Shown: piece after piece, positions 1 to 64,000 of the stretch
Numbering within the stretch: the stretch's first letter is position 1
Layout of the letters: each line of letters begins with the position of its first letter
Assembly: GCF_014281965.1 (NCBI RefSeq)
Contig: NZ_JACFTB010000002.1
Location: 62,001-126,000 of the forward strand
Length of the DNA: 64,000 nucleotides
DNA from: Rhodococcus sp. BP22
GTDB taxonomy: Bacteria; Actinomycetota; Actinomycetes; Mycobacteriales; Mycobacteriaceae
Direction of reading: 5' to 3'
Notes under the pieces: generated by a model
The model's database searches: none
The model's input: the letters and a program-made list of their open reading frames with translations, nothing else
What the model was told of the DNA's origin: nothing
Program-made: the position numbers and the translations under genes

Positions 1-2199
1 GCCCATCTCTTGCACAACCGTGAAGTACTGGCCCTTCTGGGTACGTTTCTACATTGGCCCCCATGTAATCTTCGGATAATCATCGCTGGACGATTCGAAC
101 CTCCACTCGCACTGCAGAAACCGCGGCTCGACGGACTCGTCCGTGACATCTCCGCAGCCGACTTGGCATTCACCACCGATGAGGCGTCGGATATGTTCCA
201 GCGATCCGGAATCGCCCTTGCCCGAAGCGATCTGGTGAAGGTCATGAACCGAACCGAGGGCTGGGCAGCGGGTCTGAGGCTGGCTGCGATGACGCTGAGC
301 GGTGGCACGAATTCTCCCGAACTCATCGACGGTTTCACCGGAACACAGCACACGGTCGCCGACTATCTCGTGAACGAGATCTTGGCCGGACTCCCCGACG
401 ATGCTCGTACGTTCCTGATCGAGACCTCCGTACCCGAATGGTTCACAACCGATCTCGCCGAGAAGTTGACCGGCGTCGGGGGTGCGCAGGCCACCATCGA
501 TCACCTGCTGGCGCAGAACTTTCTCATCGATCAGATCCCCGGATCGGAACCCACCTATCGATATCACCCGCTGATGCGTGGCTATCTTCGTGCCGAAATC
601 TGTCGCCTTGGCGCCGGGCAGATCAGAAGCCTCGAGCGCGTCGCATCCTCCTGGTTCAGCGACTACCGGCAGCCCCTGCAGGCTCTGCAGCACAGCGTGC
701 ACGCTGGTGATTCGAAATCGATTCTCGACATCGTCGGCGAGTCCGGTCTCGGACTCGTACTGCGCGGCAACGCTTCGGAGGTTCTGACCGCTATCGACGA
801 CAGTCCTGCTTCGGTACGTCGACACGATATTGTTCAGTTGATCAGCGCCGCAGCACTATTGGCCATCGGAAGTGTTGCACCGGCGACCTCGACGCTGACG
901 GCGCTCCGGCGCAGGCCACTCGACGAGCTTGCGAGTTTCGATTTCGAGATTCTGCGTCGAACTCTCGAGGTTCATGCGAGGGTGCACGTCGGCAACGACA
1001 TCGAGGACGCTTTATGTCGCTTACGCGAGCTGGAGATCGGCGAATCCGGTTCGCCCGAACTCGATTCGTACGCGCTGCTGATCGCCGGACTCGCCGAGTT
1101 GCATCTCGGTCGAACCACCGAGGCGCAGCGCTACCTCGAGGACGCGGTAGCGAACGGTCGGGCTGGAAATCTTCCGGCGGTTGTCACGACCTGCCTGGTG
1201 ACCTCTGCCGGGATCTGCTTTCTCACCGGCAGATTGACCGAGGCCCTTGCTCGTGGCCAGCGCGCCGTCACCTACGCACGCCTACACTCACTGACCGATA
1301 CTCCGCTCTTCTCGGTCGCCGAATCGCTCGAACTTCTCGTTGCCCATATCCGTATGACGCCTACGTTCGTGGCACCGGAGGATGTGTGGTCGAGCATCGG
1401 TCGATCCGCTGATTCCGCCGTCGCGCAGTACGGAAAGCGCGCGGCTCTCGTACTCAACGGGACGATCGAGGAGGTGAGCGCCGCAGGCCGTGAGTGGATC
1501 GAATCGGTTCATCCGGTGGTCCCCGCCTACGAGGCACTGCTGGCGCCGATGGTTCAGCGTCGATATCTGACGGCGGGTGAAACCCTCTGGGCAACCGAGC
1601 TGATAGCTGTCACGAGGCGACGGCTCGGCAAGGTCGGCGAGGTTGCCCTGTTGTCCGCCGAGATCCACCGCGTGCACGGGCGCTTCGACGTCGCAGACTC
1701 CGAACTTGCGGCGATCCTGGGCGGTCAGCTCCCATGCGCCGGCTTCACAACTCCCATCCGCGCTGCAATCACTGCTGCCAAGGTCGCGCTGGCACGACGC
1801 AATCCGGCACGCGCGTTCGAGCTCGTGTGCCGCGCTCTTGCCGAGGCCGAACCCGAGGCGATACTGCTGCCGTTCGCCGAGGGCGGCGCCGCTTTGCGGG
1901 ACATTCTCACGCACAATCGCGGGCGGTTCGGTCTGCTCGAACCATTCGCAGATCGCGCCCGCGAAGTAGTACCGAGGCATCCGGCTGCGGCCGAGTCGAG
2001 GATGTCGGGCGCACTGACACCCCGCGAACTGGAATTGCTCCGCGAACTGCCGTCCTGGCGTACTGCCGAGCAAATCGCGTCCGATCACTTCGTGTCCGTC
2101 AACACCGTCAAGACGCATTTGCGTGGCATCTACCGCAAGCTCGAGGTCAGATCGCGCCGCGACGCGATTGCCGCCGCGCACGAGCACGGCCTGCTGTGA
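1..2199 (+). CDS. LuxR-family ATP-dependent (MalT-like) transcriptional regulator, 5' end outside window
   Basis: The open frame runs in from the left edge, so the N-terminus and the Walker A loop are missing. The visible start reads as the middle of a MalT-type STAND NTPase domain (RIIIAGRFEPPLAL and LAFTTDEASDMF resemble the segments before the winged-helix part). A long helical, TPR-like region follows. The last ~65 residues form a LuxR helix-turn-helix (LTPRELELLRELPSWRTAEQ, then VSVNTVKTHLRGIYRKL). Family members are large one-component activators that bind a small ligand. No target is evident from the neighbours. Family is clear; function is unknown. Confidence 0.85.
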   Translation, partial: AHLLHNREVLALLGTFLHWPPCNLRIIIAGRFEPPLALQKPRLDGLVRDISAADLAFTTDEASDMFQRSGIALARSDLVKVMNRTEGWAAGLRLAAMTLSGGTNSPELIDGFTGTQHTVADYLVNEILAGLPDDARTFLIETSVPEWFTTDLAEKLTGVGGAQATIDHLLAQNFLIDQIPGSEPTYRYHPLMRGYLRAEICRLGAGQIRSLERVASSWFSDYRQPLQALQHSVHAGDSKSILDIVGESGLGLVLRGNASEVLTAIDDSPASVRRHDIVQLISAAALLAIGSVAPATSTLTALRRRPLDELASFDFEILRRTLEVHARVHVGNDIEDALCRLRELEIGESGSPELDSYALLIAGLAELHLGRTTEAQRYLEDAVANGRAGNLPAVVTTCLVTSAGICFLTGRLTEALARGQRAVTYARLHSLTDTPLFSVAESLELLVAHIRMTPTFVAPEDVWSSIGRSADSAVAQYGKRAALVLNGTIEEVSAAGREWIESVHPVVPAYEALLAPMVQRRYLTAGETLWATELIAVTRRRLGKVGEVALLSAEIHRVHGRFDVADSELAAILGGQLPCAGFTTPIRAAITAAKVALARRNPARAFELVCRALAEAEPEAILLPFAEGGAALRDILTHNRGRFGLLEPFADRAREVVPRHPAAAESRMSGALTPRELELLRELPSWRTAEQIASDHFVSVNTVKTHLRGIYRKLEVRSRRDAIAAAHEHGLL

Positions 2200-2310
2200 T
2201 GCGCAGCTCGAAGAAGTGGCGCAGGTTCACCATCTGCGGGTGATGCCGCGGCGGCAGGGTGCGCGGACCCTGGTGGTAACGCCAGCAGCGGACCGCGAAG
2301 GAGCAGCACA

Positions 2311-2544
2311 ATGGCTCAGCCCGCCGATATCAACACCCACAGAGTTCGGTACGAATTCCTCGTCGAGGGTGAGCTGTCCGAACGTGCGCAGGCTGCCTTC
2401 CCCGATCTCGCCACCACCGAAGTCCCGATGCCGTTCACCCGGTTGTTCGGTCCGGTGGACGACGAGACTGCCTTGCGCGGGATGCTTGCGCGTTTCGACG
2501 CGTTGGGACTGACCGTCGTGGAGTTGCGAAGACTTCCCGATTGA
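2311..2544 (+). CDS. conserved hypothetical protein, 77 aa
   Basis: A small acidic protein with no signal peptide, membrane segment or motif I recognise. A good ribosome binding site (GAAGGAG, 2298-2304) sits 6 nt before the ATG, and codon use is normal high-GC. It lies between the LuxR-type gene and the leuA leader. I cannot assign a function. Confidence 0.6.
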   Translation: MAQPADINTHRVRYEFLVEGELSERAQAAFPDLATTEVPMPFTRLFGPVDDETALRGMLARFDALGLTVVELRRLPD

Positions 2545-2587
2545 ACTTTGCTTACCGACCCCGGCACGAGGTTTGCGCTCGCGGTAG

Positions 2588-2593
2588 TACACT
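2588..2593 (+). promoter_or_regulatory. candidate -10 box of the leuA leader transcript
   Basis: TACACT lies 7 nt before the leader-peptide ATG, so transcription would start at or next to that ATG and make the leader leaderless. No convincing -35 box is seen at the normal spacing. This is inference from position only. Confidence 0.35.
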
Positions 2594-2600
2594 TCTATTC

Positions 2601-2642
2601 ATGCAGCGTGCGCTCCTCCTCGATCGCCGCGACGGGGTCTGA
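2601..2642 (+). CDS. leuA leader peptide, 13 codons with Leu-Leu-Leu
   Basis: The frame reads MQRALLLDRRDGV and stops. Codons 5-7 are three consecutive CTC leucine codons directly upstream of a terminator hairpin whose left arm overlaps codons 9-12. This is the layout of a ribosome-mediated attenuator for leucine biosynthesis. A conserved leuA upstream element (the LEU element, a predicted pseudoknot) has been proposed for Actinobacteria by comparative analysis. A ribosome stalled at the Leu codons would cover the left arm of the terminator, which suggests read-through when charged tRNA-Leu is scarce. Translation of the peptide is not shown. Confidence 0.75.
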   Translation: MQRALLLDRRDGV

Positions 2643-2672
2643 ATCAGACTGGCTTCCCGTCGCGGGGTTTTT
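2627..2672 (+). terminator. leuA attenuator: rho-independent terminator hairpin
   Basis: A perfect 10-bp stem, CCGCGACGGG (2627-2636) with CCCGTCGCGG (2656-2665), is followed within 3 nt by TTTTT (2668-2672). The 19-nt loop contains a nested GTCTG/CAGAC hairpin and the stop codon of the leader peptide. It ends 48 nt before the leuA ATG, so it must be conditional. Confidence 0.8.
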
Positions 2673-2687
2673 CGCGCCGGTCGATAA

Positions 2688-4526
<1,839 letters not shown>

Positions 4527-4542
4527 CTTCGGCCGATCACTC

Positions 4543-4582
4543 GGGCCCTTCTCCGCCTAGGCGGAGAAGGGCCCGTATTTTT
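4543..4582 (+). terminator. rho-independent terminator of leuA
   Basis: A perfect 16-bp palindromic arm pair (GGGCCCTTCTCCGCCT, 4543-4558, and its complement, 4559-4574) is followed by TATTTTT. It lies between leuA and the convergent SHOCT gene. The T-tract is on the leuA side only. Confidence 0.9.
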
Positions 4583-4598
4583 CCACCGCCCCCGGGGA

Positions 4599-4904
4599 TC
4601 AGGCGAGGAGCTTTGCTTTCGCTGCCGCGAACTCGTTCGCGTCGAGCACGCCTGCATCGCGCATTGCGGCCAACTTCTGGATCTGACCTACGAGGTCGTC
4701 CTCGGCCGGAGGCGCGGCTACCGGCGGCGGCGCCTGCTGTTGCTCGTTCCGGTACGACTGTGAGTCCTGGGCTTGTTGCTCGTGCGATTGTCTGCGGCGG
4801 TTCATCGCGTTGGACGTCGCATTCGCCGTCCCCGCGACGACAGCGGTGCGGGCCACCGTCCCCAGTAGTCCCGGCCTACCGACGCGTCCTCGTCCGAATA
4901 CCAT
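4599..4904 (-). CDS. SHOCT-domain small protein, 101 aa
   Basis: The C-terminal ~35 residues (DDLVGQIQKLAAMRDAGVLD and the following EFAAAKAKLLA) are a SHOCT domain, a short helical pair found at the ends of many bacterial proteins. The N-terminal part is a short Gly/Arg/Val segment that may touch the membrane. A Gln/Pro/Ala linker (around 50-65) joins them. It lies 9 bp after the DUF6325 gene and is surely co-transcribed with it. The molecular role is unknown. Confidence 0.8.
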   Translation of the reverse strand: MVFGRGRVGRPGLLGTVARTAVVAGTANATSNAMNRRRQSHEQQAQDSQSYRNEQQQAPPPVAAPPAEDDLVGQIQKLAAMRDAGVLDANEFAAAKAKLLA

Positions 4905-4913
4905 GTGCTTCTC

Positions 4914-5345
4914 CTATACCAGCGCTGCGGCGAGCGCGATTTCGACTGTTTCGCGTGGAATTTGAACGTGCAGTGCGACTTCGCCACCTGCCGCGCGTGC
5001 TGCATTCGCGAAGGTTCGGGCCCAGGTCTGCTCGTAGACGAGAACTGCGGCGGAGGTCCCCGGTTCGAGGGACTCACGCACGACGTCGAGGTCCTCGTCG
5101 CTGATCAATGCCTTGGCTTCGAGCGAGAGGATCTCGAGACCCACGTCTTCGAGTTTCTCGTCGACATCGACCTGACGATAAGTTCCGTCCGGTCTTCGCC
5201 CGATGAACACCAGATCGAGAAGCGACACCGAGCCCTGTGCGATCACACTTTGCAGCGCCTCGACCACCTTGGGATTTGCCCGATCGCCGGGAAATGTCAT
5301 GACCAACAGGCCAACCGGCCCTATGTCGAACACCGTCTCACTCAT
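4914..5345 (-). CDS. DUF6325 family protein, 143 aa
   Basis: Begins with MSETVFDIGPVGLLVMTFPG and contains LLDLVFIGRRPDGTY and EPGTSAAVLVYEQTWA, the pattern of DUF6325 proteins, which are often encoded beside SHOCT proteins. I start at 5345 because GGGGAG stands 9 nt upstream. An in-frame start at 5384 would add 13 residues without a good ribosome binding site. Probably cytoplasmic. Function unknown. Confidence 0.8.
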   Translation of the reverse strand: MSETVFDIGPVGLLVMTFPGDRANPKVVEALQSVIAQGSVSLLDLVFIGRRPDGTYRQVDVDEKLEDVGLEILSLEAKALISDEDLDVVRESLEPGTSAAVLVYEQTWARTFANAARAAGGEVALHVQIPRETVEIALAAALV

Positions 5346-5514
5346 CGCAGTGATACTCCCCGCGTTCGCCACCTGTGCCATCATCCGGCGCGGGTGAATT
5401 CACCTGTTTCGGATGATGATCTTGCTCGCAGATGAGTGCGACACTAAGGCGCAGGGCCTTTCACCAATTTTCTGTCACCAGAAGTTGGTCTCACTCGAAA
5501 TGGAGCATCGAATC

Positions 5515-5892
5515 GTGGATTCGTTCTGGGATTTCCTCTGGCTGATCATCGTCAGCTTCGCATTCATCGCCTATCTCATGGTGCTGTTCTCGATCATCGG
5601 AGACTTGTTCAGGGATCACAAGAGCTCTGGATGGGTCAAGGCCATCTGGGTCTTCTTCCTCATCCTGGCACCGTTCATCACTGCGCTGATCTACCTGATC
5701 GCCAAGGGTGGCGATATGACCAAGCGTCAGGTTTCGGCCATGCAGCACGCAAGGGACGAACAAGAGCAGTACATCAAACAGGTCGCAGGACGCACCTCCG
5801 CCGAGGAGATTGCACATGCCAAGGCACTTCTCGACAGCGGAACCATCACCGAAGACGAGTTCACGCAGCTGAAGGCCAAGGCACTACAGTAG
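5515..5892 (+). CDS. two-TM protein with PLDc_N-like and SHOCT domains, 125 aa
   Basis: Two hydrophobic helices (about residues 6-28 and 37-58, around FSIIGDLFRDHKSSGWVKA) resemble the phospholipase D N-terminal membrane domain. A linker and a C-terminal SHOCT domain (SAEEIAHAKALLDSGTITED) follow. I chose the GTG at 5515 because GGAG (5502-5505) is 9 nt upstream; an ATG at 5500 is also in frame. It is the third small gene of a SHOCT-type group here. Function unknown. Confidence 0.75.
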   Translation: MDSFWDFLWLIIVSFAFIAYLMVLFSIIGDLFRDHKSSGWVKAIWVFFLILAPFITALIYLIAKGGDMTKRQVSAMQHARDEQEQYIKQVAGRTSAEEIAHAKALLDSGTITEDEFTQLKAKALQ

Positions 5893-5910
5893 AAAGGCTT
5901 CTTCGCGTCT

Positions 5911-5946
5911 GAGCGGAAATGTATTGCAGGTCATGCATTTCCGCTC
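5911..5946. terminator. hairpin between convergent genes (GAGCGGAAATG type)
   Basis: GAGCGGAAATG (5911-5921) pairs with CATTTCCGCTC (5936-5946). An outer AGGCTTC.../GCGAAGCCT pairing extends the stem. It overlaps the stop codon of the LysR gene and can end transcripts from both sides. Confidence 0.7.
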
Positions 5947-6830
5947 ACCTGCGAAGCCTCCGCACGAAAAGCTTCGATGACCGCGGCCACGGCCGGGAGC
6001 CTGTGTGCTCCCGGCCGCGTCGCGAGTTCGTAGATCCGTCCGGCCTTCACACCCTTCAACGGCAGCCGAACCAGCAGCGGATGCACTACCGCATAACGCG
6101 GCATCAGCGCGACGCCGTGGCCGCGGGCCACGAGTTCCTCGGTCACTCGAAAATCATTGATGCGCTGCACAACTCGAGGTTGCACTCCGGTAGCTGCCGC
6201 AACCGAGAGCAAAACGTCGTCGACCGGGAAGCCACCACGCACGCTGATCCAGCGCTCATCCGCCAGCTGGCGCACATCTACCGAATCCTGCTCGGCCAGT
6301 GCATGATCGGGCGGTAACACCAGATCGATCGGTTCACGCATCAGCGGCACGACCTCGATACGCATGGCCGCGGTCGCCGGGGCAACGTCATCACGATGAG
6401 TCAAGACGACGTCATAGTCCGCAAGAAGCGCCGATGCGGAAGATGCGGGGAGGTCCTCGTCGCTGGCTTCGATGCGAGTTCCGCTCTCGCTCAATCTGCC
6501 CAGCACACCGGGAAGCAGTAGCGCCGCGCCCGATGGAAACAGTGCGACGCGCACGCGTCCACGCGGGGAGTTGCTGCACGAGGCCATCTCCGCTGCGGCT
6601 CTGTCCAGTGCTGATACGACCTCGTCGGCGCGCAGCACGAGCGCGTGCCCGGCATCGGTCAATCGCAGCCTTCGGCCGTCGGGTTCCAACAGCGTCACGC
6701 CGGCTTCTTTGGCCAGCAGTTTGAGCTGCTGGGACACCGCGGACGGGGTCAAGGACAGTGCCGAAGCCGCTGCCGCGACCGTCCCGCGGTCGGCCAGCTC
6801 CCGAAGGATCCGCAAGCGGTCAACGTTCAT
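5931..6830 (-). CDS. LysR-family transcriptional regulator
   Basis: About 299 aa. The winged helix at the N-terminus (LRILRELADRGTVAAAASAL then LTPSAVSQQLKLLAKEAGV) is followed by a substrate-binding domain, as in LysR activators of the short-HTH type. I start at ATG 6830 (MNVDRL); an ATG 18 nt upstream is possible. It is divergent from the EamA exporter gene with about 70 bp between them, the usual arrangement when the regulator controls the transporter. Ligand unknown. Confidence 0.88.
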   Translation of the reverse strand: MNVDRLRILRELADRGTVAAAASALSLTPSAVSQQLKLLAKEAGVTLLEPDGRRLRLTDAGHALVLRADEVVSALDRAAAEMASCSNSPRGRVRVALFPSGAALLLPGVLGRLSESGTRIEASDEDLPASSASALLADYDVVLTHRDDVAPATAAMRIEVVPLMREPIDLVLPPDHALAEQDSVDVRQLADERWISVRGGFPVDDVLLSVAAATGVQPRVVQRINDFRVTEELVARGHGVALMPRYAVVHPLLVRLPLKGVKAGRIYELATRPGAHRLPAVAAVIEAFRAEASQVSGNA

Positions 6831-6902
6831 GAAGCACAGCTTAATCATTCATGCGGATTTATTAGATTGTGCTGATGTTTGCTACCGATCAGGATAGTGA
6901 CC

Positions 6903-7862
6903 GTGAACAACCGCGATCGACTCCTCGGGCTCACCGTCGCGGTGCTGTGGGGGCTCAACTTTCTTGCCATTCGGGTCGGGCTCGATCACTTCCCGCCGTT
7001 CTTCTTCGCCGGTCTTCGGTTTCTCGTCATCGCGATCCCGGTATTGCTGTTCGTTCGTCCGCCGAAGGTGCCGATCGCATGGCTTCTGCTCTACGGGTTC
7101 GGCTTCGGATTTCTTCAATTCGCCTTTCTCTTCGCTGCAATGAAGGCCGGAATGCCCACCGGGCTCGCCTCCCTCGTGCTGCAATCCTCTGCACCGTTCA
7201 CCATCGTCCTCGGCGCGCTGCTACTTCGTGAACACGTCGGTCGCCGCCGAACAGTGGGTATCACCGTCGCCGTCGTAGGTATGGTCCTCATCGGTTGGGA
7301 CCGAGCACAGGCCGCGTCGTTGCTGCCCGTCGCCCTGACGTTGCTCGCCGGGCTCGGATGGGCATTCGGCAACCTCGGCAACAGGCTCGCCAGGTCGACC
7401 GAACCGATGCGGCTGATGCTGTGGATGTGTGTTGTCCCGCCGCTTCCGATGCTTGCACTCTCGGCTGCCGTCGAAGGACCATCCACAGGGTGGCGTGCCC
7501 TCGGTGACTCGTTCAGCTCGTCGGGTTGGCCGGCGCTCGCCGGTCTCACCTACATCGTGCTGCTGGGCACGATCGCCGGATCGGGTCTTTGGACGGTACT
7601 GATCAGTCGCCACCCCGCGGGTGTCATCGCACCGTTCTCCCTGCTCGTCCCCGTCGTCGGCATCGCCGGAGCGTGGATCTTCCTCGCCGAGTCCCCGAGT
7701 GTCTTGTCTCTGATCGGAGCCGCTGTCGTCATCGGTGGCTGTCTCGGCGGAATGACCGGAACTCGGGGCACGACCGGGGCTGTGAGCCCGGGGCGTGATC
7801 GACCTCGGTTCAGGGAAGCTGAACCATGTCTTCCTGACCCCAGATTGCACGCATCGAAGTGA
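6903..7862 (+). CDS. EamA/DMT-family exporter
   Basis: About 319 aa with ten hydrophobic helices in two EamA repeats (first begins LLGLTVAVLWGLNFLAIRVG; second repeat near LLAGLGWAFGNLGNRLARS). The drug/metabolite transporter superfamily mostly exports amino acids or other metabolites. GTG 6903 is preferred because AGGA sits 8-9 nt upstream. The 3' end overlaps the convergent isomerase gene by 53 bp. Probably controlled by the divergent LysR gene. Confidence 0.85.
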   Translation: MNNRDRLLGLTVAVLWGLNFLAIRVGLDHFPPFFFAGLRFLVIAIPVLLFVRPPKVPIAWLLLYGFGFGFLQFAFLFAAMKAGMPTGLASLVLQSSAPFTIVLGALLLREHVGRRRTVGITVAVVGMVLIGWDRAQAASLLPVALTLLAGLGWAFGNLGNRLARSTEPMRLMLWMCVVPPLPMLALSAAVEGPSTGWRALGDSFSSSGWPALAGLTYIVLLGTIAGSGLWTVLISRHPAGVIAPFSLLVPVVGIAGAWIFLAESPSVLSLIGAAVVIGGCLGGMTGTRGTTGAVSPGRDRPRFREAEPCLPDPRLHASK

Positions 7863-8187
7863 TCTTGCCCTCGTCGTCGAACTCCATCACGTCGATCGGC
7901 GAGATCTCGAGCAGCTTGTCCCCGAACTTGGTTGTCAGCTTGAAGTGGAACGCCGCGGTGCTCGCCGCGATCCGCACCGTCAGCACCTCTCCGGTCTGCT
8001 CCATCGGTTCGACCACTGCATAGAACTCCCTGATCGAGGCCTCGGTGGTCTTGACCTCGGTGCCGACCGGATCTTCCACCGTGGCGCCCTCGGCGTACAA
8101 CGCCAAGACGTCGTCGACAGTGCCGTGCGCGACGGCCTGGACGTATGCGTCGACCGTCTTGCGGATGACATCGGCAGTTGGAGCCAT
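7810..8187 (-). CDS. steroid delta-isomerase (ketosteroid isomerase), SnoaL/NTF2 fold
   Basis: 125 aa, the normal size for delta5-3-ketosteroid isomerase. Catalytic positions align with the Comamonas enzyme: Tyr15 (DAYV), Asp39 in ATVEDPVGT, Asp99 in SPIDVMEFD, plus IREFY and KITSMRA. The reaction moves the C5 double bond to C4 in 3-oxo-steroids, an early step of sterol ring breakdown. The ATG at 8187 has AAGGGA upstream. A KstR-type operator lies 25 bp before the start, which supports a role in cholesterol or steroid catabolism. No other steroid gene is next to it. Confidence 0.85.
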   Translation of the reverse strand: MAPTADVIRKTVDAYVQAVAHGTVDDVLALYAEGATVEDPVGTEVKTTEASIREFYAVVEPMEQTGEVLTVRIAASTAAFHFKLTTKFGDKLLEISPIDVMEFDDEGKITSMRAIWGQEDMVQLP

Positions 8188-8211
8188 GAAAAGTAGTCCC
8201 TTCATCGTTTT

Positions 8212-8225
8212 TAGAACATGTTCCA
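8212..8225. promoter_or_regulatory. KstR-type operator upstream of the steroid isomerase gene
   Basis: TAGAACATGTTCCA fits the published 14-bp KstR consensus TnnAACnnGTTnnA at every fixed position. It lies 25 bp upstream of the isomerase ATG and 69 bp before the divergent murT. KstR is the TetR-type repressor of sterol catabolism in mycobacteria and rhodococci. The regulator gene itself is not in this window. Confidence 0.75.
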
Positions 8226-8294
8226 AAAACAAGATAGCGGTCCGAGGCAACTTCCGAGGAGAGTTCATCGGCCAGTCTGTGCCAGACTCGGCGC

Positions 8295-9578
8295 ATGGTT
8301 CGAGCGGGTGAGCGCAGAGCGGCGATAGGTGCACGCGGAAGGCTGGCACTACGAGCAGCCGAGGCTGCAACGTGGGCGTCACGCAAGGCAGGCCGGGGCA
8401 AGGGATCGATGATCGGCGGCCTCGTCGCCCTCAAGATCGACCCCGACATCCTGACTGGCCTCGGCTCCGGCCGTCGCACGGTTGTGGTGACGGGTACCAA
8501 TGGAAAGTCGACGACGACGCGGATGACGGCGGCGGCACTCGCTCCCCTCGGAGAAGTAGCCACCCAGGCCGACGGCGCCAACATGGATGCCGGAATCGTC
8601 GCGGCCCTGTTCGCGCATCTCGATGCACCGATCGCTGCGCTGGAAGTAGACGAACTCCACGTCCCCCACGTGTGCGACGCGGTGTCCCCCGACGCTGTCG
8701 TTCTACTGAACCTCAGCCGCGATCAGCTCGATCGCGTCGGCGAGATCAACATGATCGAGCGCAAGCTGCGCGCCGGTCTCGCACGGCACCCCGAGACCGT
8801 CGTCATCGCCAACTGTGACGACGTCCTCGTCACGTCCGCCGCGTTCGATGCCCCCAACGTCGTATGGGTAGCCGCAGGAGGCGGCTGGGCGGGAGACTCC
8901 GTCAGCTGCCCGAGGACCGGCGAACCGATCGTTTGGGACGGCGACCACTGGTACAGCACCGGCGGCGAAGTCGGAAACGGCGTGGCCTTCGAGCGCCCGA
9001 CACCCGACTGGTGGCTCGACGACGAAAATCTGTACGGGCCGAACAGTCTGAAGATTCCGATGACCCTGGCCCTGCCCGGTAGAGCCAACCGCGGTAACGC
9101 AGCTCAAGCCGTCGCCGCTGCCGTGACTCTCGGAGCGAGCGCGGTCGACGCCGTTGCCGCGGCGTCGGGAGTGGACGAGGTCGCCGGCCGCTACTCGACA
9201 GTCCAGTACGGACCTCATTCCGTACGTCTGCTTCTCGCCAAGAATCCCGCGGGATGGCAGGAAGCCATGTCGATGATCGACCCCACCGTGGACGGTCTGG
9301 TCATCGCCGTAAACGGTCAGGTTCCCGACGGTGAAGACCTCTCCTGGCTGTGGGACGTACGCTTCGAACACTTCGAGAATGTCGCCGTCGTCGCTTCCGG
9401 AGAACGCGCCACCGATCTCGGCGTGCGCCTGCTCTACGCCGGTTCCCCACACACGACCGTGACAGATCCGCTGAAGGCCATCGCATCATGTCCGCCCGGA
9501 CGCGTGGAAGTGCTGGCCAATTACACCGCGTTCCGCGACCTCGGCCGCGCGCTCGCCCGCGAGGTGCACGATGTCTGA
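8295..9578 (+). CDS. murT: lipid II isoglutaminyl synthase, MurT subunit (Mur ligase-like)
   Basis: 427 aa. Carries the Mur ligase P-loop GTNGKST (67-73), a central ligase domain and the C-terminal DUF1727-type domain (from about 310). With GatD it amidates D-Glu of the peptidoglycan stem to D-isoglutamine. MurT activates the substrate with ATP and GatD supplies ammonia. Firmicute MurT has a four-Cys zinc ribbon in the insert near residue 205. Here that region has only Cys205 (DSVSCPRTGEPIV), so the ribbon looks degenerate. It overlaps gatD by 8 bp. Corresponds to Rv3712. Confidence 0.93.
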   Translation: MVRAGERRAAIGARGRLALRAAEAATWASRKAGRGKGSMIGGLVALKIDPDILTGLGSGRRTVVVTGTNGKSTTTRMTAAALAPLGEVATQADGANMDAGIVAALFAHLDAPIAALEVDELHVPHVCDAVSPDAVVLLNLSRDQLDRVGEINMIERKLRAGLARHPETVVIANCDDVLVTSAAFDAPNVVWVAAGGGWAGDSVSCPRTGEPIVWDGDHWYSTGGEVGNGVAFERPTPDWWLDDENLYGPNSLKIPMTLALPGRANRGNAAQAVAAAVTLGASAVDAVAAASGVDEVAGRYSTVQYGPHSVRLLLAKNPAGWQEAMSMIDPTVDGLVIAVNGQVPDGEDLSWLWDVRFEHFENVAVVASGERATDLGVRLLYAGSPHTTVTDPLKAIASCPPGRVEVLANYTAFRDLGRALAREVHDV

Positions 9579-10278
9579 GTCCACCGTTCGGATCGGGCTC
9601 GTCCTGCCCGACGTCATGGGAACCTACGGAGACAACGGCAATGCGCTGATTCTCCGGCAGCGTCTTCGGATGCGCGGTATCGATGCCGAAGTCGTCCACA
9701 TCACGCTGCAGGACCCTGTCCCCGAGTCACTCGACGTCTACACCTTGGGCGGCGCCGAGGACTCGGCGCAACGATTGGCGACGCGTCACCTCGCCCGATA
9801 CCCCGGACTGCAGAATGCGGCCTCACGCGGCGTTCCCGTCCTCGCGATCTGCGCGGCCATTCAGGTCCTCGGGCACTGGTACGAAACATCCTCCGGCGAG
9901 CGCGTCGACGGCGTGTCACTGTTCGACGTCACCACCAAGCCGCAGGCGACGCGGTCGATCGGTGAGGTCGTCACCGAACCTTTGCTCGCCGGGCTCACTT
10001 CGCATCTGACCGGCTTCGAAAACCACCGTGGTGGAACGACACTCGGCGCCGACGCTTCCCCACTGGGGAAGGTCACGCACGGAGTCGGCAACGGTGTCGG
10101 CGACGGCCGCGAAGGCGTCGTACAGGGTTCGGTGATCGGGACGTACATGCACGGGCCGGTACTCGCGCGCAATCCCGAGTTGGCGGACTACCTCCTCGAA
10201 CGTGCGCTCGGATCGCCGCTGGCGCCGTTGGAACTCCCCGAGGTCACCCAACTGCGGAAGGAGCGGCTCAGCCGCTAG
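9571..10278 (+). CDS. gatD: lipid II isoglutaminyl synthase, glutaminase subunit GatD
   Basis: 235 aa class I glutamine amidotransferase. Cys94 in VPVLAICAAIQVLG is the nucleophile, at the same number as in Staphylococcus aureus GatD. His194 in GTYMHGPVLARNP is the partner residue. The first residues (RIGLVLPDVMGTYGDNGNA) match the CobB/CobQ-like GatD fold; older annotations call it CobQ2. Translationally coupled to murT (overlap at 9571-9578). Acts in the cytoplasm on lipid-linked peptidoglycan precursors. Corresponds to Rv3713. Confidence 0.94.
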   Translation: MSESTVRIGLVLPDVMGTYGDNGNALILRQRLRMRGIDAEVVHITLQDPVPESLDVYTLGGAEDSAQRLATRHLARYPGLQNAASRGVPVLAICAAIQVLGHWYETSSGERVDGVSLFDVTTKPQATRSIGEVVTEPLLAGLTSHLTGFENHRGGTTLGADASPLGKVTHGVGNGVGDGREGVVQGSVIGTYMHGPVLARNPELADYLLERALGSPLAPLELPEVTQLRKERLSR

Positions 10279-10330
10279 AGCGTCCCGCTGGTCACGTGAA
10301 AGGCCGGCGGCGTCGAACGCGCTGATCGGG

Positions 10331-10939
10331 TCAGAGCACCCGACGCCCCGTCAGTGCCCGACCCAGGGTGAGCTCGTCCGCGAACTCGAGGTCCCCACCC
10401 ATCGGTAGCCCCGAGGCCAGCCGGGTGATCGACAGACCTGGGAAGTCACGCATCGTCCTGGCCAGATATGTCGACGTTGCCTCACCTTCGGTGTTCGGGT
10501 CCGTGGCGATGATCACCTCGGACACATCGACACCATCGTCCTGGTTTCCTATCCGCACCAACAACTCTCGAATGCGAAGTTGGTCGGGGCCGATGCCGTT
10601 CAAGGGATCGAGGGCACCACCGAGCACGTGGTAACGACCTTTGAACTCCCGCGTTCTCTCCACCGCCTGAACATCTTTGGGCTCTTCGACGACGCAGATG
10701 ATGCTGCGATCGCGTCGCGGGTCGGCACAGATTCGACACAGCTCTTTGTCGGAGACAGTGCCACACACCGTGCAGAACTGGACACCGTCGCGGACGCGTT
10801 GCAGCGCTTTCAGGAGCCGGTCGATGTCGGGTGGTTCCACGCTCAGCAGATGAAACGCAATGCGCTGAGCGCTCTTGGGTCCAACACCTGGAAGTTTTCC
10901 GAGTTCGTCGATCAGATCCTGAACAGGACCTTCGTACAC
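10331..10939 (-). CDS. recR: recombination mediator protein RecR
   Basis: 202 aa, standard length. The N-terminal helix-hairpin-helix ([20 protein letters not shown]), a Cys4 zinc finger (C56, C59, C68, C71) and a Toprim domain ([14 protein letters not shown] ... [16 protein letters not shown]) are all present. It acts with RecO/RecF in loading RecA at gaps. Start is GTG at 10939, with AGGA upstream. Nine bp after the YbaB-type gene, the usual ybaB-recR pair. Corresponds to Rv3715c. Confidence 0.97.
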
Positions 10940-10948
10940 GTGTCGGTC

Positions 10949-11287
10949 CTAGAAGCCGGGAAGGCCGAGCGAACCGCCACCGAGCCCACCAGTGAGCGGA
11001 CCGAGCTTGTCTGCCGCTACGGTCTGAGCGGATTTCGCCGCGTCGGCGATCGCGCCGATGATCAGATCCTGCAGTGTTTCGACGTCGTCCGGGTCGACAA
11101 CCTTCGGGTCGATCGTCAGGCCGACGAGTTCGCCTGTGCCCTTCACCGTTGCCGTGACCAATCCTCCGCCCGCCTGCCCGCTCACCTCGATCTCGGCGAT
11201 CTGGGCTTGTGCGGCCATCAGTTGCTGCTGCATTTGCTGCGCCTGCTGCATGATCGACGCGATGTCGGGCTGCTCACCGGGTTGCAC
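10949..11287 (-). CDS. YbaB/EbfC nucleoid-associated protein
   Basis: 112 aa. Starts with a Gln/Met-rich coiled coil ([20 protein letters not shown]) and the core [20 protein letters not shown], typical of the YbaB/EbfC DNA-binding family. The C-terminal tail is Gly/Leu-rich ([13 protein letters not shown]). It lies directly upstream of recR in one transcription unit. Corresponds to Rv3716c. Confidence 0.93.
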
Positions 11288-11389
11288 TGTGGTGTCCTCT
11301 CGGTTCGGTTACACATCTCAGCCTAGCCGCGCCCCGCTCAGGGGAGCGCGGCCCAGCATCCGTACACGTGCGTGTCGCCGTACGGCGTT

Positions 11390-11824
11390 CTATCGAACTT
11401 GGCGTTCCAGGTTCGCCAACGTCTGCGCCTGGATCTTCTTCAGTCCGAGCGGTGCGAAAGTTTTCTCGAAGAATCCGCCGATGCCACCTGCGCCCTTCCA
11501 TTCGGTGGTCGTCGTAACTTGGGATCCCGTCCCGGACGGTTCGACCGTCCAGGTCGTAACCATCGTGGAGTTGGCGTCCCGCTCGGTGATCTTCGATCCC
11601 GCGACCGTCACGGTGGCCAAGACGTTGCGCGAGCGCTTCGAGGTTGCCTGCAGCGTCCACTTGGCCACTGTGCCGTCACCCTGGCCACCCTCGACCACTA
11701 CGTAGTCGAGGTACTGCTCGGGAAGTATGCGCGGGCGCACTGTTTCGTAGTCGGCGAGCGCGGCCAATATCTTGTCGGGTGCCTGAGCGATCGTGATGGA
11801 GCTACGCGCACTTACCTGAGCCAT
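11390..11824 (-). CDS. SRPBCC (START-like) family protein, 144 aa
   Basis: A helix-grip fold protein: ARSSITIAQAPDKILAALAD begins the family pattern, and a C-terminal helix (LKKIQAQTLANLERQV) closes the ligand pocket. The ATG at 11824 has GAAGGAGA upstream, so I reject the longer frame. Same position as Rv3718c, next to the 10-methyl fatty acid genes. It may bind a hydrophobic ligand; the ligand is unknown. Confidence 0.85.
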   Translation of the reverse strand: MAQVSARSSITIAQAPDKILAALADYETVRPRILPEQYLDYVVVEGGQGDGTVAKWTLQATSKRSRNVLATVTVAGSKITERDANSTMVTTWTVEPSGTGSQVTTTTEWKGAGGIGGFFEKTFAPLGLKKIQAQTLANLERQVR

Positions 11825-11998
11825 GATGTGTCTCCTTCGATGAATCCGTTTCAAGACCAAAGCACCATCCTGCCCGCCCTTGGCGCAGCGTCGGCCCAAC
11901 GGTATGCGGCGATGTGACAGGGTTCACCGACTTTTATTTAGCCGTGCAAAAGACATGCAAGACGCATCTATTTGACCGATTAGTCCGGTTCCACCGAC

Positions 11999-12025
11999 AC
12001 TTTCACTCAACATTTGCGTGAAAGT
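11999..12025. promoter_or_regulatory. inverted repeat upstream of bfaA
   Basis: ACTTTCAC (11999-12006) and GTGAAAGT (12018-12025) are perfect 8-bp arms with an 11-nt spacer, 60 bp before the bfaA start. The spacing fits an operator better than a terminator because no T-tract follows. The rest of the 260-bp gap (11825-12084) shows nothing else I can name. Confidence 0.4.
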
Positions 12026-12084
12026 TTTCGTGAGAGGACGCATTCTCGGTGGCCCTCGACCTGCAGTAGAGATAGCGTCAGTCT

Positions 12085-13533
12085 GTGGCTTCCGCGAACG
12101 TGCTGACTAGACGACGACCCGAACCTCGAGAGATCGGATTCGCCGCGTATCGCGCCGGCGTCGGCGCACTACTTTCAAGCTACCGAGCAATCCCCGAGGA
12201 CGCGACGGTGCGTCTGGCTAAGAAGACCTCGAATCTCTTTCGAGCACGAGCAGGCTCGACCGCCCCAGGACTCGATGTATCGGGGCTGACCGGAGTCATC
12301 ACGGTGAACCCGACGGATCGGACAGCCGATGTGGCCGGAATGTGCACCTACGAGGATTTGGTCGACGCAACGCTGCCGTACGGTCTGGCCCCGCTCGTCG
12401 TCCCGCAACTGAAAACCATCACGCTCGGCGGTGCCGTCACCGGCCTCGGGATCGAGAGCACCTCTTTCCGTAACGGACTTCCACACGAATCCGTTCTCGA
12501 GATAGACGTCCTCACCGGAAACGGCGAGATCATCACCGCCACACCGGGCGGCGAGAACGCCGAACTGTTCCGGGGTTTCCCCAACTCGTACGGCACCCTC
12601 GGATACTCGACCCGACTGAAGATTCAACTCGAACCGGTAAAGCCGTTCGTCGCTCTCCGTCACGTGCGCTTCCACGACCTCGACACGATGCAGTCGACGA
12701 TGGACACCATAGTTTCCGAGCGTGCGTACGACGGCATCGAAGTCCACTACCTCGACGGCGTCGTGTTCTCCGCCGACGAGAGCTACCTGACACTGGGTAC
12801 CCAAACGGCCGAGCCCGGCCCGGTCAGCGAGTACCACGCCGGGCCCGACATCTTCTACCGCTCGATCCAGCACGACGGCGCCGAGCCGAAGACCGATCGA
12901 CTGACGATTCACGACTACCTGTGGCGTTGGGATACCGACTGGTTCTGGTGCTCACGCGCTTTCGGCACCCAGAATCCGAAAATTCGACGTCTCTGGCCGA
13001 AGAAGTATCGACGCTCCAGCTTCTACTGGAAGCTCATCGGCCTCGACCGCAAATACGATATCGCCGATCGCCTGGAGGCCCGCAAGGGAAGACCACCGCG
13101 AGAGCGCGTCGTTCAGGACGTCGAGGTTCCCATCGAGAACACCGCCCCGTTTCTGCGCTGGTTCCTCGACGAAATCCCCATCGAGCCATTGTGGCTGTGC
13201 CCGTTGCGCCTTCGTGATCCGGCACCTGACGGCGCCGACGGTGCGCGACCATGGCCGTTGTATCCGCTCCAGCCCGAGAAGACCTACGTCAACATCGGCT
13301 TCTGGTCTTCGGTCCCCATAGTCCCCGGCCAACCGGAAGGTGCCACCAATCGTGCCATCGAACACAAGGTCACCGACTTCGATGGGCATAAGTCGCTCTA
13401 CTCGGATGCTTACTACTCCGAGGCAGAGTTTGCCGCGCTGTACGGCGGCGAGAAATTCGAAGAACTGAAGAAAAAGTACGATCCGAAGTCACGTCTGTTG
13501 GACATGTACTCGAAAGCGGTGCAAGGAAAATGA
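12085..13533 (+). CDS. bfaA: FAD-binding reductase of 10-methyl fatty acid (tuberculostearic acid) synthesis
   Basis: 482 aa with an FAD_binding_4 domain (about 65-190: TVNPTDRTADVAGMCTYEDL, LKTITLGGAVTGLGIESTSF) and a C-terminal cap like DHCR24-type reductases. It overlaps the methyltransferase gene by ATGA. In mycobacteria the homologous pair makes 10-methylstearate: BfaB adds a methylene to oleoyl lipid from S-adenosylmethionine, and BfaA reduces it with NADPH. The start is at 12085; no strong ribosome binding site is visible. Corresponds to Rv3719. Also named tmsA in other work. Confidence 0.85.
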   Translation: MASANVLTRRRPEPREIGFAAYRAGVGALLSSYRAIPEDATVRLAKKTSNLFRARAGSTAPGLDVSGLTGVITVNPTDRTADVAGMCTYEDLVDATLPYGLAPLVVPQLKTITLGGAVTGLGIESTSFRNGLPHESVLEIDVLTGNGEIITATPGGENAELFRGFPNSYGTLGYSTRLKIQLEPVKPFVALRHVRFHDLDTMQSTMDTIVSERAYDGIEVHYLDGVVFSADESYLTLGTQTAEPGPVSEYHAGPDIFYRSIQHDGAEPKTDRLTIHDYLWRWDTDWFWCSRAFGTQNPKIRRLWPKKYRRSSFYWKLIGLDRKYDIADRLEARKGRPPRERVVQDVEVPIENTAPFLRWFLDEIPIEPLWLCPLRLRDPAPDGADGARPWPLYPLQPEKTYVNIGFWSSVPIVPGQPEGATNRAIEHKVTDFDGHKSLYSDAYYSEAEFAALYGGEKFEELKKKYDPKSRLLDMYSKAVQGK

Positions 13534-14846
13534 CAACGTTGAAAGAATCCACCAGTAGCGACGCGAGCCGCACCCACAAGCTCACCATCTCGGAGATTCT
13601 CGAGCTGCTTTCCGACGGAAACATCCCCCTCCGTTTCAGCGCTTACGACGGCAGCGCCGCCGGTCCGGAGGATGCCCCGCTCGGACTCAAGCTCAAGAGT
13701 CCGCGCGGCACCACCTACTTGGCGACCGCTCCGGGCGACCTCGGCATGGCCCGCGCCTACGTGTCCGGCGACCTCGAGGCCGAGGGCGTACACCCGGGAG
13801 ATCCGTATGAGTTGTTGCGGGTGATGGGAGACGAGCTGCACTTCCGCAGGCCGTCCGCTCTCACTCTCGCCACGATCACCCGCTCTCTCGGCTGGGACCT
13901 GTTGCGTCCCATCGCTCCGCCGCCACAGGAGGCGATTCCGCGGTGGCGCCGAATCGCGGAGGGCTTGCGCCACTCCAAGACTCGTGACGCCGAGTCGATC
14001 TCGCACCACTACGACGTGTCGAATACGTTCTACGAGTACGTACTCGGAGAATCGATGACCTACACCTGTGCCGCATACACTTCACCGGAGCAGTCCCTCG
14101 AGGAGGCACAGGAGAACAAGTATCGCCTGGTGTTCGAGAAGCTCGGATTGAAGGAAGGCGACAGACTGCTCGATATCGGTTGCGGCTGGGGCTCGATGGT
14201 CCGCTATGCCGCACGACGTGGCGTCAAGGTCATCGGCGCGACTCTTTCTCGCGAGCAAGCAGACTGGGCGCAGAAGGCCATTGCCGACGAAGGGCTCTCC
14301 GAACTCGCCGAGGTTCGTTTCTCCGACTACCGCGACATCGCCGAGACCGGTTTCGATGCGGTGTCTTCGATCGGCCTCACCGAGCACATCGGGGTGAGTA
14401 ACTATCCAGCGTATTTCAGTTTCATTCAGTCGAAGTTGCGCGACGGTGGTCGAGTGCTCAACCACAGCATCACCCGCCCCGACAATCGAAGCCACGCCAA
14501 AGCCGGATCGTTCATCGACAGGTACGTCTTTCCGGACGGTGAGCTGACCGGCTCGGGGCGCATCATCAGCGAGATGCAGGATGTCGGCCTCGAGGTGCGG
14601 CACGAGGAAAGCCTCCGCGAGCACTATGCCCTCACGCTGGCCGCGTGGTGCCGCAATCTCGTCGACAACTGGGACGCATGCGTCGCCGAAGCCGGCGAAG
14701 GAACCGCCCGCATCTGGGGCCTCTACATGGCCGGCTCACGTCTGGGATTCGAACGCAATGTCGTTCAGCTGCACCAGGTTCTGGGCGTCAAGCTCGGACC
14801 CAAGGGTGAAGCCGGCCTCCCACTGCGGCCCTGGTGGGATGCCTAG
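13530..14846 (+). CDS. bfaB: fatty acid C10 methyltransferase, cyclopropane-fatty-acid-synthase family
   Basis: 438 aa. The SAM-binding motif LLDIGCGWGSMVRYAARRG and the CFA-synthase core (HHYDVSNTFYEYVLGESMTY, GLTEHIGVSNYPAYF) are clear. It probably methylenates the C9-C10 double bond of oleate in phospholipids at the membrane surface. BfaA then reduces the product. The start ATG overlaps the bfaA stop, so translation is coupled. Corresponds to Rv3720. A plain cyclopropane synthase cannot be excluded from sequence alone, but the bfaA pairing argues for methyl branching. Confidence 0.88.
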   Translation: MTTLKESTSSDASRTHKLTISEILELLSDGNIPLRFSAYDGSAAGPEDAPLGLKLKSPRGTTYLATAPGDLGMARAYVSGDLEAEGVHPGDPYELLRVMGDELHFRRPSALTLATITRSLGWDLLRPIAPPPQEAIPRWRRIAEGLRHSKTRDAESISHHYDVSNTFYEYVLGESMTYTCAAYTSPEQSLEEAQENKYRLVFEKLGLKEGDRLLDIGCGWGSMVRYAARRGVKVIGATLSREQADWAQKAIADEGLSELAEVRFSDYRDIAETGFDAVSSIGLTEHIGVSNYPAYFSFIQSKLRDGGRVLNHSITRPDNRSHAKAGSFIDRYVFPDGELTGSGRIISEMQDVGLEVRHEESLREHYALTLAAWCRNLVDNWDACVAEAGEGTARIWGLYMAGSRLGFERNVVQLHQVLGVKLGPKGEAGLPLRPWWDA

Positions 14847-14862
14847 GCACCTTCCGTGAACA

Positions 14863-14918
14863 GGTGAGCGGAACCTCTAGACCCGAGGACTGTAGTGCTT
14901 CGGATCGTTCCGCTCACC
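14863..14918. terminator. hairpin between convergent bfaB and oxygenase genes (GTGAGCGGAA type)
   Basis: GGTGAGCGGAAC (14863-14874) pairs perfectly with GTTCCGCTCACC (14907-14918). The 32-nt loop includes the stop of the convergent oxygenase gene. There is no T-tract. The arm shares its core with the hairpins at 5911 and 26426. Confidence 0.6.
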
Positions 14919-15815
14919 GATCGGCGGCAGATTGCGTGCCGGGGTTTGAGGTAGTACCGCGTCGGCCGGAATGCGTCCGGTCGCGCGGTCCCACCCTGCT
15001 CGTCCTCTCGGGTGCATACGGTATCGACGAGGCACCACGGCGAACGCCTTGTCGATCAGCTTTCCCACGGCGGAGAAGATTCGCTCGTCGCGCTCGGTCC
15101 AGTTGTAGCCCAACAGATCTCGTACCGATTGGTCGTAGAGCCCGACGGTAAGCCACACGAAACCCCGCGCGACCGGTCGCCGGAGCACACCCCAGATCGG
15201 CCCGGGAATCCACGACGCGTACGGCGGCGGCCCCAGCCCCGACAGATCCAGGACGTCGCGAGTGGCCTTGTTGTCTTCCAATACCTCGCGGCACATGTAC
15301 TTCCAGTACACCTGGAAGTCCTCCCATGTCTCGGGAACCGGGCGCATGCTCATCCCGTACAACCGGTACCACTGAACATGTTCGGTGAACAGTTGGCGTT
15401 TCTGTTCTTCACCGAGGCCACCCATGAAGTGGTCCGCCGTCAGAACAGTCCCCATGAAGAACGTTGCGTGCGCCCAGTAGAAGGTATCCGGGTCGAGTGC
15501 GTGATAGCGCCTGCCTTTGGCGTCGATGCCCTTGATGTTGTCGTGATATCCACGGACGGCCAGCGCAGTTCGTTCGGCTCGATTGCCGTCGAAGACCACG
15601 CCGCCGATCGGATACAGCGATCGGTACAGGCGCTGCCAACGTTCATCGAAGAAGGTCGAATGCTCCTCGACGCCTGCACCGAGCCCGGGATGCATGTTCT
15701 GCATGGATCCGGCCCATACCCCCTGCAGCATGCCGCGCCAATCGCCGAAGTACTTCCACGTCAACGACTCGGGCCCCAGCGGAATCGGCCTATCGACCCC
15801 AGACTGACTACACAT
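14877..15815 (-). CDS. oxygenase MpaB family protein (DUF2236)
   Basis: 312 aa. Shows the DUF2236 pattern: a Trp-rich start (LTWKYFGDWRGMLQGVWAGS), GGVVFDGNRAERTALAVRGY, and ALDPDTFYWAHATFF with the conserved His. The family includes the latex-clearing protein Lcp and fungal MpaB, which cleave C-C double bonds of isoprenoid chains, probably with a b-type haem. The substrate here is unknown. It is divergent from a TetR regulator, and the shared spacer holds an inverted repeat that touches its own start codon. Confidence 0.82.
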   Translation of the reverse strand: MCSQSGVDRPIPLGPESLTWKYFGDWRGMLQGVWAGSMQNMHPGLGAGVEEHSTFFDERWQRLYRSLYPIGGVVFDGNRAERTALAVRGYHDNIKGIDAKGRRYHALDPDTFYWAHATFFMGTVLTADHFMGGLGEEQKRQLFTEHVQWYRLYGMSMRPVPETWEDFQVYWKYMCREVLEDNKATRDVLDLSGLGPPPYASWIPGPIWGVLRRPVARGFVWLTVGLYDQSVRDLLGYNWTERDERIFSAVGKLIDKAFAVVPRRYRMHPRGRAGWDRATGRIPADAVLPQTPARNLPPIGERNDPKHYSPRV

Positions 15816-15841
15816 GTTGTCACACTAGGATTCGACAACAT
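15814..15841. promoter_or_regulatory. probable TetR operator in the oxygenase/regulator spacer
   Basis: ATGTTGTC (15814-15821) and GACAACAT (15834-15841) are perfect 8-bp arms with a 12-nt spacer. The left arm overlaps the oxygenase start codon, so a bound repressor would block its transcription. The divergent TetR gene begins 28 bp further on. Confidence 0.6.
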
Positions 15842-15868
15842 CCGTAGTCAATAGAGGCGAGGAGACCG

Positions 15869-16459
15869 GTGAACATCGACGAACGCCGAAGACACCGGTA
15901 CGCGACGCTGCTCGACGCCGGTGTTGCACTCCTCGGCTCCCCGGGCGGACCCGCAGTCAGCGTCCGCGCGGTCTGCCGGAGCGCCTGCCTGACCGAGCGA
16001 TACTTCTACGAGAGCTTCACCGACCGCGACGAGTACGTCCGAGCCGTCTACGCCCACGTCGGGCTTCGAGCACGTACTGCCATCGAAACCGCTGTCGCGA
16101 CCTCCACCGAAGAGGACCGAGCCGCAGCACCTGTTCGCGCATTCGTCGAACTGGTCCTCGACAACCCTGCTGTGGGCCGAGTACTGCTGCTGGCGCCACT
16201 GTCCGAGCCCGCGATCAGCCGAAGCGGAACCGCGCTCGTCCCCGCCTTCGTCGACCTGGTTCGTGCGGAACTGACCGGCCTCGACGCCGTAGACCAGCAC
16301 CTGGTCGCCATCGGTGTCGTGGGAGCGCTCACCTCGTTGTTCGTCGGATACCTCGACGGGACCGTCACCGCAACGCGGGAGAAGTTTCTCGCTCATTGTG
16401 TCCGCCTCGTCGCCGATGCCGGACGAACGGCCTGTCAGCACTCCGCTCGCGTGCCATGA
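15869..16459 (+). CDS. TetR-family transcriptional regulator
   Basis: About 196 aa. The N-terminal helix-turn-helix (VSVRAVCRSACLTERYFYESF) is the TetR recognition segment, with Tyr-Phe-Tyr in helix 3. GTG 15869 has GAGGAGA just upstream. It is divergent from the DUF2236 oxygenase and likely represses it through the inverted repeat between them. The acyl-CoA-binding protein gene begins 52 bp downstream on the same strand. Confidence 0.88.
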   Translation: MNIDERRRHRYATLLDAGVALLGSPGGPAVSVRAVCRSACLTERYFYESFTDRDEYVRAVYAHVGLRARTAIETAVATSTEEDRAAAPVRAFVELVLDNPAVGRVLLLAPLSEPAISRSGTALVPAFVDLVRAELTGLDAVDQHLVAIGVVGALTSLFVGYLDGTVTATREKFLAHCVRLVADAGRTACQHSARVP

Positions 16460-16511
16460 TCGGGTGAGCAGATCACCAGAGCACCGCGTCGCACAACAAG
16501 GGAGCCGAAAA

Positions 16512-16772
16512 GTGTCCGATCTCGAGCAGTCGTTTCAGCAGGCCCAGATCGATGTGAAGACGCTGACCTCCAAGCCCAGTAACGACGACCTCCTCAGCCT
16601 GTACTCGTTGTTCAAGCAAGGTTCGAAAGGCGACGCCGAGGGTAAGCGTCCCGGAAGACTGGACATGGTCAATCGTGCCAAGTTCGACGCATGGGCGAAG
16701 CTCGAAGGAACGAGCCAGGATTCGGCGAAGCAGTCCTACGTGGACTTGGTCGCCAGGATGCTAGGCAAGTAG
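16512..16772 (+). CDS. acyl-CoA-binding protein
   Basis: 86 aa, full ACBP length. The family signature is visible: LEQSFQQAQIDVKTL, LLSLYSLFKQGSKGDAEGKR and KFDAWAKLEGTSQDSAKQSY. It binds long-chain acyl-CoA in the cytosol and buffers or delivers it. GTG start with GGAG upstream. It sits between a regulator/oxygenase pair and a molybdo-oxidoreductase, in a region rich in acyl-CoA enzymes. Confidence 0.92.
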   Translation: MSDLEQSFQQAQIDVKTLTSKPSNDDLLSLYSLFKQGSKGDAEGKRPGRLDMVNRAKFDAWAKLEGTSQDSAKQSYVDLVARMLGK

Positions 16773-16801
16773 CAGCTTCGCCCGACCCGAAAGGACCCAG
16801 C

Positions 16802-19150
16802 ATGGAGCGTCACGAAACCGAGCTCGACATCGGCACACCGAAGACTCATGCTGCGGGCCTGACCGCCGTCGCGGTGTCGATGAAACGCGCGCTCGGCCAC
16901 ATGGGTCCGGTTCGGACGGCGAAGACCCTTCTCGATCTCAACCAGGCCGAGGGCTTCGACTGCATGAGTTGCGCATGGCCGGATCCCGACCCCGGCCATC
17001 GTCACGTCGCCGAGTTCTGCGAAAACGGCGCCAAGGCGGTGGCCGAGGAAGCGACGACGACGCGTGCGACCCCTGAGTTCTTCGCGGCTCACACCATCGC
17101 AGACCTGGACGGTCACTCCGAACACTGGCTCGGGCAGCAGGGGCGAATCACCCATCCGATGGTGAAGCGGCCAGGTAGCCAGCATTACGAATCGATCGAG
17201 TGGGACGACGCGTTCGCGCTCATCGGCGAGGAACTTCGATCGCTCCCCGACCCCAATGAGGCGATTTTCTACACCTCGGGTCGAGCATCGAACGAATCAG
17301 CTTTCACCTACCAGCTCTTCGCGCGGGCATTCGGTACCAACAATCTGCCCGACTGTTCCAACATGTGCCACGAGTCCACCTCGATCGCATTGCAGGAGAC
17401 CATCGGCATCGGTAAGGCCAGCGTGACGCTCGACGACGTATACGACGCCGAACTGATCATCCTCGCCGGCCAGAATCCAGGCACCAACCATCCCCGCATG
17501 TTGTCGGCGCTCGAGAAGGCGAAGCAGAACGGCGCGAAGATCCTCTCGATCAACCCACTGCGTGAAGCCGGTCTGGTGAACTTCAAGAACCCGCAGACCG
17601 TCCGCGGAATGGTCGGTCCCGGTACGGACCTCTCCGACATGCACTTGCCGATCAGAGTCAACGGTGATCTGGCGCTGTTCCAGGCGTTCGGGTCGTTGCT
17701 CGTCGAATGGGATGCACTCGACCACGAGTTCGTCGAGGCTCACACCGCAGGGTTCGACGCGTGGCGCGAGAACGTGCGCGCCCTCGACTGGGATGTCGTC
17801 ACCGAATCCACCGGATTGACAAGGGAAGTCATCACCGAAGCGGCGCGTATGCTCCGCGATTCGAAGGCCACCGTCTTCTGCTGGGCCATGGGCTTGACCC
17901 AACACCGCAACGCCGTCGCCACCATCAAAGAACTCACCAATCTGGCTCTGGCGCAGGGCAATATAGGCAAGGCCGGTGCCGGGCTGCTGCCCGTCCGCGG
18001 CCACTCCAACGTGCAGGGCGATCGCACCATGGGGATCTGGGAGCGAGTCCCCCAGCACTTCCTCGACTCCATCGAGGCCGAGTTCGGTTTCGATCCACCG
18101 CGCGAGAACGGTCTCGACACAGTCGACTCGATCCGCGCGATGCGTGACGGTAAAGCCCATTTCTTCCTCGGACTCGGCGGCAACTTCGTTCAGGCGACGC
18201 CGGACAGCGACGTCACATTCGAGGCCATGCGCGGCATGCGCATGACCGTGCACATCTCGACGAAGATCAACCGTTCGCACCTCGTCTGTGGTGAGACTGC
18301 CCTCATCCTCCCGACACTCGGCCGCACCGAGCAGGACGTGCAAGCCTCGGGCCCACAGTGGATTTCCGTCGAGGACTCCACCTGCTCGGTGCACTCTTCT
18401 CGCGGCCCGTTGAAGCCTGCCAGTGCGCACCTCCGGTCCGAGGTTGCCATCCTCACCGGCATCGCCGAGGCCACCTTGGGTGACCGCCATGGCATCGACT
18501 GGAAGGGTATGCGTCAGGACTACCGAAACATCCGCACACACATCTCTCGCGTCGTACCGGGCTGCGAAGGCTACGAGGTCAACGTACGCAGGCCAGGCGG
18601 GTTCATTCTCCCACATCCACCGCGGGATTCACGAACCTTCGAAACCGACTCAGGGCGCGGCGAATTCACTGCCTTGCCGATCGACGTTCTACATGTCCCG
18701 GAAGGCCACCTACTACTCCAGACGCTCCGGAGTCACGATCAGTTCAACACGACGATCTACGGCCTGAGCGATCGCTACCGAGGAATCGAAGGCGGCCGAC
18801 GCGTCGTGTTCGTCCACCGCGAGGACATTGCCGCACTCGGCTATCGCGACGGCGAGTACGTCGACCTCGTCACCAAATGGGACGACGACGACATCGAGCG
18901 GTGTGCCTCGAATTTCCGGATCGTCGAATACGACACCCCTCGCGGATGCGCCGCCGCGTACTACCCGGAGACCAATCCGTTGGTTCCCCTGGACTCGACG
19001 GCAGTGGGAAGCAACTGTCCAACATCGAAATCGGTCGTCATCAAGCTACTTCCTGCCGGGGCTGCCGGCACCGAAGGCCGCGGTCGCCAGAACGACGTGA
19101 GATCCGACGAGGCTCACAAGTCCCACCCGCAGCCACATCATCTGAGTTAG
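16802..19150 (+). CDS. FdhF/YdeP family molybdopterin oxidoreductase
   Basis: 782 aa. GFDCMSCAWPDPD near residue 55 is the typical YdeP start. The molybdopterin domain (SGRASNESAFTYQLFARAFG, ILAGQNPGTNHPRM, GLLPVRGHSNVQGDRTMG) and the molydop_binding C-terminal domain (about 610-755) follow. It resembles formate dehydrogenase alpha chains, but family members lack a clear N-terminal 4Fe-4S motif and their substrate is not settled. ATG 16802 has AAAGGA upstream, 29 bp after the ACBP gene. A low-complexity basic tail of ~25 residues ends the protein. No fdhD gene is in the window. Confidence 0.85.
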   Translation: MERHETELDIGTPKTHAAGLTAVAVSMKRALGHMGPVRTAKTLLDLNQAEGFDCMSCAWPDPDPGHRHVAEFCENGAKAVAEEATTTRATPEFFAAHTIADLDGHSEHWLGQQGRITHPMVKRPGSQHYESIEWDDAFALIGEELRSLPDPNEAIFYTSGRASNESAFTYQLFARAFGTNNLPDCSNMCHESTSIALQETIGIGKASVTLDDVYDAELIILAGQNPGTNHPRMLSALEKAKQNGAKILSINPLREAGLVNFKNPQTVRGMVGPGTDLSDMHLPIRVNGDLALFQAFGSLLVEWDALDHEFVEAHTAGFDAWRENVRALDWDVVTESTGLTREVITEAARMLRDSKATVFCWAMGLTQHRNAVATIKELTNLALAQGNIGKAGAGLLPVRGHSNVQGDRTMGIWERVPQHFLDSIEAEFGFDPPRENGLDTVDSIRAMRDGKAHFFLGLGGNFVQATPDSDVTFEAMRGMRMTVHISTKINRSHLVCGETALILPTLGRTEQDVQASGPQWISVEDSTCSVHSSRGPLKPASAHLRSEVAILTGIAEATLGDRHGIDWKGMRQDYRNIRTHISRVVPGCEGYEVNVRRPGGFILPHPPRDSRTFETDSGRGEFTALPIDVLHVPEGHLLLQTLRSHDQFNTTIYGLSDRYRGIEGGRRVVFVHREDIAALGYRDGEYVDLVTKWDDDDIERCASNFRIVEYDTPRGCAAAYYPETNPLVPLDSTAVGSNCPTSKSVVIKLLPAGAAGTEGRGRQNDVRSDEAHKSHPQPHHLS

Positions 19151-19296
19151 GCCCCGCCATCGAGAGGCGCTGTCATCCGTTCGGCCCCGTCCACGAAGCC
19201 GGCGACGCATGGCGTCTCGCGCGGGCTTCGAACCACCCGCAACCCGGTTGGTTGTCGGCACCGCACACGCCGCATAGTGTGAGCCAGACAACAGTA

Positions 19297-19324
19297 AATC
19301 ACATCACATATATGTGATGTGATT
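19297..19324. promoter_or_regulatory. perfect 28-bp palindromic operator upstream of the aldehyde dehydrogenase operon
   Basis: AATCACATCACATA is followed directly by its complement TATGTGATGTGATT, with no spacer and no mismatch. Each half holds a direct repeat of ATCACA. It lies 24 bp before the aldehyde dehydrogenase ATG, where a repressor would block RNA polymerase. The rest of the 198-bp gap (19151-19348) holds nothing else I can name. Confidence 0.75.
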
Positions 19325-19348
19325 GTGAGAGCGGGAGGATTCCGGCCC

Positions 19349-20845
19349 ATGACGGACCAGGTCACGCAGATGACAGTTCCAACGTTCGACAGTCTCGATC
19401 CGAGGACAGGCGAGGTGCTGGCCAGCTATCCGATCTCCGACGGCGATGCAGTCCTGGCCGCCGTCGACCGCGCTCGGGCGGCCTCTCGGTGGTGGGATCT
19501 TCAGGGTTTCACCGGACGTAAGAATTGGTTGCTCGAGTTCAAGAACGCGATCGCCAAGGATGCGCAGAGCCTTGCTGCGGTCATTGCCGCCGAGAGCGGC
19601 AAGCCCGATGAGGATGCGATTCTCGAGGTCATGATGGCCGTCGAACACATCGATTGGGCTGCACGGAACGCCGAGAAGACGCTGAAACAGCGCAAGGTGT
19701 CCTCTGGACTGATCAGCGCCAATCAGAAGGCCTATGTGGGCTACCGGCCGTTCGGTGTCGTCGGCGTCATCGGGCCGTGGAACTACCCGTTGTACACCCC
19801 GATGGGTTCCATCGCGTACTCACTTGCGGCCGGCAATGCCGTGGTGTTCAAACCGAGCGAGCTCACCCCGGGCGTCGGTGTGTGGCTGGCGAAGAAATGG
19901 GAGTCACTCGCGCCGACACAGCTAGTGCTGCAGACCGTCACCGGTGACGGATCGACCGGCGCTGCGTTGTGCACTGCGGGAGTCGACAAGATCGCCTTCA
20001 CCGGGTCCACGGCCACCGCCAAGAAGGTCATGGCAACGTGCGCCCAGTCGCTGACCCCGCTCGTTGCCGAGTGTGGCGGTAAGGATGCCATGCTCGTCGA
20101 TGCGGACGCCGATCTCGATGCAGCCGTGGAGTTTGCAGCATTCGGCGCGATGGGCAATGCGGGTCAGACGTGTGCAGGTGTCGAGCGGATCTATGTCGCG
20201 GCTCCGGTGTACGAGACCTTCGTCGACAAACTTGCTGCGGCAGTATCAGCGTTGAAACCCGGCGGCGCCGGATCTTCCTCGTACGGTCCGATGACCCTCG
20301 GAAAGCAGAGCGACATCGTCCGAAGCCAGATCGAAGACGCTCTGGCCAAGGGCGCGCGTGCTGTCATCGGCGGCCTCGAATCGCTGCACGGCCCGTACAT
20401 CGACCCCGTCATTCTCACCGACGTTCCCGAAGATTCCACTGCGATAACGGAAGAGACCTTCGGTCCGACGGTGGTCGTGAACAAGGTTCGTGATCTCGAC
20501 GAGGGAATCGAGCGCGCCAACGCGTCGGTGTACGGACTCGGCGCCTCGGTATTCACCAAGGACACCGAGGCCGGACGACGTGCAGCGGAAAGACTCGACT
20601 GCGGCGTCGTGACGGTCAATTCCGTCCTCGGGTTCGCCGGCATTCCTGCTTTGCCGTTCGGTGGTACGGGCGATTCCGGCTTCGGTCGTATCCACGGTGC
20701 CGACGGACTCCGCGAGTTCAGCACCGTCAAATCACTTGCCGTACAGCAATTCGCGATACCACTGAAGCTGCTCACGATGAACCGCAAAGCACGCGACATG
20801 AAGATCTCGAAACTGATGCTCAAACTGCGACACGGGAGAGGCTGA
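19349..20845 (+). CDS. aldehyde dehydrogenase (NAD(P)-dependent)
   Basis: 498 aa. Family motifs: GVIGPWNYPLYTPMGSIAYSLAAG, KPSELTPG, FTGSTATAKKV, catalytic Glu in VAECGGKDAML and catalytic Cys in GNAGQTCAGVERIYV. Oxidises an aldehyde to the acid. ATG 19349 has GGGAGGA 9 nt upstream. It is first in a tight unit with a DUF2236 oxygenase (1 bp apart) and an acyl-CoA ligase, which suggests oxidative cleavage, then aldehyde oxidation, then CoA activation. Substrate not known. Confidence 0.93.
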   Translation: MTDQVTQMTVPTFDSLDPRTGEVLASYPISDGDAVLAAVDRARAASRWWDLQGFTGRKNWLLEFKNAIAKDAQSLAAVIAAESGKPDEDAILEVMMAVEHIDWAARNAEKTLKQRKVSSGLISANQKAYVGYRPFGVVGVIGPWNYPLYTPMGSIAYSLAAGNAVVFKPSELTPGVGVWLAKKWESLAPTQLVLQTVTGDGSTGAALCTAGVDKIAFTGSTATAKKVMATCAQSLTPLVAECGGKDAMLVDADADLDAAVEFAAFGAMGNAGQTCAGVERIYVAAPVYETFVDKLAAAVSALKPGGAGSSSYGPMTLGKQSDIVRSQIEDALAKGARAVIGGLESLHGPYIDPVILTDVPEDSTAITEETFGPTVVVNKVRDLDEGIERANASVYGLGASVFTKDTEAGRRAAERLDCGVVTVNSVLGFAGIPALPFGGTGDSGFGRIHGADGLREFSTVKSLAVQQFAIPLKLLTMNRKARDMKISKLMLKLRHGRG

Positions 20846-20846
20846 C

Positions 20847-21782
20847 ATGGATGCCACTCCCAAGCGCGGCCGGTACGGGTGGTTGCGGCGAATAGAGGAA
20901 CTCGATCCGAAAGTGGACAACCACGAGATTCATCTCATCACCGCAGGCTGCGAGTTTCCGTGGGACTACCAACGCGCTCTGGAATTCGCCCTGTTCCGGA
21001 CGTACTGCGTCCCGACCATCTCCGAACTGTTGGAGAAGACAGGCGAATTCGAGAATCGACCGCAGAAGCGCTACGACGACACATCGCTCCTGATGGCGGA
21101 AATGCTCGAGCACGGCTACGACTCCGAGAGAGGACGCGAGTCACTACGGACGATCAACCGAATGCACGGCAAGTACGACATCGACAACGACGACATGCTC
21201 TATGTTCTGACCACATTCATCTACGAGCCGATCGACTGGATCGACCGATACGGCTGGCGTCGGCTGCACCCGAAGGAACGCCTGGCAACGTTCTACTTCT
21301 ACCGTGAAATCGGAATTCGGATGGGTATCAAGAACATTCCGGAGTCCTACACCGAATTCGCGCGATTCAAACTCGACTACGAAGAACGCACTTTCCGGTA
21401 CACCGAGGACAACCACCGCGTCGGAAAGTACACCCTCGACTTGTTCTGCTCATGGTTTCCGACGGCACTGCATCCGGCGGTACGGCAAGGTGTCTATGCA
21501 CTGATGGACGACAAGATGGCGCACGCATTCGGCTTCCCGGCCGGCTCACCGACTCTGCGTCGCATCGCGGTAGCGAGTTTACGCGCCAAAGCGCGTGGTG
21601 AACGATTCATGCCCAAGCGTAGGCATTCGAGAACCACCGACGATTCGAAGAACAAGACCTACCCCGGCTACCCGCGCGGCTACCGTCCGAGCCAACTCGG
21701 TGCGCTCGCCGATCCACCGACGTGCCCGTACACACCCGAACGCAGTGTCGGTCCACGAGCGGAGCAACCCGCGACACTCTGA
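20847..21782 (+). CDS. oxygenase MpaB family protein (DUF2236), second copy
   Basis: 311 aa. Lines up with DUF2236 proteins: EIHLITAGCEFPWDYQRALE, a His in NRMHGKYDIDNDDMLYVLTT, then EPIDWIDRYGWRRLHPKE. It is only weakly like the copy at 14877-15815, so this is not a recent duplication. The C-terminal ~60 residues are basic and Pro-rich. Starts 1 bp after the aldehyde dehydrogenase stop. A product aldehyde from this enzyme would be a natural substrate for the dehydrogenase (inference). Confidence 0.8.
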   Translation: MDATPKRGRYGWLRRIEELDPKVDNHEIHLITAGCEFPWDYQRALEFALFRTYCVPTISELLEKTGEFENRPQKRYDDTSLLMAEMLEHGYDSERGRESLRTINRMHGKYDIDNDDMLYVLTTFIYEPIDWIDRYGWRRLHPKERLATFYFYREIGIRMGIKNIPESYTEFARFKLDYEERTFRYTEDNHRVGKYTLDLFCSWFPTALHPAVRQGVYALMDDKMAHAFGFPAGSPTLRRIAVASLRAKARGERFMPKRRHSRTTDDSKNKTYPGYPRGYRPSQLGALADPPTCPYTPERSVGPRAEQPATL

Positions 21783-21834
21783 CCGGGAAAATCGAACCCC
21801 CGACAGCCGGCACCGCGCGAAAGAGGAACCAGCA

Positions 21835-23400
21835 ATGGACTCACCCGATCACAGCCAGGAGCCGCAACGTTCGGTTCGAAACAACTGGAACAACCAGGTT
21901 CGTCGCCACGCCCTGATGAATCCGGACGGGCTCGCGCTGCGATTCCTCGGTGAATCCACCACGTGGCACGAGCTTTCCGACCGGGTCGCGAGGTTCGCCG
22001 ACGTCCTGAGTCGACGAGGTGTCGGCGCCGGGGATCGCGTCCTGATCCTCATGCTCAACCGCCCCGAATACCTCGAATCGGTGCTGGCAATCAATGCGCT
22101 CGGCGCGCTGGCAGTACCCGTGAACTTCAGGATGACCGCCCCTGAGGTCGCGTTCCTGGCCGACAACAGCGGTGCGACGCTACTCGTCACCGACGAGCCG
22201 CTGGCTCGACTTGCCGAAGCAGTTGCAGCACAATCGGATTCCGTGGCAGGAACGATCACGGTCGGTGAGGAGTACGAGAGACTGCTCGTCGACGCCGATC
22301 ACGCCGCACCCGTCGACGTCCCCGATGATGCACCGGCACTGATCATGTACACCTCCGGCACTACCGGCCGACCGAAAGGTGCTGTGCTGACCCACGCCAA
22401 CATGCAGGCGCAAGCGCTGACGTGCATTCGCGCACTGCAGATGCACGGCGTCGACGAAATCGGCTTCTGCGCATCACCGATGTTTCATATCGCGGCCCTG
22501 GGTAGCTTGGCCCCGAGTCTGCTGCTGGGGGTTCCGACAGTCATCTACCCAGTCGGCGCATTCGATCCGGCAGCACTGCTGGATGTCCTGGAATACGAGG
22601 GAGTCACCACACTGTTCCTCGTGCCCGTGCAGTGGCAAGCGATATGTGCCGAACAATCGCGAGCGCCACGCGCGGTGAAGCTTCGCGTCATATCCTGGGG
22701 CGCCGCCCCGGCGTCGGACACCATCCTGAAGGCAATGTCGGCAACGTTCCCCGATGCACTCAACGTCGCGGTCTTCGGCCAGACCGAGATGTCACCCATC
22801 ACCTGCGTTCTCGACGGAGCGGACGCGCTGCGCAAGCTCGGTTCCGTCGGCCGCGTCATCGCCACCGTTTCGGCCCGTGTGGTCGACGACGACATGCAAG
22901 ACGTCACTCGTGGGGAGATCGGTGAGATCGTCTACCGGGGCCCTACTCTCATGCGTGAGTACTGGCAGAACCCCGACGCCACGGCCGACGCGTTCGGCGG
23001 TGGTTGGTTTCACTCCGGGGACCTGGTCCGTCAGGACGACGAAGGTTTCGTCTTCGTCGTCGACCGCAAGAAGGACATGATCATCTCCGGCGGCGAGAAC
23101 ATCTACTGCGCCGAAGTGGAGAACGTCCTCTTCTCACATCCGCGGATCCGCGAAGCTGCAGTCATCGGGCGAACCGACGAGACCTGGGGCGAGGTACCCG
23201 TAGCCGTAGTTGCCCTGACCGACGCGTCCGGGGCCCCGGATCTGACCCTGGAGGAACTCGTGGAATGGCTGGGCGAGCACCTCGCACGGTACAAACACCC
23301 GAAGGAGCTCGTGGTCGTCGACGCTCTCCCCCGCAACGCCAGCGGCAAGGTTGTCAAAGCCGCTCTACGAAGCTCGTATTCACCTGCCGATGCGAACTGA
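21835..23400 (+). CDS. acyl-CoA synthetase (FadD-like, AMP-binding)
   Basis: 521 aa. ANL-superfamily motifs in order: P-loop YTSGTTGRPKGAVLTHANM, FGQTEMSP, FHSGDLVRQDDEGFVFVVDR, KKDMIISGGENIYCAEVE and the C-terminal catalytic Lys in PRNASGKVVKAALR. Makes acyl-CoA from a carboxylic acid, ATP and CoA. ATG 21835 with GAGGAA upstream is chosen over longer in-frame readings that overlap the previous gene. Third gene of the palindrome-controlled unit. Confidence 0.9.
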   Translation: MDSPDHSQEPQRSVRNNWNNQVRRHALMNPDGLALRFLGESTTWHELSDRVARFADVLSRRGVGAGDRVLILMLNRPEYLESVLAINALGALAVPVNFRMTAPEVAFLADNSGATLLVTDEPLARLAEAVAAQSDSVAGTITVGEEYERLLVDADHAAPVDVPDDAPALIMYTSGTTGRPKGAVLTHANMQAQALTCIRALQMHGVDEIGFCASPMFHIAALGSLAPSLLLGVPTVIYPVGAFDPAALLDVLEYEGVTTLFLVPVQWQAICAEQSRAPRAVKLRVISWGAAPASDTILKAMSATFPDALNVAVFGQTEMSPITCVLDGADALRKLGSVGRVIATVSARVVDDDMQDVTRGEIGEIVYRGPTLMREYWQNPDATADAFGGGWFHSGDLVRQDDEGFVFVVDRKKDMIISGGENIYCAEVENVLFSHPRIREAAVIGRTDETWGEVPVAVVALTDASGAPDLTLEELVEWLGEHLARYKHPKELVVVDALPRNASGKVVKAALRSSYSPADAN

Positions 23401-23681
23401 CCGGATGACGAGCCCGATCGGCTTCACGGGCTATCGAGACCGCCGGCTACTGGCGCCTGCTGGACCGAAGTGACACAGTTGCCGAGATCCGGATCCGCCG
23501 AACTGCTGGTCGGGGCATACCCCGAAAGCGAAAGCACGTAGCCTGGCGGTGAAGGATCGGTGGCTCACTCCGAATGACACGCGTGTCGTTCGAAAAGATT
23601 GTCCGAGCCACCAGGCACGATGCAAGAGGGTCCCGACCATGTCATTGAGCGACGGGTCACCACTATCGAGGAGATAAGGCC

Positions 23682-23996
23682 ATGGCTTTACCAGTATTGA
23701 CTCCGGAACAGCGCACCGCGGCGTTGGCCAAGGCGGCCGAGGCACGTACCGCCAGGTCGAAGCTGCTGGCCGCCGTCAAGTCCGGCGAGCTGAGCGTTGC
23801 TGACGTTCTCGCAAAGGCCGAGGGCGACGAGATTGTCAAGAAGACCAAGGTCTCCGCACTGATCAAGGCACTTCCGGGTGTCGGTTCGGTGCGCGCCGCA
23901 CAGCTGCTCGAGCAGCTTTCCATCGCAGACACCCGCCGCATCGGTGGACTCGGCGCCAACCAGCGTGAAGCACTGCTGGCCGCTGTCGCGTCCTGA
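23682..23996 (+). CDS. mihF: actinobacterial integration host factor
   Basis: 104 aa, same size as mycobacterial mIHF (Rv1388). The helix-two-turn-helix region reads KVSALIKALPGVGSVRAAQL and RIGGLGANQREALLAAV. It binds DNA without strong sequence preference and compacts the nucleoid. The ATG follows AGGAGATAAGGCC. In mycobacteria mihF is beside gmk; here it is not, so this could be a second copy. The 281-bp gap before it holds only a near-palindrome around 23567-23588 and no gene. Confidence 0.9.
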   Translation: MALPVLTPEQRTAALAKAAEARTARSKLLAAVKSGELSVADVLAKAEGDEIVKKTKVSALIKALPGVGSVRAAQLLEQLSIADTRRIGGLGANQREALLAAVAS

Positions 23997-24048
23997 CCGA
24001 GAGGCTCTAGGCGGTACGGGTCATACCGACTGGGGTTAACATTCCCCT

Positions 24049-24531
24049 ATGAATGTCGAAGTGACCCTGCTGCCCGGGATCGGGGTGCGGAAGGATTTCG
24101 CCCTCGCATCTGGGCGTCGCATCGGTGTCATCACCCGCAAGGACGGCGTGAACGAGCTGATCGTTTCGCGCATGGATGACCCCGACGCGACACAGGCGTC
24201 CATCACACTGAGCAATGAGGAAGCGGCGGCGCTGGGCAATTTGCTCGGCACGCCGCAACTCATTGCTCAGCTCGGGGAAGAGCACCGTGAACTCCCCGGC
24301 ATCCACACGCGACAGCTCCGCATCAAAGAGGGCTCGCGATTCGACGGCCGAACTCTCGGCGACACCACGATGCGCACCAAGACCGGTGTATCCATCGTCG
24401 CGGTCATGCGCGCCGGGCAGGTCCAACCGTCACCCAACCCTGATTTCCTGATCGTCTCCGGCGATCTGCTCGTTGCTGTCGGTACGGCAGAGGGACTGGA
24501 TGCAGCCACAAAGCTGCTCGGCAATGCATAA
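24049..24531 (+). CDS. K+/H+ antiporter regulatory subunit, KhtT-like (TrkA-C)
   Basis: 160 aa. N-terminal half begins VEVTLLPGIGVRKDFAL as in KhtT. The C-terminal half (about 85-158) is a TrkA-C/RCK domain: LRIKEGSRFDGRTLGDTTMR, then NPDFLIVSGDLLVAVGTAEG. It gates the membrane subunit encoded 22 bp downstream, probably through nucleotide and pH sensing, as KhtT does for KhtU in Bacillus. Confidence 0.87.
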   Translation: MNVEVTLLPGIGVRKDFALASGRRIGVITRKDGVNELIVSRMDDPDATQASITLSNEEAAALGNLLGTPQLIAQLGEEHRELPGIHTRQLRIKEGSRFDGRTLGDTTMRTKTGVSIVAVMRAGQVQPSPNPDFLIVSGDLLVAVGTAEGLDAATKLLGNA

Positions 24532-24553
24532 GAAGAAACAGGGCTGATTACCC

Positions 24554-25720
24554 ATGGCCGAAAGCGCACTCGCGCTGACCGAACTCGGGGCAGTGTTCTT
24601 CGCACTCGGCCTCCTCGCCAGGCTCGCCGGACGCATCGGCGTCTCCCCGATCCCCTTCTATCTCCTCGGCGGACTGTGCTTCGGCAACGGCGGCTTCATC
24701 ACACTCGACGGTATCGACGAGTTCAGTGAACTGGCCAGCGAGATCGGGGTCATACTTCTGCTCTTACTGCTCGGGCTGGAGTACACCGCCAACGAGCTCG
24801 TCACCGGGCTACGCAGGTCGTGGATGGCCGGTGTCGTCGATATCGTCCTCAACTTCGCCCCGGGAGCAGTCGTCGCGCTCATGCTCGGCTGGGGTGGCGT
24901 CGGCGCCCTCGTTCTCGGCGGCGTCACCTACATCTCATCCTCGGGGATCATCGCCAAAGTTCTCACCGATCTGGGCCGTCTCGGCAACCGCGAAACACCC
25001 GTAGTGCTCTCGATCCTCGTATTCGAGGACCTCGCGATGGCGATCTACCTGCCGATACTGACGACAGTCCTGGCCGGAGTGGGCATTCTTGGTGGCTTCG
25101 GTGCGGTCGGAATCTCGCTACTCGTCATCACCGTGGTCCTTGTGGTCGCGCTCAGATACGGACGATTCGTCTCTGCCGTCGTCGACAGCCCCGACCGCGA
25201 GGTAGTTCTGCTCACGGTCCTCGGATCTGCGTTGGTGGTAGCCGGCATCGCCTCCGAGTTGCAGGTATCGGCCGCAGTCGGCGCCTTTCTGCTCGGCATC
25301 GCCATCTCCGGTTCGACCGCGGACAACGCAACCCGCATCCTCGAACCGTTACGTGATCTCTTCGCCGCCATGTTCTTCGTCGTGTTCGGACTGAATACGG
25401 ACCCCTCGACCATTCCGCCCGTCCTCGGCTGGGCCGTCGTCCTGGCCGTGGCAACAACGGTCACCAAGGTCATGACGGGCGCCTGGGCCGCTGGTCGACA
25501 AGGCATCGGCAGGCCTGGACAGCTGCGCGCGGGCGCAGCTTTGGTCGCGCGAGGAGAGTTCTCGATCGTCATCGCGGGGCTCGCTGTTGCCGCCGGCGCT
25601 GTCGACGGCGAACTGGCTGCCCTCGCGACTGCGTACGTGCTGTTGATGGCGGTACTCGGACCCGTCGCTGCACGCGTGGTCGAGCCCCTTACGAAGTCTT
25701 TGATCCGGCCCCGGAGTTGA
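24554..25720 (+). CDS. cation:proton antiporter, CPA2 family (KhtU/KefB-like)
   Basis: 388 aa, about 12 hydrophobic helices. Typical CPA2 segments: FITLDGIDEFSELASEIGVI, LLLLLGLEYTANELV, SSSGIIAKVLTDLG and ILVFEDLAMAIYLP, where the Asp lies in the ion site. No RCK domain is fused to it; KhtT supplies that in trans. The two genes are one operon. Exports K+ or other monovalent cations in exchange for protons. Confidence 0.88.
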   Translation: MAESALALTELGAVFFALGLLARLAGRIGVSPIPFYLLGGLCFGNGGFITLDGIDEFSELASEIGVILLLLLLGLEYTANELVTGLRRSWMAGVVDIVLNFAPGAVVALMLGWGGVGALVLGGVTYISSSGIIAKVLTDLGRLGNRETPVVLSILVFEDLAMAIYLPILTTVLAGVGILGGFGAVGISLLVITVVLVVALRYGRFVSAVVDSPDREVVLLTVLGSALVVAGIASELQVSAAVGAFLLGIAISGSTADNATRILEPLRDLFAAMFFVVFGLNTDPSTIPPVLGWAVVLAVATTVTKVMTGAWAAGRQGIGRPGQLRAGAALVARGEFSIVIAGLAVAAGAVDGELAALATAYVLLMAVLGPVAARVVEPLTKSLIRPRS

Positions 25721-25754
25721 GTGCAGACCTACACACTGTGATTGGCTGATCGTC

Positions 25755-26432
25755 ATGGCAGGCAGAGCGCGCACGACTTCCGCAGCAACAGCGCTGCGTC
25801 GGCGGCCACAGCTGTCCGAGGACGTCGCCAATCATGTGCGGCACCTCGTCATGTCCGGAGAAGTTCGCCCCGGTGACTACATCCGATTGGACGAGACCGC
25901 AGCCGAGCTCGGTGTCAGTGTCACGCCGGTTCGAGAGGCTTTACTGACACTTCGGGGCGAGGGAATGGTCGAACTCGTACCGCATCGCGGATACGTGGTC
26001 TCGGCACTGACTCCGGCCGATATCGCGGACATCTTTTGGCTGCAGGGTCGGATTGCCGTCGAGTTGGTTCGGCGCGCGGCACCGAAAATCGGCGAATCAG
26101 AGATCGCCGAGCTGAGAAAGTTCAATGCATCGTTGGCCGCTGCCGTGGCGAACGGCCGGGCCGAGGAGGTCGAAGTCAGCGAGTTCGAGTTCCACCGAGT
26201 GATCAACAGACTGGCCGAGGCGAGCAAGTTGGCGTGGTTTCTCAACAACGCGACCCGGTACACCCCCACCCGTCTATATGCGTCGGACCCCGAATGGGGC
26301 CGCGCGGCCGTGAGCAACCATGAGCAACTGATCGATGCCTTGGACGTCGGCGACGTCGATGCGGCCTGCACTTTGATGGGCAGGCAATTCACCGACGGCG
26401 CCGAGCGTTTGCTCGCATACCGCAACATGTGA
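25755..26432 (+). CDS. GntR-family regulator with FCD ligand domain
   Basis: 225 aa. The winged helix (VANHVRHLVMSGEVRPGDYI, then LGVSVTPVREALLTLRGEG) is GntR/FadR type, and the all-helical FCD domain follows from about residue 90. FCD regulators bind carboxylic acids or metals. It lies 34 bp after the antiporter gene and convergent to fadB. Its target cannot be told from position. The stop codon lies inside the hairpin at 26426-26471. Confidence 0.88.
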   Translation: MAGRARTTSAATALRRRPQLSEDVANHVRHLVMSGEVRPGDYIRLDETAAELGVSVTPVREALLTLRGEGMVELVPHRGYVVSALTPADIADIFWLQGRIAVELVRRAAPKIGESEIAELRKFNASLAAAVANGRAEEVEVSEFEFHRVINRLAEASKLAWFLNNATRYTPTRLYASDPEWGRAAVSNHEQLIDALDVGDVDAACTLMGRQFTDGAERLLAYRNM

Positions 26433-26471
26433 GTGGAAATACGTCGTGTAGGACGTATTTCCACTCACATG
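26426..26471. terminator. strong hairpin between GntR gene and fadB (GTGAGTGGAA type)
   Basis: Perfect 20-bp arms (26426-26445 and 26452-26471) with a 6-nt loop; the arm contains GTGAGTGGAAATACGTC. It serves both convergent genes. There is no U-tract on either side. Confidence 0.8.
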
Positions 26472-26475
26472 GCTG

Positions 26476-28632
26476 CTAGGAGCGGAGCGAGTCCGGCGCG
26501 GTGAACCGCTCGCCGTACTTCGCTGCAAGCTCGTCGGCGCGCGCGACGAAGCCCGCCTGACCACCCTTGTAGCCGACGACGTACTGGTGCACGCCGCCGG
26601 TCCAGGCTGGGTACCCGATGCCGAAGATGGACCCGATGTTGGCGTCGGCTGTGGAAGTCAGCACGCCTTCGTCGAAGCACTTCTGCGTCTCGAGTGCCTC
26701 GATGAACAGCATGCGCTCGATGAGATCCTCGAACGGAGCTTCCGAGGTTCCCGACTTGAACGCATCACGCAGTCCGGGCCACAGGCCGGTGCGCTTGCCG
26801 TCGGTGTACTCGTAGAAGCCTGCACCCTTGAGCTTGCTCGGACGCTCGAACTCGTCGACCATCTTGTTGATGACCGCACCGGCCGGATCCTCGGCAGGAG
26901 TTCCGCCGGCCGCGATCACCGAGTCCGCGGTTTCCTTGCGAATCTTCTGCATCAGCGTCAGCGTCAGCTCGTCCGAGAGCTGCAGCGGCGCTGCTGGGTA
27001 GCCCGCTTGCAGACCGGCCTGCTCGATGGATGCCGGCTCGACACCTTCGCCGAGCATGGCGATTGCCTCGTTGATGAACGTGCCGATGACGCGCGAGGTG
27101 AAGAACCCACGGCTGTCGTTGACGACGATCGGGGTCTTCTTGATGAGCTGGACCAGGTCGAATGCCTTCGCCAGAGCAGCGTCCGACGTCTTCTCACCGC
27201 GAATGATCTCCACGAGCGGCATCTTGTCGACGGGGCTGAAGAAGTGGATCCCGATGAAGTCTTCCTGGCGCTTGATTCCCTTCGCCAGGCTCGTGATCGG
27301 CAGCGTCGAGGTGTTCGAGCCGAGCAACGACGTCGGATCGACGAGGTCCTCGATCTCCTGGAATACCTTCTGCTTGAGCTCCTCGGACTCGAAGACTGCC
27401 TCGATGACGAGATCGGCGCCTTCGACGTCCTTGGCATCGGCGGTCGGGTGGATCCGAGCGAGCAGTGCGTCGGACTTCTCCTGGGTGGTCTTCCCACGCG
27501 AGAGCGCCTTGGCCTCGATGGCCTCGGAGTACGCCTTGCCCTTCTGCGCGGACTCGATGGCCACATCCTTGAGCACTACGTCGATGCCGGCCTTGGCGCA
27601 CACGTAGGCGATTCCGGCGCCCATCATGCCTGCACCGAGGACGGCGACCTTCGTGAACTTCGTCTTCTCGATGCCGTCCGGACGCGACTTGCCTGCGTTG
27701 ATCGCCTGAATGTCGAAGAAGAACGCCTGAATCATGTTCTTCGAGATCTGCCCGGTGACCAACTCGGTGAAGTACCGCGACTCGATCGTCGACGCGTTGT
27801 CGAAGTCGACCTGGGCGCCTTCGACTGCAGCGGCGAGGATTGCACGCGGCGCGGGCATCGGTGCGCCCTTGAGCTGCTTACGCAGGTTCGAGGGGAAAGC
27901 AGGCAGAACAGCGGCCATAGCCGGACTCGACGGTGTCCCACCGGGAATCTTGTAGCCCTTGACGTCCCAGGGAGCGACGCCGCCCTCCGGGTTGGCCTTG
28001 ATCCATGCCTTGGCTGCAGGCACGAGCGCGTCGATACTGTCGACGAGTTCGTGGACGAGACCGATCTCGAGCGCCTTGTCGGGACGGAATCGAGTGCCCT
28101 GGGCGAGGACCGTCATGAAGCCGGTCTGAATGCCGAGGAGGCGAGTGATGCGCGTGACGCCACCACCACCGGGGAGCAGGCCGAGCGAAACCTCGGGGAG
28201 GCCGAGCTGAACTCCGGACACGTTCGCCGCAATACGGTGATGCGTTGCGAGTGCGATTTCGAATCCGCCGCCGAGCGCCGCACCGTTGATGGCTGCGACG
28301 ACGGGCTTGCCGAGCTTCTCTATGCGTCGCAGCTGCGCTTTGAGGTTCTGGGCCTCGTCGAACACCTGCTGCGCGTCGTCGGGTCCGATCTTCATCATGT
28401 TCTTCAGGTCGCCACCGGCGAAGAAGGTCTTCTTCGCGGAGGTGATGACGACGCCCGTGATCGAGTCCTTTTCGGCTTCGAGACGGTCGATGGTGGCGGC
28501 CATCGAGTCCTTGTACAGCTGATTCATCGTGTTGGCGCCCTGATTGGGGTCGTCCATCGTGAGCACGACGATGCCGTCGGAGTCCTGCTCCCACTTGATC
28601 ATGTTGTCGTTGCTTGCTTCAGTGTTTGTCAT
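26476..28632 (-). CDS. fadB: fatty acid oxidation complex alpha subunit (enoyl-CoA hydratase / 3-hydroxyacyl-CoA dehydrogenase)
   Basis: 718 aa. N-terminal crotonase domain (GGDLKNMMKIG oxyanion loop; GGGFEIALATHHRIAANV), then the NAD domain of 3-hydroxyacyl-CoA dehydrogenase (VAVLGAGMMGAGIAYVCAKAG) and its C-terminal helical domain (FIGIHFFSPVDKMPLVEII). Does two steps of beta-oxidation. It lies 9 bp after fadA in one unit, as Rv0859-Rv0860 in M. tuberculosis. Confidence 0.95.
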   Translation of the reverse strand: MTNTEASNDNMIKWEQDSDGIVVLTMDDPNQGANTMNQLYKDSMAATIDRLEAEKDSITGVVITSAKKTFFAGGDLKNMMKIGPDDAQQVFDEAQNLKAQLRRIEKLGKPVVAAINGAALGGGFEIALATHHRIAANVSGVQLGLPEVSLGLLPGGGGVTRITRLLGIQTGFMTVLAQGTRFRPDKALEIGLVHELVDSIDALVPAAKAWIKANPEGGVAPWDVKGYKIPGGTPSSPAMAAVLPAFPSNLRKQLKGAPMPAPRAILAAAVEGAQVDFDNASTIESRYFTELVTGQISKNMIQAFFFDIQAINAGKSRPDGIEKTKFTKVAVLGAGMMGAGIAYVCAKAGIDVVLKDVAIESAQKGKAYSEAIEAKALSRGKTTQEKSDALLARIHPTADAKDVEGADLVIEAVFESEELKQKVFQEIEDLVDPTSLLGSNTSTLPITSLAKGIKRQEDFIGIHFFSPVDKMPLVEIIRGEKTSDAALAKAFDLVQLIKKTPIVVNDSRGFFTSRVIGTFINEAIAMLGEGVEPASIEQAGLQAGYPAAPLQLSDELTLTLMQKIRKETADSVIAAGGTPAEDPAGAVINKMVDEFERPSKLKGAGFYEYTDGKRTGLWPGLRDAFKSGTSEAPFEDLIERMLFIEALETQKCFDEGVLTSTADANIGSIFGIGYPAWTGGVHQYVVGYKGGQAGFVARADELAAKYGERFTAPDSLRS

Positions 28633-28641
28633 GTCTTCGCC

Positions 28642-29853
28642 TCAGACTCGCTCGATGATGGTGGCAACGCCCATGCCGCCGCCGATGCACAGGGTGATGA
28701 GTGCGTAACGGCCGCCGCGGCGCTCGAGCTCGTCGAGCACGGTTCCGGTGATCATGGCTCCGGTGGCGCCCAACGGGTGACCCATAGCGATGGCTCCACC
28801 GTTGACGTTGAGCTTCTCGTTCGGGATGTTCAGGTCCTTCTGGAACCGCAGCACGACCGAGGCGAACGCCTCGTTCAACTCGAAGAGATCGATGTCGTCG
28901 ACGGTCAAGCCTGCTGCCGCAAGAACCTTCTTCGATGCCGGGGTCGGGCCGGTGAGCATGATGGTGGTGTCGGCGCCGCTCGTCGCGGTTGCTACGACAC
29001 GCGCTCGCGGAACGAGATTCAGGTCTTTGCCTGCCTGCTCGCTGCCGACGAGGACGAGGGCTGCACCATCGACGATGCCGGAGCTGTTACCACCGGTGTG
29101 CACGTGATTGATCTTGTCGATCCAGTGGTACTTCTGCAGCGCGACGTCGTCGAATCCGCCCATGGCGGCAACTCCGGCGAACGCCGGGTTCAGCTTGCCG
29201 AGCGATTCGACGGTGCTGCCCGGACGCATGTGCTCGTCCTGATCGAGGATGAGCAGACCATTCTGATCGGTGACGGGCACGACCGACTTGGCGAAGTATC
29301 CACCCGACCATGCTGCTGCCGCGCGCTCCTGCGACTGCACTGCGTATGCGTCGACGTCTTCGCGAGTGAAGCCCTCGATCGTCGCGATCAGGTCGGCGCC
29401 GATCCCCTGCGGGGCGAAGTAGGTGTCGTAGTTGGTGGCCGGATCCATCGCCCACGCACCACCGTCGCTACCCATCGGAACACGAGACATCGATTCGACG
29501 CCGCCTGCGATCACGAGCTCATCCCAGCCGGAGCGCACCTTCTGTGCGGCCAGGTTGATTGCTTCGAGACCGGAAGCGCAAAACCGGTTGAGCTGGAATC
29601 CGCCTACGGTGTCCGGCATCTTCGCGGCGAGAACGGCGGTGCGGGCGATGTCCATACCCTGATCGCCTACCGGCGACACGACGCCCAAGATCAGGTCCGA
29701 GATGCGGTTCTCGTCCAGATCCGGGAATCGACGACGAAGTTCGTCGATCAGCCCGGTAACCAGCGAGAGCGGCTTCACGGAATGCAGCGAGCCGTTCTTC
29801 CCTTTACCGCGCGGGGTTCTGATGGCTTCGTAAATGAACGCCTCTGTAGTCAC
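28642..29853 (-). CDS. fadA: acetyl-CoA C-acyltransferase (thiolase)
   Basis: 403 aa. Thiolase motifs: nucleophile Cys in [32 protein letters not shown] with the catalytic His, and [12 protein letters not shown] with the second Cys. GTG 29853 has GGAAGGA 10 nt upstream and gives [18 protein letters not shown], the normal family start. It works with FadB as the beta-oxidation trifunctional complex. A KstR-like half site lies 92 bp upstream. Confidence 0.94.
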
Positions 29854-29944
29854 AGCGTGCAGTTCCTTCCACGTACTGATTTCGGTGGCAGCGCCGGTCA
29901 GGACGCTGCAGGACACGAGGAATACACCTCGGCTGTGTACAGAC

Positions 29945-29958
29945 TAGAACGTGTTACC
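29945..29958. promoter_or_regulatory. degenerate KstR-like site upstream of fadA
   Basis: TAGAACGTGTTACC keeps all fixed positions of TnnAACnnGTTnnA except the last (C instead of A). The left half with its flank (ACTAGAACGTGTT) matches strong KstR sites. It lies 92 bp before the fadA GTG. One mismatch and the distance make this uncertain. Confidence 0.35.
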
Positions 29959-30086
29959 GCAAAAGCGACAGGACCTAAACGAGCATTGTCCGTGACCGAA
30001 CGGGCAGTTTGGGTTTCGAAGGTGCTGGGTAGACCTACAATCGACATAGCGGGGGGATATTTGTGGAAGATCAGGAGTTGATGTCC

Positions 30087-30320
30087 ATGGACACCCAGCA
30101 GCCCGTTGCTGTCGGCGCACATGTGAAGGTTCGCTACAGCTCCGACGCCGAGCTCTCGCGCGAGCACTGGCCAAAAGAGTCCGGCGTAGTCAAGGAAGAC
30201 TTCGGCGACCAACAAGCCTCGGTTTCCGACCGCGGCTGGGCTCTCGCTCGTCGGTATGCGGTCGCACTCGACGACGGACGCCTGGTCTTCGTGGATCCGG
30301 AAGATATCGAGCCGGCCTAG
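30087..30320 (+). CDS. conserved hypothetical protein, 77 aa
   Basis: Begins MDTQQPVAVGAHVKVRY and has two beta-rich segments (GVVKEDFGD and YAVALDDGRLVFVDPEDIEP) that look like a small SH3-like barrel. I chose ATG 30087 because AGGAG (30073-30077) is 9 nt upstream; starts at 30063 and 30081 are in frame. Divergent from fadA. Function unknown. Confidence 0.65.
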   Translation: MDTQQPVAVGAHVKVRYSSDAELSREHWPKESGVVKEDFGDQQASVSDRGWALARRYAVALDDGRLVFVDPEDIEPA

Positions 30321-30325
30321 CCGCT

Positions 30326-30361
30326 TGTTGTCGAGTGCACAACACGGCACTCGACAACAAC
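30326..30361. terminator. hairpin between the 77-aa gene and dnaX
   Basis: TTGTTGTCGAGTGC (30326-30339) and GCACTCGACAACAA (30348-30361) are perfect 14-bp arms with an 8-nt loop, placed between two convergent genes. Confidence 0.8.
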
Positions 30362-30395
30362 TTCGCCTGAGCAGATTTCTCCGCTACGAGCAGCG

Positions 30396-32669
30396 CTACT
30401 CCTTCAGAGGAGTTCCGCCCAGCTGGGTTTGAATCAACTCCAGTGCCACCGTATCCGGGTCGCGCCTGATCGATGGATCCGCAGGCTCTGCTGCCGCCTT
30501 CATGAGCTCTTCCTCATCCTCGGCAGTTTCCGGCGGTGGCGGACCTGTCGGCTCGGGGTCGTCAGGGTAATCCGGCGCTTCAGGTGGCGGAATGTCGTCG
30601 TACCCCGATCCATCCCCCGCCGAACCGAATGCGTCATCGGTCGTCCGCGCCGTCTTGCTGATCTGGCTAGGTCGTGAGAATTTCGTCGACGGGGCCTTTG
30701 GAGCCTCGGGAGCACCCTTCGATGCCGAGACCTCCTCAACCGGCGCGGTCGCACCCACGACGCAGGTCACGGCCCAGTCGACTCCGAAAACATCACGCAG
30801 TGCGTCTCGAATGACATCGGCGTTTCGCGGTTCCCCGAGCCTCTTGGCCAGCGGGGCCGAGTCGTGGCCGAGGGTGATCGAATCGACTTCGACGGCACGC
30901 ACCGACGCCCCGGACAGCATGACCTCGACCGTACGGCTGCGCTCGCGAACCTTGGTCCTGACCTCGGACCACACCGCACGTACCGCCGCCGCATCGGGTT
31001 GATTCGCCGCGACGGGAACCGGCGCGGGCTCAGGCTCGCTGACAACCGGGTCAATGACAACGGGCTCATTAACAACGGGCTCGCTGACGGCCGAAGGCTC
31101 GGGCTGCGATTCTGCCTCGTGCTCTTGCTCCGGCGGCGATACAAGAGCCGACTCGGGTACAGCACTCGGCTCGGGCTCGGGCTGTGGTTCCGGCTCGGGC
31201 TGTGGTTCCGGCTCGGGCTGCGGTTCCGGTTCCGGCTGTGGCTCCGGCGCAGGCACAGTCAGCGTGGGCGTGGGCGTGGGCGGGGGCGTGGCCGGGGGCG
31301 GGGGCGTGGCAGGAGCCGCGGCGGGCTCAGGTGTAGGCACGGCTGGCGCAGGCGCCTCTGTCACCGGCCGTTGCGAGGGGCGGACGAACTTCGACGGGGT
31401 GTCCTCCACCGGTGCCGCTGGTGCCACTGGCGCCGACGCCTCGATCCGCCTCGGGGCTGCATCTTCGACAACCGCAGCCCGATCGACCGCGGCCTGTTCA
31501 CCGGCGGGAAGGGTCACCTCGAGACGCCGTTCCAGGCGCTCGAGACGTTGCAGGACGGCAGATTCGGCGTCGGAAGCGGAGGGCAGAAGCATGCGCGCAC
31601 ACATCACCTCCAGGAGAAGTCGCGGTGCAGTGGCCCCACGCATCTCCCCCAATCCGGAGTGCACGATTTCCGCGTATCGCGCCAAGGTTGCCGATCCGAT
31701 GCGCGTGGACTCTTCGCGGAGTCGTTCGAGCACGTCGCCCGGCACATCGACCAGACCGCGTTCCCCGGCGTCGGGCACGGCGCGCATCAGGATGAGGTCG
31801 CGCAGCCGCTCTAGGAGGTCGGTGGCGAACCTGCGGGGGTCGTGACCGGCATCGACGACCTTGTCGATGGTGCCGAACAGGGAGCCACCGTCGCCGGCAG
31901 CGAGAGCGTCGACTGCCTCGTCGATCAGTGCGACATCGGTGACTCCGAGCAAGGACAGCGCCCGGGGGTACGTCACGCCGTCCGGACCTGCGCCCGCGAG
32001 GAGCTGATCCAACACGCTCAGCGAATCACGCGGCGATCCACCTCCTGCACGGATGACGAGCGGGAACACGGGATCCGCGACGATCGCGTTCTCCTGCGCA
32101 CAAATCTTTTCGAGCAGTCCGCGCATGGTCGACGGGGGCAGCAACCGGAACGGGTAATGGTGCGTGCGTGAGCGAATGGTCGGCAGCACCTTCTCCGGCT
32201 CGGTGGTGGCGAAGATGAAGACCAGATGCTCCGGCGGCTCCTCGACGACCTTGAGGAGCGCGTTGAAGCCCGCCGTGGTCACCATGTGAGCCTCATCGAT
32301 GATGAAGATGACGTAACGAGACTCGGCGGGTGCATACACCGCTTTGTCCCGAAGATCACGGGCATCGTCCACGCCGCCGTGACTCGCTGCGTCCATCTCT
32401 ACGACGTCGAAGTTGCCTGGTCCACCCGGCGCGAGCGCGACACAGGAATTACACACCCCACACGGTGTGGAGGTAGGGCCCTCGGCGCAGTTCAGCGAAC
32501 GCGCGAGGATGCGCGCCGACGACGTCTTGCCGCAGCCACGTGGGCCGGAGAAGAGGTAGGCGTGGTTGATTCGGTTGGAGTTGAGCGCCACACTCAAGGG
32601 CTCGGTGACGTGCTCCTGCCCGACAACCTCAGCGAACGTCGCAGGACGGTACTTCCGGTAGAGAGCCAC
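30396..32669 (-). CDS. dnaX: DNA polymerase III subunits gamma/tau
   Basis: 757 aa. Clamp-loader ATPase: Walker A GPRGCGKT (42-49), a zinc site of four Cys (61, 70, 73, 76), Walker B FIIDEAHM and sensor 1 FATTEPEK. Middle domain III ends near residue 370. A long Pro/Glu/Ala linker (about 400-550) contains tandem 18-bp DNA repeats. The tau-type C-terminus follows. No slippery frameshift site was seen, so a single product is likely. Corresponds to Rv3721c. Confidence 0.96.
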   Translation of the reverse strand: MALYRKYRPATFAEVVGQEHVTEPLSVALNSNRINHAYLFSGPRGCGKTSSARILARSLNCAEGPTSTPCGVCNSCVALAPGGPGNFDVVEMDAASHGGVDDARDLRDKAVYAPAESRYVIFIIDEAHMVTTAGFNALLKVVEEPPEHLVFIFATTEPEKVLPTIRSRTHHYPFRLLPPSTMRGLLEKICAQENAIVADPVFPLVIRAGGGSPRDSLSVLDQLLAGAGPDGVTYPRALSLLGVTDVALIDEAVDALAAGDGGSLFGTIDKVVDAGHDPRRFATDLLERLRDLILMRAVPDAGERGLVDVPGDVLERLREESTRIGSATLARYAEIVHSGLGEMRGATAPRLLLEVMCARMLLPSASDAESAVLQRLERLERRLEVTLPAGEQAAVDRAAVVEDAAPRRIEASAPVAPAAPVEDTPSKFVRPSQRPVTEAPAPAVPTPEPAAAPATPPPPATPPPTPTPTLTVPAPEPQPEPEPQPEPEPQPEPEPQPEPEPSAVPESALVSPPEQEHEAESQPEPSAVSEPVVNEPVVIDPVVSEPEPAPVPVAANQPDAAAVRAVWSEVRTKVRERSRTVEVMLSGASVRAVEVDSITLGHDSAPLAKRLGEPRNADVIRDALRDVFGVDWAVTCVVGATAPVEEVSASKGAPEAPKAPSTKFSRPSQISKTARTTDDAFGSAGDGSGYDDIPPPEAPDYPDDPEPTGPPPPETAEDEEELMKAAAEPADPSIRRDPDTVALELIQTQLGGTPLKE
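31175..31246 (-). repeat. four 18-bp tandem repeats inside dnaX (Pro-Glu linker)
   Basis: The unit GGCTCGGGCTGTGGTTCC (plus strand) occurs twice exactly (31175-31192, 31193-31210), then twice with small changes (to 31246). Read on the coding strand each unit gives the hexapeptide PEPQPE shifted in phase. A Pro/Thr-rich GC run follows at about 31267-31310. Copy number may vary between strains. Confidence 0.85.
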
Positions 32670-32723
32670 GCCGAAAGGGTACCGGCGAACGCCGACATCG
32701 GCGTCGATGGCCCAGTCTCGAGT

Positions 32724-34646
32724 TCACAACAGCGGCGCGACGACCATCCGGACATTCGAGATACCGATACTCCGCCTGGTCTGCAACCGTTCCGACCAGG
32801 CATGCAACGTACCGGAATCGAGGAGGATGTCACCGATCGCGTCCTTGACGATGCCCGTGCCCGCGGTAAGTACATCGACCGTCACCACAGTGCCGACCGC
32901 GATGGCTCCAGCGAGGGCATCGGCATCTCGGGCCGGGAGGTGATGAACGGCCTTCAAACGCGCGGCCAATCGGGCTACATCGACTTCGGCTGGAACACCT
33001 GTCACGAGGGCGCGCGCCAACTCACCGACATCGGTGCGATGCGGCGAGATCGGAACGATGCGCGCCTGTAGCGGTCGAGGTGCCACCCTGGCCACCTCTG
33101 TCGGTGCGAAGTCGCCGGTGAGCACTGGGGCGTAGCCCGCGGATCGCAACGCGGCGAGCACGCTGAGCGCCGGTATCGACGGGGCCAGGGCTGTGTCCGC
33201 GCACCTTTCGACCTCGAACAGTGCGCGCGTGTGAATCTCGGCGATGAGTGCGGCATCTCGAGACTCGATGCGCCCGGACACCCGGTCGACGGTGATTGCC
33301 CCGTGTCTGCGCACGACATCACGGATCAGGTATTCGAGTGACTGTGGCACTTCGGTCGATGCGGCTGCAGCCAGGGATACGAGCAGTTCTTCGCCGGAGC
33401 CACCTCGATCGAGCCAACCGCGGATGGACCGGTCGCTGAACCGCCAGGCCGACGCAGCGCCGCGCGATTCGCGGGTGGCCGATCCCGTGAGGAGCAGCGA
33501 AACACGTTCGCTCACAGGTCCGGACACCACGGCAGTGAGATCGGGCAACAACCGCACTACTGATTCGGCTCGGTGGACGAGCTGGTGCACAGCGGGTGCA
33601 ACTACCGTCCCGTCGACGGTAGTTCCCATGCTGCCGAGCAGTCGTGACAAGTCCGTCGGAGCACCGTCGACGATGATCCCGAGTGCGGATGCCTCGCGCC
33701 ACACGGCCGCGACATCACCGGGGTTCGCCTCGGCCACGAACCGGGGCAGCTTCCACACTGTGTAGTTCACAGCCGAGTCGATGTCGAGAAAACCACCGTC
33801 CGGGATCGAGTCGATCATGCGTCGACGAAGCACGGCCGTCGACGGATTCGGGGCGATCGGACCGAGTATCTGAGCCCGTTTGCCGTTCGCTTGCAAGGAA
33901 TTCGTCGCGGCACCCTCCGACCACCACCACGCTTCCACGATCTTCGTGTATTTCGTTGCCCGGTCCATCGATTGCCATTCGCCGTACTCGGTCGTGCATC
34001 GCAGTAGCGGAGCGCGAGGTTCGACGAGACGCAGCTCGCCTGCGAGACCGAGAACAAGTTCGACGTCGTCGACATCTGCGCCGACGCCCTTGGCAAGTGC
34101 CCGAACCTCGCGACTCCCCACTCCCCCTGCCCTGACCGCTTTCACAGAGCCTGCATCGACTTCCACGAGCACTGCTTCGACGAGGTCGCAGAACCCGGCC
34201 ACGGCAAGTTCCTGCGATTGCACATTCGCTGCCCCTCGCTCGACCATGACGGGCCGCGACACGTCGAGGAGTGCGTGCAGATTCAGACGTTCGAGGTTCT
34301 CGAGAATGGAGGTGTAACCCTCACCGACCGGTGAGCAGAGTCCGAGTTCGATCAGCGATCTCACGGCGCAATCTACATCTGACGTCGTGCAATCGACTCC
34401 CTCCGCGACCGCAATACCGAGGTCCGAACGCGAGATCGATTCGCTTCCAACGAGAATCACGAGCAGCGACAGGGCACCCACGTCGAGTTCACGTATGGCA
34501 GCATCCAACGATCGATCGCGCCGCAGAAGGTGGGCAAGTGCGGCATACGTGCGCGGTGGCGGATCGAGCGCCACGTCGGGACGCTTCTCGAGAAGGCGAG
34601 CCAGCGACGCCTCGTCGATACTCTCGAGCCAGTGCTCGTACGTCAC
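32724..34646 (-). CDS. helicase-associated domain protein (XPB/Ssl2-like N-terminal type)
   Basis: 640 aa. The last third (LEYLIRDVVRRHGAITVDRV, then IESRDAALIAEIHTRA and ALRSAGYAPVLTGD) is the helicase_C_3 / Ssl2-like domain. No Walker A or B motif is present, so it is not itself a helicase. M. tuberculosis Rv0862c is similar and lies near an XPB helicase gene, but no XPB gene is in this window. It overlaps the next gene by 4 bp (34643-34646). A role in DNA repair is likely but unproven. Confidence 0.72.
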   Translation of the reverse strand: MTYEHWLESIDEASLARLLEKRPDVALDPPPRTYAALAHLLRRDRSLDAAIRELDVGALSLLVILVGSESISRSDLGIAVAEGVDCTTSDVDCAVRSLIELGLCSPVGEGYTSILENLERLNLHALLDVSRPVMVERGAANVQSQELAVAGFCDLVEAVLVEVDAGSVKAVRAGGVGSREVRALAKGVGADVDDVELVLGLAGELRLVEPRAPLLRCTTEYGEWQSMDRATKYTKIVEAWWWSEGAATNSLQANGKRAQILGPIAPNPSTAVLRRRMIDSIPDGGFLDIDSAVNYTVWKLPRFVAEANPGDVAAVWREASALGIIVDGAPTDLSRLLGSMGTTVDGTVVAPAVHQLVHRAESVVRLLPDLTAVVSGPVSERVSLLLTGSATRESRGAASAWRFSDRSIRGWLDRGGSGEELLVSLAAAASTEVPQSLEYLIRDVVRRHGAITVDRVSGRIESRDAALIAEIHTRALFEVERCADTALAPSIPALSVLAALRSAGYAPVLTGDFAPTEVARVAPRPLQARIVPISPHRTDVGELARALVTGVPAEVDVARLAARLKAVHHLPARDADALAGAIAVGTVVTVDVLTAGTGIVKDAIGDILLDSGTLHAWSERLQTRRSIGISNVRMVVAPLL

Positions 34647-35218
34647 TTGTTCTTGGCTGCTGCCTTGGCTGCCTTCTTGAATTCACGGACTTCGAGGAGC
34701 GACTTCTCGTCGACGACATCGGCGATCGACCGCCGCGATCCCTCATCCCCGTACGCGCCCGCGGCCTTGCGCCACCCTTCTGGCGTCACTCCCATCTGCT
34801 TGCCCAGCAATGCGAGAAAGATACGGGCCTTCTGATCTCCGTACCCCGGCAAAGCCTTCAGCCGCTTCAGTACTTCGGGGCCGTCAGGACTGTCACGGCG
34901 CCAGATCTGATCCGGCTTACCGTCGTAGTTCTCGACGAGGTATTCCGCGAGTCCTTGGATACGTTTGGCCATCGAAGCCGGAAAGCGATGTACCGCAGGG
35001 GTTGTGGCGCACACGGCCGCAAACTCCTCCGGGTCGGCTGTCGCGATCGTCTCGACCTTCAGATCGCCCAGACGGTCGACGAGTTTCTTGGGACCGGCGA
35101 ATGCCGATTCCATCGGAACCTGCTGATCGAGAAGCATTCCGATCAGCAACGCGAAAGGGTCCTCGGCGAGCAGCGCATCGGCTTCTGGGTCGCCGACCAG
35201 GTGCAGAGTAGGTGACAT
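34643..35218 (-). CDS. HhH-GPD-type base excision DNA repair protein
   Basis: 191 aa. The motif LLIGMLLDQQVPMESAFAGP resembles the N-terminal part of HhH-GPD glycosylases. The helix-hairpin-helix reads LKRLKALPGYGDQKARIFLA; the usual catalytic Asp region is not clear. The tail is Lys/Ala-rich. It precedes the helicase-associated gene with a 4-bp overlap, so the two form one unit. Confidence 0.78.
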   Translation of the reverse strand: MSPTLHLVGDPEADALLAEDPFALLIGMLLDQQVPMESAFAGPKKLVDRLGDLKVETIATADPEEFAAVCATTPAVHRFPASMAKRIQGLAEYLVENYDGKPDQIWRRDSPDGPEVLKRLKALPGYGDQKARIFLALLGKQMGVTPEGWRKAAGAYGDEGSRRSIADVVDEKSLLEVREFKKAAKAAAKNK

Positions 35219-35297
35219 GACTCCGATCCTCCCACGCGGGTGGAAATTCCGTTATCGGGTTCCAGCTGCGATGTCCTGGCCGAACGGTGTGGCGCGA

Positions 35298-35951
35298 CTA
35301 TGTCTCGTCGGACCGAAATTCACCGGTGACGAGGAAGATGACCCGCTTGGCAACCTCGACAGTGTGATCGGAGAACCGTTCGTAGAAGCGGCCGAGCAAC
35401 GTGATGTCGACGGCAGCAGGAATGCCGTGCGGCCAGCCCGGTGCCGACGTCAGAGTGAACAAGCTCCGGTGGAGTTCGTCCATCGCTTCGTCCTTGGTCT
35501 GCAGCTCGGTTGCCAGTTCGGCGTCACGGGAAAGCAGAACCTTGCGCGTCGAATCTGCCTGTTCGACGGCGACGCGCCCCATCTCGGCGAACACACTCTC
35601 CACCTCGACCGGCAGTACGGGTGCAGGGTGCCTGCGTCGAGCGAGCTCGGCGATATGGATGGCAAGTCCACCCATGCGTTGGAGATCGGCAACTATGTGA
35701 AGTCCACTGACCATGATTCGCAGGTCCAGGGCAACAGGCGACTGCAATGCGAGGACTCCGAAGGCTTGGTGCTCCCAGTCGGCTGCAGCTCTGTCGATTG
35801 CTTCCCTGCCGGAGATGGTGTGTTCCGCGACGGCGAGATCCGCGGTCAGCAAGGCTCGAGTGGCCGACTCCATCGCAACTTCGGCAAGTCCGCACATCGA
35901 TGCAAGATCGGCTGCGAGGGAATCCAAGGTGACGTTGTACTGCTCACGCAT
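35298..35951 (-). CDS. phoU: phosphate signalling protein PhoU
   Basis: 217 aa, all-helical with two PhoU repeats (LASMCGLAEVAMESATRALL and FAEMGRVAVEQADSTRKVLL). It links the Pst phosphate transporter to the two-component sensor and inhibits signalling at high phosphate. It stands alone here, without pst genes. The 164-bp gap to ynfA shows no clear Pho box. Confidence 0.93.
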   Translation of the reverse strand: MREQYNVTLDSLAADLASMCGLAEVAMESATRALLTADLAVAEHTISGREAIDRAAADWEHQAFGVLALQSPVALDLRIMVSGLHIVADLQRMGGLAIHIAELARRRHPAPVLPVEVESVFAEMGRVAVEQADSTRKVLLSRDAELATELQTKDEAMDELHRSLFTLTSAPGWPHGIPAAVDITLLGRFYERFSDHTVEVAKRVIFLVTGEFRSDET

Positions 35952-36115
35952 GAGCTACCTACCTCCGTTGGGCTTACTCGATTGACCTCGATCGGTCACG
36001 ATCATCTGCCGCCGCCCCTCGCTGTGTACATACCGTCCCCCTGATACCCGAGTGTTGATGCTCCTACACTTAGGAAACCTATGGCACTTCGGTGAACATG
36101 TGGAATCGTGCACAC

Positions 36116-36445
36116 GTGACGGTACTCAAATCCATCCTGTTGTTCGGCTTCGCCGCAGTGCTGGAGATCGGCGGAGCATGGCTGGTGTGGCAGGGAGTCA
36201 GAGAGCACCGCGGATGGATCTGGGTCGGCGCAGGTGTCGTTGCGCTCGGTGCCTACGGATTTGTTGCGACGCTGCAGCCGGACGCCAATTTCGGCCGCAT
36301 CCTCGCCGCGTACGGCGGTGTCTTCGTCGCGGGATCTCTCGCCTGGGGAATGATTGCCGACGGCTTCGAGCCGGACAGGTGGGACGTGACGGGAGCAGCA
36401 CTCTGCCTTCTCGGCGTCGCCGTGATCATGTACGGTCCGCGCTGA
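36116..36445 (+). CDS. YnfA family membrane protein
   Basis: 109 aa from GTG 36116 ([20 protein letters not shown]), the usual family start; an ATG at 36092 would add 8 residues. Four hydrophobic helices, with [19 protein letters not shown] and the C-terminal [20 protein letters not shown] typical of YnfA, a small-multidrug-resistance-like inner membrane protein. Transport role is unproven. Confidence 0.88.
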
Positions 36446-36471
36446 CTGTACCCGGACCGTACGAGATCACC

Positions 36472-37779
36472 TCAGCAATTCGACGGCGCTGGGACTCCAT
36501 GGAAACGATCTTTCATCCAGCTCTGCGCTTCACCGAGTCCGAGTAGATCCGGAATGATGTGTCCCGCACCCGATCCCGGCACTATGGCCGGCACCTGAGC
36601 ACTGCTGAGCTGAACGGTTGCGCCCTGACTGCACCAGTCGGCGGCCAGCTGCACAGCTTGACCGTGCGGGACGATGTCGTCGGACACGCCGGACTGAATC
36701 AGCACGGGTGCGTCGAGCGTGCGCTCGCCGATCTTGTTGGCCGCCAATATCTCCTGGGCCCTGGGTAGCCTGTCGAGGACAACCGACATCGGTTCGCCGG
36801 TGTTGGTGTACTCCTCCGTGCGATGGAGCCCGACCGTCAGAATCGTGTCGCCGACACATTGATCCGCGACCTCTTTCAGCATCGCCTGGCCCGCCCCGTT
36901 GATGTTCTCGTCGAGGATTTGACGCAGATCGGGGTCGGATTCGAGCAAACCGTTGAGCGTGTACCCGATAACGCCGGTGAGGATGGTGCCGTCCACCTGT
37001 TCGAGTGTCGACTTCAGATCAGCAGGCGGAGCACCCGCATACGCTCCGACGATGTTCAGTTCCGGCGCGTACTCGGATGCCAGTTCTGCGCCGGACGCCG
37101 CCGCGCCTCCACCCTGCGAATAGCCGTACAGCCCGACGGGTCCATCGGTGGAAATCTTTGTGCCGGAAAGACTCTGAGCTGCCCGAGCCGCATCGAGAAC
37201 AGCATGCCCTTCGGCAGCGCGGTTGACGTAAGTGTGCGCACCCGGGGTGCCGAGTCCCTCGTAGTCGGTGATGACGACGCCATACCCCTGAGACAGCAAC
37301 GCGTATGCGGAGAGCACCTCGTACTCCACCATGGCGTCGAACGGAGGCGTGTAAGTGATCAGGTTGTTCAACATCTTCGATGGCGCACACTGGTCGCCCT
37401 GCCCCTGCGTGCCGGGTGCGAGACTCACGAGCGGTCGCGGACCTGGGCCGGTCCAGTCTGCCGACGGATCGATGTAGGTACCCGTCACTGCGATCGGATC
37501 ACCGTTGGAATCCTTGCTGCGGTACATGATTCGAGTCGCCTCGCCGGGGAGTTCCCCACCGATGGTGGGCACCGAGATCGCCAAATGCGAGGGCTCGGAG
37601 CGGATGACGTCCCCTGCATCGCCGTCGGGCAGTGGGCTCGGAGGCGTGTAGAAGTCGGACTCCACAGTCGATCCGGTCGATGAACCCGAAGGCGGCTGAG
37701 CCGACGCCAAGGGCGTCATTGCTGTTGCTGCCAACAGAACGGCTCCGACGGCCGGTCCGACTACCCGTGACGCTCGCAT
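36472..37779 (-). CDS. secreted lipase family protein (LIP-type)
   Basis: 435 aa. Signal peptide ends at ASAQPPSG (about residue 29). The alpha/beta-hydrolase carries its nucleophile Ser in GLYGYSQGGGAAASG. It resembles secretory lipases (PF03583), which hydrolyse triacylglycerols or esters outside the cell. The stop codon lies 27 bp after the end of ynfA. The 155-bp region before its start up to the TetR gene has no gene. Confidence 0.85.
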   Translation of the reverse strand: MRASRVVGPAVGAVLLAATAMTPLASAQPPSGSSTGSTVESDFYTPPSPLPDGDAGDVIRSEPSHLAISVPTIGGELPGEATRIMYRSKDSNGDPIAVTGTYIDPSADWTGPGPRPLVSLAPGTQGQGDQCAPSKMLNNLITYTPPFDAMVEYEVLSAYALLSQGYGVVITDYEGLGTPGAHTYVNRAAEGHAVLDAARAAQSLSGTKISTDGPVGLYGYSQGGGAAASGAELASEYAPELNIVGAYAGAPPADLKSTLEQVDGTILTGVIGYTLNGLLESDPDLRQILDENINGAGQAMLKEVADQCVGDTILTVGLHRTEEYTNTGEPMSVVLDRLPRAQEILAANKIGERTLDAPVLIQSGVSDDIVPHGQAVQLAADWCSQGATVQLSSAQVPAIVPGSGAGHIIPDLLGLGEAQSWMKDRFHGVPAPSNC

Positions 37780-37934
37780 GCATTACCCCCATAGGTCCAC
37801 TGTTGCCGCCACTCCTTACTCGGCAGTAACAACACTTGTGACGGACCATACGTGATGTACAGCACAGGCGAAAGACCGATGGTTCAACCCACCGTTCACC
37901 GGCGCGAACCTTGTGAACATTCACAAAAGACGGA

Positions 37935-38606
37935 TCAGCGGCGACGGCGATGCATCGCAGCTTTGGCCGAGTCGAGTTCGGCTCCGGTGAGTGCACGACC
38001 CGGCAGAGCGGTCGCCGCACCGGGTTCGGATCGGAGCCCGTCGAGAACCACGGTGAAGTAGCGGCGCCAATTGCCGGCGTCCACGGCGGAGGTGAACTCG
38101 GCACCGGTGGAGACCATGCCGATCAGCGGAAAGATGTCGTTGACCTCGACGTCGGCGCGAAGCTGGCCCGATGCCTTCGCTCGGAGGACGATCTTGTCGA
38201 CGAAGGGCTCGAGCCGTTCGCGCACCTGCGCGATCCCCTCGCAGCCCTCGTCTGTACCGAGCACGACCTCACCGAGGCCCCGGTCCGCGGACATCCCCTC
38301 GCACAATCGGTCGAGGAAAATCACGAGGCCTTCCCATGGGTCGGTAGCGGTCAACGCCTCCTCGGCAAACACGATCATTTCCTCGAGTCGCTGCTCGAAG
38401 ACACCATCGATGAGCTCTTCTTTGCACGAAAAACGTCGATAGACGGTCCCGACGCCCACCTTCGCATGGTCGGCGACGTCGTCGAGAGTGATATCGATGC
38501 CACGCAATGCGAACAGCTCGCGAGCTGCCTCGACGATGCGCTTACGGTTTCGTTCCGCATCGGCCCGAAGCGGCTTCTTTGCCGCTGTGTCAGCTCTCAC
38601 ACTCAT
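37935..38606 (-). CDS. TetR-family repressor of the adjacent DHA2 exporter
   Basis: 223 aa from ATG 38606 (MSVRADTAAKK). Helix-turn-helix: LFALRGIDITLDDVADHAKV, then GVGTVYRRF. The ligand domain follows. Divergent from a 14-TM exporter, with two related 25-bp palindromes between them. This is the layout of QacR/LfrR-type drug-responsive repressors. A longer frame to 38789 would run through both palindromes and is rejected. Confidence 0.88.
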   Translation of the reverse strand: MSVRADTAAKKPLRADAERNRKRIVEAARELFALRGIDITLDDVADHAKVGVGTVYRRFSCKEELIDGVFEQRLEEMIVFAEEALTATDPWEGLVIFLDRLCEGMSADRGLGEVVLGTDEGCEGIAQVRERLEPFVDKIVLRAKASGQLRADVEVNDIFPLIGMVSTGAEFTSAVDAGNWRRYFTVVLDGLRSEPGAATALPGRALTGAELDSAKAAMHRRRR

Positions 38607-38627
38607 CTGAATGTCCGTTTCACCCGA

Positions 38628-38652
38628 TAAGCGGAGGGTAGCCCTCCGCTTA
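38628..38652. promoter_or_regulatory. TetR operator copy 1
   Basis: TAAGCGGAGGG and CCCTCCGCTTA are perfect 11-bp arms around TAG. It lies 22 bp upstream of the repressor start. The same pattern recurs 43 bp away. Confidence 0.75.
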
Positions 38653-38670
38653 GCTGCTACCTTTGGTCGA

Positions 38671-38695
38671 TAACCGGAGAGTACACCTCCGCATA
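38671..38695. promoter_or_regulatory. TetR operator copy 2
   Basis: An imperfect copy of the first site: TAACCGGAG-N7-CTCCGCATA keeps the CGGAG and CTCCG cores and the TA ends. It lies 19 bp before the exporter ATG. The 43-bp centre spacing is about four helical turns. Confidence 0.7.
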
Positions 38696-38713
38696 GTCGA
38701 CAAAAGGACGAAC

Positions 38714-40237
38714 ATGACCGCATTGTCTCCGGATAGCGTCGAGACATCGACGTCACCGGCCTCGGAAGAAACCGCTGACGCAAAATCACATCGCGTTCGC
38801 TGGCTTGTTCTCGCCACCCTCGGCCTGGCTCAGCTCATGGTCGTTCTGGACGCGACCATCGTGAACATCGCGCTGCCCGCGGCCCAGCTCGATCTCGGCT
38901 TCGACAACAGCAACCGCTCCTGGATCATCACCGCATACGCGCTGGCCTTCGGCAGTCTCCTGCTCCTCGGCGGGCGACTCAGCGATCTGTTCGGTCGTCG
39001 CAACACCTTCCTCATCGGGCTCGTCGGGTTCGCCCTCATGTCCGCGGTCGGGGGCGCATCGGTGAACTTCGGAATGCTCGTCGCAGCTCGCGCAGGCCAG
39101 GGCGTATTCGGTGCACTTCTCGCGCCGGCGGCACTGTCGCTGCTGGCAACCACATTCACGGACCCGAAGGAGCGTGCGAAAGCATTCGGCATCTTCGGTG
39201 CGATCGCCGGTGGCGGTGGCGCGTTGGGCCTGTTGCTCGGCGGCATCCTGACCGAATGGGCGACCTGGCGTTGGAGCCTCTACGTCAACCTAATCTTCGC
39301 TGGGGTGGCGTTCGTCGCCGGATTCATCCTGCTGGCCAAGCATGCGGTCACCACCAGGCCCAAGCTCGACATTCCGGGAACAGTCACAGTCTCGGCCGCG
39401 CTGTTCGCAATCGTCTACGGTTTCGCCCACGCAGAATCCGACGGCTGGGGCAACACGGTCACCCTCGCGTTCCTCATCATCGGTACAGCACTGCTAGGAG
39501 TGTTCGTCGTCCTGCAGCGACGCGTCGCGCATCCTCTGCTGCCGCTGCGCATCATCCTCGACCGGACACGCGCCGGATCGTTCCTCGCAGTCTTCGTCAC
39601 CGGGGCAGGCATGTTCGCGGTGTTCCTCTTCCTCACCTATTACATGCAGAGCACACTCGGCTACACACCGATCACCACCGGATTCGCATTCATGCCGATG
39701 ATCGGCGCGTTGATCCTCACCGCAACGGTGTCGACGGGAGTGATCCTGCCGCGATTCGGCCCCCGGGTACTGATACCGACGGGCCTGCTGGTTGCCGGGA
39801 TCGGAATGAGTCTCCTGACCCAGGTTTCACTGGACAGCACCTACCCGATGCACATTCTGCCCGGCTTGATCATCATGGGCCTCGGACTCGGCGCCTCCAT
39901 GGCTCCGGCCTTTCAAAGTGCGATTTCCGGGGTGAATCTCGACGACTCGGGTGTCGCCTCCGCCACGGTCAACACCATGCAGCAGATCGGCGGCTCGATC
40001 GGTACGGCACTGCTCAGTACCATCGCAGCGAGCGCGGCAGCCACGTACGTCACAGACAATGTGGCTAGCGCCTCGAGTGCGGCAGCACTGCAGGCCAACG
40101 CCGAACTCGCCAGCTACACAACGACGTTCTGGTGGGCGAGTGGGATCTTCGTACTGGGCGCGGTCATCACGGGGTTCCTGTTGCGACCGGGCCTACTCGC
40201 CGAAGCACCAGAAGGCGCGGTAGTGATCGGTCACTGA
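38714..40237 (+). CDS. MFS drug exporter, DHA2 (14-TM, EmrB/QacA) family
   Basis: 507 aa with 14 hydrophobic helices. Motifs: LMVVLDATIVNIALPAAQLD (D1), GGRLSDLFGRRNTFLIG (motif A) and GFALMSAVGGASVNFGMLVA. ATG 38714 has AAAGGA upstream. Exports toxic hydrophobic compounds with protons. Expression is probably under the divergent TetR repressor via the two operators in the 107-bp spacer. Confidence 0.92.
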   Translation: MTALSPDSVETSTSPASEETADAKSHRVRWLVLATLGLAQLMVVLDATIVNIALPAAQLDLGFDNSNRSWIITAYALAFGSLLLLGGRLSDLFGRRNTFLIGLVGFALMSAVGGASVNFGMLVAARAGQGVFGALLAPAALSLLATTFTDPKERAKAFGIFGAIAGGGGALGLLLGGILTEWATWRWSLYVNLIFAGVAFVAGFILLAKHAVTTRPKLDIPGTVTVSAALFAIVYGFAHAESDGWGNTVTLAFLIIGTALLGVFVVLQRRVAHPLLPLRIILDRTRAGSFLAVFVTGAGMFAVFLFLTYYMQSTLGYTPITTGFAFMPMIGALILTATVSTGVILPRFGPRVLIPTGLLVAGIGMSLLTQVSLDSTYPMHILPGLIIMGLGLGASMAPAFQSAISGVNLDDSGVASATVNTMQQIGGSIGTALLSTIAASAAATYVTDNVASASSAAALQANAELASYTTTFWWASGIFVLGAVITGFLLRPGLLAEAPEGAVVIGH

Positions 40238-40256
40238 GCGACTTCGTTGCAGCTCG

Positions 40257-40287
40257 AATGGAATACGCCCTCTCGGGCGTATTCCAT

Positions 40288-40288
<1 letters not shown>
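40257..40288. terminator. hairpin between exporter and aminotransferase genes
   Basis: AATGGAATACGCCC (40257-40270) and GGGCGTATTCCATT (40275-40288) are perfect 14-bp arms around TCTC, followed on the plus strand by a short T-rich stretch. Confidence 0.85.
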
Positions 40289-41793
<1,505 letters not shown>

Positions 41794-41814
41794 TTATCCG
41801 GTACGCTTCCACAC

Positions 41815-41902
41815 GGAGGATTCGCCTAGTGGCCTATGGCGCTCGCCTGGAACGCGGGTTGGGTTAACGCCCTCAGGGGTTCAAATCCCCTATCCTCCGC
41901 CA
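41815..41902 (+). tRNA. tRNA-Ser (anticodon GGA)
   Basis: Acceptor stem GGAGGAT (41815-41821) pairs with ATCCTCC (41892-41898); discriminator G and an encoded CCA follow. The anticodon loop CTGGAAC gives GGA (41849-41851). A long variable arm (TTGGGTTAACGCCCT) marks a class II tRNA, and the T-arm is AGGGGTTCAAATCCCCT. Decodes UCC/UCU. Confidence 0.95.
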
Positions 41903-41905
41903 GGG

Positions 41906-41940
41906 AAGCCCCTGCAACCGGTTGGTTGCAGGGGCTTTCT
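41906..41940 (+). terminator. rho-independent terminator of tRNA-Ser
   Basis: AAGCCCCTGCAACC (41906-41919) and GGTTGCAGGGGCTT (41924-41937) form a perfect 14-bp stem with a 4-nt loop, followed by TTCTT. Confidence 0.9.
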
Positions 41941-42027
41941 TCATATCGGTGCAGGTCCGCGCGCCCCGTCTCCTACGCAATCCGATTTCGATCCCCGACA
42001 AGGGCGAATGTTGGGAGAATCGGCCAC

Positions 42028-42585
42028 ATGACGACGCCGGAATCGACCGCCGACCGCTATCGCCGCCTCGCAGGCATACTCACCCAACGGATCGAGGCAG
42101 TGCCGCCCGATAAGTGGAACATCGCCTCTACCTGTGCGGGCTGGAGCATCCGTGATGTCGTGAAACACCTCATCGAGACCGAGAAGGGCGCACTCGAACC
42201 CGTCGGCCTCTCCATTCCCGACGGCCCATCGGTGGACGACGATCCAGCCGCCGCCTGGGCCCACACCCGCGACAGCATGCAGGACATTCTCGACGACCCC
42301 GCCCGCGCGAACCTCGAGTACGACGGACATTTCGGGAAAACCGATCTAGCGTCGTCGATCGGGTCGTTCTACAGCCTGGACTTGATCGTTCACGCGTGGG
42401 ACATTGCGCACCCGGCGGGCGTCGACGCAACGATCGCCGACCAGGACCTCGACTTCGTCGAAGCGTTCATCGAGCAGATAGGCGACAGCATTCGGATGGA
42501 GGGAGTGTGCGGTCCGGCCGTCGAGGTGCCGGCGTCGGCCGATCGCCAGAGAAAGGTGCTCGCCCAGTTGGGCCGGGAGGTCTGA
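42028..42585 (+). CDS. TIGR03086-type / mycothiol-dependent maleylpyruvate isomerase-like (DinB fold) protein
   Basis: 185 aa. WSIRDVVKHLIETEKG carries the conserved His of the DinB/MDMPI metal site, with a second His in LDLIVHAWDIAHPAG. The family includes mycothiol S-transferases and uncharacterised metal-binding proteins. ATG 42028 has GGGAGA upstream. It stands alone after the tRNA gene. Confidence 0.78.
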   Translation: MTTPESTADRYRRLAGILTQRIEAVPPDKWNIASTCAGWSIRDVVKHLIETEKGALEPVGLSIPDGPSVDDDPAAAWAHTRDSMQDILDDPARANLEYDGHFGKTDLASSIGSFYSLDLIVHAWDIAHPAGVDATIADQDLDFVEAFIEQIGDSIRMEGVCGPAVEVPASADRQRKVLAQLGREV

Positions 42586-42650
42586 AGGCGCCTCACCCAT
42601 CGCTTGAATGAACCACTCATACGATCAAATAGCTAGAGGGGTCCATTCAA

Positions 42651-42704
42651 GCCGGCGGTGGTAGTGAACACCAGCCGGCGGTGGTAGTGAACACCAGCCG
42701 GCGG
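42651..42704. repeat. 23-bp tandem repeat, about 2.3 copies
   Basis: GCCGGCGGTGGTAGTGAACA plus CCA repeats exactly at 42651-42673 and 42674-42696, then starts again to 42704. Each unit can fold on itself (GGTG with CACC). Just before it, CTTGAATG (42603-42610) and CATTCAAG (42644-42651) form another stem. All lie between two convergent gene ends and may help end transcription. Confidence 0.8.
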
Positions 42705-42712
42705 CGGGGCGC

Positions 42713-43459
42713 CTACTTCGCCGACCACCCACCATCCATGGCGTAGGACGCACCGGTGACCATGCCCGCGTCCGCGGACGTCAGCCATCCGACCAACGAG
42801 GCAACTTCCGACGGTTCGACGAGCCGTTTGATCGCGCTCTCGGCCAGCATGACCTGTTGAAGCACCTCTTCTTCCGGAATGCCATGCGCGGCAGCCTGAT
42901 CGGTGACCTGTTTCTCGACCAATGGGGTTCGGACGTAGCCCGGATTGACACAGTTGCTCGTCACTCCGTGTGGGCCACCTTCGAGCGCGGTGACTTTCGA
43001 GAGTCCTTCGAGGCCGTGTTTGGCCGTGACATAGGCGACTTTGAATGCCGAGGCGCGTAGGCCGTGCACGGAGGATATGTTCACGATTCGGCCGAAACCG
43101 CGAGAGTACATGTACGGCAACGCAGCTCGGACGAGAAGGAAGGGCGCTTCGACCATCAGCGTCTGGATCCGACGAAATGCTGCTGGATCGAAATCGACTA
43201 TCGGTGAGACGGTCTGTATGCCGGCATTGTTGATCAGGATGTCGGTGTCGAGCGTGAGGTTCTCCAGAGCCGAAACGTCCGATAGGTCCACCGCCCACGA
43301 CTCCCCGTGCAGTTCCGATGCCAGCTCCTTCGCCGCGACTTCGTCGACGTCGGCGATGGTGACTCTCGCGCCCCGATCGGCGAGCATCCGGGCACACGCT
43401 GCACCGATGCCGCCTGCCCCACCGGTGACGAGTGCGGACCTCCCGGTCAGGTCCGTCAC
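42713..43459 (-). CDS. 3-hydroxybutyrate dehydrogenase (SDR family)
   Basis: 248 aa. Rossmann motif VTGGAGGIGAACARMLADRG, NNAG in LINNAGIQTVSPIVDF, catalytic Ser in VNISSVHGLRAS and YxxxK in VAYVTAKHGLEG. The sequence SNCVNPGYVRTPLVEKQ and the Ala/Ile-rich region after it are typical of D-3-hydroxybutyrate dehydrogenase. Oxidises 3-hydroxybutyrate to acetoacetate. Its start overlaps the transporter stop by 4 bp. Confidence 0.87.
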   Translation of the reverse strand: MTDLTGRSALVTGGAGGIGAACARMLADRGARVTIADVDEVAAKELASELHGESWAVDLSDVSALENLTLDTDILINNAGIQTVSPIVDFDPAAFRRIQTLMVEAPFLLVRAALPYMYSRGFGRIVNISSVHGLRASAFKVAYVTAKHGLEGLSKVTALEGGPHGVTSNCVNPGYVRTPLVEKQVTDQAAAHGIPEEEVLQQVMLAESAIKRLVEPSEVASLVGWLTSADAGMVTGASYAMDGGWSAK

Positions 43460-44850
43460 TTCAGTCCCGCCTTGGCCAGTTCTGACTCCGTTGCAAGGTT
43501 TTTGGCGTCTGCGATATCGATCGACTCCAGCGAAAGGCCCTTGGTCTCACGGGCAGCGATGACTGCAACCAACGTGATGGTGCACGCACCGGCCAGGTAC
43601 CACGCAATCGGCACCGAGGATCCGTACCTGTTCAGCAAGAACACTGCGATGATCGGCGCGAGCGAGCCGGCGACGATCGAGGTCACCTGATAGCCGAGGG
43701 AGACGCCGGAGTACCGCATACGCGTCGGGAACATTTCGGCCATGATCGCCGGCTGGGTGGCGTACATGAAGGCGTGGAAGACCAGGCCGATGATGATGGC
43801 GAGCATGATGACGGCGTTGTGCCCGCTGTTGAACATTGGGAATGCGAAGAAGCCCCAGGTGCCGGCGGTCAGTGCACCGAACAGGTAGACCGGCCGTCGA
43901 CCGATACGGTCGGCTAGACGTCCTACCAGCGGAATGACGGCGAAGTGGACGGCATGAGCTGCGAGCATCCACCACAGGATCGTCTGGGTGTCGGTGCCGA
44001 CCTCGACTTTGAGGTAGGTGATGGTGAATGTGACGACGAGGTAGTACATGACGTTTTCGCCGAACCGAAGACCCATTGCGGTGAGAACGCCACGCGGGTA
44101 ACGCTTCACGACCTCGAAGACGCCGTACGACGCGGCCTTGATGACCTCGGCTTGCTTCTGTGCCTCGAGGAAGATCGGGGCGTCGGTGACCTTGGTGCGA
44201 ATGTAGTAGCCGACGAACACGATGACGGCGGAGAGCCAGAACGCGACACGCCAGCCCCAGCTGAGGAAGGCTGCATCGGACAGCGTTGTGGTCAGAACGA
44301 GAAGCACGACGGTGGCGAGAAGGTTTCCGGCGGGGACCCCGGCCTGTGGCCAGCTGGCCCAGAATCCGCGACTCTTGTTCGGACTGTGTTCTGCCACAAG
44401 CAGAACCGCGCCACCCCATTCGCCACCGACTGCGAAGCCCTGGATGAATCGAAGCGCCACGAGAAGTGCGGGAGCCCAGTAGCCGATCTGGTTGAAGGTG
44501 GGGAGACATCCCATGAGGAACGTTGCTCCGCCGACGAGCACCAGGCTGAACTGCAGCAACTTCTTTCGACCGTACTTGTCCCCGTAGTGACCGAAGACGA
44601 TACCGCCGAGCGGGCGAGCCACGAACCCGACGGCGTAGGTGACGAATGCAGCGAGAATGGCATCGAGTTCGCTGGTGCCGGCTGCGAAGAAGATCTTCGA
44701 GAACACCAGCGTCGCTGCGGTGCCGTAGAGGAAGAACTCGTACCACTCGACGATGGTGCCTGCCATCGACGCCGCGACGACCTTCTTGAGCCCGGTCGGG
44801 GCTTCGTCCGGGTCTGGACCGCCGGATTGTGTCCGATCGTCAACGCTCAT
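43456..44850 (-). CDS. MFS transporter, metabolite:H+ symporter (MHS) family
   Basis: 464 aa, 12 hydrophobic helices. Starts with ASMAGTIVEWYEFFLYGTAA and has VARPLGGIVFGHYGDKYGRK, both hallmarks of the MHS group (ProP, KgtP, ShiA). ATG 44850 has AAGGAG 6 nt upstream; the ATG at 44856 is too close to it. Paired with the dehydrogenase, it probably imports 3-hydroxybutyrate or a related small acid. Confidence 0.87.
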   Translation of the reverse strand: MSVDDRTQSGGPDPDEAPTGLKKVVAASMAGTIVEWYEFFLYGTAATLVFSKIFFAAGTSELDAILAAFVTYAVGFVARPLGGIVFGHYGDKYGRKKLLQFSLVLVGGATFLMGCLPTFNQIGYWAPALLVALRFIQGFAVGGEWGGAVLLVAEHSPNKSRGFWASWPQAGVPAGNLLATVVLLVLTTTLSDAAFLSWGWRVAFWLSAVIVFVGYYIRTKVTDAPIFLEAQKQAEVIKAASYGVFEVVKRYPRGVLTAMGLRFGENVMYYLVVTFTITYLKVEVGTDTQTILWWMLAAHAVHFAVIPLVGRLADRIGRRPVYLFGALTAGTWGFFAFPMFNSGHNAVIMLAIIIGLVFHAFMYATQPAIMAEMFPTRMRYSGVSLGYQVTSIVAGSLAPIIAVFLLNRYGSSVPIAWYLAGACTITLVAVIAARETKGLSLESIDIADAKNLATESELAKAGLK

Positions 44851-44960
44851 TTTCATCTCCTTGTGTGGTCGAAAGCCGTCGTGCCTAAAAGTGTGACGGG
44901 GTACACAGTGAACCGCTGCTCCTGAGTATCGATGCAGATCGGTATGCGGACAATGGCCAA

Positions 44961-44990
44961 GACTGCAGGCCCAGTCTGCAAAAATGCAGA
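44961..44990. promoter_or_regulatory. LysR-type operator region before the 44992 regulator
   Basis: TCTGCA-AAAA-TGCAGA (44975-44990) is a perfect dyad directly against the regulator start codon. A second dyad GACTG-N6-CAGTC (44961-44976) overlaps its left end. They lie in the 141-bp spacer shared with the transporter operon, where a LysR protein would repress itself and activate the operon. Confidence 0.55.
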
Positions 44991-44991
44991 T

Positions 44992-45900
44992 ATGGCACGC
45001 GATCAGCCCGGTCCGAGCGCAGACGACCTCTTGGTACTACTCGCTGTGGAGCGCAGCGGGAGGTTCAGCTCCGCAGCCAACGAACTGGGCGTCAACCACA
45101 CCACCATCTCGAGGAGAATCGCCATGCTCGAAGCCGGCCTCGGCGGCCGCGTGCTCATCCGGGCAGGAGGCGGGTGGGAACTCACCGAGCTGGGACGCGG
45201 CGCCCTCCGCGCGGCCGAGACTGTCGAAGCGGCGATGAGATCACTCGAAAGCGGGGATGAACCTGGACAAATCGAAGGCGTCGTCCGACTCTCGGCGACC
45301 GACGGATTCAGCGCATACATCGCAGCTCCAGCAGCCGCTCGCGTGCAGCGCCAGCACCCGAAAGTGGCGGTAGAAATTGTCGCGGTCACTCGTCGCGCAT
45401 CCCAGCAGCGGTCCGGTTTGGATATCGAGATCGTCGTCGGTGAACCGCAGTTGCATCGCGCGCAGGCCATCAGGCTCGGGGACTACCGTCTCGGTCTCTA
45501 CGCGTCGAAGGACTACCTCGCGGACCACGGAACACCGGGTACCGTCGACGACCTCGCCGACCATCCGCTGGTGTATTTCATCGACTCGATGCTCCAGGTC
45601 GACGACCTCGATCTCGCCCCCAACTTCACCCCGACCATGCGTGAATCGGTCTCCTCGACCAACGTCTTCGTGCACGTCGAAGCCACCCGGGCATCGGCGG
45701 GCATCGGCCTGCTGCCGTGCTTCATGGCAGATCGGCACGGAGACCTCGTCAGAATTCTGGACGACACCGTCGCCACACGACTGTCCTACTGGCTCGTCAC
45801 CCGGCAAGAATCGCTGCGGCGGCCCGAGGTATCTGCAGTAGTCGACGCGATCCGCGCGGTGGTAATCGAGCAGCGAGCGGAATTGTTGGGGGAGAATTGA
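44992..45900 (+). CDS. LysR-family regulator of the 3-hydroxybutyrate operon
   Basis: 302 aa from ATG 44992. Winged helix VERSGRFSSAANELGVNHTT, then ISRRIAMLEAGLGGRVL. The effector domain runs from about residue 88. It belongs to the GcvA/NahR-like class with a short linker. Divergent from the MHS transporter and dehydrogenase genes, so it very likely controls them. Confidence 0.88.
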   Translation: MARDQPGPSADDLLVLLAVERSGRFSSAANELGVNHTTISRRIAMLEAGLGGRVLIRAGGGWELTELGRGALRAAETVEAAMRSLESGDEPGQIEGVVRLSATDGFSAYIAAPAAARVQRQHPKVAVEIVAVTRRASQQRSGLDIEIVVGEPQLHRAQAIRLGDYRLGLYASKDYLADHGTPGTVDDLADHPLVYFIDSMLQVDDLDLAPNFTPTMRESVSSTNVFVHVEATRASAGIGLLPCFMADRHGDLVRILDDTVATRLSYWLVTRQESLRRPEVSAVVDAIRAVVIEQRAELLGEN

Positions 45901-45982
45901 TCGTCTGTGCGGAGGTACGAAGTGCGCCCCTGCGTATACCGTCGTGCACACGGAAATTCCGACTGGCAAGGAGCGTCCCTCG

Positions 45983-46705
45983 ATGTCCGATATCGACTTC
46001 TATTTCGATCCGGTGTGCCCTTTCGCATGGATGACCAGCAAATGGGTTCGTAAGGTGCAGGCGCAGCGTGATTACACGGTCGACTGGCGATTCATCTCCC
46101 TGCGCCTGCTCAATTCTCACATCGACTACACGTCCCACTTTCCACCCGAGTACGAGGCCGGCCACACCGCAGGTCTCCGACTGCTGAGGGCCGCCGCAGA
46201 CATTCGGCGCGAGCACGGGCCTGCTGCGATCGGGCCACTGTATGCCGCCCTCGGTACGCGAATTTTCGATACCGATGTGGTGCCCGACGACGCTGCGAGC
46301 CACGGCTATCGCGGCACCGCGGCATTCCTGGCACCGATCCTCGAACAACTGGGCTTGCCGACTCGGCACACCAGCGCCCTGGATGATTCCTCGTTCGACG
46401 AGGAAATTCGTGCCGAAACCGACCACGCTCTCTCGCTGACCGGCAAGGACGTCGGCACACCGATCATTGCCTTCGAGCCTCCGGACGGAGTTGCATTTTT
46501 CGGCCCGGTGATCAGCAGACTACCCAGTGACGAAGATGCAGTACCTCTGTGGGACAACGTGATCGGACTCGCACGCTTCCCAGGATTCGCCGAAATGAAG
46601 CGCAGCATGCGTGAGCTTCCACAACTGAAGGCTCTGGGTGTAGCGGAGGACGAAGTCGGCACGCAGCAAGACTGGCACGCCGGTAGTCGACGTCAGAAGA
46701 AATGA
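45983..46705 (+). CDS. DsbA-like mycothiol-dependent nitroreductase family protein (Rv2466c type)
   Basis: 240 aa thioredoxin fold with helical insert. Active site FDPVCPFAWMTSKW: Cys12 is present, but the second Cys of the CxxC in characterised members is Ala15, so it would act as a monothiol. VGTPIIAF carries the cis-Pro. Rv2466c reduces substrates with mycothiol. AAGGAG lies 9 nt before ATG 45983. The gene runs toward the methyltransferase gene; it may or may not belong to the redox locus that follows. Confidence 0.78.
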   Translation: MSDIDFYFDPVCPFAWMTSKWVRKVQAQRDYTVDWRFISLRLLNSHIDYTSHFPPEYEAGHTAGLRLLRAAADIRREHGPAAIGPLYAALGTRIFDTDVVPDDAASHGYRGTAAFLAPILEQLGLPTRHTSALDDSSFDEEIRAETDHALSLTGKDVGTPIIAFEPPDGVAFFGPVISRLPSDEDAVPLWDNVIGLARFPGFAEMKRSMRELPQLKALGVAEDEVGTQQDWHAGSRRQKK

Positions 46706-46730
46706 CTACCTCGGGCGGTGCAACCGGCGG

Positions 46731-47375
46731 TCACACAGAGGGGACCGACCCGACGCGAACCTGGATGTGACCGCCGCGCACCGATGCTGACTGCACCGTG
46801 TCGAGTCGAGCAGGCATTGCAGTCCACGGGTGAGCGTCGATGTCGGATCCACCCAGTCGGCACGCCAGGCGCGCCAGCGGTGTCCATAATTCTGCGCGTC
46901 CGACGGGTTTCTGCATGTCTACGACGGCCACGACTCCCCCTGCCCGCGTTGCGGAGATCATCGCGTCGAGTGCAACCTCCCACCGAGCCATCAGCGACAA
47001 CGCGTAGGTACTGATAGCCGCGTCGAAGGGAACGTGATCTCCCAGGTACACCGAATCGAGTGCGGTGGCGTCCGCTGACATCAGGGTGACGTTCTCCCAC
47101 CCAGCGGAGGTAGCGCGGCGTCTGGCCTGCTCGAGCATCTGCGGGCTCGAATCGACACCGGTGATCGAACCTGTAGGCCCGATCCGGCGCTGCAGCAAAG
47201 CAAAATTGAGGCCGGTCCCGCAGGCGACGTCGAGGACATGACTGCCCGCTGGAAGAGCCATCAGATCGATCGCTGCCGTACGACCAGCGCGATAGATCGG
47301 CCACTCGAAAGAAATCACGTCGTACATGCGCGCCGAAATCGTGTAGGGCATCGGCTTCTTCATCGGTCGGTCCAT
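46731..47375 (-). CDS. class I SAM-dependent methyltransferase
   Basis: 214 aa from ATG 47375 (47363 also possible). SAM motif I is VLDVACGTGLNFALLQRRIG, motif post-I GSITGVDSSPQMLEQAR. The N-terminus (ARMYDVISFEWPIYRAGR) resembles UbiE and phosphatidylethanolamine N-methyltransferases (PmtA group), so a lipid or quinone-like acceptor is possible. It is divergent from the ECF sigma gene and shares its promoter region, including GGAAC-N18-TGTT on this strand. I take it as a member of the sigma regulon. Confidence 0.78.
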   Translation of the reverse strand: MDRPMKKPMPYTISARMYDVISFEWPIYRAGRTAAIDLMALPAGSHVLDVACGTGLNFALLQRRIGPTGSITGVDSSPQMLEQARRRATSAGWENVTLMSADATALDSVYLGDHVPFDAAISTYALSLMARWEVALDAMISATRAGGVVAVVDMQKPVGRAELWTPLARLACRLGGSDIDAHPWTAMPARLDTVQSASVRGGHIQVRVGSVPSV

Positions 47376-47411
47376 TTCATCGAGGCCTGCAGGGCACACT
47401 CTGTCGCTATG

Positions 47412-47440
47412 GGAACACCGCAGGACACTCGAAGGGTTCC
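47412..47440. promoter_or_regulatory. bidirectional ECF-type promoter
   Basis: Plus strand: GGAAC (47412-47416), 18 nt, GGTT (47435-47438), 8 nt, then GTG of the sigma gene. Minus strand: GGAAC (47440-47436), 18 nt, TGTT (47417-47414), toward the methyltransferase gene. GGAAC and GTT are the -35 and -10 cores of SigE/SigH-like ECF promoters. The plus-strand layout predicts a leaderless mRNA and autoregulation. Confidence 0.65.
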
Positions 47441-47446
47441 ATAGCT

Positions 47447-48013
47447 GTGCCCGAAATCGAATCCGACGCCGTCAACGACGCTCAGGCACGTAATTTTAGC
47501 CTCTACGTCGAACCGGAGATCGAGGTGCTCTTGCGCGTTGCCGCCACCTTGACTGGGCCCTCGCAAGCCGAGGACCTCGTGCAGGAGACGCTCATACGTG
47601 CGTGGCGCAGCGTCGACAGCTTCGACGGGCGCCACCCTCGGGCCTGGTTGCTGACCATTCTGCGCAACACCAACATGAACATGCACCGACGGCAGCGGCC
47701 GGACACATTCGCCGAGCTCGGCGACTACCTGTCCACCCGGCCCGCGTTCGGCGTCGAGGAACTCGGAACCGAGGAGAGAGTCATGACATCCATCTTGTCC
47801 GACGATCTCGAGCGGGCAGTCGGGTCGCTGGACCCGAAATTCCGGACGGTTCTGTTGCTGATCGACGTCGATCAACTCACTTACGCCGAGGCCGCGAACG
47901 TTCTGGACGTCCCGGTCGGAACGGTGATGTCCCGATTGAGCCGGGCCCGTGATCGGGTTCGACGCCGGCTGCGTCCCACATTCGCCTCTGCCACCGGAAA
48001 GGGAAAGCCATGA
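47447..48013 (+). CDS. ECF (RpoE-like) RNA polymerase sigma factor
   Basis: 188 aa. Region 2: GPSQAEDLVQETLIRAWRSV and HPRAWLLTILRNTNMN. Region 4: LDPKFRTVLLLIDVDQLTYA, then VLDVPVGTVMSRLSRARDRV. GTG 47447 stands 8 nt after the GGTT of its own promoter, with no ribosome binding site, so it may be leaderless. The next gene encodes an anti-sigma factor and overlaps it by 4 bp. Confidence 0.93.
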   Translation: MPEIESDAVNDAQARNFSLYVEPEIEVLLRVAATLTGPSQAEDLVQETLIRAWRSVDSFDGRHPRAWLLTILRNTNMNMHRRQRPDTFAELGDYLSTRPAFGVEELGTEERVMTSILSDDLERAVGSLDPKFRTVLLLIDVDQLTYAEAANVLDVPVGTVMSRLSRARDRVRRRLRPTFASATGKGKP

Positions 48014-48288
48014 TGAAGACCGCGCGGATGATGCTCACCTGCCATTGGTCGGCTCGACGATTGCAGCGTTATCTCGACGCCGACCCGTCGGGCCGGCTCG
48101 ATCCCGCCGAGGTGCGCAGAATCGAGGCACACCTTGCTGTGTGCGCCAGATGCCGGGCCGCGGAGGGCGAGTTCCGTCAGATCGATACGGCGTTGTCCAG
48201 GTGGACGGTACGGACGGTCCCCGATGAGAAGAGCGTCGAGCATGCTCGAAAATTCGTGGATCGACTTACCCGAGGTGACATGACATGA
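48010..48288 (+). CDS. zinc-binding anti-sigma factor (RsrA-like, zf-HC2)
   Basis: 92 aa, no membrane helix, so cytoplasmic. The ZAS motif H41-x3-C45-x2-C48 (HLAVCARC) plus Cys11 gives the same set (Cys, His, Cys, Cys) that holds zinc and senses thiol oxidation in Streptomyces RsrA. ATGA overlaps on both sides link it to the sigma factor and to the flavoprotein. It probably releases the sigma factor under thiol oxidation (inference). Confidence 0.85.
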   Translation: MMKTARMMLTCHWSARRLQRYLDADPSGRLDPAEVRRIEAHLAVCARCRAAEGEFRQIDTALSRWTVRTVPDEKSVEHARKFVDRLTRGDMT

Positions 48289-49733
48289 GTTCGATGCCGA
48301 CCGAAGCCGACGTCGTCGTAGTGGGCGGCGGAACAGCAGGCATCGTCGCAGCCAAGACTGCTGCTGGCTTCGGCGTGCGCGTCGTACTGATCGAGCGGGA
48401 GCGGCCCGGCGGTGATTGCCTGTGGACCGGGTGCGTGCCGTCCAAGGCGTTACTCGCGGCGGCGTCGACAGCTGCCACGATCCGGGACGCGCGCAGCTTC
48501 GGGATCGACGCCGGCGAGCCGCGCGTGGACTTTCCCCGTGTCATGGCGCACGTTTCCCGCGCCATCGCTGAGATCGCCCCGATCGATTCTCCGGAAGCGC
48601 TCACCGAAGCGGGGGTCACCGTCGTCGCCGGTGATGCCGTGTTCACCGGACCCGGCACCGTGGCCGTCGGATCGGGGTCCTTGCGTTTCGGTCAAGCCAT
48701 CATCACCACCGGTGCCAGTCCATCGATACCGCCGATCTCAGGATTGCACTCGACGGCCTACCTCACCAGCGAGACACTGTGGTCCCTGACATCTCTGCCG
48801 GAACGACTACTCATCATCGGGGCCGGCACCGTCGGCTGCGAAATGGCTCAGGCCTTTGCCCGTCTCGGCTCGGCTGTCACCCTCGTCGGTCGGGCCGAGA
48901 CCATTCTTCCGAGGGAGGACGCCTCGGCATCGGCAGTACTGTCCGCAGCGCTCACCGATGAGGGAGTGCACATTCTGACCTCTACGACGGTCACCCGAAT
49001 CGACGACGGGAAGGCCATCACCGATTCCGGTCTCACGTGTACGTTCGACGAAGTCCTCGTCGCCACCGGACGTACTCCTCGGACCACGGGGTTGGGCCTG
49101 GACGCCGCCGGGGTGTCATTGAAAGAGCACGGTTACGTCGTGGTCGACGATCATCTCCGCACCACTAATCCCCGCATCTGGGCCGCCGGAGATCTGACCG
49201 GTCACCCACAGTTCACTCATGTGGCAGGGATGCACGGCAGCCTCGCGGCGAGCAACGCCGTACTCGGTGTGCTCCGAAAGATCGACAAGACCGGCACTCC
49301 GCGCGTCACCTTCACCGATCCCGAAATCGCCTCTGCTGGAATCGATGTGCGCACAGCGAAGCGTATCCCCGGGTTGCGATTGCAGACACTCGGGCACGAA
49401 GACGTCGACCGCGCGGTCACCGAGGGCAAAACCACCGGCTTCACGACGCTGGTGCTCGACGGCAAGCGCCGCATCGTCGGTGCCAGCGTGGTGGGGCCAC
49501 GGGCGGGCGAAACCATCGGCGAACTGATTCTCGCCGTCAGGCAGGGCCTGCGCACTCGCGATCTCGCCGGTGCCACCCACCCGTATCCGACGTACAACGA
49601 CGGGCCGTGGAACGCTGCGGTCGGCGACGTCCGTTCGCAGTTGAGCACTCCAGTTGCATCTCGCGCACTGAACACCCTCGCGAAGGCCCGAGGTAGGTGG
49701 ATCGTCAGGAGAGAGCGCGGTAGCCGGCAATGA
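48285..49733 (+). CDS. FAD-dependent disulfide reductase, mercuric-reductase-like
   Basis: 482 aa. FAD motif VVVVGGGTAGIVAAKTAAGF, redox-active pair in GGDCLWTGCVPSKALL (Cys45, Cys50), NAD(P)H motif LLIIGAGTVGCEMAQAFARL, ATGRTPRT and AAGDLTG, then the dimerisation domain. It has no N-terminal HMA domain and no C-terminal Cys pair, so it is not true MerA. The usual His-Glu couple is altered (HPYPTYNDG). Third gene of the sigma operon (ATGA overlap). Fusions of such flavoproteins with TVP38 proteins are known, and a TVP38 gene lies nearby. Confidence 0.88.
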   Translation: MSSMPTEADVVVVGGGTAGIVAAKTAAGFGVRVVLIERERPGGDCLWTGCVPSKALLAAASTAATIRDARSFGIDAGEPRVDFPRVMAHVSRAIAEIAPIDSPEALTEAGVTVVAGDAVFTGPGTVAVGSGSLRFGQAIITTGASPSIPPISGLHSTAYLTSETLWSLTSLPERLLIIGAGTVGCEMAQAFARLGSAVTLVGRAETILPREDASASAVLSAALTDEGVHILTSTTVTRIDDGKAITDSGLTCTFDEVLVATGRTPRTTGLGLDAAGVSLKEHGYVVVDDHLRTTNPRIWAAGDLTGHPQFTHVAGMHGSLAASNAVLGVLRKIDKTGTPRVTFTDPEIASAGIDVRTAKRIPGLRLQTLGHEDVDRAVTEGKTTGFTTLVLDGKRRIVGASVVGPRAGETIGELILAVRQGLRTRDLAGATHPYPTYNDGPWNAAVGDVRSQLSTPVASRALNTLAKARGRWIVRRERGSRQ

Positions 49734-50328
49734 TGCGTTGACCCGAACTGACCGCCACCACCGCCGCCCATACCGTTGCGATCTGCCACGACACTGCGGG
49801 AAACAACAACCAGAGACTGTGCACGGCAATCGTTTCCGCTCCTTCGGCCAACCCGCCCAGAAATGACAGCGAGCGGCCGTCGTCGAGTGTTCTGCCCGTT
49901 TTTTCAGCGATGGAGGAGAACGCGAGAAAGGCCGTGCCGTTGATGTAGTACGCCAGCAACACCAATAGAAACGGCCACCACGGGGCGTCGTAACCGGCCG
50001 ACGCACCGACCGCGACGCCCACGACCGTGGTCCCGTAGACGGTGAAATCCGCTGTGATATCGAAGAACCCGCCCGCACCGGAGGTTGGTCCGCCACCGCG
50101 GAGTCGTCTACGGGCCAGTGGTCCGTCGAGTCCATCGGCAAGGCGCGAGAGGATCCACAGTGCCAACGCGAGTAGCCAGAACTGCAGCCCAGCGGCCACT
50201 GCGCTGCCCAATCCCAGCAGCAGACCGACCGCGGTGATTCGGTCCGGAGTGACCTGGCTGATGTCGAGGATTCGTGCACACCGATCCAGCGGCCCCTCGA
50301 GCTTGCGACGCAGATAGCTATCGATCAT
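49705..50328 (-). CDS. CDP-alcohol phosphatidyltransferase family protein (YnjF-like)
   Basis: 207 aa, about six hydrophobic helices. The CDP-AP motif is DG-x-DG-x2-AR (65-73), then G86-x3-D90-x3-D94. The gap between Arg73 and Gly86 is 12 residues instead of the usual 8. The enzymes move a phosphatidyl or similar group from a CDP-alcohol to another alcohol. E. coli ynjF of the ynj region belongs to the same family. It overlaps the TVP38 gene by 4 bp and the convergent flavoprotein gene by 29 bp. Confidence 0.85.
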   Translation of the reverse strand: MIDSYLRRKLEGPLDRCARILDISQVTPDRITAVGLLLGLGSAVAAGLQFWLLALALWILSRLADGLDGPLARRRLRGGGPTSGAGGFFDITADFTVYGTTVVGVAVGASAGYDAPWWPFLLVLLAYYINGTAFLAFSSIAEKTGRTLDDGRSLSFLGGLAEGAETIAVHSLWLLFPAVSWQIATVWAAVVAVSSGQRIIAGYRALS

Positions 50329-51032
50329 GGGGCCGCGATGCCGTCGAGATGTGGGCCGTTGGGTTCCGGATCACTCTTCAGGGCGAGACGTTTGGCAGCC
50401 AACGACGACCCGACGCCGATCACGAGGACGGCCACCAGCGCAGCGGCGAACGGCCAGGACAGCGGAGAGGTTCCGTACGCGCCGAGGGCGGTAAAACCGA
50501 CAGTGGCCGGGATGATGCCGACCGCCGTGCCGAGCAGGTAATCACGCTGGCCCACGGCGCTGATACCCGCCGCGTAGTTGACGACCGAAAATGGGAACAC
50601 TGGGATCAAGCGGACGATGAACACCGACATCAAACCGCGTCGCCCGAGCATGGCGTCCAGCCTGCGGAGCTTGCCCCACTCCGAGCGTGCAACCGATCCA
50701 CGGCCGAGCGCACGCGCCGCCCAATAACCCACATAGGCGCCTCCCGTTGCAGCCACGACCACCACCGTTGCACCGACCGCCAACCCGAACAGCAATCCGG
50801 AAGCGATGGTGAGGGCGCTCGCTGGGAACGGCGTCGCCGACAGCACGACATACAGAATTACGAACGCAACGATCCCCCACGCACCTGCGTCCGCGACCAG
50901 GGTTCGGATCGACTCCGGGTCCGGAAGGTCCACAGTCGCGGCCACGATGACGACCACCGTGATCACGGCGGCAGCAGCTGCCAGCTTGATCGCGGTGGAG
51001 CGGCTACGTGCCGGTCGGGGGTCCTGATTCAC
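50325..51032 (-). CDS. TVP38/TMEM64 family membrane protein (YdjX/YdjZ-like)
   Basis: 235 aa from GTG 51032 (AGAGG upstream). Hydrophobic throughout, with the SNARE-associated/VTT core FILYVVLSATPFPASALTIA, SGLLFGLAVGATVVVVAATG and FIVRLIPVFPFSVVNYAAGI. Eukaryotic relatives are lipid scramblases. E. coli ydjX and ydjZ flank the ynj genes and are the same family. Co-transcribed with the phosphatidyltransferase. Confidence 0.88.
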   Translation of the reverse strand: MNQDPRPARSRSTAIKLAAAAAVITVVVIVAATVDLPDPESIRTLVADAGAWGIVAFVILYVVLSATPFPASALTIASGLLFGLAVGATVVVVAATGGAYVGYWAARALGRGSVARSEWGKLRRLDAMLGRRGLMSVFIVRLIPVFPFSVVNYAAGISAVGQRDYLLGTAVGIIPATVGFTALGAYGTSPLSWPFAAALVAVLVIGVGSSLAAKRLALKSDPEPNGPHLDGIAAP

Positions 51033-51081
51033 AATTGCTACCTCTCGTGCTCGACACACAAAACAGTTCTTCTACGACGGG

Positions 51082-51108
51082 AAGTCCTCGACTACCCCAG
51101 TGTGTTCC
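51082..51108 (-). promoter_or_regulatory. weak ECF-type promoter candidate for the TVP38 operon
   Basis: On the minus strand GGGAACAC is followed by TCGAGG and ACTTCC at the same distances as in the sigma promoter (GGAAC-N18-ACTT). The first eight bases are identical to those of the sigma promoter. The -10 core ACTT differs from GGTT, so this is weaker. On the plus strand a GGAAC at 51137-51141 may serve the ABC operon. Confidence 0.35.
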
Positions 51109-51186
51109 CCTATCACCGGATTCGACCGATTACCGTGGAACAGGCAGCGTCGACTCTGTCTGCATCCTCGGACCAGGAGGCCCACG

Positions 51187-52449
51187 TTGTTTTCTCGATC
51201 TCATACCCGTCGACCGAGAAAGTACGCGTTCGCGGCCCTGGTGGTTGCCGCGAGCGTGGGGTTGGTCCTGTCCTCGTGCGCAGCCCCGTCGTCCGACGCG
51301 CCGGTCGCCGAGGAACTGTCCTGGAGCGAGATCGAACAGCAAGCGCAGGGGAAAACAGTCTCACTGTGGATGTACGGCGGTGACGAACAGGGCAATACGT
51401 ACGTCGACAACGTCCTCACCCCCGCCGCCGCAGCCGCAGGGGTCACGCTGCGTCGTGTGCCCGTCGAATCCACCACCGACGCCGTCAACCGGATTCTCTC
51501 CGAGCGGCAAGCAGGTGTCACCGATGGAGAGGTCGACCTGGTGTGGGTCAACGGTGCAAATTTCGGGACCGGTCAGCAGGCAGGCGCGTGGCTCTGCAAT
51601 TGGACACAGAATCTACCGAACATGGAGTACACGGACCCCGAGGACCCGCTGCTGAGCAGCGATTTCGGTACGCCGGTGAACAACTGCGAAGCACCCTGGC
51701 ACAAGGCGCAGTTCACGCTCGTCTACAACTCGGCGGCAATAGCGGACCCGCCCCGCACTTTGGACGAAGTATTCGACTGGGCCGAGGCCAACCCCGGCCG
51801 CTTCACCTATCCTGCGCCCCCGGATTTCACCGGTTCGGTATTCGTCCGCGAGGCACTGGTGAACCAGTCCGGTGGCGTCGAGAAGGTGCCCGCCCAGTTC
51901 GATCAGGACACCTACGATTCTCTCGCGCCGGCCGTGTTCGATCGGCTGAACGCCCTTGCACCGTCGCTCTGGCGCGGGGGCACCACGTATCCGCAGTCAT
52001 CGAGCGAACTCGACGACCTGTACGCCGGCGGGCAGGTGGACATGACCATGACCTATGGGCCCGCGACGCTGCCACAACTTGTCGCCGACGGCACCTATCC
52101 CCCCGAGACGCGCGTCCTGGCTCTCGATGAGGGCACCGTCGGCAACGCGAGCTTCCTGGCGATCCCGTCGACGTCGGGGCAGTCCGCGGCAGCGCAGGTC
52201 GTCGCCAACATCGCACTGTCACCGGAGCAGCAGCTCGCCAAATCCGAACCAGATGTATGGGGCCAGTTCACAGTGCTGGACACTTCTCGCCTGACACCGG
52301 AAGTCAGGGCGCAGTTCGAGGCGCTCCCAGCCTCCCCTGTCCTCCCGCCATACGAGGAACTCTCGGCCAACGCTCATCCCGAACTGGCCGCGGAGTGGGT
52401 CACGCCGCTGGACGAGGGGTGGCGGCGATCCGTTCTCGCGGGGCAGTGA
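51187..52449 (+). CDS. ABC transporter substrate-binding lipoprotein, YnjB type
   Basis: 420 aa from TTG 51187, chosen because GGAGG lies 8 nt upstream. Lipobox LSSC at the end of the signal peptide (VVAASVGLVLSSCAAP). The mature part follows E. coli YnjB closely: SEIEQQAQGKTVSLW, VDLVWVNGANFGT, FTYPAPPDFTGSVFV and KSEPDVWGQFTVLD. YnjB is a predicted periplasmic binding protein whose ligand is not known to me. First gene of a four-gene importer operon with ATGA-type overlaps. Confidence 0.88.
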   Translation: MFSRSHTRRPRKYAFAALVVAASVGLVLSSCAAPSSDAPVAEELSWSEIEQQAQGKTVSLWMYGGDEQGNTYVDNVLTPAAAAAGVTLRRVPVESTTDAVNRILSERQAGVTDGEVDLVWVNGANFGTGQQAGAWLCNWTQNLPNMEYTDPEDPLLSSDFGTPVNNCEAPWHKAQFTLVYNSAAIADPPRTLDEVFDWAEANPGRFTYPAPPDFTGSVFVREALVNQSGGVEKVPAQFDQDTYDSLAPAVFDRLNALAPSLWRGGTTYPQSSSELDDLYAGGQVDMTMTYGPATLPQLVADGTYPPETRVLALDEGTVGNASFLAIPSTSGQSAAAQVVANIALSPEQQLAKSEPDVWGQFTVLDTSRLTPEVRAQFEALPASPVLPPYEELSANAHPELAAEWVTPLDEGWRRSVLAGQ

Positions 52450-53279
52450 GCCAGCGAAAGGTACGCAGCACCCTCTGGGTGCTTCCAGCGGTGATTCCGG
52501 TTTTACTGGTGGTCGGCGGTGGCCTCGGAGCTGCCCTGCTGCAGAGTCTCGGTCTGATGCCTCTGGTGGGACGGCCCGCACTCACCCTCGATGCCTATTC
52601 TGCCCTCGGTGGAGATCTCTGGAGTTCTCTCGCGCTCACTCTTGCCGTCGCGACGGTCTCGACTCTCCTGGCTGTCGTCATCGGTCTCGCAGCGGCACTG
52701 ACGGTGCTGTCCGGCCGTCGAACGGCGTTGGTCGCCGCGGCGCTGACGTTGGCCGTACCCCATCTGATCGGTGCGGCCGCCATGGGTTTGCTGCTCGCCG
52801 ACTCAGGATTACTCCCGCGCATCTTCGGGCTCACCGACGGCGGATGGCCGGAGCTTGTCGGTGGACGCTGGTGGATTGCCGTCGCACTCGAATACGCGTG
52901 GAAGGAATCGGCATTCGTCGCCATCGTCGTGGCCGGCACCCTGGCAACTCGGGTGGCAGGATTCGACGAGACAGCGGCCACTCTCGGTGCGGGACGGTGG
53001 GCACGCTTCCGCTTGGTCACGCTGCCGCTGCTGCGGCCGGCCCTGGCAGCGTCGGCTGCGATAACCTTCACCTACACCGTCGGGTCCTACGAAGTGGCCC
53101 GGATTCTCGGTCGGCCCTATCCGGAACCATTGTCCGTCATGGCAATTCGATTGTTCACCTCGATCGACCTCGCTGCCCGTCCCCAAGCTGCGGCCGCTGC
53201 GATAGTTGCCGCCGCACTGGCGATTGTCGTGGCCGCGGTCGCGCTCAACTATCTCCGCAGATCGGCGGTATGGAAATGA
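52446..53279 (+). CDS. ABC transporter permease, YnjC N-half type
   Basis: 277 aa, six hydrophobic helices. The permease EAA-like loop is in GFDETAATLGAGRWARFRLV. E. coli YnjC is one longer protein of two such halves; here the halves are separate genes. GTG 52446 overlaps the lipoprotein stop by 4 bp. Confidence 0.87.
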   Translation: MSQRKVRSTLWVLPAVIPVLLVVGGGLGAALLQSLGLMPLVGRPALTLDAYSALGGDLWSSLALTLAVATVSTLLAVVIGLAAALTVLSGRRTALVAAALTLAVPHLIGAAAMGLLLADSGLLPRIFGLTDGGWPELVGGRWWIAVALEYAWKESAFVAIVVAGTLATRVAGFDETAATLGAGRWARFRLVTLPLLRPALAASAAITFTYTVGSYEVARILGRPYPEPLSVMAIRLFTSIDLAARPQAAAAAIVAAALAIVVAAVALNYLRRSAVWK

Positions 53280-54046
53280 CGGCGACGCGGCCCGCGGGGC
53301 GGTTACTTCTGGTGGTGTGGTTCGTGCTGCCCCTCATCCCGATAGCTCTGTGGGCGGTGAGCAATCAGTGGTCGTTTCCCGATGTACTGCCGCAGGAATG
53401 GGGAGTGGACGGAGTTCGTAGCGCCGTCGCGGCCGGCGGAACAGAAGCCTTCATGAGATCTACGGGTCTCGCCCTGACTGTCGCCGCGATCGCAACGCCG
53501 TTGGGAGCATGTGCGGCCCGGGCCCTCGCGCGTGGCGATGTGCATTTCCCTGGCGTCGTCGCGGCAATACTGTTCGCTCCGCTGGCACTGCCACCCTTCG
53601 CGGTAGCGCTAGGTTTGAATGTAGTGATTCTGCGTGCACGAATTCCGAGCACGCTCGCGGTGATCGTACTGCTCTCCGTGGCCGCGATTCCGTACACCAC
53701 ATATCTGATGCGGGTGGCCTTCGGTGCATACGACTCACGGTACGAGGAGGAAGCGCGAATGCTGGGTGCTTCGAAGTCGATGATCCTGTGGCAGATCAGA
53801 ATTCCGTTGCTGGCACCGGCGCTGTCCGGATCCGCTTTGCTCGCTTTTCTCGTGGGATGGAGCGACTACGTGATCACATTGTTGGTCGGCGGTGGCAGGC
53901 TGGTGACGGTACCGATATTGGTAGCCTCGTTCGCTGCAGGGACCGGAAACGACGCCGTCGTAGCCGCATTGTCGATCGCAGCCATAGTGCCCCCTCTCGT
54001 ACTGATTACGCTGCTCTCGCGTCTCGGAAGAGGGACGGCCCGATGA
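53276..54046 (+). CDS. ABC transporter permease, YnjC C-half type
   Basis: 256 aa, six hydrophobic helices. EAA loop: YEEEARMLGASKSMILWQIR. Pairs with the previous gene as a heterodimeric channel. ATG 53276 overlaps the upstream stop (ATGA); a second ATG at 53270 is less likely. Confidence 0.87.
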   Translation: MTATRPAGRLLLVVWFVLPLIPIALWAVSNQWSFPDVLPQEWGVDGVRSAVAAGGTEAFMRSTGLALTVAAIATPLGACAARALARGDVHFPGVVAAILFAPLALPPFAVALGLNVVILRARIPSTLAVIVLLSVAAIPYTTYLMRVAFGAYDSRYEEEARMLGASKSMILWQIRIPLLAPALSGSALLAFLVGWSDYVITLLVGGGRLVTVPILVASFAAGTGNDAVVAALSIAAIVPPLVLITLLSRLGRGTAR

Positions 54047-55071
54047 GCGTCGAACTATCTGTTCACGGACTCACCAAAGTTCATTCAGGCCAGACGAGTT
54101 CAGCATTGACTTCGTTGAATCTGACTGTTCGACCAGGTACGTGCACGGTGATACTCGGCCCGTCCGGTTCTGGCAAGAGCACCGTACTTCGGTTGATTGC
54201 CGGCCTCGATGCACCGACGACGGGAACCATCCGCATCGATGGCGTCGACGTCACCGGAGTCCCAGCAGAGGAAAGAGGCGTCGGGATGGTATTCCAGCGC
54301 CCGATGCTCTTTCCACACATGTCCGTCGTCGACAACATCGGCTTCGCCTACCGCGCCGCAGGCCACAAGCGGAGCCATGCCCGCGAACAGGCACACAGGT
54401 ACCTTGAGTTGGTCCATCTCGGTGACATCGGCGATCGATCGGTATCCGACATCTCGGGTGGTCAAGCACAACGAGTGGCGTTGGCCAGATCCCTCGCCGG
54501 TTCACCGCGGGTGCTGCTACTCGACGAGCCTTTCAGTGCGCTCGATCCCCTACTGCGCACGGAGATGCACGACCTCGTTCGGGAGATTCGCACCGAACTC
54601 GACCAAACGCTCGTACTGGTCACTCACGATCAGCAGGAAGCCGCCGCACTGGCCGATTCGGTAGCCGTACTCATCGACGGCGAATTACAACACCATTCCG
54701 ATGTCGCATCCGCCTACACCCGACCCAGCACGCTGGCCGTCAACCGGCTCATGGGCGGGATCAACGAGATCGACGGGCACCTGGAAAGCGGAGTTCACCA
54801 TTCAGTGATCGGGGATTTCGAGGTCGATGTCGCCCCCGGTGACGGGTCTGCGGTGCTTTTACTGCGTCACGAAATGATCCGTGTGGTGGATACTTCCGAG
54901 GTTCGCGGTGTTGTGGCGGCACTGCGTCCAACCGGCTTCCGGAACATCGCCGACGTGAGAATCGGCGGGGGCAGCGTCAAGGTCGAGCTACCCGCCGGGG
55001 CGGAGACGCGAGTAGGCGAGGAGATTTCATTGGAGATTCCTCCCGAGGCGAGAGCCGTGGTTTTTCGCTGA
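54043..55071 (+). CDS. ABC transporter ATP-binding protein, YnjD type
   Basis: 342 aa. Walker A LGPSGSGKST, Q-loop VFQRPMLFPH, signature ISGGQAQRVALARSLAG, Walker B VLLLDEPFSALDP and His switch VTHDQQE. The last ~90 residues form a TOBE-like domain (IRVVDTSEVRGVVAALRPTG), longer than in E. coli YnjD. ATGA overlap with the permease gene. Powers uptake of the YnjB ligand. Confidence 0.92.
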   Translation: MSVELSVHGLTKVHSGQTSSALTSLNLTVRPGTCTVILGPSGSGKSTVLRLIAGLDAPTTGTIRIDGVDVTGVPAEERGVGMVFQRPMLFPHMSVVDNIGFAYRAAGHKRSHAREQAHRYLELVHLGDIGDRSVSDISGGQAQRVALARSLAGSPRVLLLDEPFSALDPLLRTEMHDLVREIRTELDQTLVLVTHDQQEAAALADSVAVLIDGELQHHSDVASAYTRPSTLAVNRLMGGINEIDGHLESGVHHSVIGDFEVDVAPGDGSAVLLLRHEMIRVVDTSEVRGVVAALRPTGFRNIADVRIGGGSVKVELPAGAETRVGEEISLEIPPEARAVVFR

Positions 55072-55074
55072 TCC

Positions 55075-56520
55075 TCAGCCACAGCATCCGGGCGAATGTG
55101 CCACCGTCACGGGAAGCAGTCGGCGTAGTTCCTGATTCTCACCCGGATCGAGCACCGAATGTTGAACACACGCCGGCACCAGTTCACCGGTCTCGGGATG
55201 TGCCATCGAATAGGTGCACGCTGCCAGCCGCTCCTGCGTTTCGAGAATCACGGGATCGGTGGCTGCCACCCCAGACTGCATCAACGTCCATGCAGGAGAC
55301 ACATTCTCGGCATCCATGAAGCGATGCACGACGAACGTCATCGGGCGTACTTCCTTGCGGAGCAAAGCCACAACCACCGTTCGGCCGCCGCATCGCCGCA
55401 GTACGCTCGCAGCCCACTTCACCGCCACGACAACACCGTGCGGATGACCCACCAGCACCCGGAGCAATTTTAGAACCAAGGCCAGCGAACCCGAGCCGCC
55501 GAAGTTCACACCCCCCAGATGGGTGAAGAATTCTTCGCGGGCACGCTCCTCGACCTTCGACGTCACCTCGAGAAACGGATGCCACCGACGCCCGACCATG
55601 AACCCCAAAGCTGTTCGGTTACAACGCGGATCACCGAACTGGATCGCCGAGTACGAAATAGGTTGCCCCATGCCGAGTTCGATCTGCTCCCAGACCGTGT
55701 CGATGTCGATCTCGCGGTAGTCACCGTGCCACCGTCGCTCGTCGCCGACGAACGCCGCAGGCTGAAAAGAGACCATCGAATAACCGCCCATGTCCACCAC
55801 TTCGCCCACGACAGCTGCAACCTCGTCGATGTTGTCGGGGGTGACGGTCATGTTGTGCGCGAGGTAAGACGCAATGCCGTGTTCGCTTTTCAACCGAGTG
55901 AACATCTCCGCGAATCGGCGACGATAGGGCGTGAGCTCGGCTTCCGTTCGTGGGCGAGGGATTCCGCTTCGTCCACGCATCAGCTTGTCGAAATGTGCAG
56001 CGAAGGAAACTCGCCCGAACCTGGCGTTACCGTCGGGATCCAAGACGACCGCCCGCAGATACTCGTAGTCGAAGTCACCGTGTGTGAACGACATCGGCTC
56101 GCGCCCGTAGTCCCGCATGATCTGCAACGCTGCAGCATGGTCATCGGGAGCCAGCAAGCTGACCTCCCCGCCGATCAACTGTGCGTGTGCCCGCGGGCCT
56201 CGGCGCGATGCCAGGAATTTCAGTTGCGCCCCTATCTCACGGAGGGTGTGCTCGCCGTCGACGCGGACTTTGTTCGCATCGGCGCTGTGGTAGCACGGGC
56301 TACATGTGAGATTGCACTTCGGAAACACTCCGTGAGTGCCCTCGCATCCGACGGCATGCCGACCGAGCGTCTGTGCCGGTGTTCGTGCCGTCTCGGGAAG
56401 GGCCGCCCATCTCGCGTCCAATGCAGAACGGGTTCTCGGGTCGACCGGCCGGTAGCGAAGCTCGATCCGACGCGCGTAGGCCCGCGCTTTTTTCCACATA
56501 GTCGGCCTCGATGTCTTCAC
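55075..56520 (-). CDS. radical SAM protein with C-terminal Cys-Cys-Gly
   Basis: 481 aa. The 4Fe-4S motif C69-x3-C73-x2-C76 reads PKCNLTCSPCYH, preceded by Cys59. The middle (QLIGGEVSLLAPDDHAAAL) fits the SAM barrel, with GG(E) at the SAM amine. The end of the protein is PGCCG, plus Cys in TYSMAHPETGELVPACVQ, which hints at an extra metal or substrate site. I cannot place it in a named subfamily. It is predicted leaderless: GTG 56520 is 8 nt after GGTT of an ECF promoter. ATG 56499 is an alternative start. It probably modifies a membrane or small-molecule substrate. Confidence 0.82.
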   Translation of the reverse strand: MKTSRPTMWKKARAYARRIELRYRPVDPRTRSALDARWAALPETARTPAQTLGRHAVGCEGTHGVFPKCNLTCSPCYHSADANKVRVDGEHTLREIGAQLKFLASRRGPRAHAQLIGGEVSLLAPDDHAAALQIMRDYGREPMSFTHGDFDYEYLRAVVLDPDGNARFGRVSFAAHFDKLMRGRSGIPRPRTEAELTPYRRRFAEMFTRLKSEHGIASYLAHNMTVTPDNIDEVAAVVGEVVDMGGYSMVSFQPAAFVGDERRWHGDYREIDIDTVWEQIELGMGQPISYSAIQFGDPRCNRTALGFMVGRRWHPFLEVTSKVEERAREEFFTHLGGVNFGGSGSLALVLKLLRVLVGHPHGVVVAVKWAASVLRRCGGRTVVVALLRKEVRPMTFVVHRFMDAENVSPAWTLMQSGVAATDPVILETQERLAACTYSMAHPETGELVPACVQHSVLDPGENQELRRLLPVTVAHSPGCCG

Positions 56521-56528
56521 GGTCAGGT

Positions 56529-56555
56529 AACCCGCTGCGCACTGTTCATCGTTCC
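56529..56555 (-). promoter_or_regulatory. ECF-type promoter of the radical SAM gene
   Basis: On the minus strand: GGAAC (56555-56551), 18 nt, GGTT (56532-56529), 8 nt, GTG start (56520). Spacing and both cores are identical to those before the sigma gene, including the distance to the start codon. Confidence 0.65.
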
Positions 56556-56641
56556 AGTGTGCGCGTACCCGAAACGGTCACGTCGACATCCAGGGGGCAG
56601 TCAGGGTTGCCGAGCGAAAAGACCTTAGGCATGGTGGAGGT

Positions 56642-57106
56642 ATGACCGACAACGCAAAGATCACAGTCGAACGCACCATCGAGGCTCCCGTCGACGCGGT
56701 ATTCGATGTCCTGTCCAATCCCGAGCGACATCAAGCGCTCGACGGCTCCGGTTTCATTCGCGGCGTGGACCATGCCGACCGGATCCAGAAGGTCGGCGAG
56801 GTGTTCACGATGAACATGGCGGGCGATCACATGGGCGGCGATTACCAAACCGACAATCATGTTTCGGGATACGCGAAAGACAAGTTGCTGGCCTGGAAGA
56901 CCGCGCCCGCGGGCACCGAGCCTCCCGGATGGGAGTGGCTGTGGGAACTGGAATCGCAGGGGCCGAACGAGACCTTGGTGCGCCACACCTACGACTGGTC
57001 GAAGGTGACCGACAAGAAGCTGCTCGAGCAGGTCAAGTTCCCGCTCGTCACAAAGGAGCAGCTGTCGGACACCCTGGGTCGATTGGCAGCCGAAGCTACT
57101 TCCTGA
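56642..57106 (+). CDS. SRPBCC family protein, 154 aa
   Basis: A START-like helix-grip protein: ITVERTIEAPVDAVFDVLSN at the N-terminus and a long C-terminal helix (TKEQLSDTLGRLAAEA). ATG 56642 has GGAGG upstream. It is divergent from the radical SAM gene, but no ECF promoter pattern faces it. Ligand unknown. Confidence 0.85.
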   Translation: MTDNAKITVERTIEAPVDAVFDVLSNPERHQALDGSGFIRGVDHADRIQKVGEVFTMNMAGDHMGGDYQTDNHVSGYAKDKLLAWKTAPAGTEPPGWEWLWELESQGPNETLVRHTYDWSKVTDKKLLEQVKFPLVTKEQLSDTLGRLAAEATS

Positions 57107-57163
57107 TCGATCCCCGACGCGACCGAGCTTCGTCGATCGATGCACCGAAACTAGAGTGGTCTC

Positions 57164-58051
57164 ATGAGCACGGGTGCAGGACGTTTCGCTCCCAGTCCGT
57201 CGGGAGATCTACACCTGGGAAATCTGCGCACTGCACTTCTGGCCTGGTTGTTCGCTCGATCGACCGGTCGGAAGTTTCTGATGCGGATGGAGGATCTCGA
57301 TCGCGTCCGCTCCGGCGCCGAGGAGCGCCAACTCGCCGATCTGCACGCGATAGGCCTGGACTGGGACGGCACTGTCGTCCGCCAGTCTCAACGCACCGCG
57401 TTGTATGAGGACGCGATCACTCGGCTGCAGGAGTCGGGGCGGACCTACGAGTGCTTCTGCACCCGCAGAGAGATCCTCGAGGCGGCATCGGCACCCCACG
57501 CCCCGGACGGCGCATACCCGGGGACGTGCCGAAACCTCACCTCGACCGAGAAAGCGTCGATCTCGCGCACTCCCGCGCTGAGATTGCGCTCCGAGGTGAC
57601 CAACTTCTCTGTCGACGACGCGTTACTCGGCCGATTTCGCGGGCTCGTCGACGATTTCGTGCTCCGCCGAGCGGACGGAGTTGCGGCGTACAACCTTGCT
57701 GTCGTCGTCGACGATGGCGAGCAGGGCATCGACCAGGTTGTACGTGGTGATGACTTGTTGACGTCCTCGCCGCGCCAGGCCTACCTTGCTTCACTGCTCC
57801 AATTACCTACTCCCACTTATGTGCATGTGCCGCTCGCACTCAATGCTCAGGGGCGCAGGCTCGCCAAACGCGACGGTGCGGTGACATTGGAGGATCAAGC
57901 TGCACTCGGCCTCGGCCCACAGGATGTACTGGCAGTTCTGGCGCAATCGCTGGAGTTGGCAGGCCCCAACGAACCGGTGACGATGACCGAACTGCTGGCG
58001 CGTTGGAATCCGAAGTCGCTCCCGCGCACGCCGTGGATATTCGAGACATAA
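57164..58051 (+). CDS. gluQ: glutamyl-Q tRNA(Asp) synthetase
   Basis: 295 aa, close to the catalytic core of glutamyl-tRNA synthetase without the anticodon-binding domain, as in GluQRS. The class I HIGH site is replaced by LHLG in FAPSPSGDLHLGNLRTALLA, the KMSKS-like motif is RRLAKRDGAVTLE, and a zinc site is made by CFC (YECFC) with a later Cys in YPGTCRNLT. It attaches glutamate to queuosine at position 34 of tRNA-Asp. Confidence 0.93.
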   Translation: MSTGAGRFAPSPSGDLHLGNLRTALLAWLFARSTGRKFLMRMEDLDRVRSGAEERQLADLHAIGLDWDGTVVRQSQRTALYEDAITRLQESGRTYECFCTRREILEAASAPHAPDGAYPGTCRNLTSTEKASISRTPALRLRSEVTNFSVDDALLGRFRGLVDDFVLRRADGVAAYNLAVVVDDGEQGIDQVVRGDDLLTSSPRQAYLASLLQLPTPTYVHVPLALNAQGRRLAKRDGAVTLEDQAALGLGPQDVLAVLAQSLELAGPNEPVTMTELLARWNPKSLPRTPWIFET

Positions 58052-58109
58052 CGGATATTCCCTCGACAGCGATTCGGACCTGGGGATTACGCGTGTTTGG
58101 ATAAGGCAC

Positions 58110-58850
58110 GTGACAGCTCCGCAGACCCCAGACGAACCCGATACCGTAGCGCAGTTCGCGCACGTGAGCCGTGGTTACTATCCAACGATCGTGGCCTTGT
58201 TCGTGGCGACCCTGATCATCTCGAATGTGTCCGCCAGCAAGGGCGTCGCATTCTTCGGTGACAGCGACGTCTTCCTCGGCCCCTTCCAGATTCTCCCGAT
58301 CAATACCGACGGGGCTTTCTTCCTGTTCCCCTTGGCTTACATCCTCGGCGACGTGCTCAGCGAGGTGTACGGGTTCAAGGCGACGAGACGTGCAATCTAT
58401 CTCGGCTTCGGGTCGATAGTTCTGGCCGCAGTCTGTTTCTGGCTCACCATCGAACTTCCTGCCGCCAGCTTCTACGAAAATCAGGAATCGTTGGAAACCG
58501 TCGTCGGTGTGGTTCCGCGGTTGGTCGTTGCCGGGCTGGCCGGCTATTTCGTAGGCCAGATGCTCAATTCACTCGTGCTCGTGGCCATCAAGGAGCGCAC
58601 CAAAGAGAAGCACCTCTGGGCGCGCCTCATCGGTTCGACCATCGTCGGTGAATTCTTCGACACCCTCATCTTCTGCTCTATCGCGGCCGGGGTCATCGGG
58701 ATCAGCACCTGGGCGGACTTCATCAACTATGTCATCGTCGGATTCCTGTGGAAGACGATTGCCGAGATCATCGTCATGCCGATCACCTACCGGGTCATCG
58801 CGTACATCAAGAAACGCGAGCCCAGCTACCAGGAATCGCTCAACCCCTGA
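58110..58850 (+). CDS. yhhQ: queuosine precursor transporter, YhhQ/VUT family
   Basis: 246 aa, about six or seven hydrophobic helices. The family pattern is clear: ALFVATLIISNVSASKGVAF, FFLFPLAYILGDVLSEVYGF with KATRRAIYLGF, and WARLIGSTIVGEFFDTLIFC. Imports preQ0/preQ1 or queuine for tRNA modification. It starts 58 bp after gluQ, which acts on the finished Q base, so the pair makes biological sense. Confidence 0.9.
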   Translation: MTAPQTPDEPDTVAQFAHVSRGYYPTIVALFVATLIISNVSASKGVAFFGDSDVFLGPFQILPINTDGAFFLFPLAYILGDVLSEVYGFKATRRAIYLGFGSIVLAAVCFWLTIELPAASFYENQESLETVVGVVPRLVVAGLAGYFVGQMLNSLVLVAIKERTKEKHLWARLIGSTIVGEFFDTLIFCSIAAGVIGISTWADFINYVIVGFLWKTIAEIIVMPITYRVIAYIKKREPSYQESLNP

Positions 58851-58880
58851 GCCGATATCCGGGTACCGCACGACGGTAGA

Positions 58881-59561
58881 CTACCGGGTGGAGTCGAGAT
58901 CTCGACCTCGACTCCACCGCGGTAGAACCAGGAACGACGCGAAGAAAAAGCACAGCGCACCGACGAAGGTGCCAGTGTTGGCGAGGGTCGAGTCGACCGT
59001 GACACCGTCCGGGGTGACGAAGGCAGCCACCGCGGACACGCCGAATGCGACGCACCCGATCAAGTTGATCTGCCCGGACCACCAGTCGGCCGCGCTCGGA
59101 TCCCAGAACTTTCGGGCGTGGGTATACGCGATGATCACCAGTACCCCGCTGATGAGGAAAGCGACCGAGCCTCCCGCATCCGGACTCCAGACGAGGCGTT
59201 TCTCTTGGGTGACCGATCGTGATTGCAACGCAGCGGTGGTGCTGACGTTGAACAACAACGTACCGACGAATTGCGTTGCGGCGGCCAACCACTCGGCCCG
59301 CACCATGAAGCCGGATCCGTACGAGACCTCTGTCGTGACCGCGCCACTTCTGACCAGCTGAATGAATCCAGCCGCGGTGAAGAACCATGCGCCGATGAAA
59401 TAACAGATATTGGACGCCGAGGCACCGGCCCAGGTACCGAACCCTGGGGCAGAACCCAAGGCGAACAGTGAAGAGCCGATCATGAAGCTCACACACTGCT
59501 TGTACAAAGTGGGCGTCAGGAGCACAGCGTGCCAACGCGGTGTTTCCGCAGCAATACTCAT
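58881..59561 (-). CDS. membrane protein of unknown function, paired with glutamate decarboxylase
   Basis: 226 aa, six hydrophobic helices (first FMIGSSLFALGSAPGFGTWA; last FVGALCFFFASFLVLPRW). It faintly resembles YrhK-like membrane domains. It has no antiporter signature (not GadC). It lies 19 bp after the decarboxylase gene. I cannot assign a role. Confidence 0.6.
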   Translation of the reverse strand: MSIAAETPRWHAVLLTPTLYKQCVSFMIGSSLFALGSAPGFGTWAGASASNICYFIGAWFFTAAGFIQLVRSGAVTTEVSYGSGFMVRAEWLAAATQFVGTLLFNVSTTAALQSRSVTQEKRLVWSPDAGGSVAFLISGVLVIIAYTHARKFWDPSAADWWSGQINLIGCVAFGVSAVAAFVTPDGVTVDSTLANTGTFVGALCFFFASFLVLPRWSRGRDLDSTR

Positions 59562-59580
59562 GCAACCGCCTCCGGTCTAT

Positions 59581-60987
59581 TCAATGATGGAAGTGGGATC
59601 CTTCGCCCACTCGCGGCATAGGCGCAGAAAGGCTGTCGAGAAAAGTAACCTCGCCTTCGAGGTCTCTGAACAGTGCGTCTGCTAGATCCTCGCTCAACCC
59701 GACACGTACCACGATGCGCTGAACTGTCATCTCACCCAGATTGTCGGCCATCGGATAGGCAGGAACGAGCCATCCCTTCATCCTCAACCGATCGGAGAGG
59801 TCGTACAGATTCCACTTGTCGGTGTACCCCTCTTTCAGTCGCCAAGCGAAGACGGGGATCGTGTCTCCCTTGCTGACCAGTTCGAAAGCATCCAGTCGCG
59901 CAATCTTCGACGAAAGATGCTGTGCCACATCGAGTGAACCCTGCTGCACCTGACGAAAGCCCTTGAACCCCAATCGAAGGAACATGTAGTACTGCAGCAA
60001 TACCTGAGCTCCTGGACGCGAGAAGTTCAGCGCCAAGGTGGGCATGTCTCCCCCGAGGTAGCTGCAGTGGAAGACCATGCTCGCGGGCAAGGCTTCTTCA
60101 TCGCGCCAGACGATCCAGCCGACGCCGGGGTACACGAGCCCGAACTTGTGCCCGGAGGTGTTGATCGACGCCACCCGGGTTACTCGGAAGTCCCACTCGA
60201 GATCGGGCTGACAGAACGGGGCAATCATGGCGCCGGATGCGCCGTCTACGTGGATCTGAACGTCAAGCCCGGTATCGGCTTGAATTTCGTCGAGCTTCTT
60301 GGCGATCTCGGCGACCGGCTCGTACATGCCGGTGTATGTCTGCCCCATGATCGCAACCACGCCGATCGTGTTCTCGTCTACATACTTCTCGAGTTCGTAC
60401 CCGTCGAGAACCATGTGGTCTTTGCTGATCGGAACCCACCGCGGCTCGACCTCGAAATAATTGCAGAACTTCTCCCAGCACACTTGAACTGCAGTGGACA
60501 GCACGATGTTCGGGGTCTCGGTCGACTTCCCCTCCGCTTTACGACGACCTTGCCAACGCCGCTTGAGTGCGAGTCCACCCAGCATGCACGCCTCCGAGGA
60601 ACCGATGGTCGAGGTACCGATAGCGTTGTCGATGTCGGGACTGTGCCACAGGTTGCCCAATATCTTCCAGCAGCGCTCCTCGATTGCGGCTGTTTGTGGG
60701 TACTCGTCCTTGTCGATCATGTTCTTGTCGAAGGTCTCGCTGTAGAGCTTCTTGGCCTCGTCGTCCATCCAGGTACTGACGAAGGTGGCGAGATTCAGCC
60801 GCGCGTTGCCGTCGAGCATCGCCTCGTCGTGCACGATCTGATACGCCGTCTCCGGCAGGCTCATGTCGTCTGGAATCCTGAATTTCGGTAGCTCGGTGGC
60901 CTCACCCGGCCTGACGAACACCGTGTTCAAAGAGAGCACGTCACCGAGGTTGGTGGTTTGTCGTGCATTGGTGTGGTGTTTGGTCAT
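59581..60987 (-). CDS. gad: glutamate decarboxylase (PLP)
   Basis: 468 aa. PLP-dependent group II decarboxylase: IGTSTIGSSEACMLGGLALK, IHVDGASGAMIAPFCQPDL with the Asp, and INTSGHKFGLVYPGVGW with the PLP Lys. ATG 60987 has AAGGAAG upstream. Makes GABA and consumes a proton; in many bacteria this gives acid resistance. The usual GadC antiporter is not in the window. The 260-bp gap upstream (60988-61247) holds no clear feature. Confidence 0.93.
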   Translation of the reverse strand: MTKHHTNARQTTNLGDVLSLNTVFVRPGEATELPKFRIPDDMSLPETAYQIVHDEAMLDGNARLNLATFVSTWMDDEAKKLYSETFDKNMIDKDEYPQTAAIEERCWKILGNLWHSPDIDNAIGTSTIGSSEACMLGGLALKRRWQGRRKAEGKSTETPNIVLSTAVQVCWEKFCNYFEVEPRWVPISKDHMVLDGYELEKYVDENTIGVVAIMGQTYTGMYEPVAEIAKKLDEIQADTGLDVQIHVDGASGAMIAPFCQPDLEWDFRVTRVASINTSGHKFGLVYPGVGWIVWRDEEALPASMVFHCSYLGGDMPTLALNFSRPGAQVLLQYYMFLRLGFKGFRQVQQGSLDVAQHLSSKIARLDAFELVSKGDTIPVFAWRLKEGYTDKWNLYDLSDRLRMKGWLVPAYPMADNLGEMTVQRIVVRVGLSEDLADALFRDLEGEVTFLDSLSAPMPRVGEGSHFHH

Positions 60988-61247
60988 GACTTCCTTCTTT
61001 CGCTCGTGGCAGAGCTCTGTCTGTGCAGACATCAGAAGCTAACCAAAAACACCACTCAGTAGAGGGAATGTCTGTGTAATCGGATAAATGCGTTCAACCA
61101 AGTTTTTCGCTTTCCCCTGAGATTGCCGAAACACCAGCTGAAATCGGGGGGTAAAGTCCGGCCGACGACGTTCTTTCTCATTCTCGTGATGGCGTCACTT
61201 CGGAACCCGCACGATGTCCTACGCGAGAACGATCAGGGAGCCAAGAG

Positions 61248-62989
61248 ATGTCCGCCTCCACAGAAGAAGCTCCGAACTCAGAGCACTCGCCCCTCGATGA
61301 AAGCAACCCACCACCGAACAAGGTTCGCTTCGGACGAGTTCGACACTGGCTGGCCAGGTTCAATCCGATAGGTCTGATATTCGCCCTGGCGTTCTACTGC
61401 TGGTCGATGTCCCCGTCACTGCTACCGCGCCCCTGGCATCTCCAGGCCGTGGCCAGCGGCGTGAGTGCGGCGATCGGCTACGGAGTAGGAGCCCTGGTTC
61501 TTTGGCTCCTCCACAAATGTGGGCTGACCCGACAGTGGTCACCGCGATGGCAGCGGGCCGGTTGGATCACGATCGGAATCGTGGCTCTGGTCGTGATCCC
61601 CACCTTCCTCGTACTCGGATCGTGGTGGCAGGACATCTCCCGAGAACTTGTTGGTGTCGAGCCTGGCAGCAACTGGGACTACCTTGGAGTATTTGCCGTC
61701 GGCGCCGTGGTCTTCCTGCTCTGCTTACTCATCGGACGCGGCCTTCGGCTGCTCGTGCACCTACTCGACCGATTCGTCGATCGATTCCTACCCGCACCCA
61801 TTGCGCTGGGCGTCAGTGCGCTCGTCGTAACTGTGATCGTGGTGCTCATGATCGAAGGCATTCTCTCGACGGGAATCACGCGTATCGCCAATGGTTCTGC
61901 CGCCGTAGCAGACAAGGGCACAGCCGACGGAGTGGTTCAGCCTACTTCGCCAGAATGCTCAGGGTCTCCGGATTCGCTCGAAGCTGGGATTCGCTCGGGC
62001 GTGAAGGCCGGACATTCGTGGCAGGCGGACCGGATGCCGCACAGATCACCGAGATGACGGGAGCACCTGCGCAGGAACCGATCCGGGTATATTCGGGTCG
62101 AATTTCAGTAGATGCAGACGGTTTCGAGGACGGCGAAAACGTCGTCGACGCGCTTGCCGACAATGTTGTCGCCGAGCTCGATCGGACCCGCGCGTTCGAT
62201 CGTGAGTACCTTGCCGTGGCCACCACCACCGGGCGTGGTTGGGTGAATCAGGATGTGGCCGCCTCGCTCGAATACCTGTCCGGCGGCAATTCTGCGATTG
62301 CGTCGATGCAGTATTCCTTCCTGCCGAGCCCCTTGGCATTTCTTGCCGACCGCAAGACGCCCAAGCTTGCCGGACGCGCGTTGTTCGAGGCGGTGTACGC
62401 CCGGTGGAGTGAGCAACCTCCCGAGCAGCGACCCAAACTATTGGTCTTCGGAGAGTCCCTGGGTTCATATGGCGCGCAGGACGCATTCTCCGGCGCTCAG
62501 GACATCATCGCCCGAACTGACGGTGCTCTGTTCGTAGGCACCCCGAACTTCACCGAGCAGTGGCGGCGGATCACCGATTCCCGAGATCCCGGTAGTCGTG
62601 AAATCCTGCCCGTTGTCTACGGTGGCGAGAATGTGCGCTTTGCCTCGACTCCAGCCGACCTCGAGGCACCGGGCCTCGGCGAGTGGGATACGCCGCGCAT
62701 CGTGTACTGGCAGCATGCAAGCGATCCCATCGTGTGGTGGTCACCGAGTCTGCTCCTCAACAAACCCGACTGGCTCGACGAGCCACGCGGCGAAGACATC
62801 GACAAGGGGATGAACTGGGTGCCGTTCGTGTCTTTCTGGCAGGTCACCCTGGACATGGTGTTCGCTGCCGAGGTTCCTTACGGCCACGGCCACGCCTACG
62901 GCCCGGAAGCGGTCTACTTCTGGAACCAGATCCTCGGCGTCGACAATCAGGAACTGTCGGACCGTATCTTTACGGAGCTCGACAACTGA
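61248..62989 (+). pseudogene. alpha/beta-hydrolase family protein, single-base frameshift at about 61983
   Basis: Two frames join one protein. The first (from ATG 61248) has an N-terminal tail and five or so hydrophobic helices, then SGSPDSLE (ending about 61982). The second continues WDSLGREGRTFVAGGPD, with the hydrolase nucleophile in LLVFGESLGSYGAQDAFSG, to 62989. One base is missing near codon 61983. The full protein would be about 580 aa, normal for the PF15420 plus PF10081 family. Either a true pseudogene or a sequencing error; the second frame is intact downstream. Confidence 0.75.
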
Positions 62990-63032
62990 GCAGCGTAGAT
63001 ATAACTTCCGAATAGCAGCGACGACCTACCTG

Positions 63033-64000
63033 TCACGGCGTCACTATCGCAAAGTCCGGATCGGGTGCGTCGAGGTAACTTGCCAATTCCGCCAGCCGGC
63101 TCGGATCGCCGTCGACGCGTACCTTTCCGTCCGAGATCATTGCACTGAGGTCCATCCCGCCGAGCAATATTCCGATCAGGTCAGGCCGGGTCAGGTGGAA
63201 AACGGTGTCTCCTCGAGGTGCATCGTGATCAAGGTTGAAGTGAACCAAAAGGCCGTTACGCAACGCCGTTCGGTGCACCAGCTCTTCGTCCGTGATGTCC
63301 CAGTCCAGCACGATGTCGGCCGACCACGCCCGTGGCCCGTCGACACGCAGCGCGATGGCGTCGAAGAGCTGCCCTACCGTGAGTGCCCCGAGAATGTCGG
63401 GGGCAGCAGTGGCGGTTGGTGTACCGACATTTCCTTGGCGCAACTCGTATGCACCCATCAAGAAGAAGTTTCGCCAAGTACCGTTCTCACAACCGAACCC
63501 GAGTTGTTCGAAGGTATCGGCCTGGAGGGCGCGCGCTTCGGCGTTGTCCGGCTCAGCGAACAGTACATAGTTGAGAACTTGTGCCGCCCAACGAAAGTCA
63601 CCGGCAGCAAAGGTTTCTCGGGCCTTTCGCAATACCTCTGTGGAACCACCCATGAATTCGACGTGTCTTTTCGCGGAATCCACCGGTGTGTGCGGCCACA
63701 GCAGGGCCGGATTGCCCTCGAACCATCCCATGTACCGCTGATAGATCGCTTTGACATTGTGACTGACCGATCCGTAGTAACCCTTGGTGTGCCACGCCTT
63801 GTCTATGGCCGGAGGCAATGCGATTTCCTCGGCGATCTCAGTACCCGTCAACCCCTGATTGATCCGCCGCACCGTCTGGTCGTGAAGATATCCGTACAGA
63901 TCGCGTTGGAGTGCCAGAAATTCGGTCAGCCGCTCCGTCCCCCAGGTGGGCCAATGGTGCGAAGCGAACAGCACATCGGACTTGGATGCATACCGATTGA
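63033..64000 (-). CDS. alkyl sulfatase (SdsA1/YjcS-type), C-terminal part; 5' end outside window
   Basis: The frame stays open to the right edge. Visible: ADVLFASHHWP-like metal-ligand region (DVLFASHHWPTWG at the very end), the dimerisation domain (LYGYLHDQTVRRINQGLTG, AYELRQGNVG), and the SCP-2-like C-terminal domain (LTVGQLFDAIALRVDGPRAW onward). Most of the metallo-beta-lactamase domain with HxHxDH is outside. Family enzymes split linear primary alkyl sulfates such as SDS. Confidence 0.88.
   Translation of the reverse strand, partial: NRYASKSDVLFASHHWPTWGTERLTEFLALQRDLYGYLHDQTVRRINQGLTGTEIAEEIALPPAIDKAWHTKGYYGSVSHNVKAIYQRYMGWFEGNPALLWPHTPVDSAKRHVEFMGGSTEVLRKARETFAAGDFRWAAQVLNYVLFAEPDNAEARALQADTFEQLGFGCENGTWRNFFLMGAYELRQGNVGTPTATAAPDILGALTVGQLFDAIALRVDGPRAWSADIVLDWDITDEELVHRTALRNGLLVHFNLDHDAPRGDTVFHLTRPDLIGILLGGMDLSAMISDGKVRVDGDPSRLAELASYLDAPDPDFAIVTP

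Follow-up and report, generated by a model that had tools for sequence, protein, structure and literature searches.

An eleven-gene YnjBCD, CDP-alcohol phosphatidyltransferase and radical SAM locus of Rhodococcus as a candidate ECF-controlled system for a membrane-lipid head group

Eleven genes at positions 46731-56520 of a 64-kb stretch of Rhodococcus sp. BP22 DNA (the window, meaning the whole stretch that was analysed) may form one ECF-controlled system handling an unusual membrane-lipid head group, a proposal to which we give slightly less than an even chance. It is built on the conserved neighbours of these genes and on one predicted promoter motif present in the divergent gaps between them, a motif that also suggests a way in which the locus could be switched on. 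Many soil bacteria carry the conserved set, as do E. coli and a Klebsiella plasmid, and no function for it was found in the open-licence literature; among the matches listed, no title or abstract describes the gene set, and TVP38 together with a CDP-alcohol phosphatidyltransferase (CDP-AP) was not found in that literature.

Gene content of the locus

The genes lie on both strands in at least five transcription units. Open reading frame and profile searches recovered, at the positions given here, all of the families that an earlier note on this DNA had named; the span it gave is right, and its count of ten genes becomes eleven since the permease is two genes. A UbiE-like class I SAM-dependent methyltransferase (46731..47399, - strand; Pfam Methyltransf_31, 65.9 bits) has a best NCBIfam score of 60.2 bits against a cut-off of 158.35, none of the best 25 models being over cut-off. 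Beside it lies an ECF sigma factor with Sigma70 regions 2 and 4 (47447..48013, + strand; Sigma70_r2 60.8, Sigma70_r4_2 52.1 bits), whose gene is overlapped by that of a ZAS-type zf-HC2 anti-sigma factor (48010..48288, + strand; PF13490, 30.9 bits). The HxxxCxxC motif of the latter is kept in 11 of 11 collected relatives and, by sequence, residues C11, H41, C45 and C48 are present; an RsrA-like redox release of the sigma factor, and the thiol redox control that the earlier note suggested, would be speculative readings.

The next gene encodes a MerA/lipoamide-dehydrogenase-like FAD disulfide oxidoreductase with the motif CLWTGC (48285..49733, + strand), which scores 442.7 bits with its best subfamily, NF004991, under the cut-off of 620; CxxxxC[VIL]P[ST]K is present in 66 of 68 collected relatives. 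The CDP-AP (49705..50328, - strand; PF01066, 29.2 bits, cut-off 22) is the lowest-scoring of the five in the genome. Its motif, DxxDGxxxR...GxxxDxxxD, is present as DGLDGPLAR...GGFFDITAD, the strict pattern occurring in 39 of 56 collected relatives, and the NCBIfam models and PDB structures closest to the protein are for the most part of inositol-phosphate type, at weak scores, the best structure match being of the myo-inositol-phosphate type. It is followed by a TVP38/TMEM64 (VTT/DedA-type) membrane protein (50325..51059, - strand; PF09335, 81.8 bits, cut-off 33.9) and by a YnjB-family substrate-binding lipoprotein (51100..52449, + strand; NF008633, 442.8 bits, cut-off 203). Directly downstream of ynjB, as expected of a YnjB-C-D importer, stand two permease genes, equivalent to the N-half (52437..53279, start approximate; PF00528, 40.1 bits) and the C-half (53276..54046; PF00528, 53.4 bits) of YnjC, and the ABC ATPase YnjD (54043..55071; PF00005, 125.5 bits), all on the + strand.

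The last gene (55075..56520, - strand) encodes a radical SAM enzyme that matches PF04055 weakly (20.7 bits, gathering cut-off 29.5, E 5.1e-4). It has CxxxCxxC at residues 69-76 and further invariant cysteines at 59, 300, 435 and 451; this motif and all seven cysteines are invariant in 38 of 38 aligned relatives. At E 1e-3 the models matched by most members were TrsS (25/38) and the tetraether lipid synthase Tes (12/38). The window protein scored 24.7 bits with TrsS (NF045646, cut-off 490), over residues 64-122 only, and had no match to Tes at E 1e-3, and a distant Burkholderia homologue scored 106.3 bits with TrsS and 71.4 with Tes. Judged by these profiles, the family is one without a model of its own, nearest to TrsS and Tes. 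Among solved structures there was no informative match for YnjB or for this family.

A predicted ECF-type promoter in the divergent gaps

The divergent units are linked by a common ECF-type promoter motif, KGGAA-N18-GKGTT, which, as a prediction, agrees with the earlier claim that the locus is under the ECF sigma factor. The window holds four matches against 0.26 expected, and 0 of 100 shuffles reach four, for a pattern derived from the very sites on which it is scored; all four matches are confined to the three divergent gaps of the locus. The methyltransferase/sigma gap (47411..47441) contains predicted promoters on both strands: GGGAACACCGCAGGACACTCGAAGGGTT on the + strand, standing 8 nt before the sigma GTG, and TGGAACCCTTCGAGTGTCCTGCGGTGTT on the - strand, facing the methyltransferase. 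The site before the sigma gene also occurs in the related loci L064-L068, L071, L080 and L093. The TVP38/ynjB gap carries the candidate GGGAAGTCCTCGACTACCCCAGTGTGTT (51079..51106, + strand), together with a weaker -10 (GACTT) on the opposite strand, facing TVP38; the site has the same spacing in L064-L067, L070, L071, L093 and L109, and 16 bp instead of 18 in L068. The predicted -10 shares bases with the listed GTG of ynjB, so the TTG at 51187 is probably the true start of this gene. The third gap has the predicted promoter TGGAACGATGAACAGTGCGCAGCGGGTT (56529..56556, - strand), 8 nt before the radical SAM GTG, with the same place and spacing in L064-L066 and a 19-bp spacing in L067. The motif is thus found again at divergent gaps of related loci. 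Across 11 such loci there were 19 matches, 6 of them away from module gaps by eye, and L081, L092 and L122 had none; these stray matches, and the origin of the pattern in the sites themselves, weigh against the head-group proposal. The eleven genes are probably jointly controlled.

It could instead be that a dimeric regulator uses the GGGAA...TTCC sites as its operators, leaving the sigma factor without control of the whole locus. By eye, the sites in two of the three gaps, methyltransferase/sigma and TVP38/ynjB, read as inverted repeats, as operators might, but the constant 18-bp spacing from GGAA to GKGTT in the window, the 8 nt that separate the site from the GTG of both the sigma and the radical SAM genes, and the presence of a site before the sigma gene itself make this improbable.

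Within the organism's own genome, GGGAA-N18-GKGTT has 11 matches against 5 for a reversed control pattern, two of the 11 being in the locus. Four of the nine outside matches (L201, L207, L208 and L209) open into frames of 175-432 aa and look, by eye, like gene interiors, and for the other five no frame better than a doubtful one lies within 200 nt. On these grounds a wider regulon was dropped and control beyond the locus is not claimed.

Conserved neighbours and exchanged partners

Seven named Rhodococcus loci with the radical SAM gene were compared. In six of them (L064-L068 and L070) it stands beside YnjBCD, CDP-AP and TVP38, and in L069 none of the three lies within 10 kb; this synteny supports the proposal of the earlier note that the genes belong together. 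The core (YnjBCD, CDP-AP, TVP38 and a MerA-like flavoprotein) is found again in Actinomycetota, other actinobacterial classes included, Pseudomonadota and Bacillota, in changed gene order and often with members missing. Its order is TVP38-flavoprotein-ynjB-permeases-ynjD-CDP-AP in Metabacillus, and on the Klebsiella plasmid a TVP38/flavoprotein fusion, of the kind already mentioned in the earlier note, precedes ynjBCD, CDP-AP and an ECF sigma gene. Aliiroseovarius has CDP-AP-ynjBCD without TVP38 or flavoprotein, Pseudoalteromonas also carries a version of the core, and that of Acetoanaerobium has two TVP38 genes. Genes of AhpD/CMD and HAD type are repeatedly present in related loci, as they are on the Klebsiella plasmid, where DUF2282/DUF692/DoxX genes adjoin the module; the module of the Metabacillus plasmid lies near msrA/msrB.

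Of the 296 genomes in a phylum sample, 26 have YnjB over cut-off, and YnjB is also matched on Salmonella plasmid records. Nine YnjB regions were hand-chosen from a plasmid collection in which 202 records matched, and seven of them have CDP-AP nearby, as do 9 of 28 actinobacterial YnjB regions; both Deinococcus YnjB regions have no CDP-AP. At least one of CDP-AP, flavoprotein and TVP38 scores over 50 bits in 15 of the 28 actinobacterial regions; the other 13, some of which stop at contig edges, have none of the three over 50 bits. The partners of ynjBCD are different in one actinobacterial family, where they are a nucleoside hydrolase and an APH/choline-kinase-like kinase. Put to the refutation test of the earlier note, the families are not found as a set everywhere, which makes the core modular and not fixed, and the 28 regions rule out one fixed neighbourhood for YnjB; the 13 without partners, and the Deinococcus regions, also count against a dedicated head-group system.

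The 79 radical SAM loci collected, which are the nearest relatives of the bait and not a random sample, include 43 with both 10-kb flanks, of which 29 have ynjB, 32 CDP-AP and 39 the flavoprotein. Set against the 26 of 296 genomes with YnjB in the phylum sample, and together with the Rhodococcus synteny, these counts point to more than chance. Radical SAM relatives accompany either YnjBCD or arsenosugar-pathway genes, the latter mostly in Streptomyces: ynjB only is present in 28 of the 43, the arsenosugar set only in 8, both in 1 and neither in 6. YnjBCD and the arsenosugar set therefore nearly exclude each other around this family, a pattern overlooked by the earlier note; it is confounded by phylogeny, 8 of 9 full-flank arsenosugar-type loci being from Streptomyces and two of these from one genome, which again weakens the head-group proposal. 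Streptomyces-type loci hold ArsM-like, MTAP-like, TIGR04282 and TIGR04283 genes and no ArsS, and the MTAP-like phosphorylase follows the radical SAM gene; the ArsM-like (191.7 bits, cut-off 263) and MTAP-like (149.9, cut-off 274.85) proteins are both below cut-off.

At E 1e-30, ArsS was found in 0 of 24 genomes carrying the radical SAM gene. Close to ArsS lie a distant homologue on a Burkholderia glumae plasmid (28% over 386 columns, ~2 kb away) and a 27% match in Cupriavidus (~4.6 kb away); because the Burkholderia protein coexists with ArsS, the family need not replace ArsS. The window protein was rejected as a diverged ArsS, the profile comparison aligning just 52 columns around the SAM motif with a probability of 29.9%. 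MTAP-like proteins next to ArsS in four canonical loci are 44-47% identical to the one beside the radical SAM gene. The window genome has no ArsS (TIGR04167, best 71.7 bits, cut-off 300), ArsM (NF008823, 55.5, cut-off 263) or TIGR04283 glycosyltransferase (54.2, cut-off 182) over cut-off, and the Streptomyces MTAP-like protein has a single match in it, at 37% identity and encoded on a different contig; on these grounds a plain arsenosugar pathway was rejected for the window.

Candidate function and comparison with known systems

In the proposed system, inactivation of the anti-sigma factor would allow the sigma factor to transcribe all units. YnjBCD would take up a polar compound of small size, most likely a riboside or sugar alcohol, which the YnjF-type CDP-AP would join to the phosphatidyl unit of CDP-diacylglycerol, and TVP38 would shift the product across the membrane or within it. 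A redox-active group (thiol or metalloid) may draw its reducing power from the disulfide flavoprotein, and the radical SAM enzyme and methyltransferase may modify the head group or the lipid. In the Streptomyces-type variant, arsenosugar-pathway enzymes would stand in place of the importer and the compound would be made inside the cell. We infer a 'make or import' scheme, in which a riboside- or sugar-type head group would be made or imported, joined to lipid and translocated. A riboside-type compound is suggested because the nucleoside hydrolase and MTAP-like phosphorylase of the variants would both handle ribosides, and the exchange of YnjBCD for arsenosugar genes is a concrete, testable hint at the kind of molecule; the matches of the radical SAM family to TrsS and to the lipid enzyme Tes also speak for the proposal. 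Arsenic involvement is only a lead, since ArsS, ArsM and TIGR04283 are missing over cut-off from the window genome. If true, the head-group idea would tie TVP38/DedA-type proteins to a specific lipid and bear on the step from arsenosugar-type compounds to phospholipids.

A stress-detoxification regulon is a rather unlikely alternative, in which the flavoprotein would be an oxidant, metal or metalloid reductase (MerA/RclA-like), YnjBCD would bring in a compound for protection or repair and the lipid genes would mend the membrane, with no dedicated lipid product. The ECF/ZAS pair, the disulfide flavoprotein and the AhpD/CMD, HAD, DUF2282/DUF692/DoxX and msrA/msrB neighbours would all suit it, but it leaves unexplained both CDP-AP and a specific importer as widely common partners and the swap of YnjBCD with biosynthetic genes. 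Improbable too is an arsenosugar-lipid pathway proper, with YnjBCD importing an arsenosugar or precursor for an arsenic-containing ribosyl phospholipid: the gene content of the Streptomyces-type relatives, the lack of ArsS in the 24 genomes, the homologues close to ArsS and the likeness of the MTAP-like proteins speak for it, and the genes missing from the window genome, the below-cut-off Streptomyces examples and the E. coli-type module, which as annotated has no arsenic gene, speak against it. A loose stress island, in which an importer of an ordinary nutrient or cofactor (thiamine-, polyamine- or phosphonate-like) merely lies near lipid and redox genes, is very doubtful, as the core recurs in several phyla in varied gene orders and has a common promoter motif, although permeases and an ATPase of similar kind belong to many importers and YnjB often occurs without the other genes.

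Among known systems, MerA and PRK06370-type FAD oxidoreductases share with the locus flavoprotein a family resemblance and the CxxxxC redox motif; its assignment as MerA was rejected (TIGR02053, 379.8 bits, under the cut-off of 454.45). Arsenosugar clusters (ArsS, ArsM, TIGR04282, TIGR04283 and MTAP-like) are sets in which radical SAM relatives lie. That of Burkholderia also has an ECF/zf-HC2 pair, DUF547, DUF427 and a TIGR03169 flavoprotein, and as annotated no CDP-AP, TVP38 or YnjBCD, an absence that counts against the head-group proposal.

The E. coli ydjXYZ-ynjABCDEF stretch, compared here from an E. coli plasmid record with chromosomal-type genes, is activated by FNR at ydjXYZ-ynjABCD and ynjE (PMC3688515), whose table passages on these genes give no function for the set. 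It differs from the locus in having no flavoprotein, radical SAM, methyltransferase or ECF pair, and in its extra genes, YdjY, the AhpD-like YnjA and the sulfurtransferase YnjE, the last two not being among the eleven genes of the locus. The parallel drawn in the earlier note is nonetheless real: YnjB, permease, ATPase, TVP38 (two in E. coli) and CDP-AP, the last on the opposite strand, lie in one stretch, and CDP-AP and TVP38 adjoin ynjBCD in the window as in the E. coli-type module. The broadest version of our proposal, an undescribed and widespread make-or-import pathway that would give phospholipids a 5-modified riboside or arsenosugar-like head group, with YnjBCD as importer, the YnjF-type CDP-AP as lipid-forming enzyme, TVP38 as translocator and the radical SAM family standing in for ArsS in cells that make the head group themselves, is speculative and unlikely; if true, such a pathway would assign a function to E. 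coli ydjXYZ-ynjABCDEF.

Gene layout and conservation of the locus

The locus (46731-56520) comprises eleven genes: in order, a methyltransferase gene (minus strand); ECF sigma factor, anti-sigma factor and MerA-like flavoprotein genes (plus strand), with overlapping ends; overlapping genes for a CDP-alcohol phosphatidyltransferase (CDP-AP) and a TVP38/TMEM64 membrane protein (TVP38; minus strand); the YnjBCD importer, comprising YnjB, permeases 1 and 2 and the ATPase (plus strand); and a radical SAM gene (55075-56520, minus strand). This order on two strands implies at least five transcription units.

A search with the radical SAM family across 84,980 species, each represented by a single genome, yielded 271 relatives, the nearest named being those of Rhodococcus sp. 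1163 (98%), H36-A4 (94%) and 1168 (90%). Partner genes were detected by tblastn (E 1e-8) in the best 79 of the 271 loci, all Actinomycetota by title. The flavoprotein (66/79) is the most frequent, followed by CDP-AP (50), ynjB (47), TVP38 (40), methyltransferase (27) and sigma factor (21; at the looser E 1e-5, the last two reach 36 and 23). Nine loci lack ynjB, CDP-AP, TVP38 and flavoprotein alike. Seven of these nine are without a full flank; the fully flanked two (L069 and L084 among the collected loci) belong to genomes with YnjB beyond the fetched stretch. Among the 43 of the 79 loci with both 10-kb flanks, flavoprotein occurs in 39, CDP-AP in 32, ynjB in 29, TVP38 in 26, methyltransferase in 16 and sigma factor in 14. 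Two genomes of other classes carry a radical SAM relative (55% and 51% identity) beside ynjB, ynjD and flavoprotein; in one of the two, ECF sigma, CDP-AP and permease genes are present as well. Two radical SAM loci of this family occur in certain genomes (Arthrobacter-type, one actinomycete MAG, Streptomyces dysideae), several with differing partner sets (L100; L127/L131; L134/L138; L122/L123; L098/L139).

Among the titles and abstracts listed by the literature searches, none gives a description of the gene set. Sources consulted include PMC3836016 and PMC7818093, together with the FNR table of PMC3688515 and the selenoprotein tables of PMC13188914.

A predicted promoter motif in three divergent gaps

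The earlier note was concerned with separate regulation of these genes; one predicted ECF-type motif, KGGAA-N18-GKGTT, is common to three divergent gaps. All four of its matches in the 64-kb window (0.26 expected; four reached in 0/100 shuffled controls) lie there: the methyltransferase-sigma gap has one on each strand, the TVP38-YnjB gap has a single match, and the fourth is upstream of the radical SAM gene. This count is partly circular, since the pattern was derived from the same sites, and the independent support comes from related loci. The motif is conserved 5' of ynjB in L064-L067, L070, L071, L093 and L109 (L068 has its elements spaced 16 bp) and 5' of sigma in L064-L068, L071, L080 and L093; L064-L066, L070 and L080 have it 5' of the radical SAM gene, as does L067 at a spacing of 19 bp. 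Eleven related loci (185 kb) hold 19 matches, by our reading 13 at a module gap and six elsewhere; three of the eleven (L081, L092, L122) have none. In sigma and radical SAM genes alike, the predicted -10 ends 8 nt 5' of the GTG, a distance that would fit leaderless transcripts; on the TVP38 strand it is weaker (GACTT). A search of the strain's own genome gave no support for a regulon beyond the locus.

YnjB and its neighbourhoods

YnjB exceeds the cut-off in 26 of 296 genomes of a phylum-wide sample and in none of this sample's eight other genomes from the same family, so its distribution is patchy and its spread perhaps horizontal. With YnjB as an independent query, the 28 regions of these 26 genomes were compared: CDP-AP occurs in nine, flavoprotein in 12 and TVP38 (> 50 bits) in nine; at least one occurs in 15, or 18 when weak TVP38 matches are included. 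Outside Actinomycetota, YnjB matches 202 plasmid records, and seven of nine regions chosen by us from this collection contain CDP-AP: those of Metabacillus, Acetoanaerobium, Klebsiella and E. coli (the latter two of chromosomal type); Aliiroseovarius, with CDP-AP and ynjBCD only; Pseudoalteromonas, with a TonB receptor, DUF547 and a 721-aa protein that has the flavoprotein as its latter two thirds; and a Klebsiella plasmid carrying a TVP38/flavoprotein fusion, ECF sigma and AhpD-like genes and a TIGR03169-like oxidoreductase (287.0 bits; cut-off 310). The two Deinococcus regions lack it. On the YnjB tree, midpoint-rooted for drawing only, CDP-AP-linked members fall either side of the root and are weakly clustered (10 changes against a shuffled mean of 13.0; 14/500 shuffles as low), and the link is therefore either old or has arisen repeatedly.

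Within one actinobacterial family, close YnjBs are paired either with CDP-AP/TVP38/flavoprotein or with a nucleoside hydrolase and an APH/choline-kinase-like protein. Such a kinase and an inosine-uridine-type nucleoside hydrolase lie near ynjBCD in L036, L037, L041 and L043-L047 (in L044, the hydrolase only), neighbours which suggest that the cargo is a riboside. Elsewhere, ynjBCD/CDP-AP/TVP38 genes adjoin YdjM-type membrane hydrolase genes (L038, L048, L061). On Klebsiella pneumoniae plasmid NZ_CP050847.1 (L143), genes for DUF2282, DUF692 and DoxX adjoin the fusion-ynjBCD-CDP-AP module, and a Tn3 transposase and a recombinase lie ~7 kb off. Both there and in Actinomycetota (L137, L141, L073), AhpD-like and HAD-type genes are recurrent neighbours of the module.

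The radical SAM family, arsenosugar-type neighbours and a proposed working

Seven Cys, including CxxxCxxC, are invariant in 38/38 aligned radical SAM family members; the models with the most matching members are TrsS (25/38) and Tes (12/38), and the window protein reaches no NCBIfam cut-off. In 15 of the best 79 of 271 loci, mostly Streptomyces, an MTAP-like gene lies directly 3'; 12 loci have TIGR04282-like genes, 14 have TIGR04283-like ones (three, in L083, L112 and L113, at just 31-39% identity) and 10 have ArsM-like ones. Scored as one example per gene, TIGR04282 (181.6 bits; cut-off 134) and TIGR04283 (236.6; 182) are over, and ArsM-like (191.7; 263) and MTAP-like (149.9; 274.85) under, their cut-offs.

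With the arsenosugar set scored as present when at least two of these four genes occur, the 43 full-flank loci among the best 79 of 271 divide into 28 with ynjB only, eight with the set only, one with both (L118) and six with neither (Fisher p = 1.6e-4, the loci not being independent). Streptomyces accounts for 8/9 full-flank loci with the set, and two of these eight, L098 and L139, share one genome. Whole-genome searches covered 24 genomes, chosen by hand to represent both types and accounting for 25 of the 79 loci: none has ArsS, 12 have YnjB and 12 TIGR04283; both occur in one (that of L118, where the YnjB match spans only positions 8-181 of 397) and neither in one (that of L130). Since local type guided the choice of genomes, what this adds is that the set lacking at the locus is also lacking from the rest of the genome sequence available. 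Three non-Streptomyces genomes (L081, L091, L122) have TIGR04283 without YnjB, two being MAGs and possibly incomplete. Flavoprotein, TVP38 and, in some, CDP-AP are common to both types. On the simplest reading, YnjBCD would bring into the cell what the arsenosugar-type enzymes produce there in the other type.

By sequence, the gene set is conserved and has a common predicted promoter motif and catalytic motifs. In the working proposed as most likely, CDP-AP would couple a riboside or sugar head group, TVP38 would serve translocation, the flavoprotein would provide redox service, and the radical SAM enzyme and methyltransferase would carry out tailoring. The riboside idea stems from the MTAP-like and nucleoside hydrolase partners, and the lipid idea from CDP-AP, TVP38 and the Tes-related radical SAM protein; Tes acts on lipid tails, and DedA-family proteins can serve as lipid scramblases or transporters. 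Arsenic is only a lead, since the window genome has no ArsS, ArsM or TIGR04283 above cut-off. The organoarsenic section of PMC12159101 names radical SAM enzymes for the C-As bonds of oxo-arsenosugar and arsinothricin formation, and its passages on these compounds make no mention of an actinobacterial arsenosugar pathway.

Canonical ArsS (TIGR04167) exceeds its cut-off in 4/296 genomes, in all four within the order TIGR04283-like, ArsS, MTAP-like; this MTAP is 44-47% identical to that beside the radical SAM gene, and one of the four loci has a TVP38 match (30%). A distant homologue of the radical SAM protein (28%, 386 columns) is located ~2 kb from ArsS on a Burkholderia glumae plasmid, in a cluster that also holds ECF sigma, zf-HC2, TIGR04282, TIGR04283, MTAP, DUF547 and DUF427. 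The arsenosugar-type cluster of B. glumae plasmid NZ_CP100267.1 (L199) has an ECF sigma/zf-HC2 pair of its own, along with CcdA, thioredoxin, DUF547, DUF427 and a second radical SAM gene. Plasmid matches by tblastn number 46 records (44 Burkholderia, one Cupriavidus, one Roseomonas). The Cupriavidus match lies ~4.6 kb from ArsS in a hardly annotated record; as the Burkholderia records are near-copies, this evidence represents two lineages.
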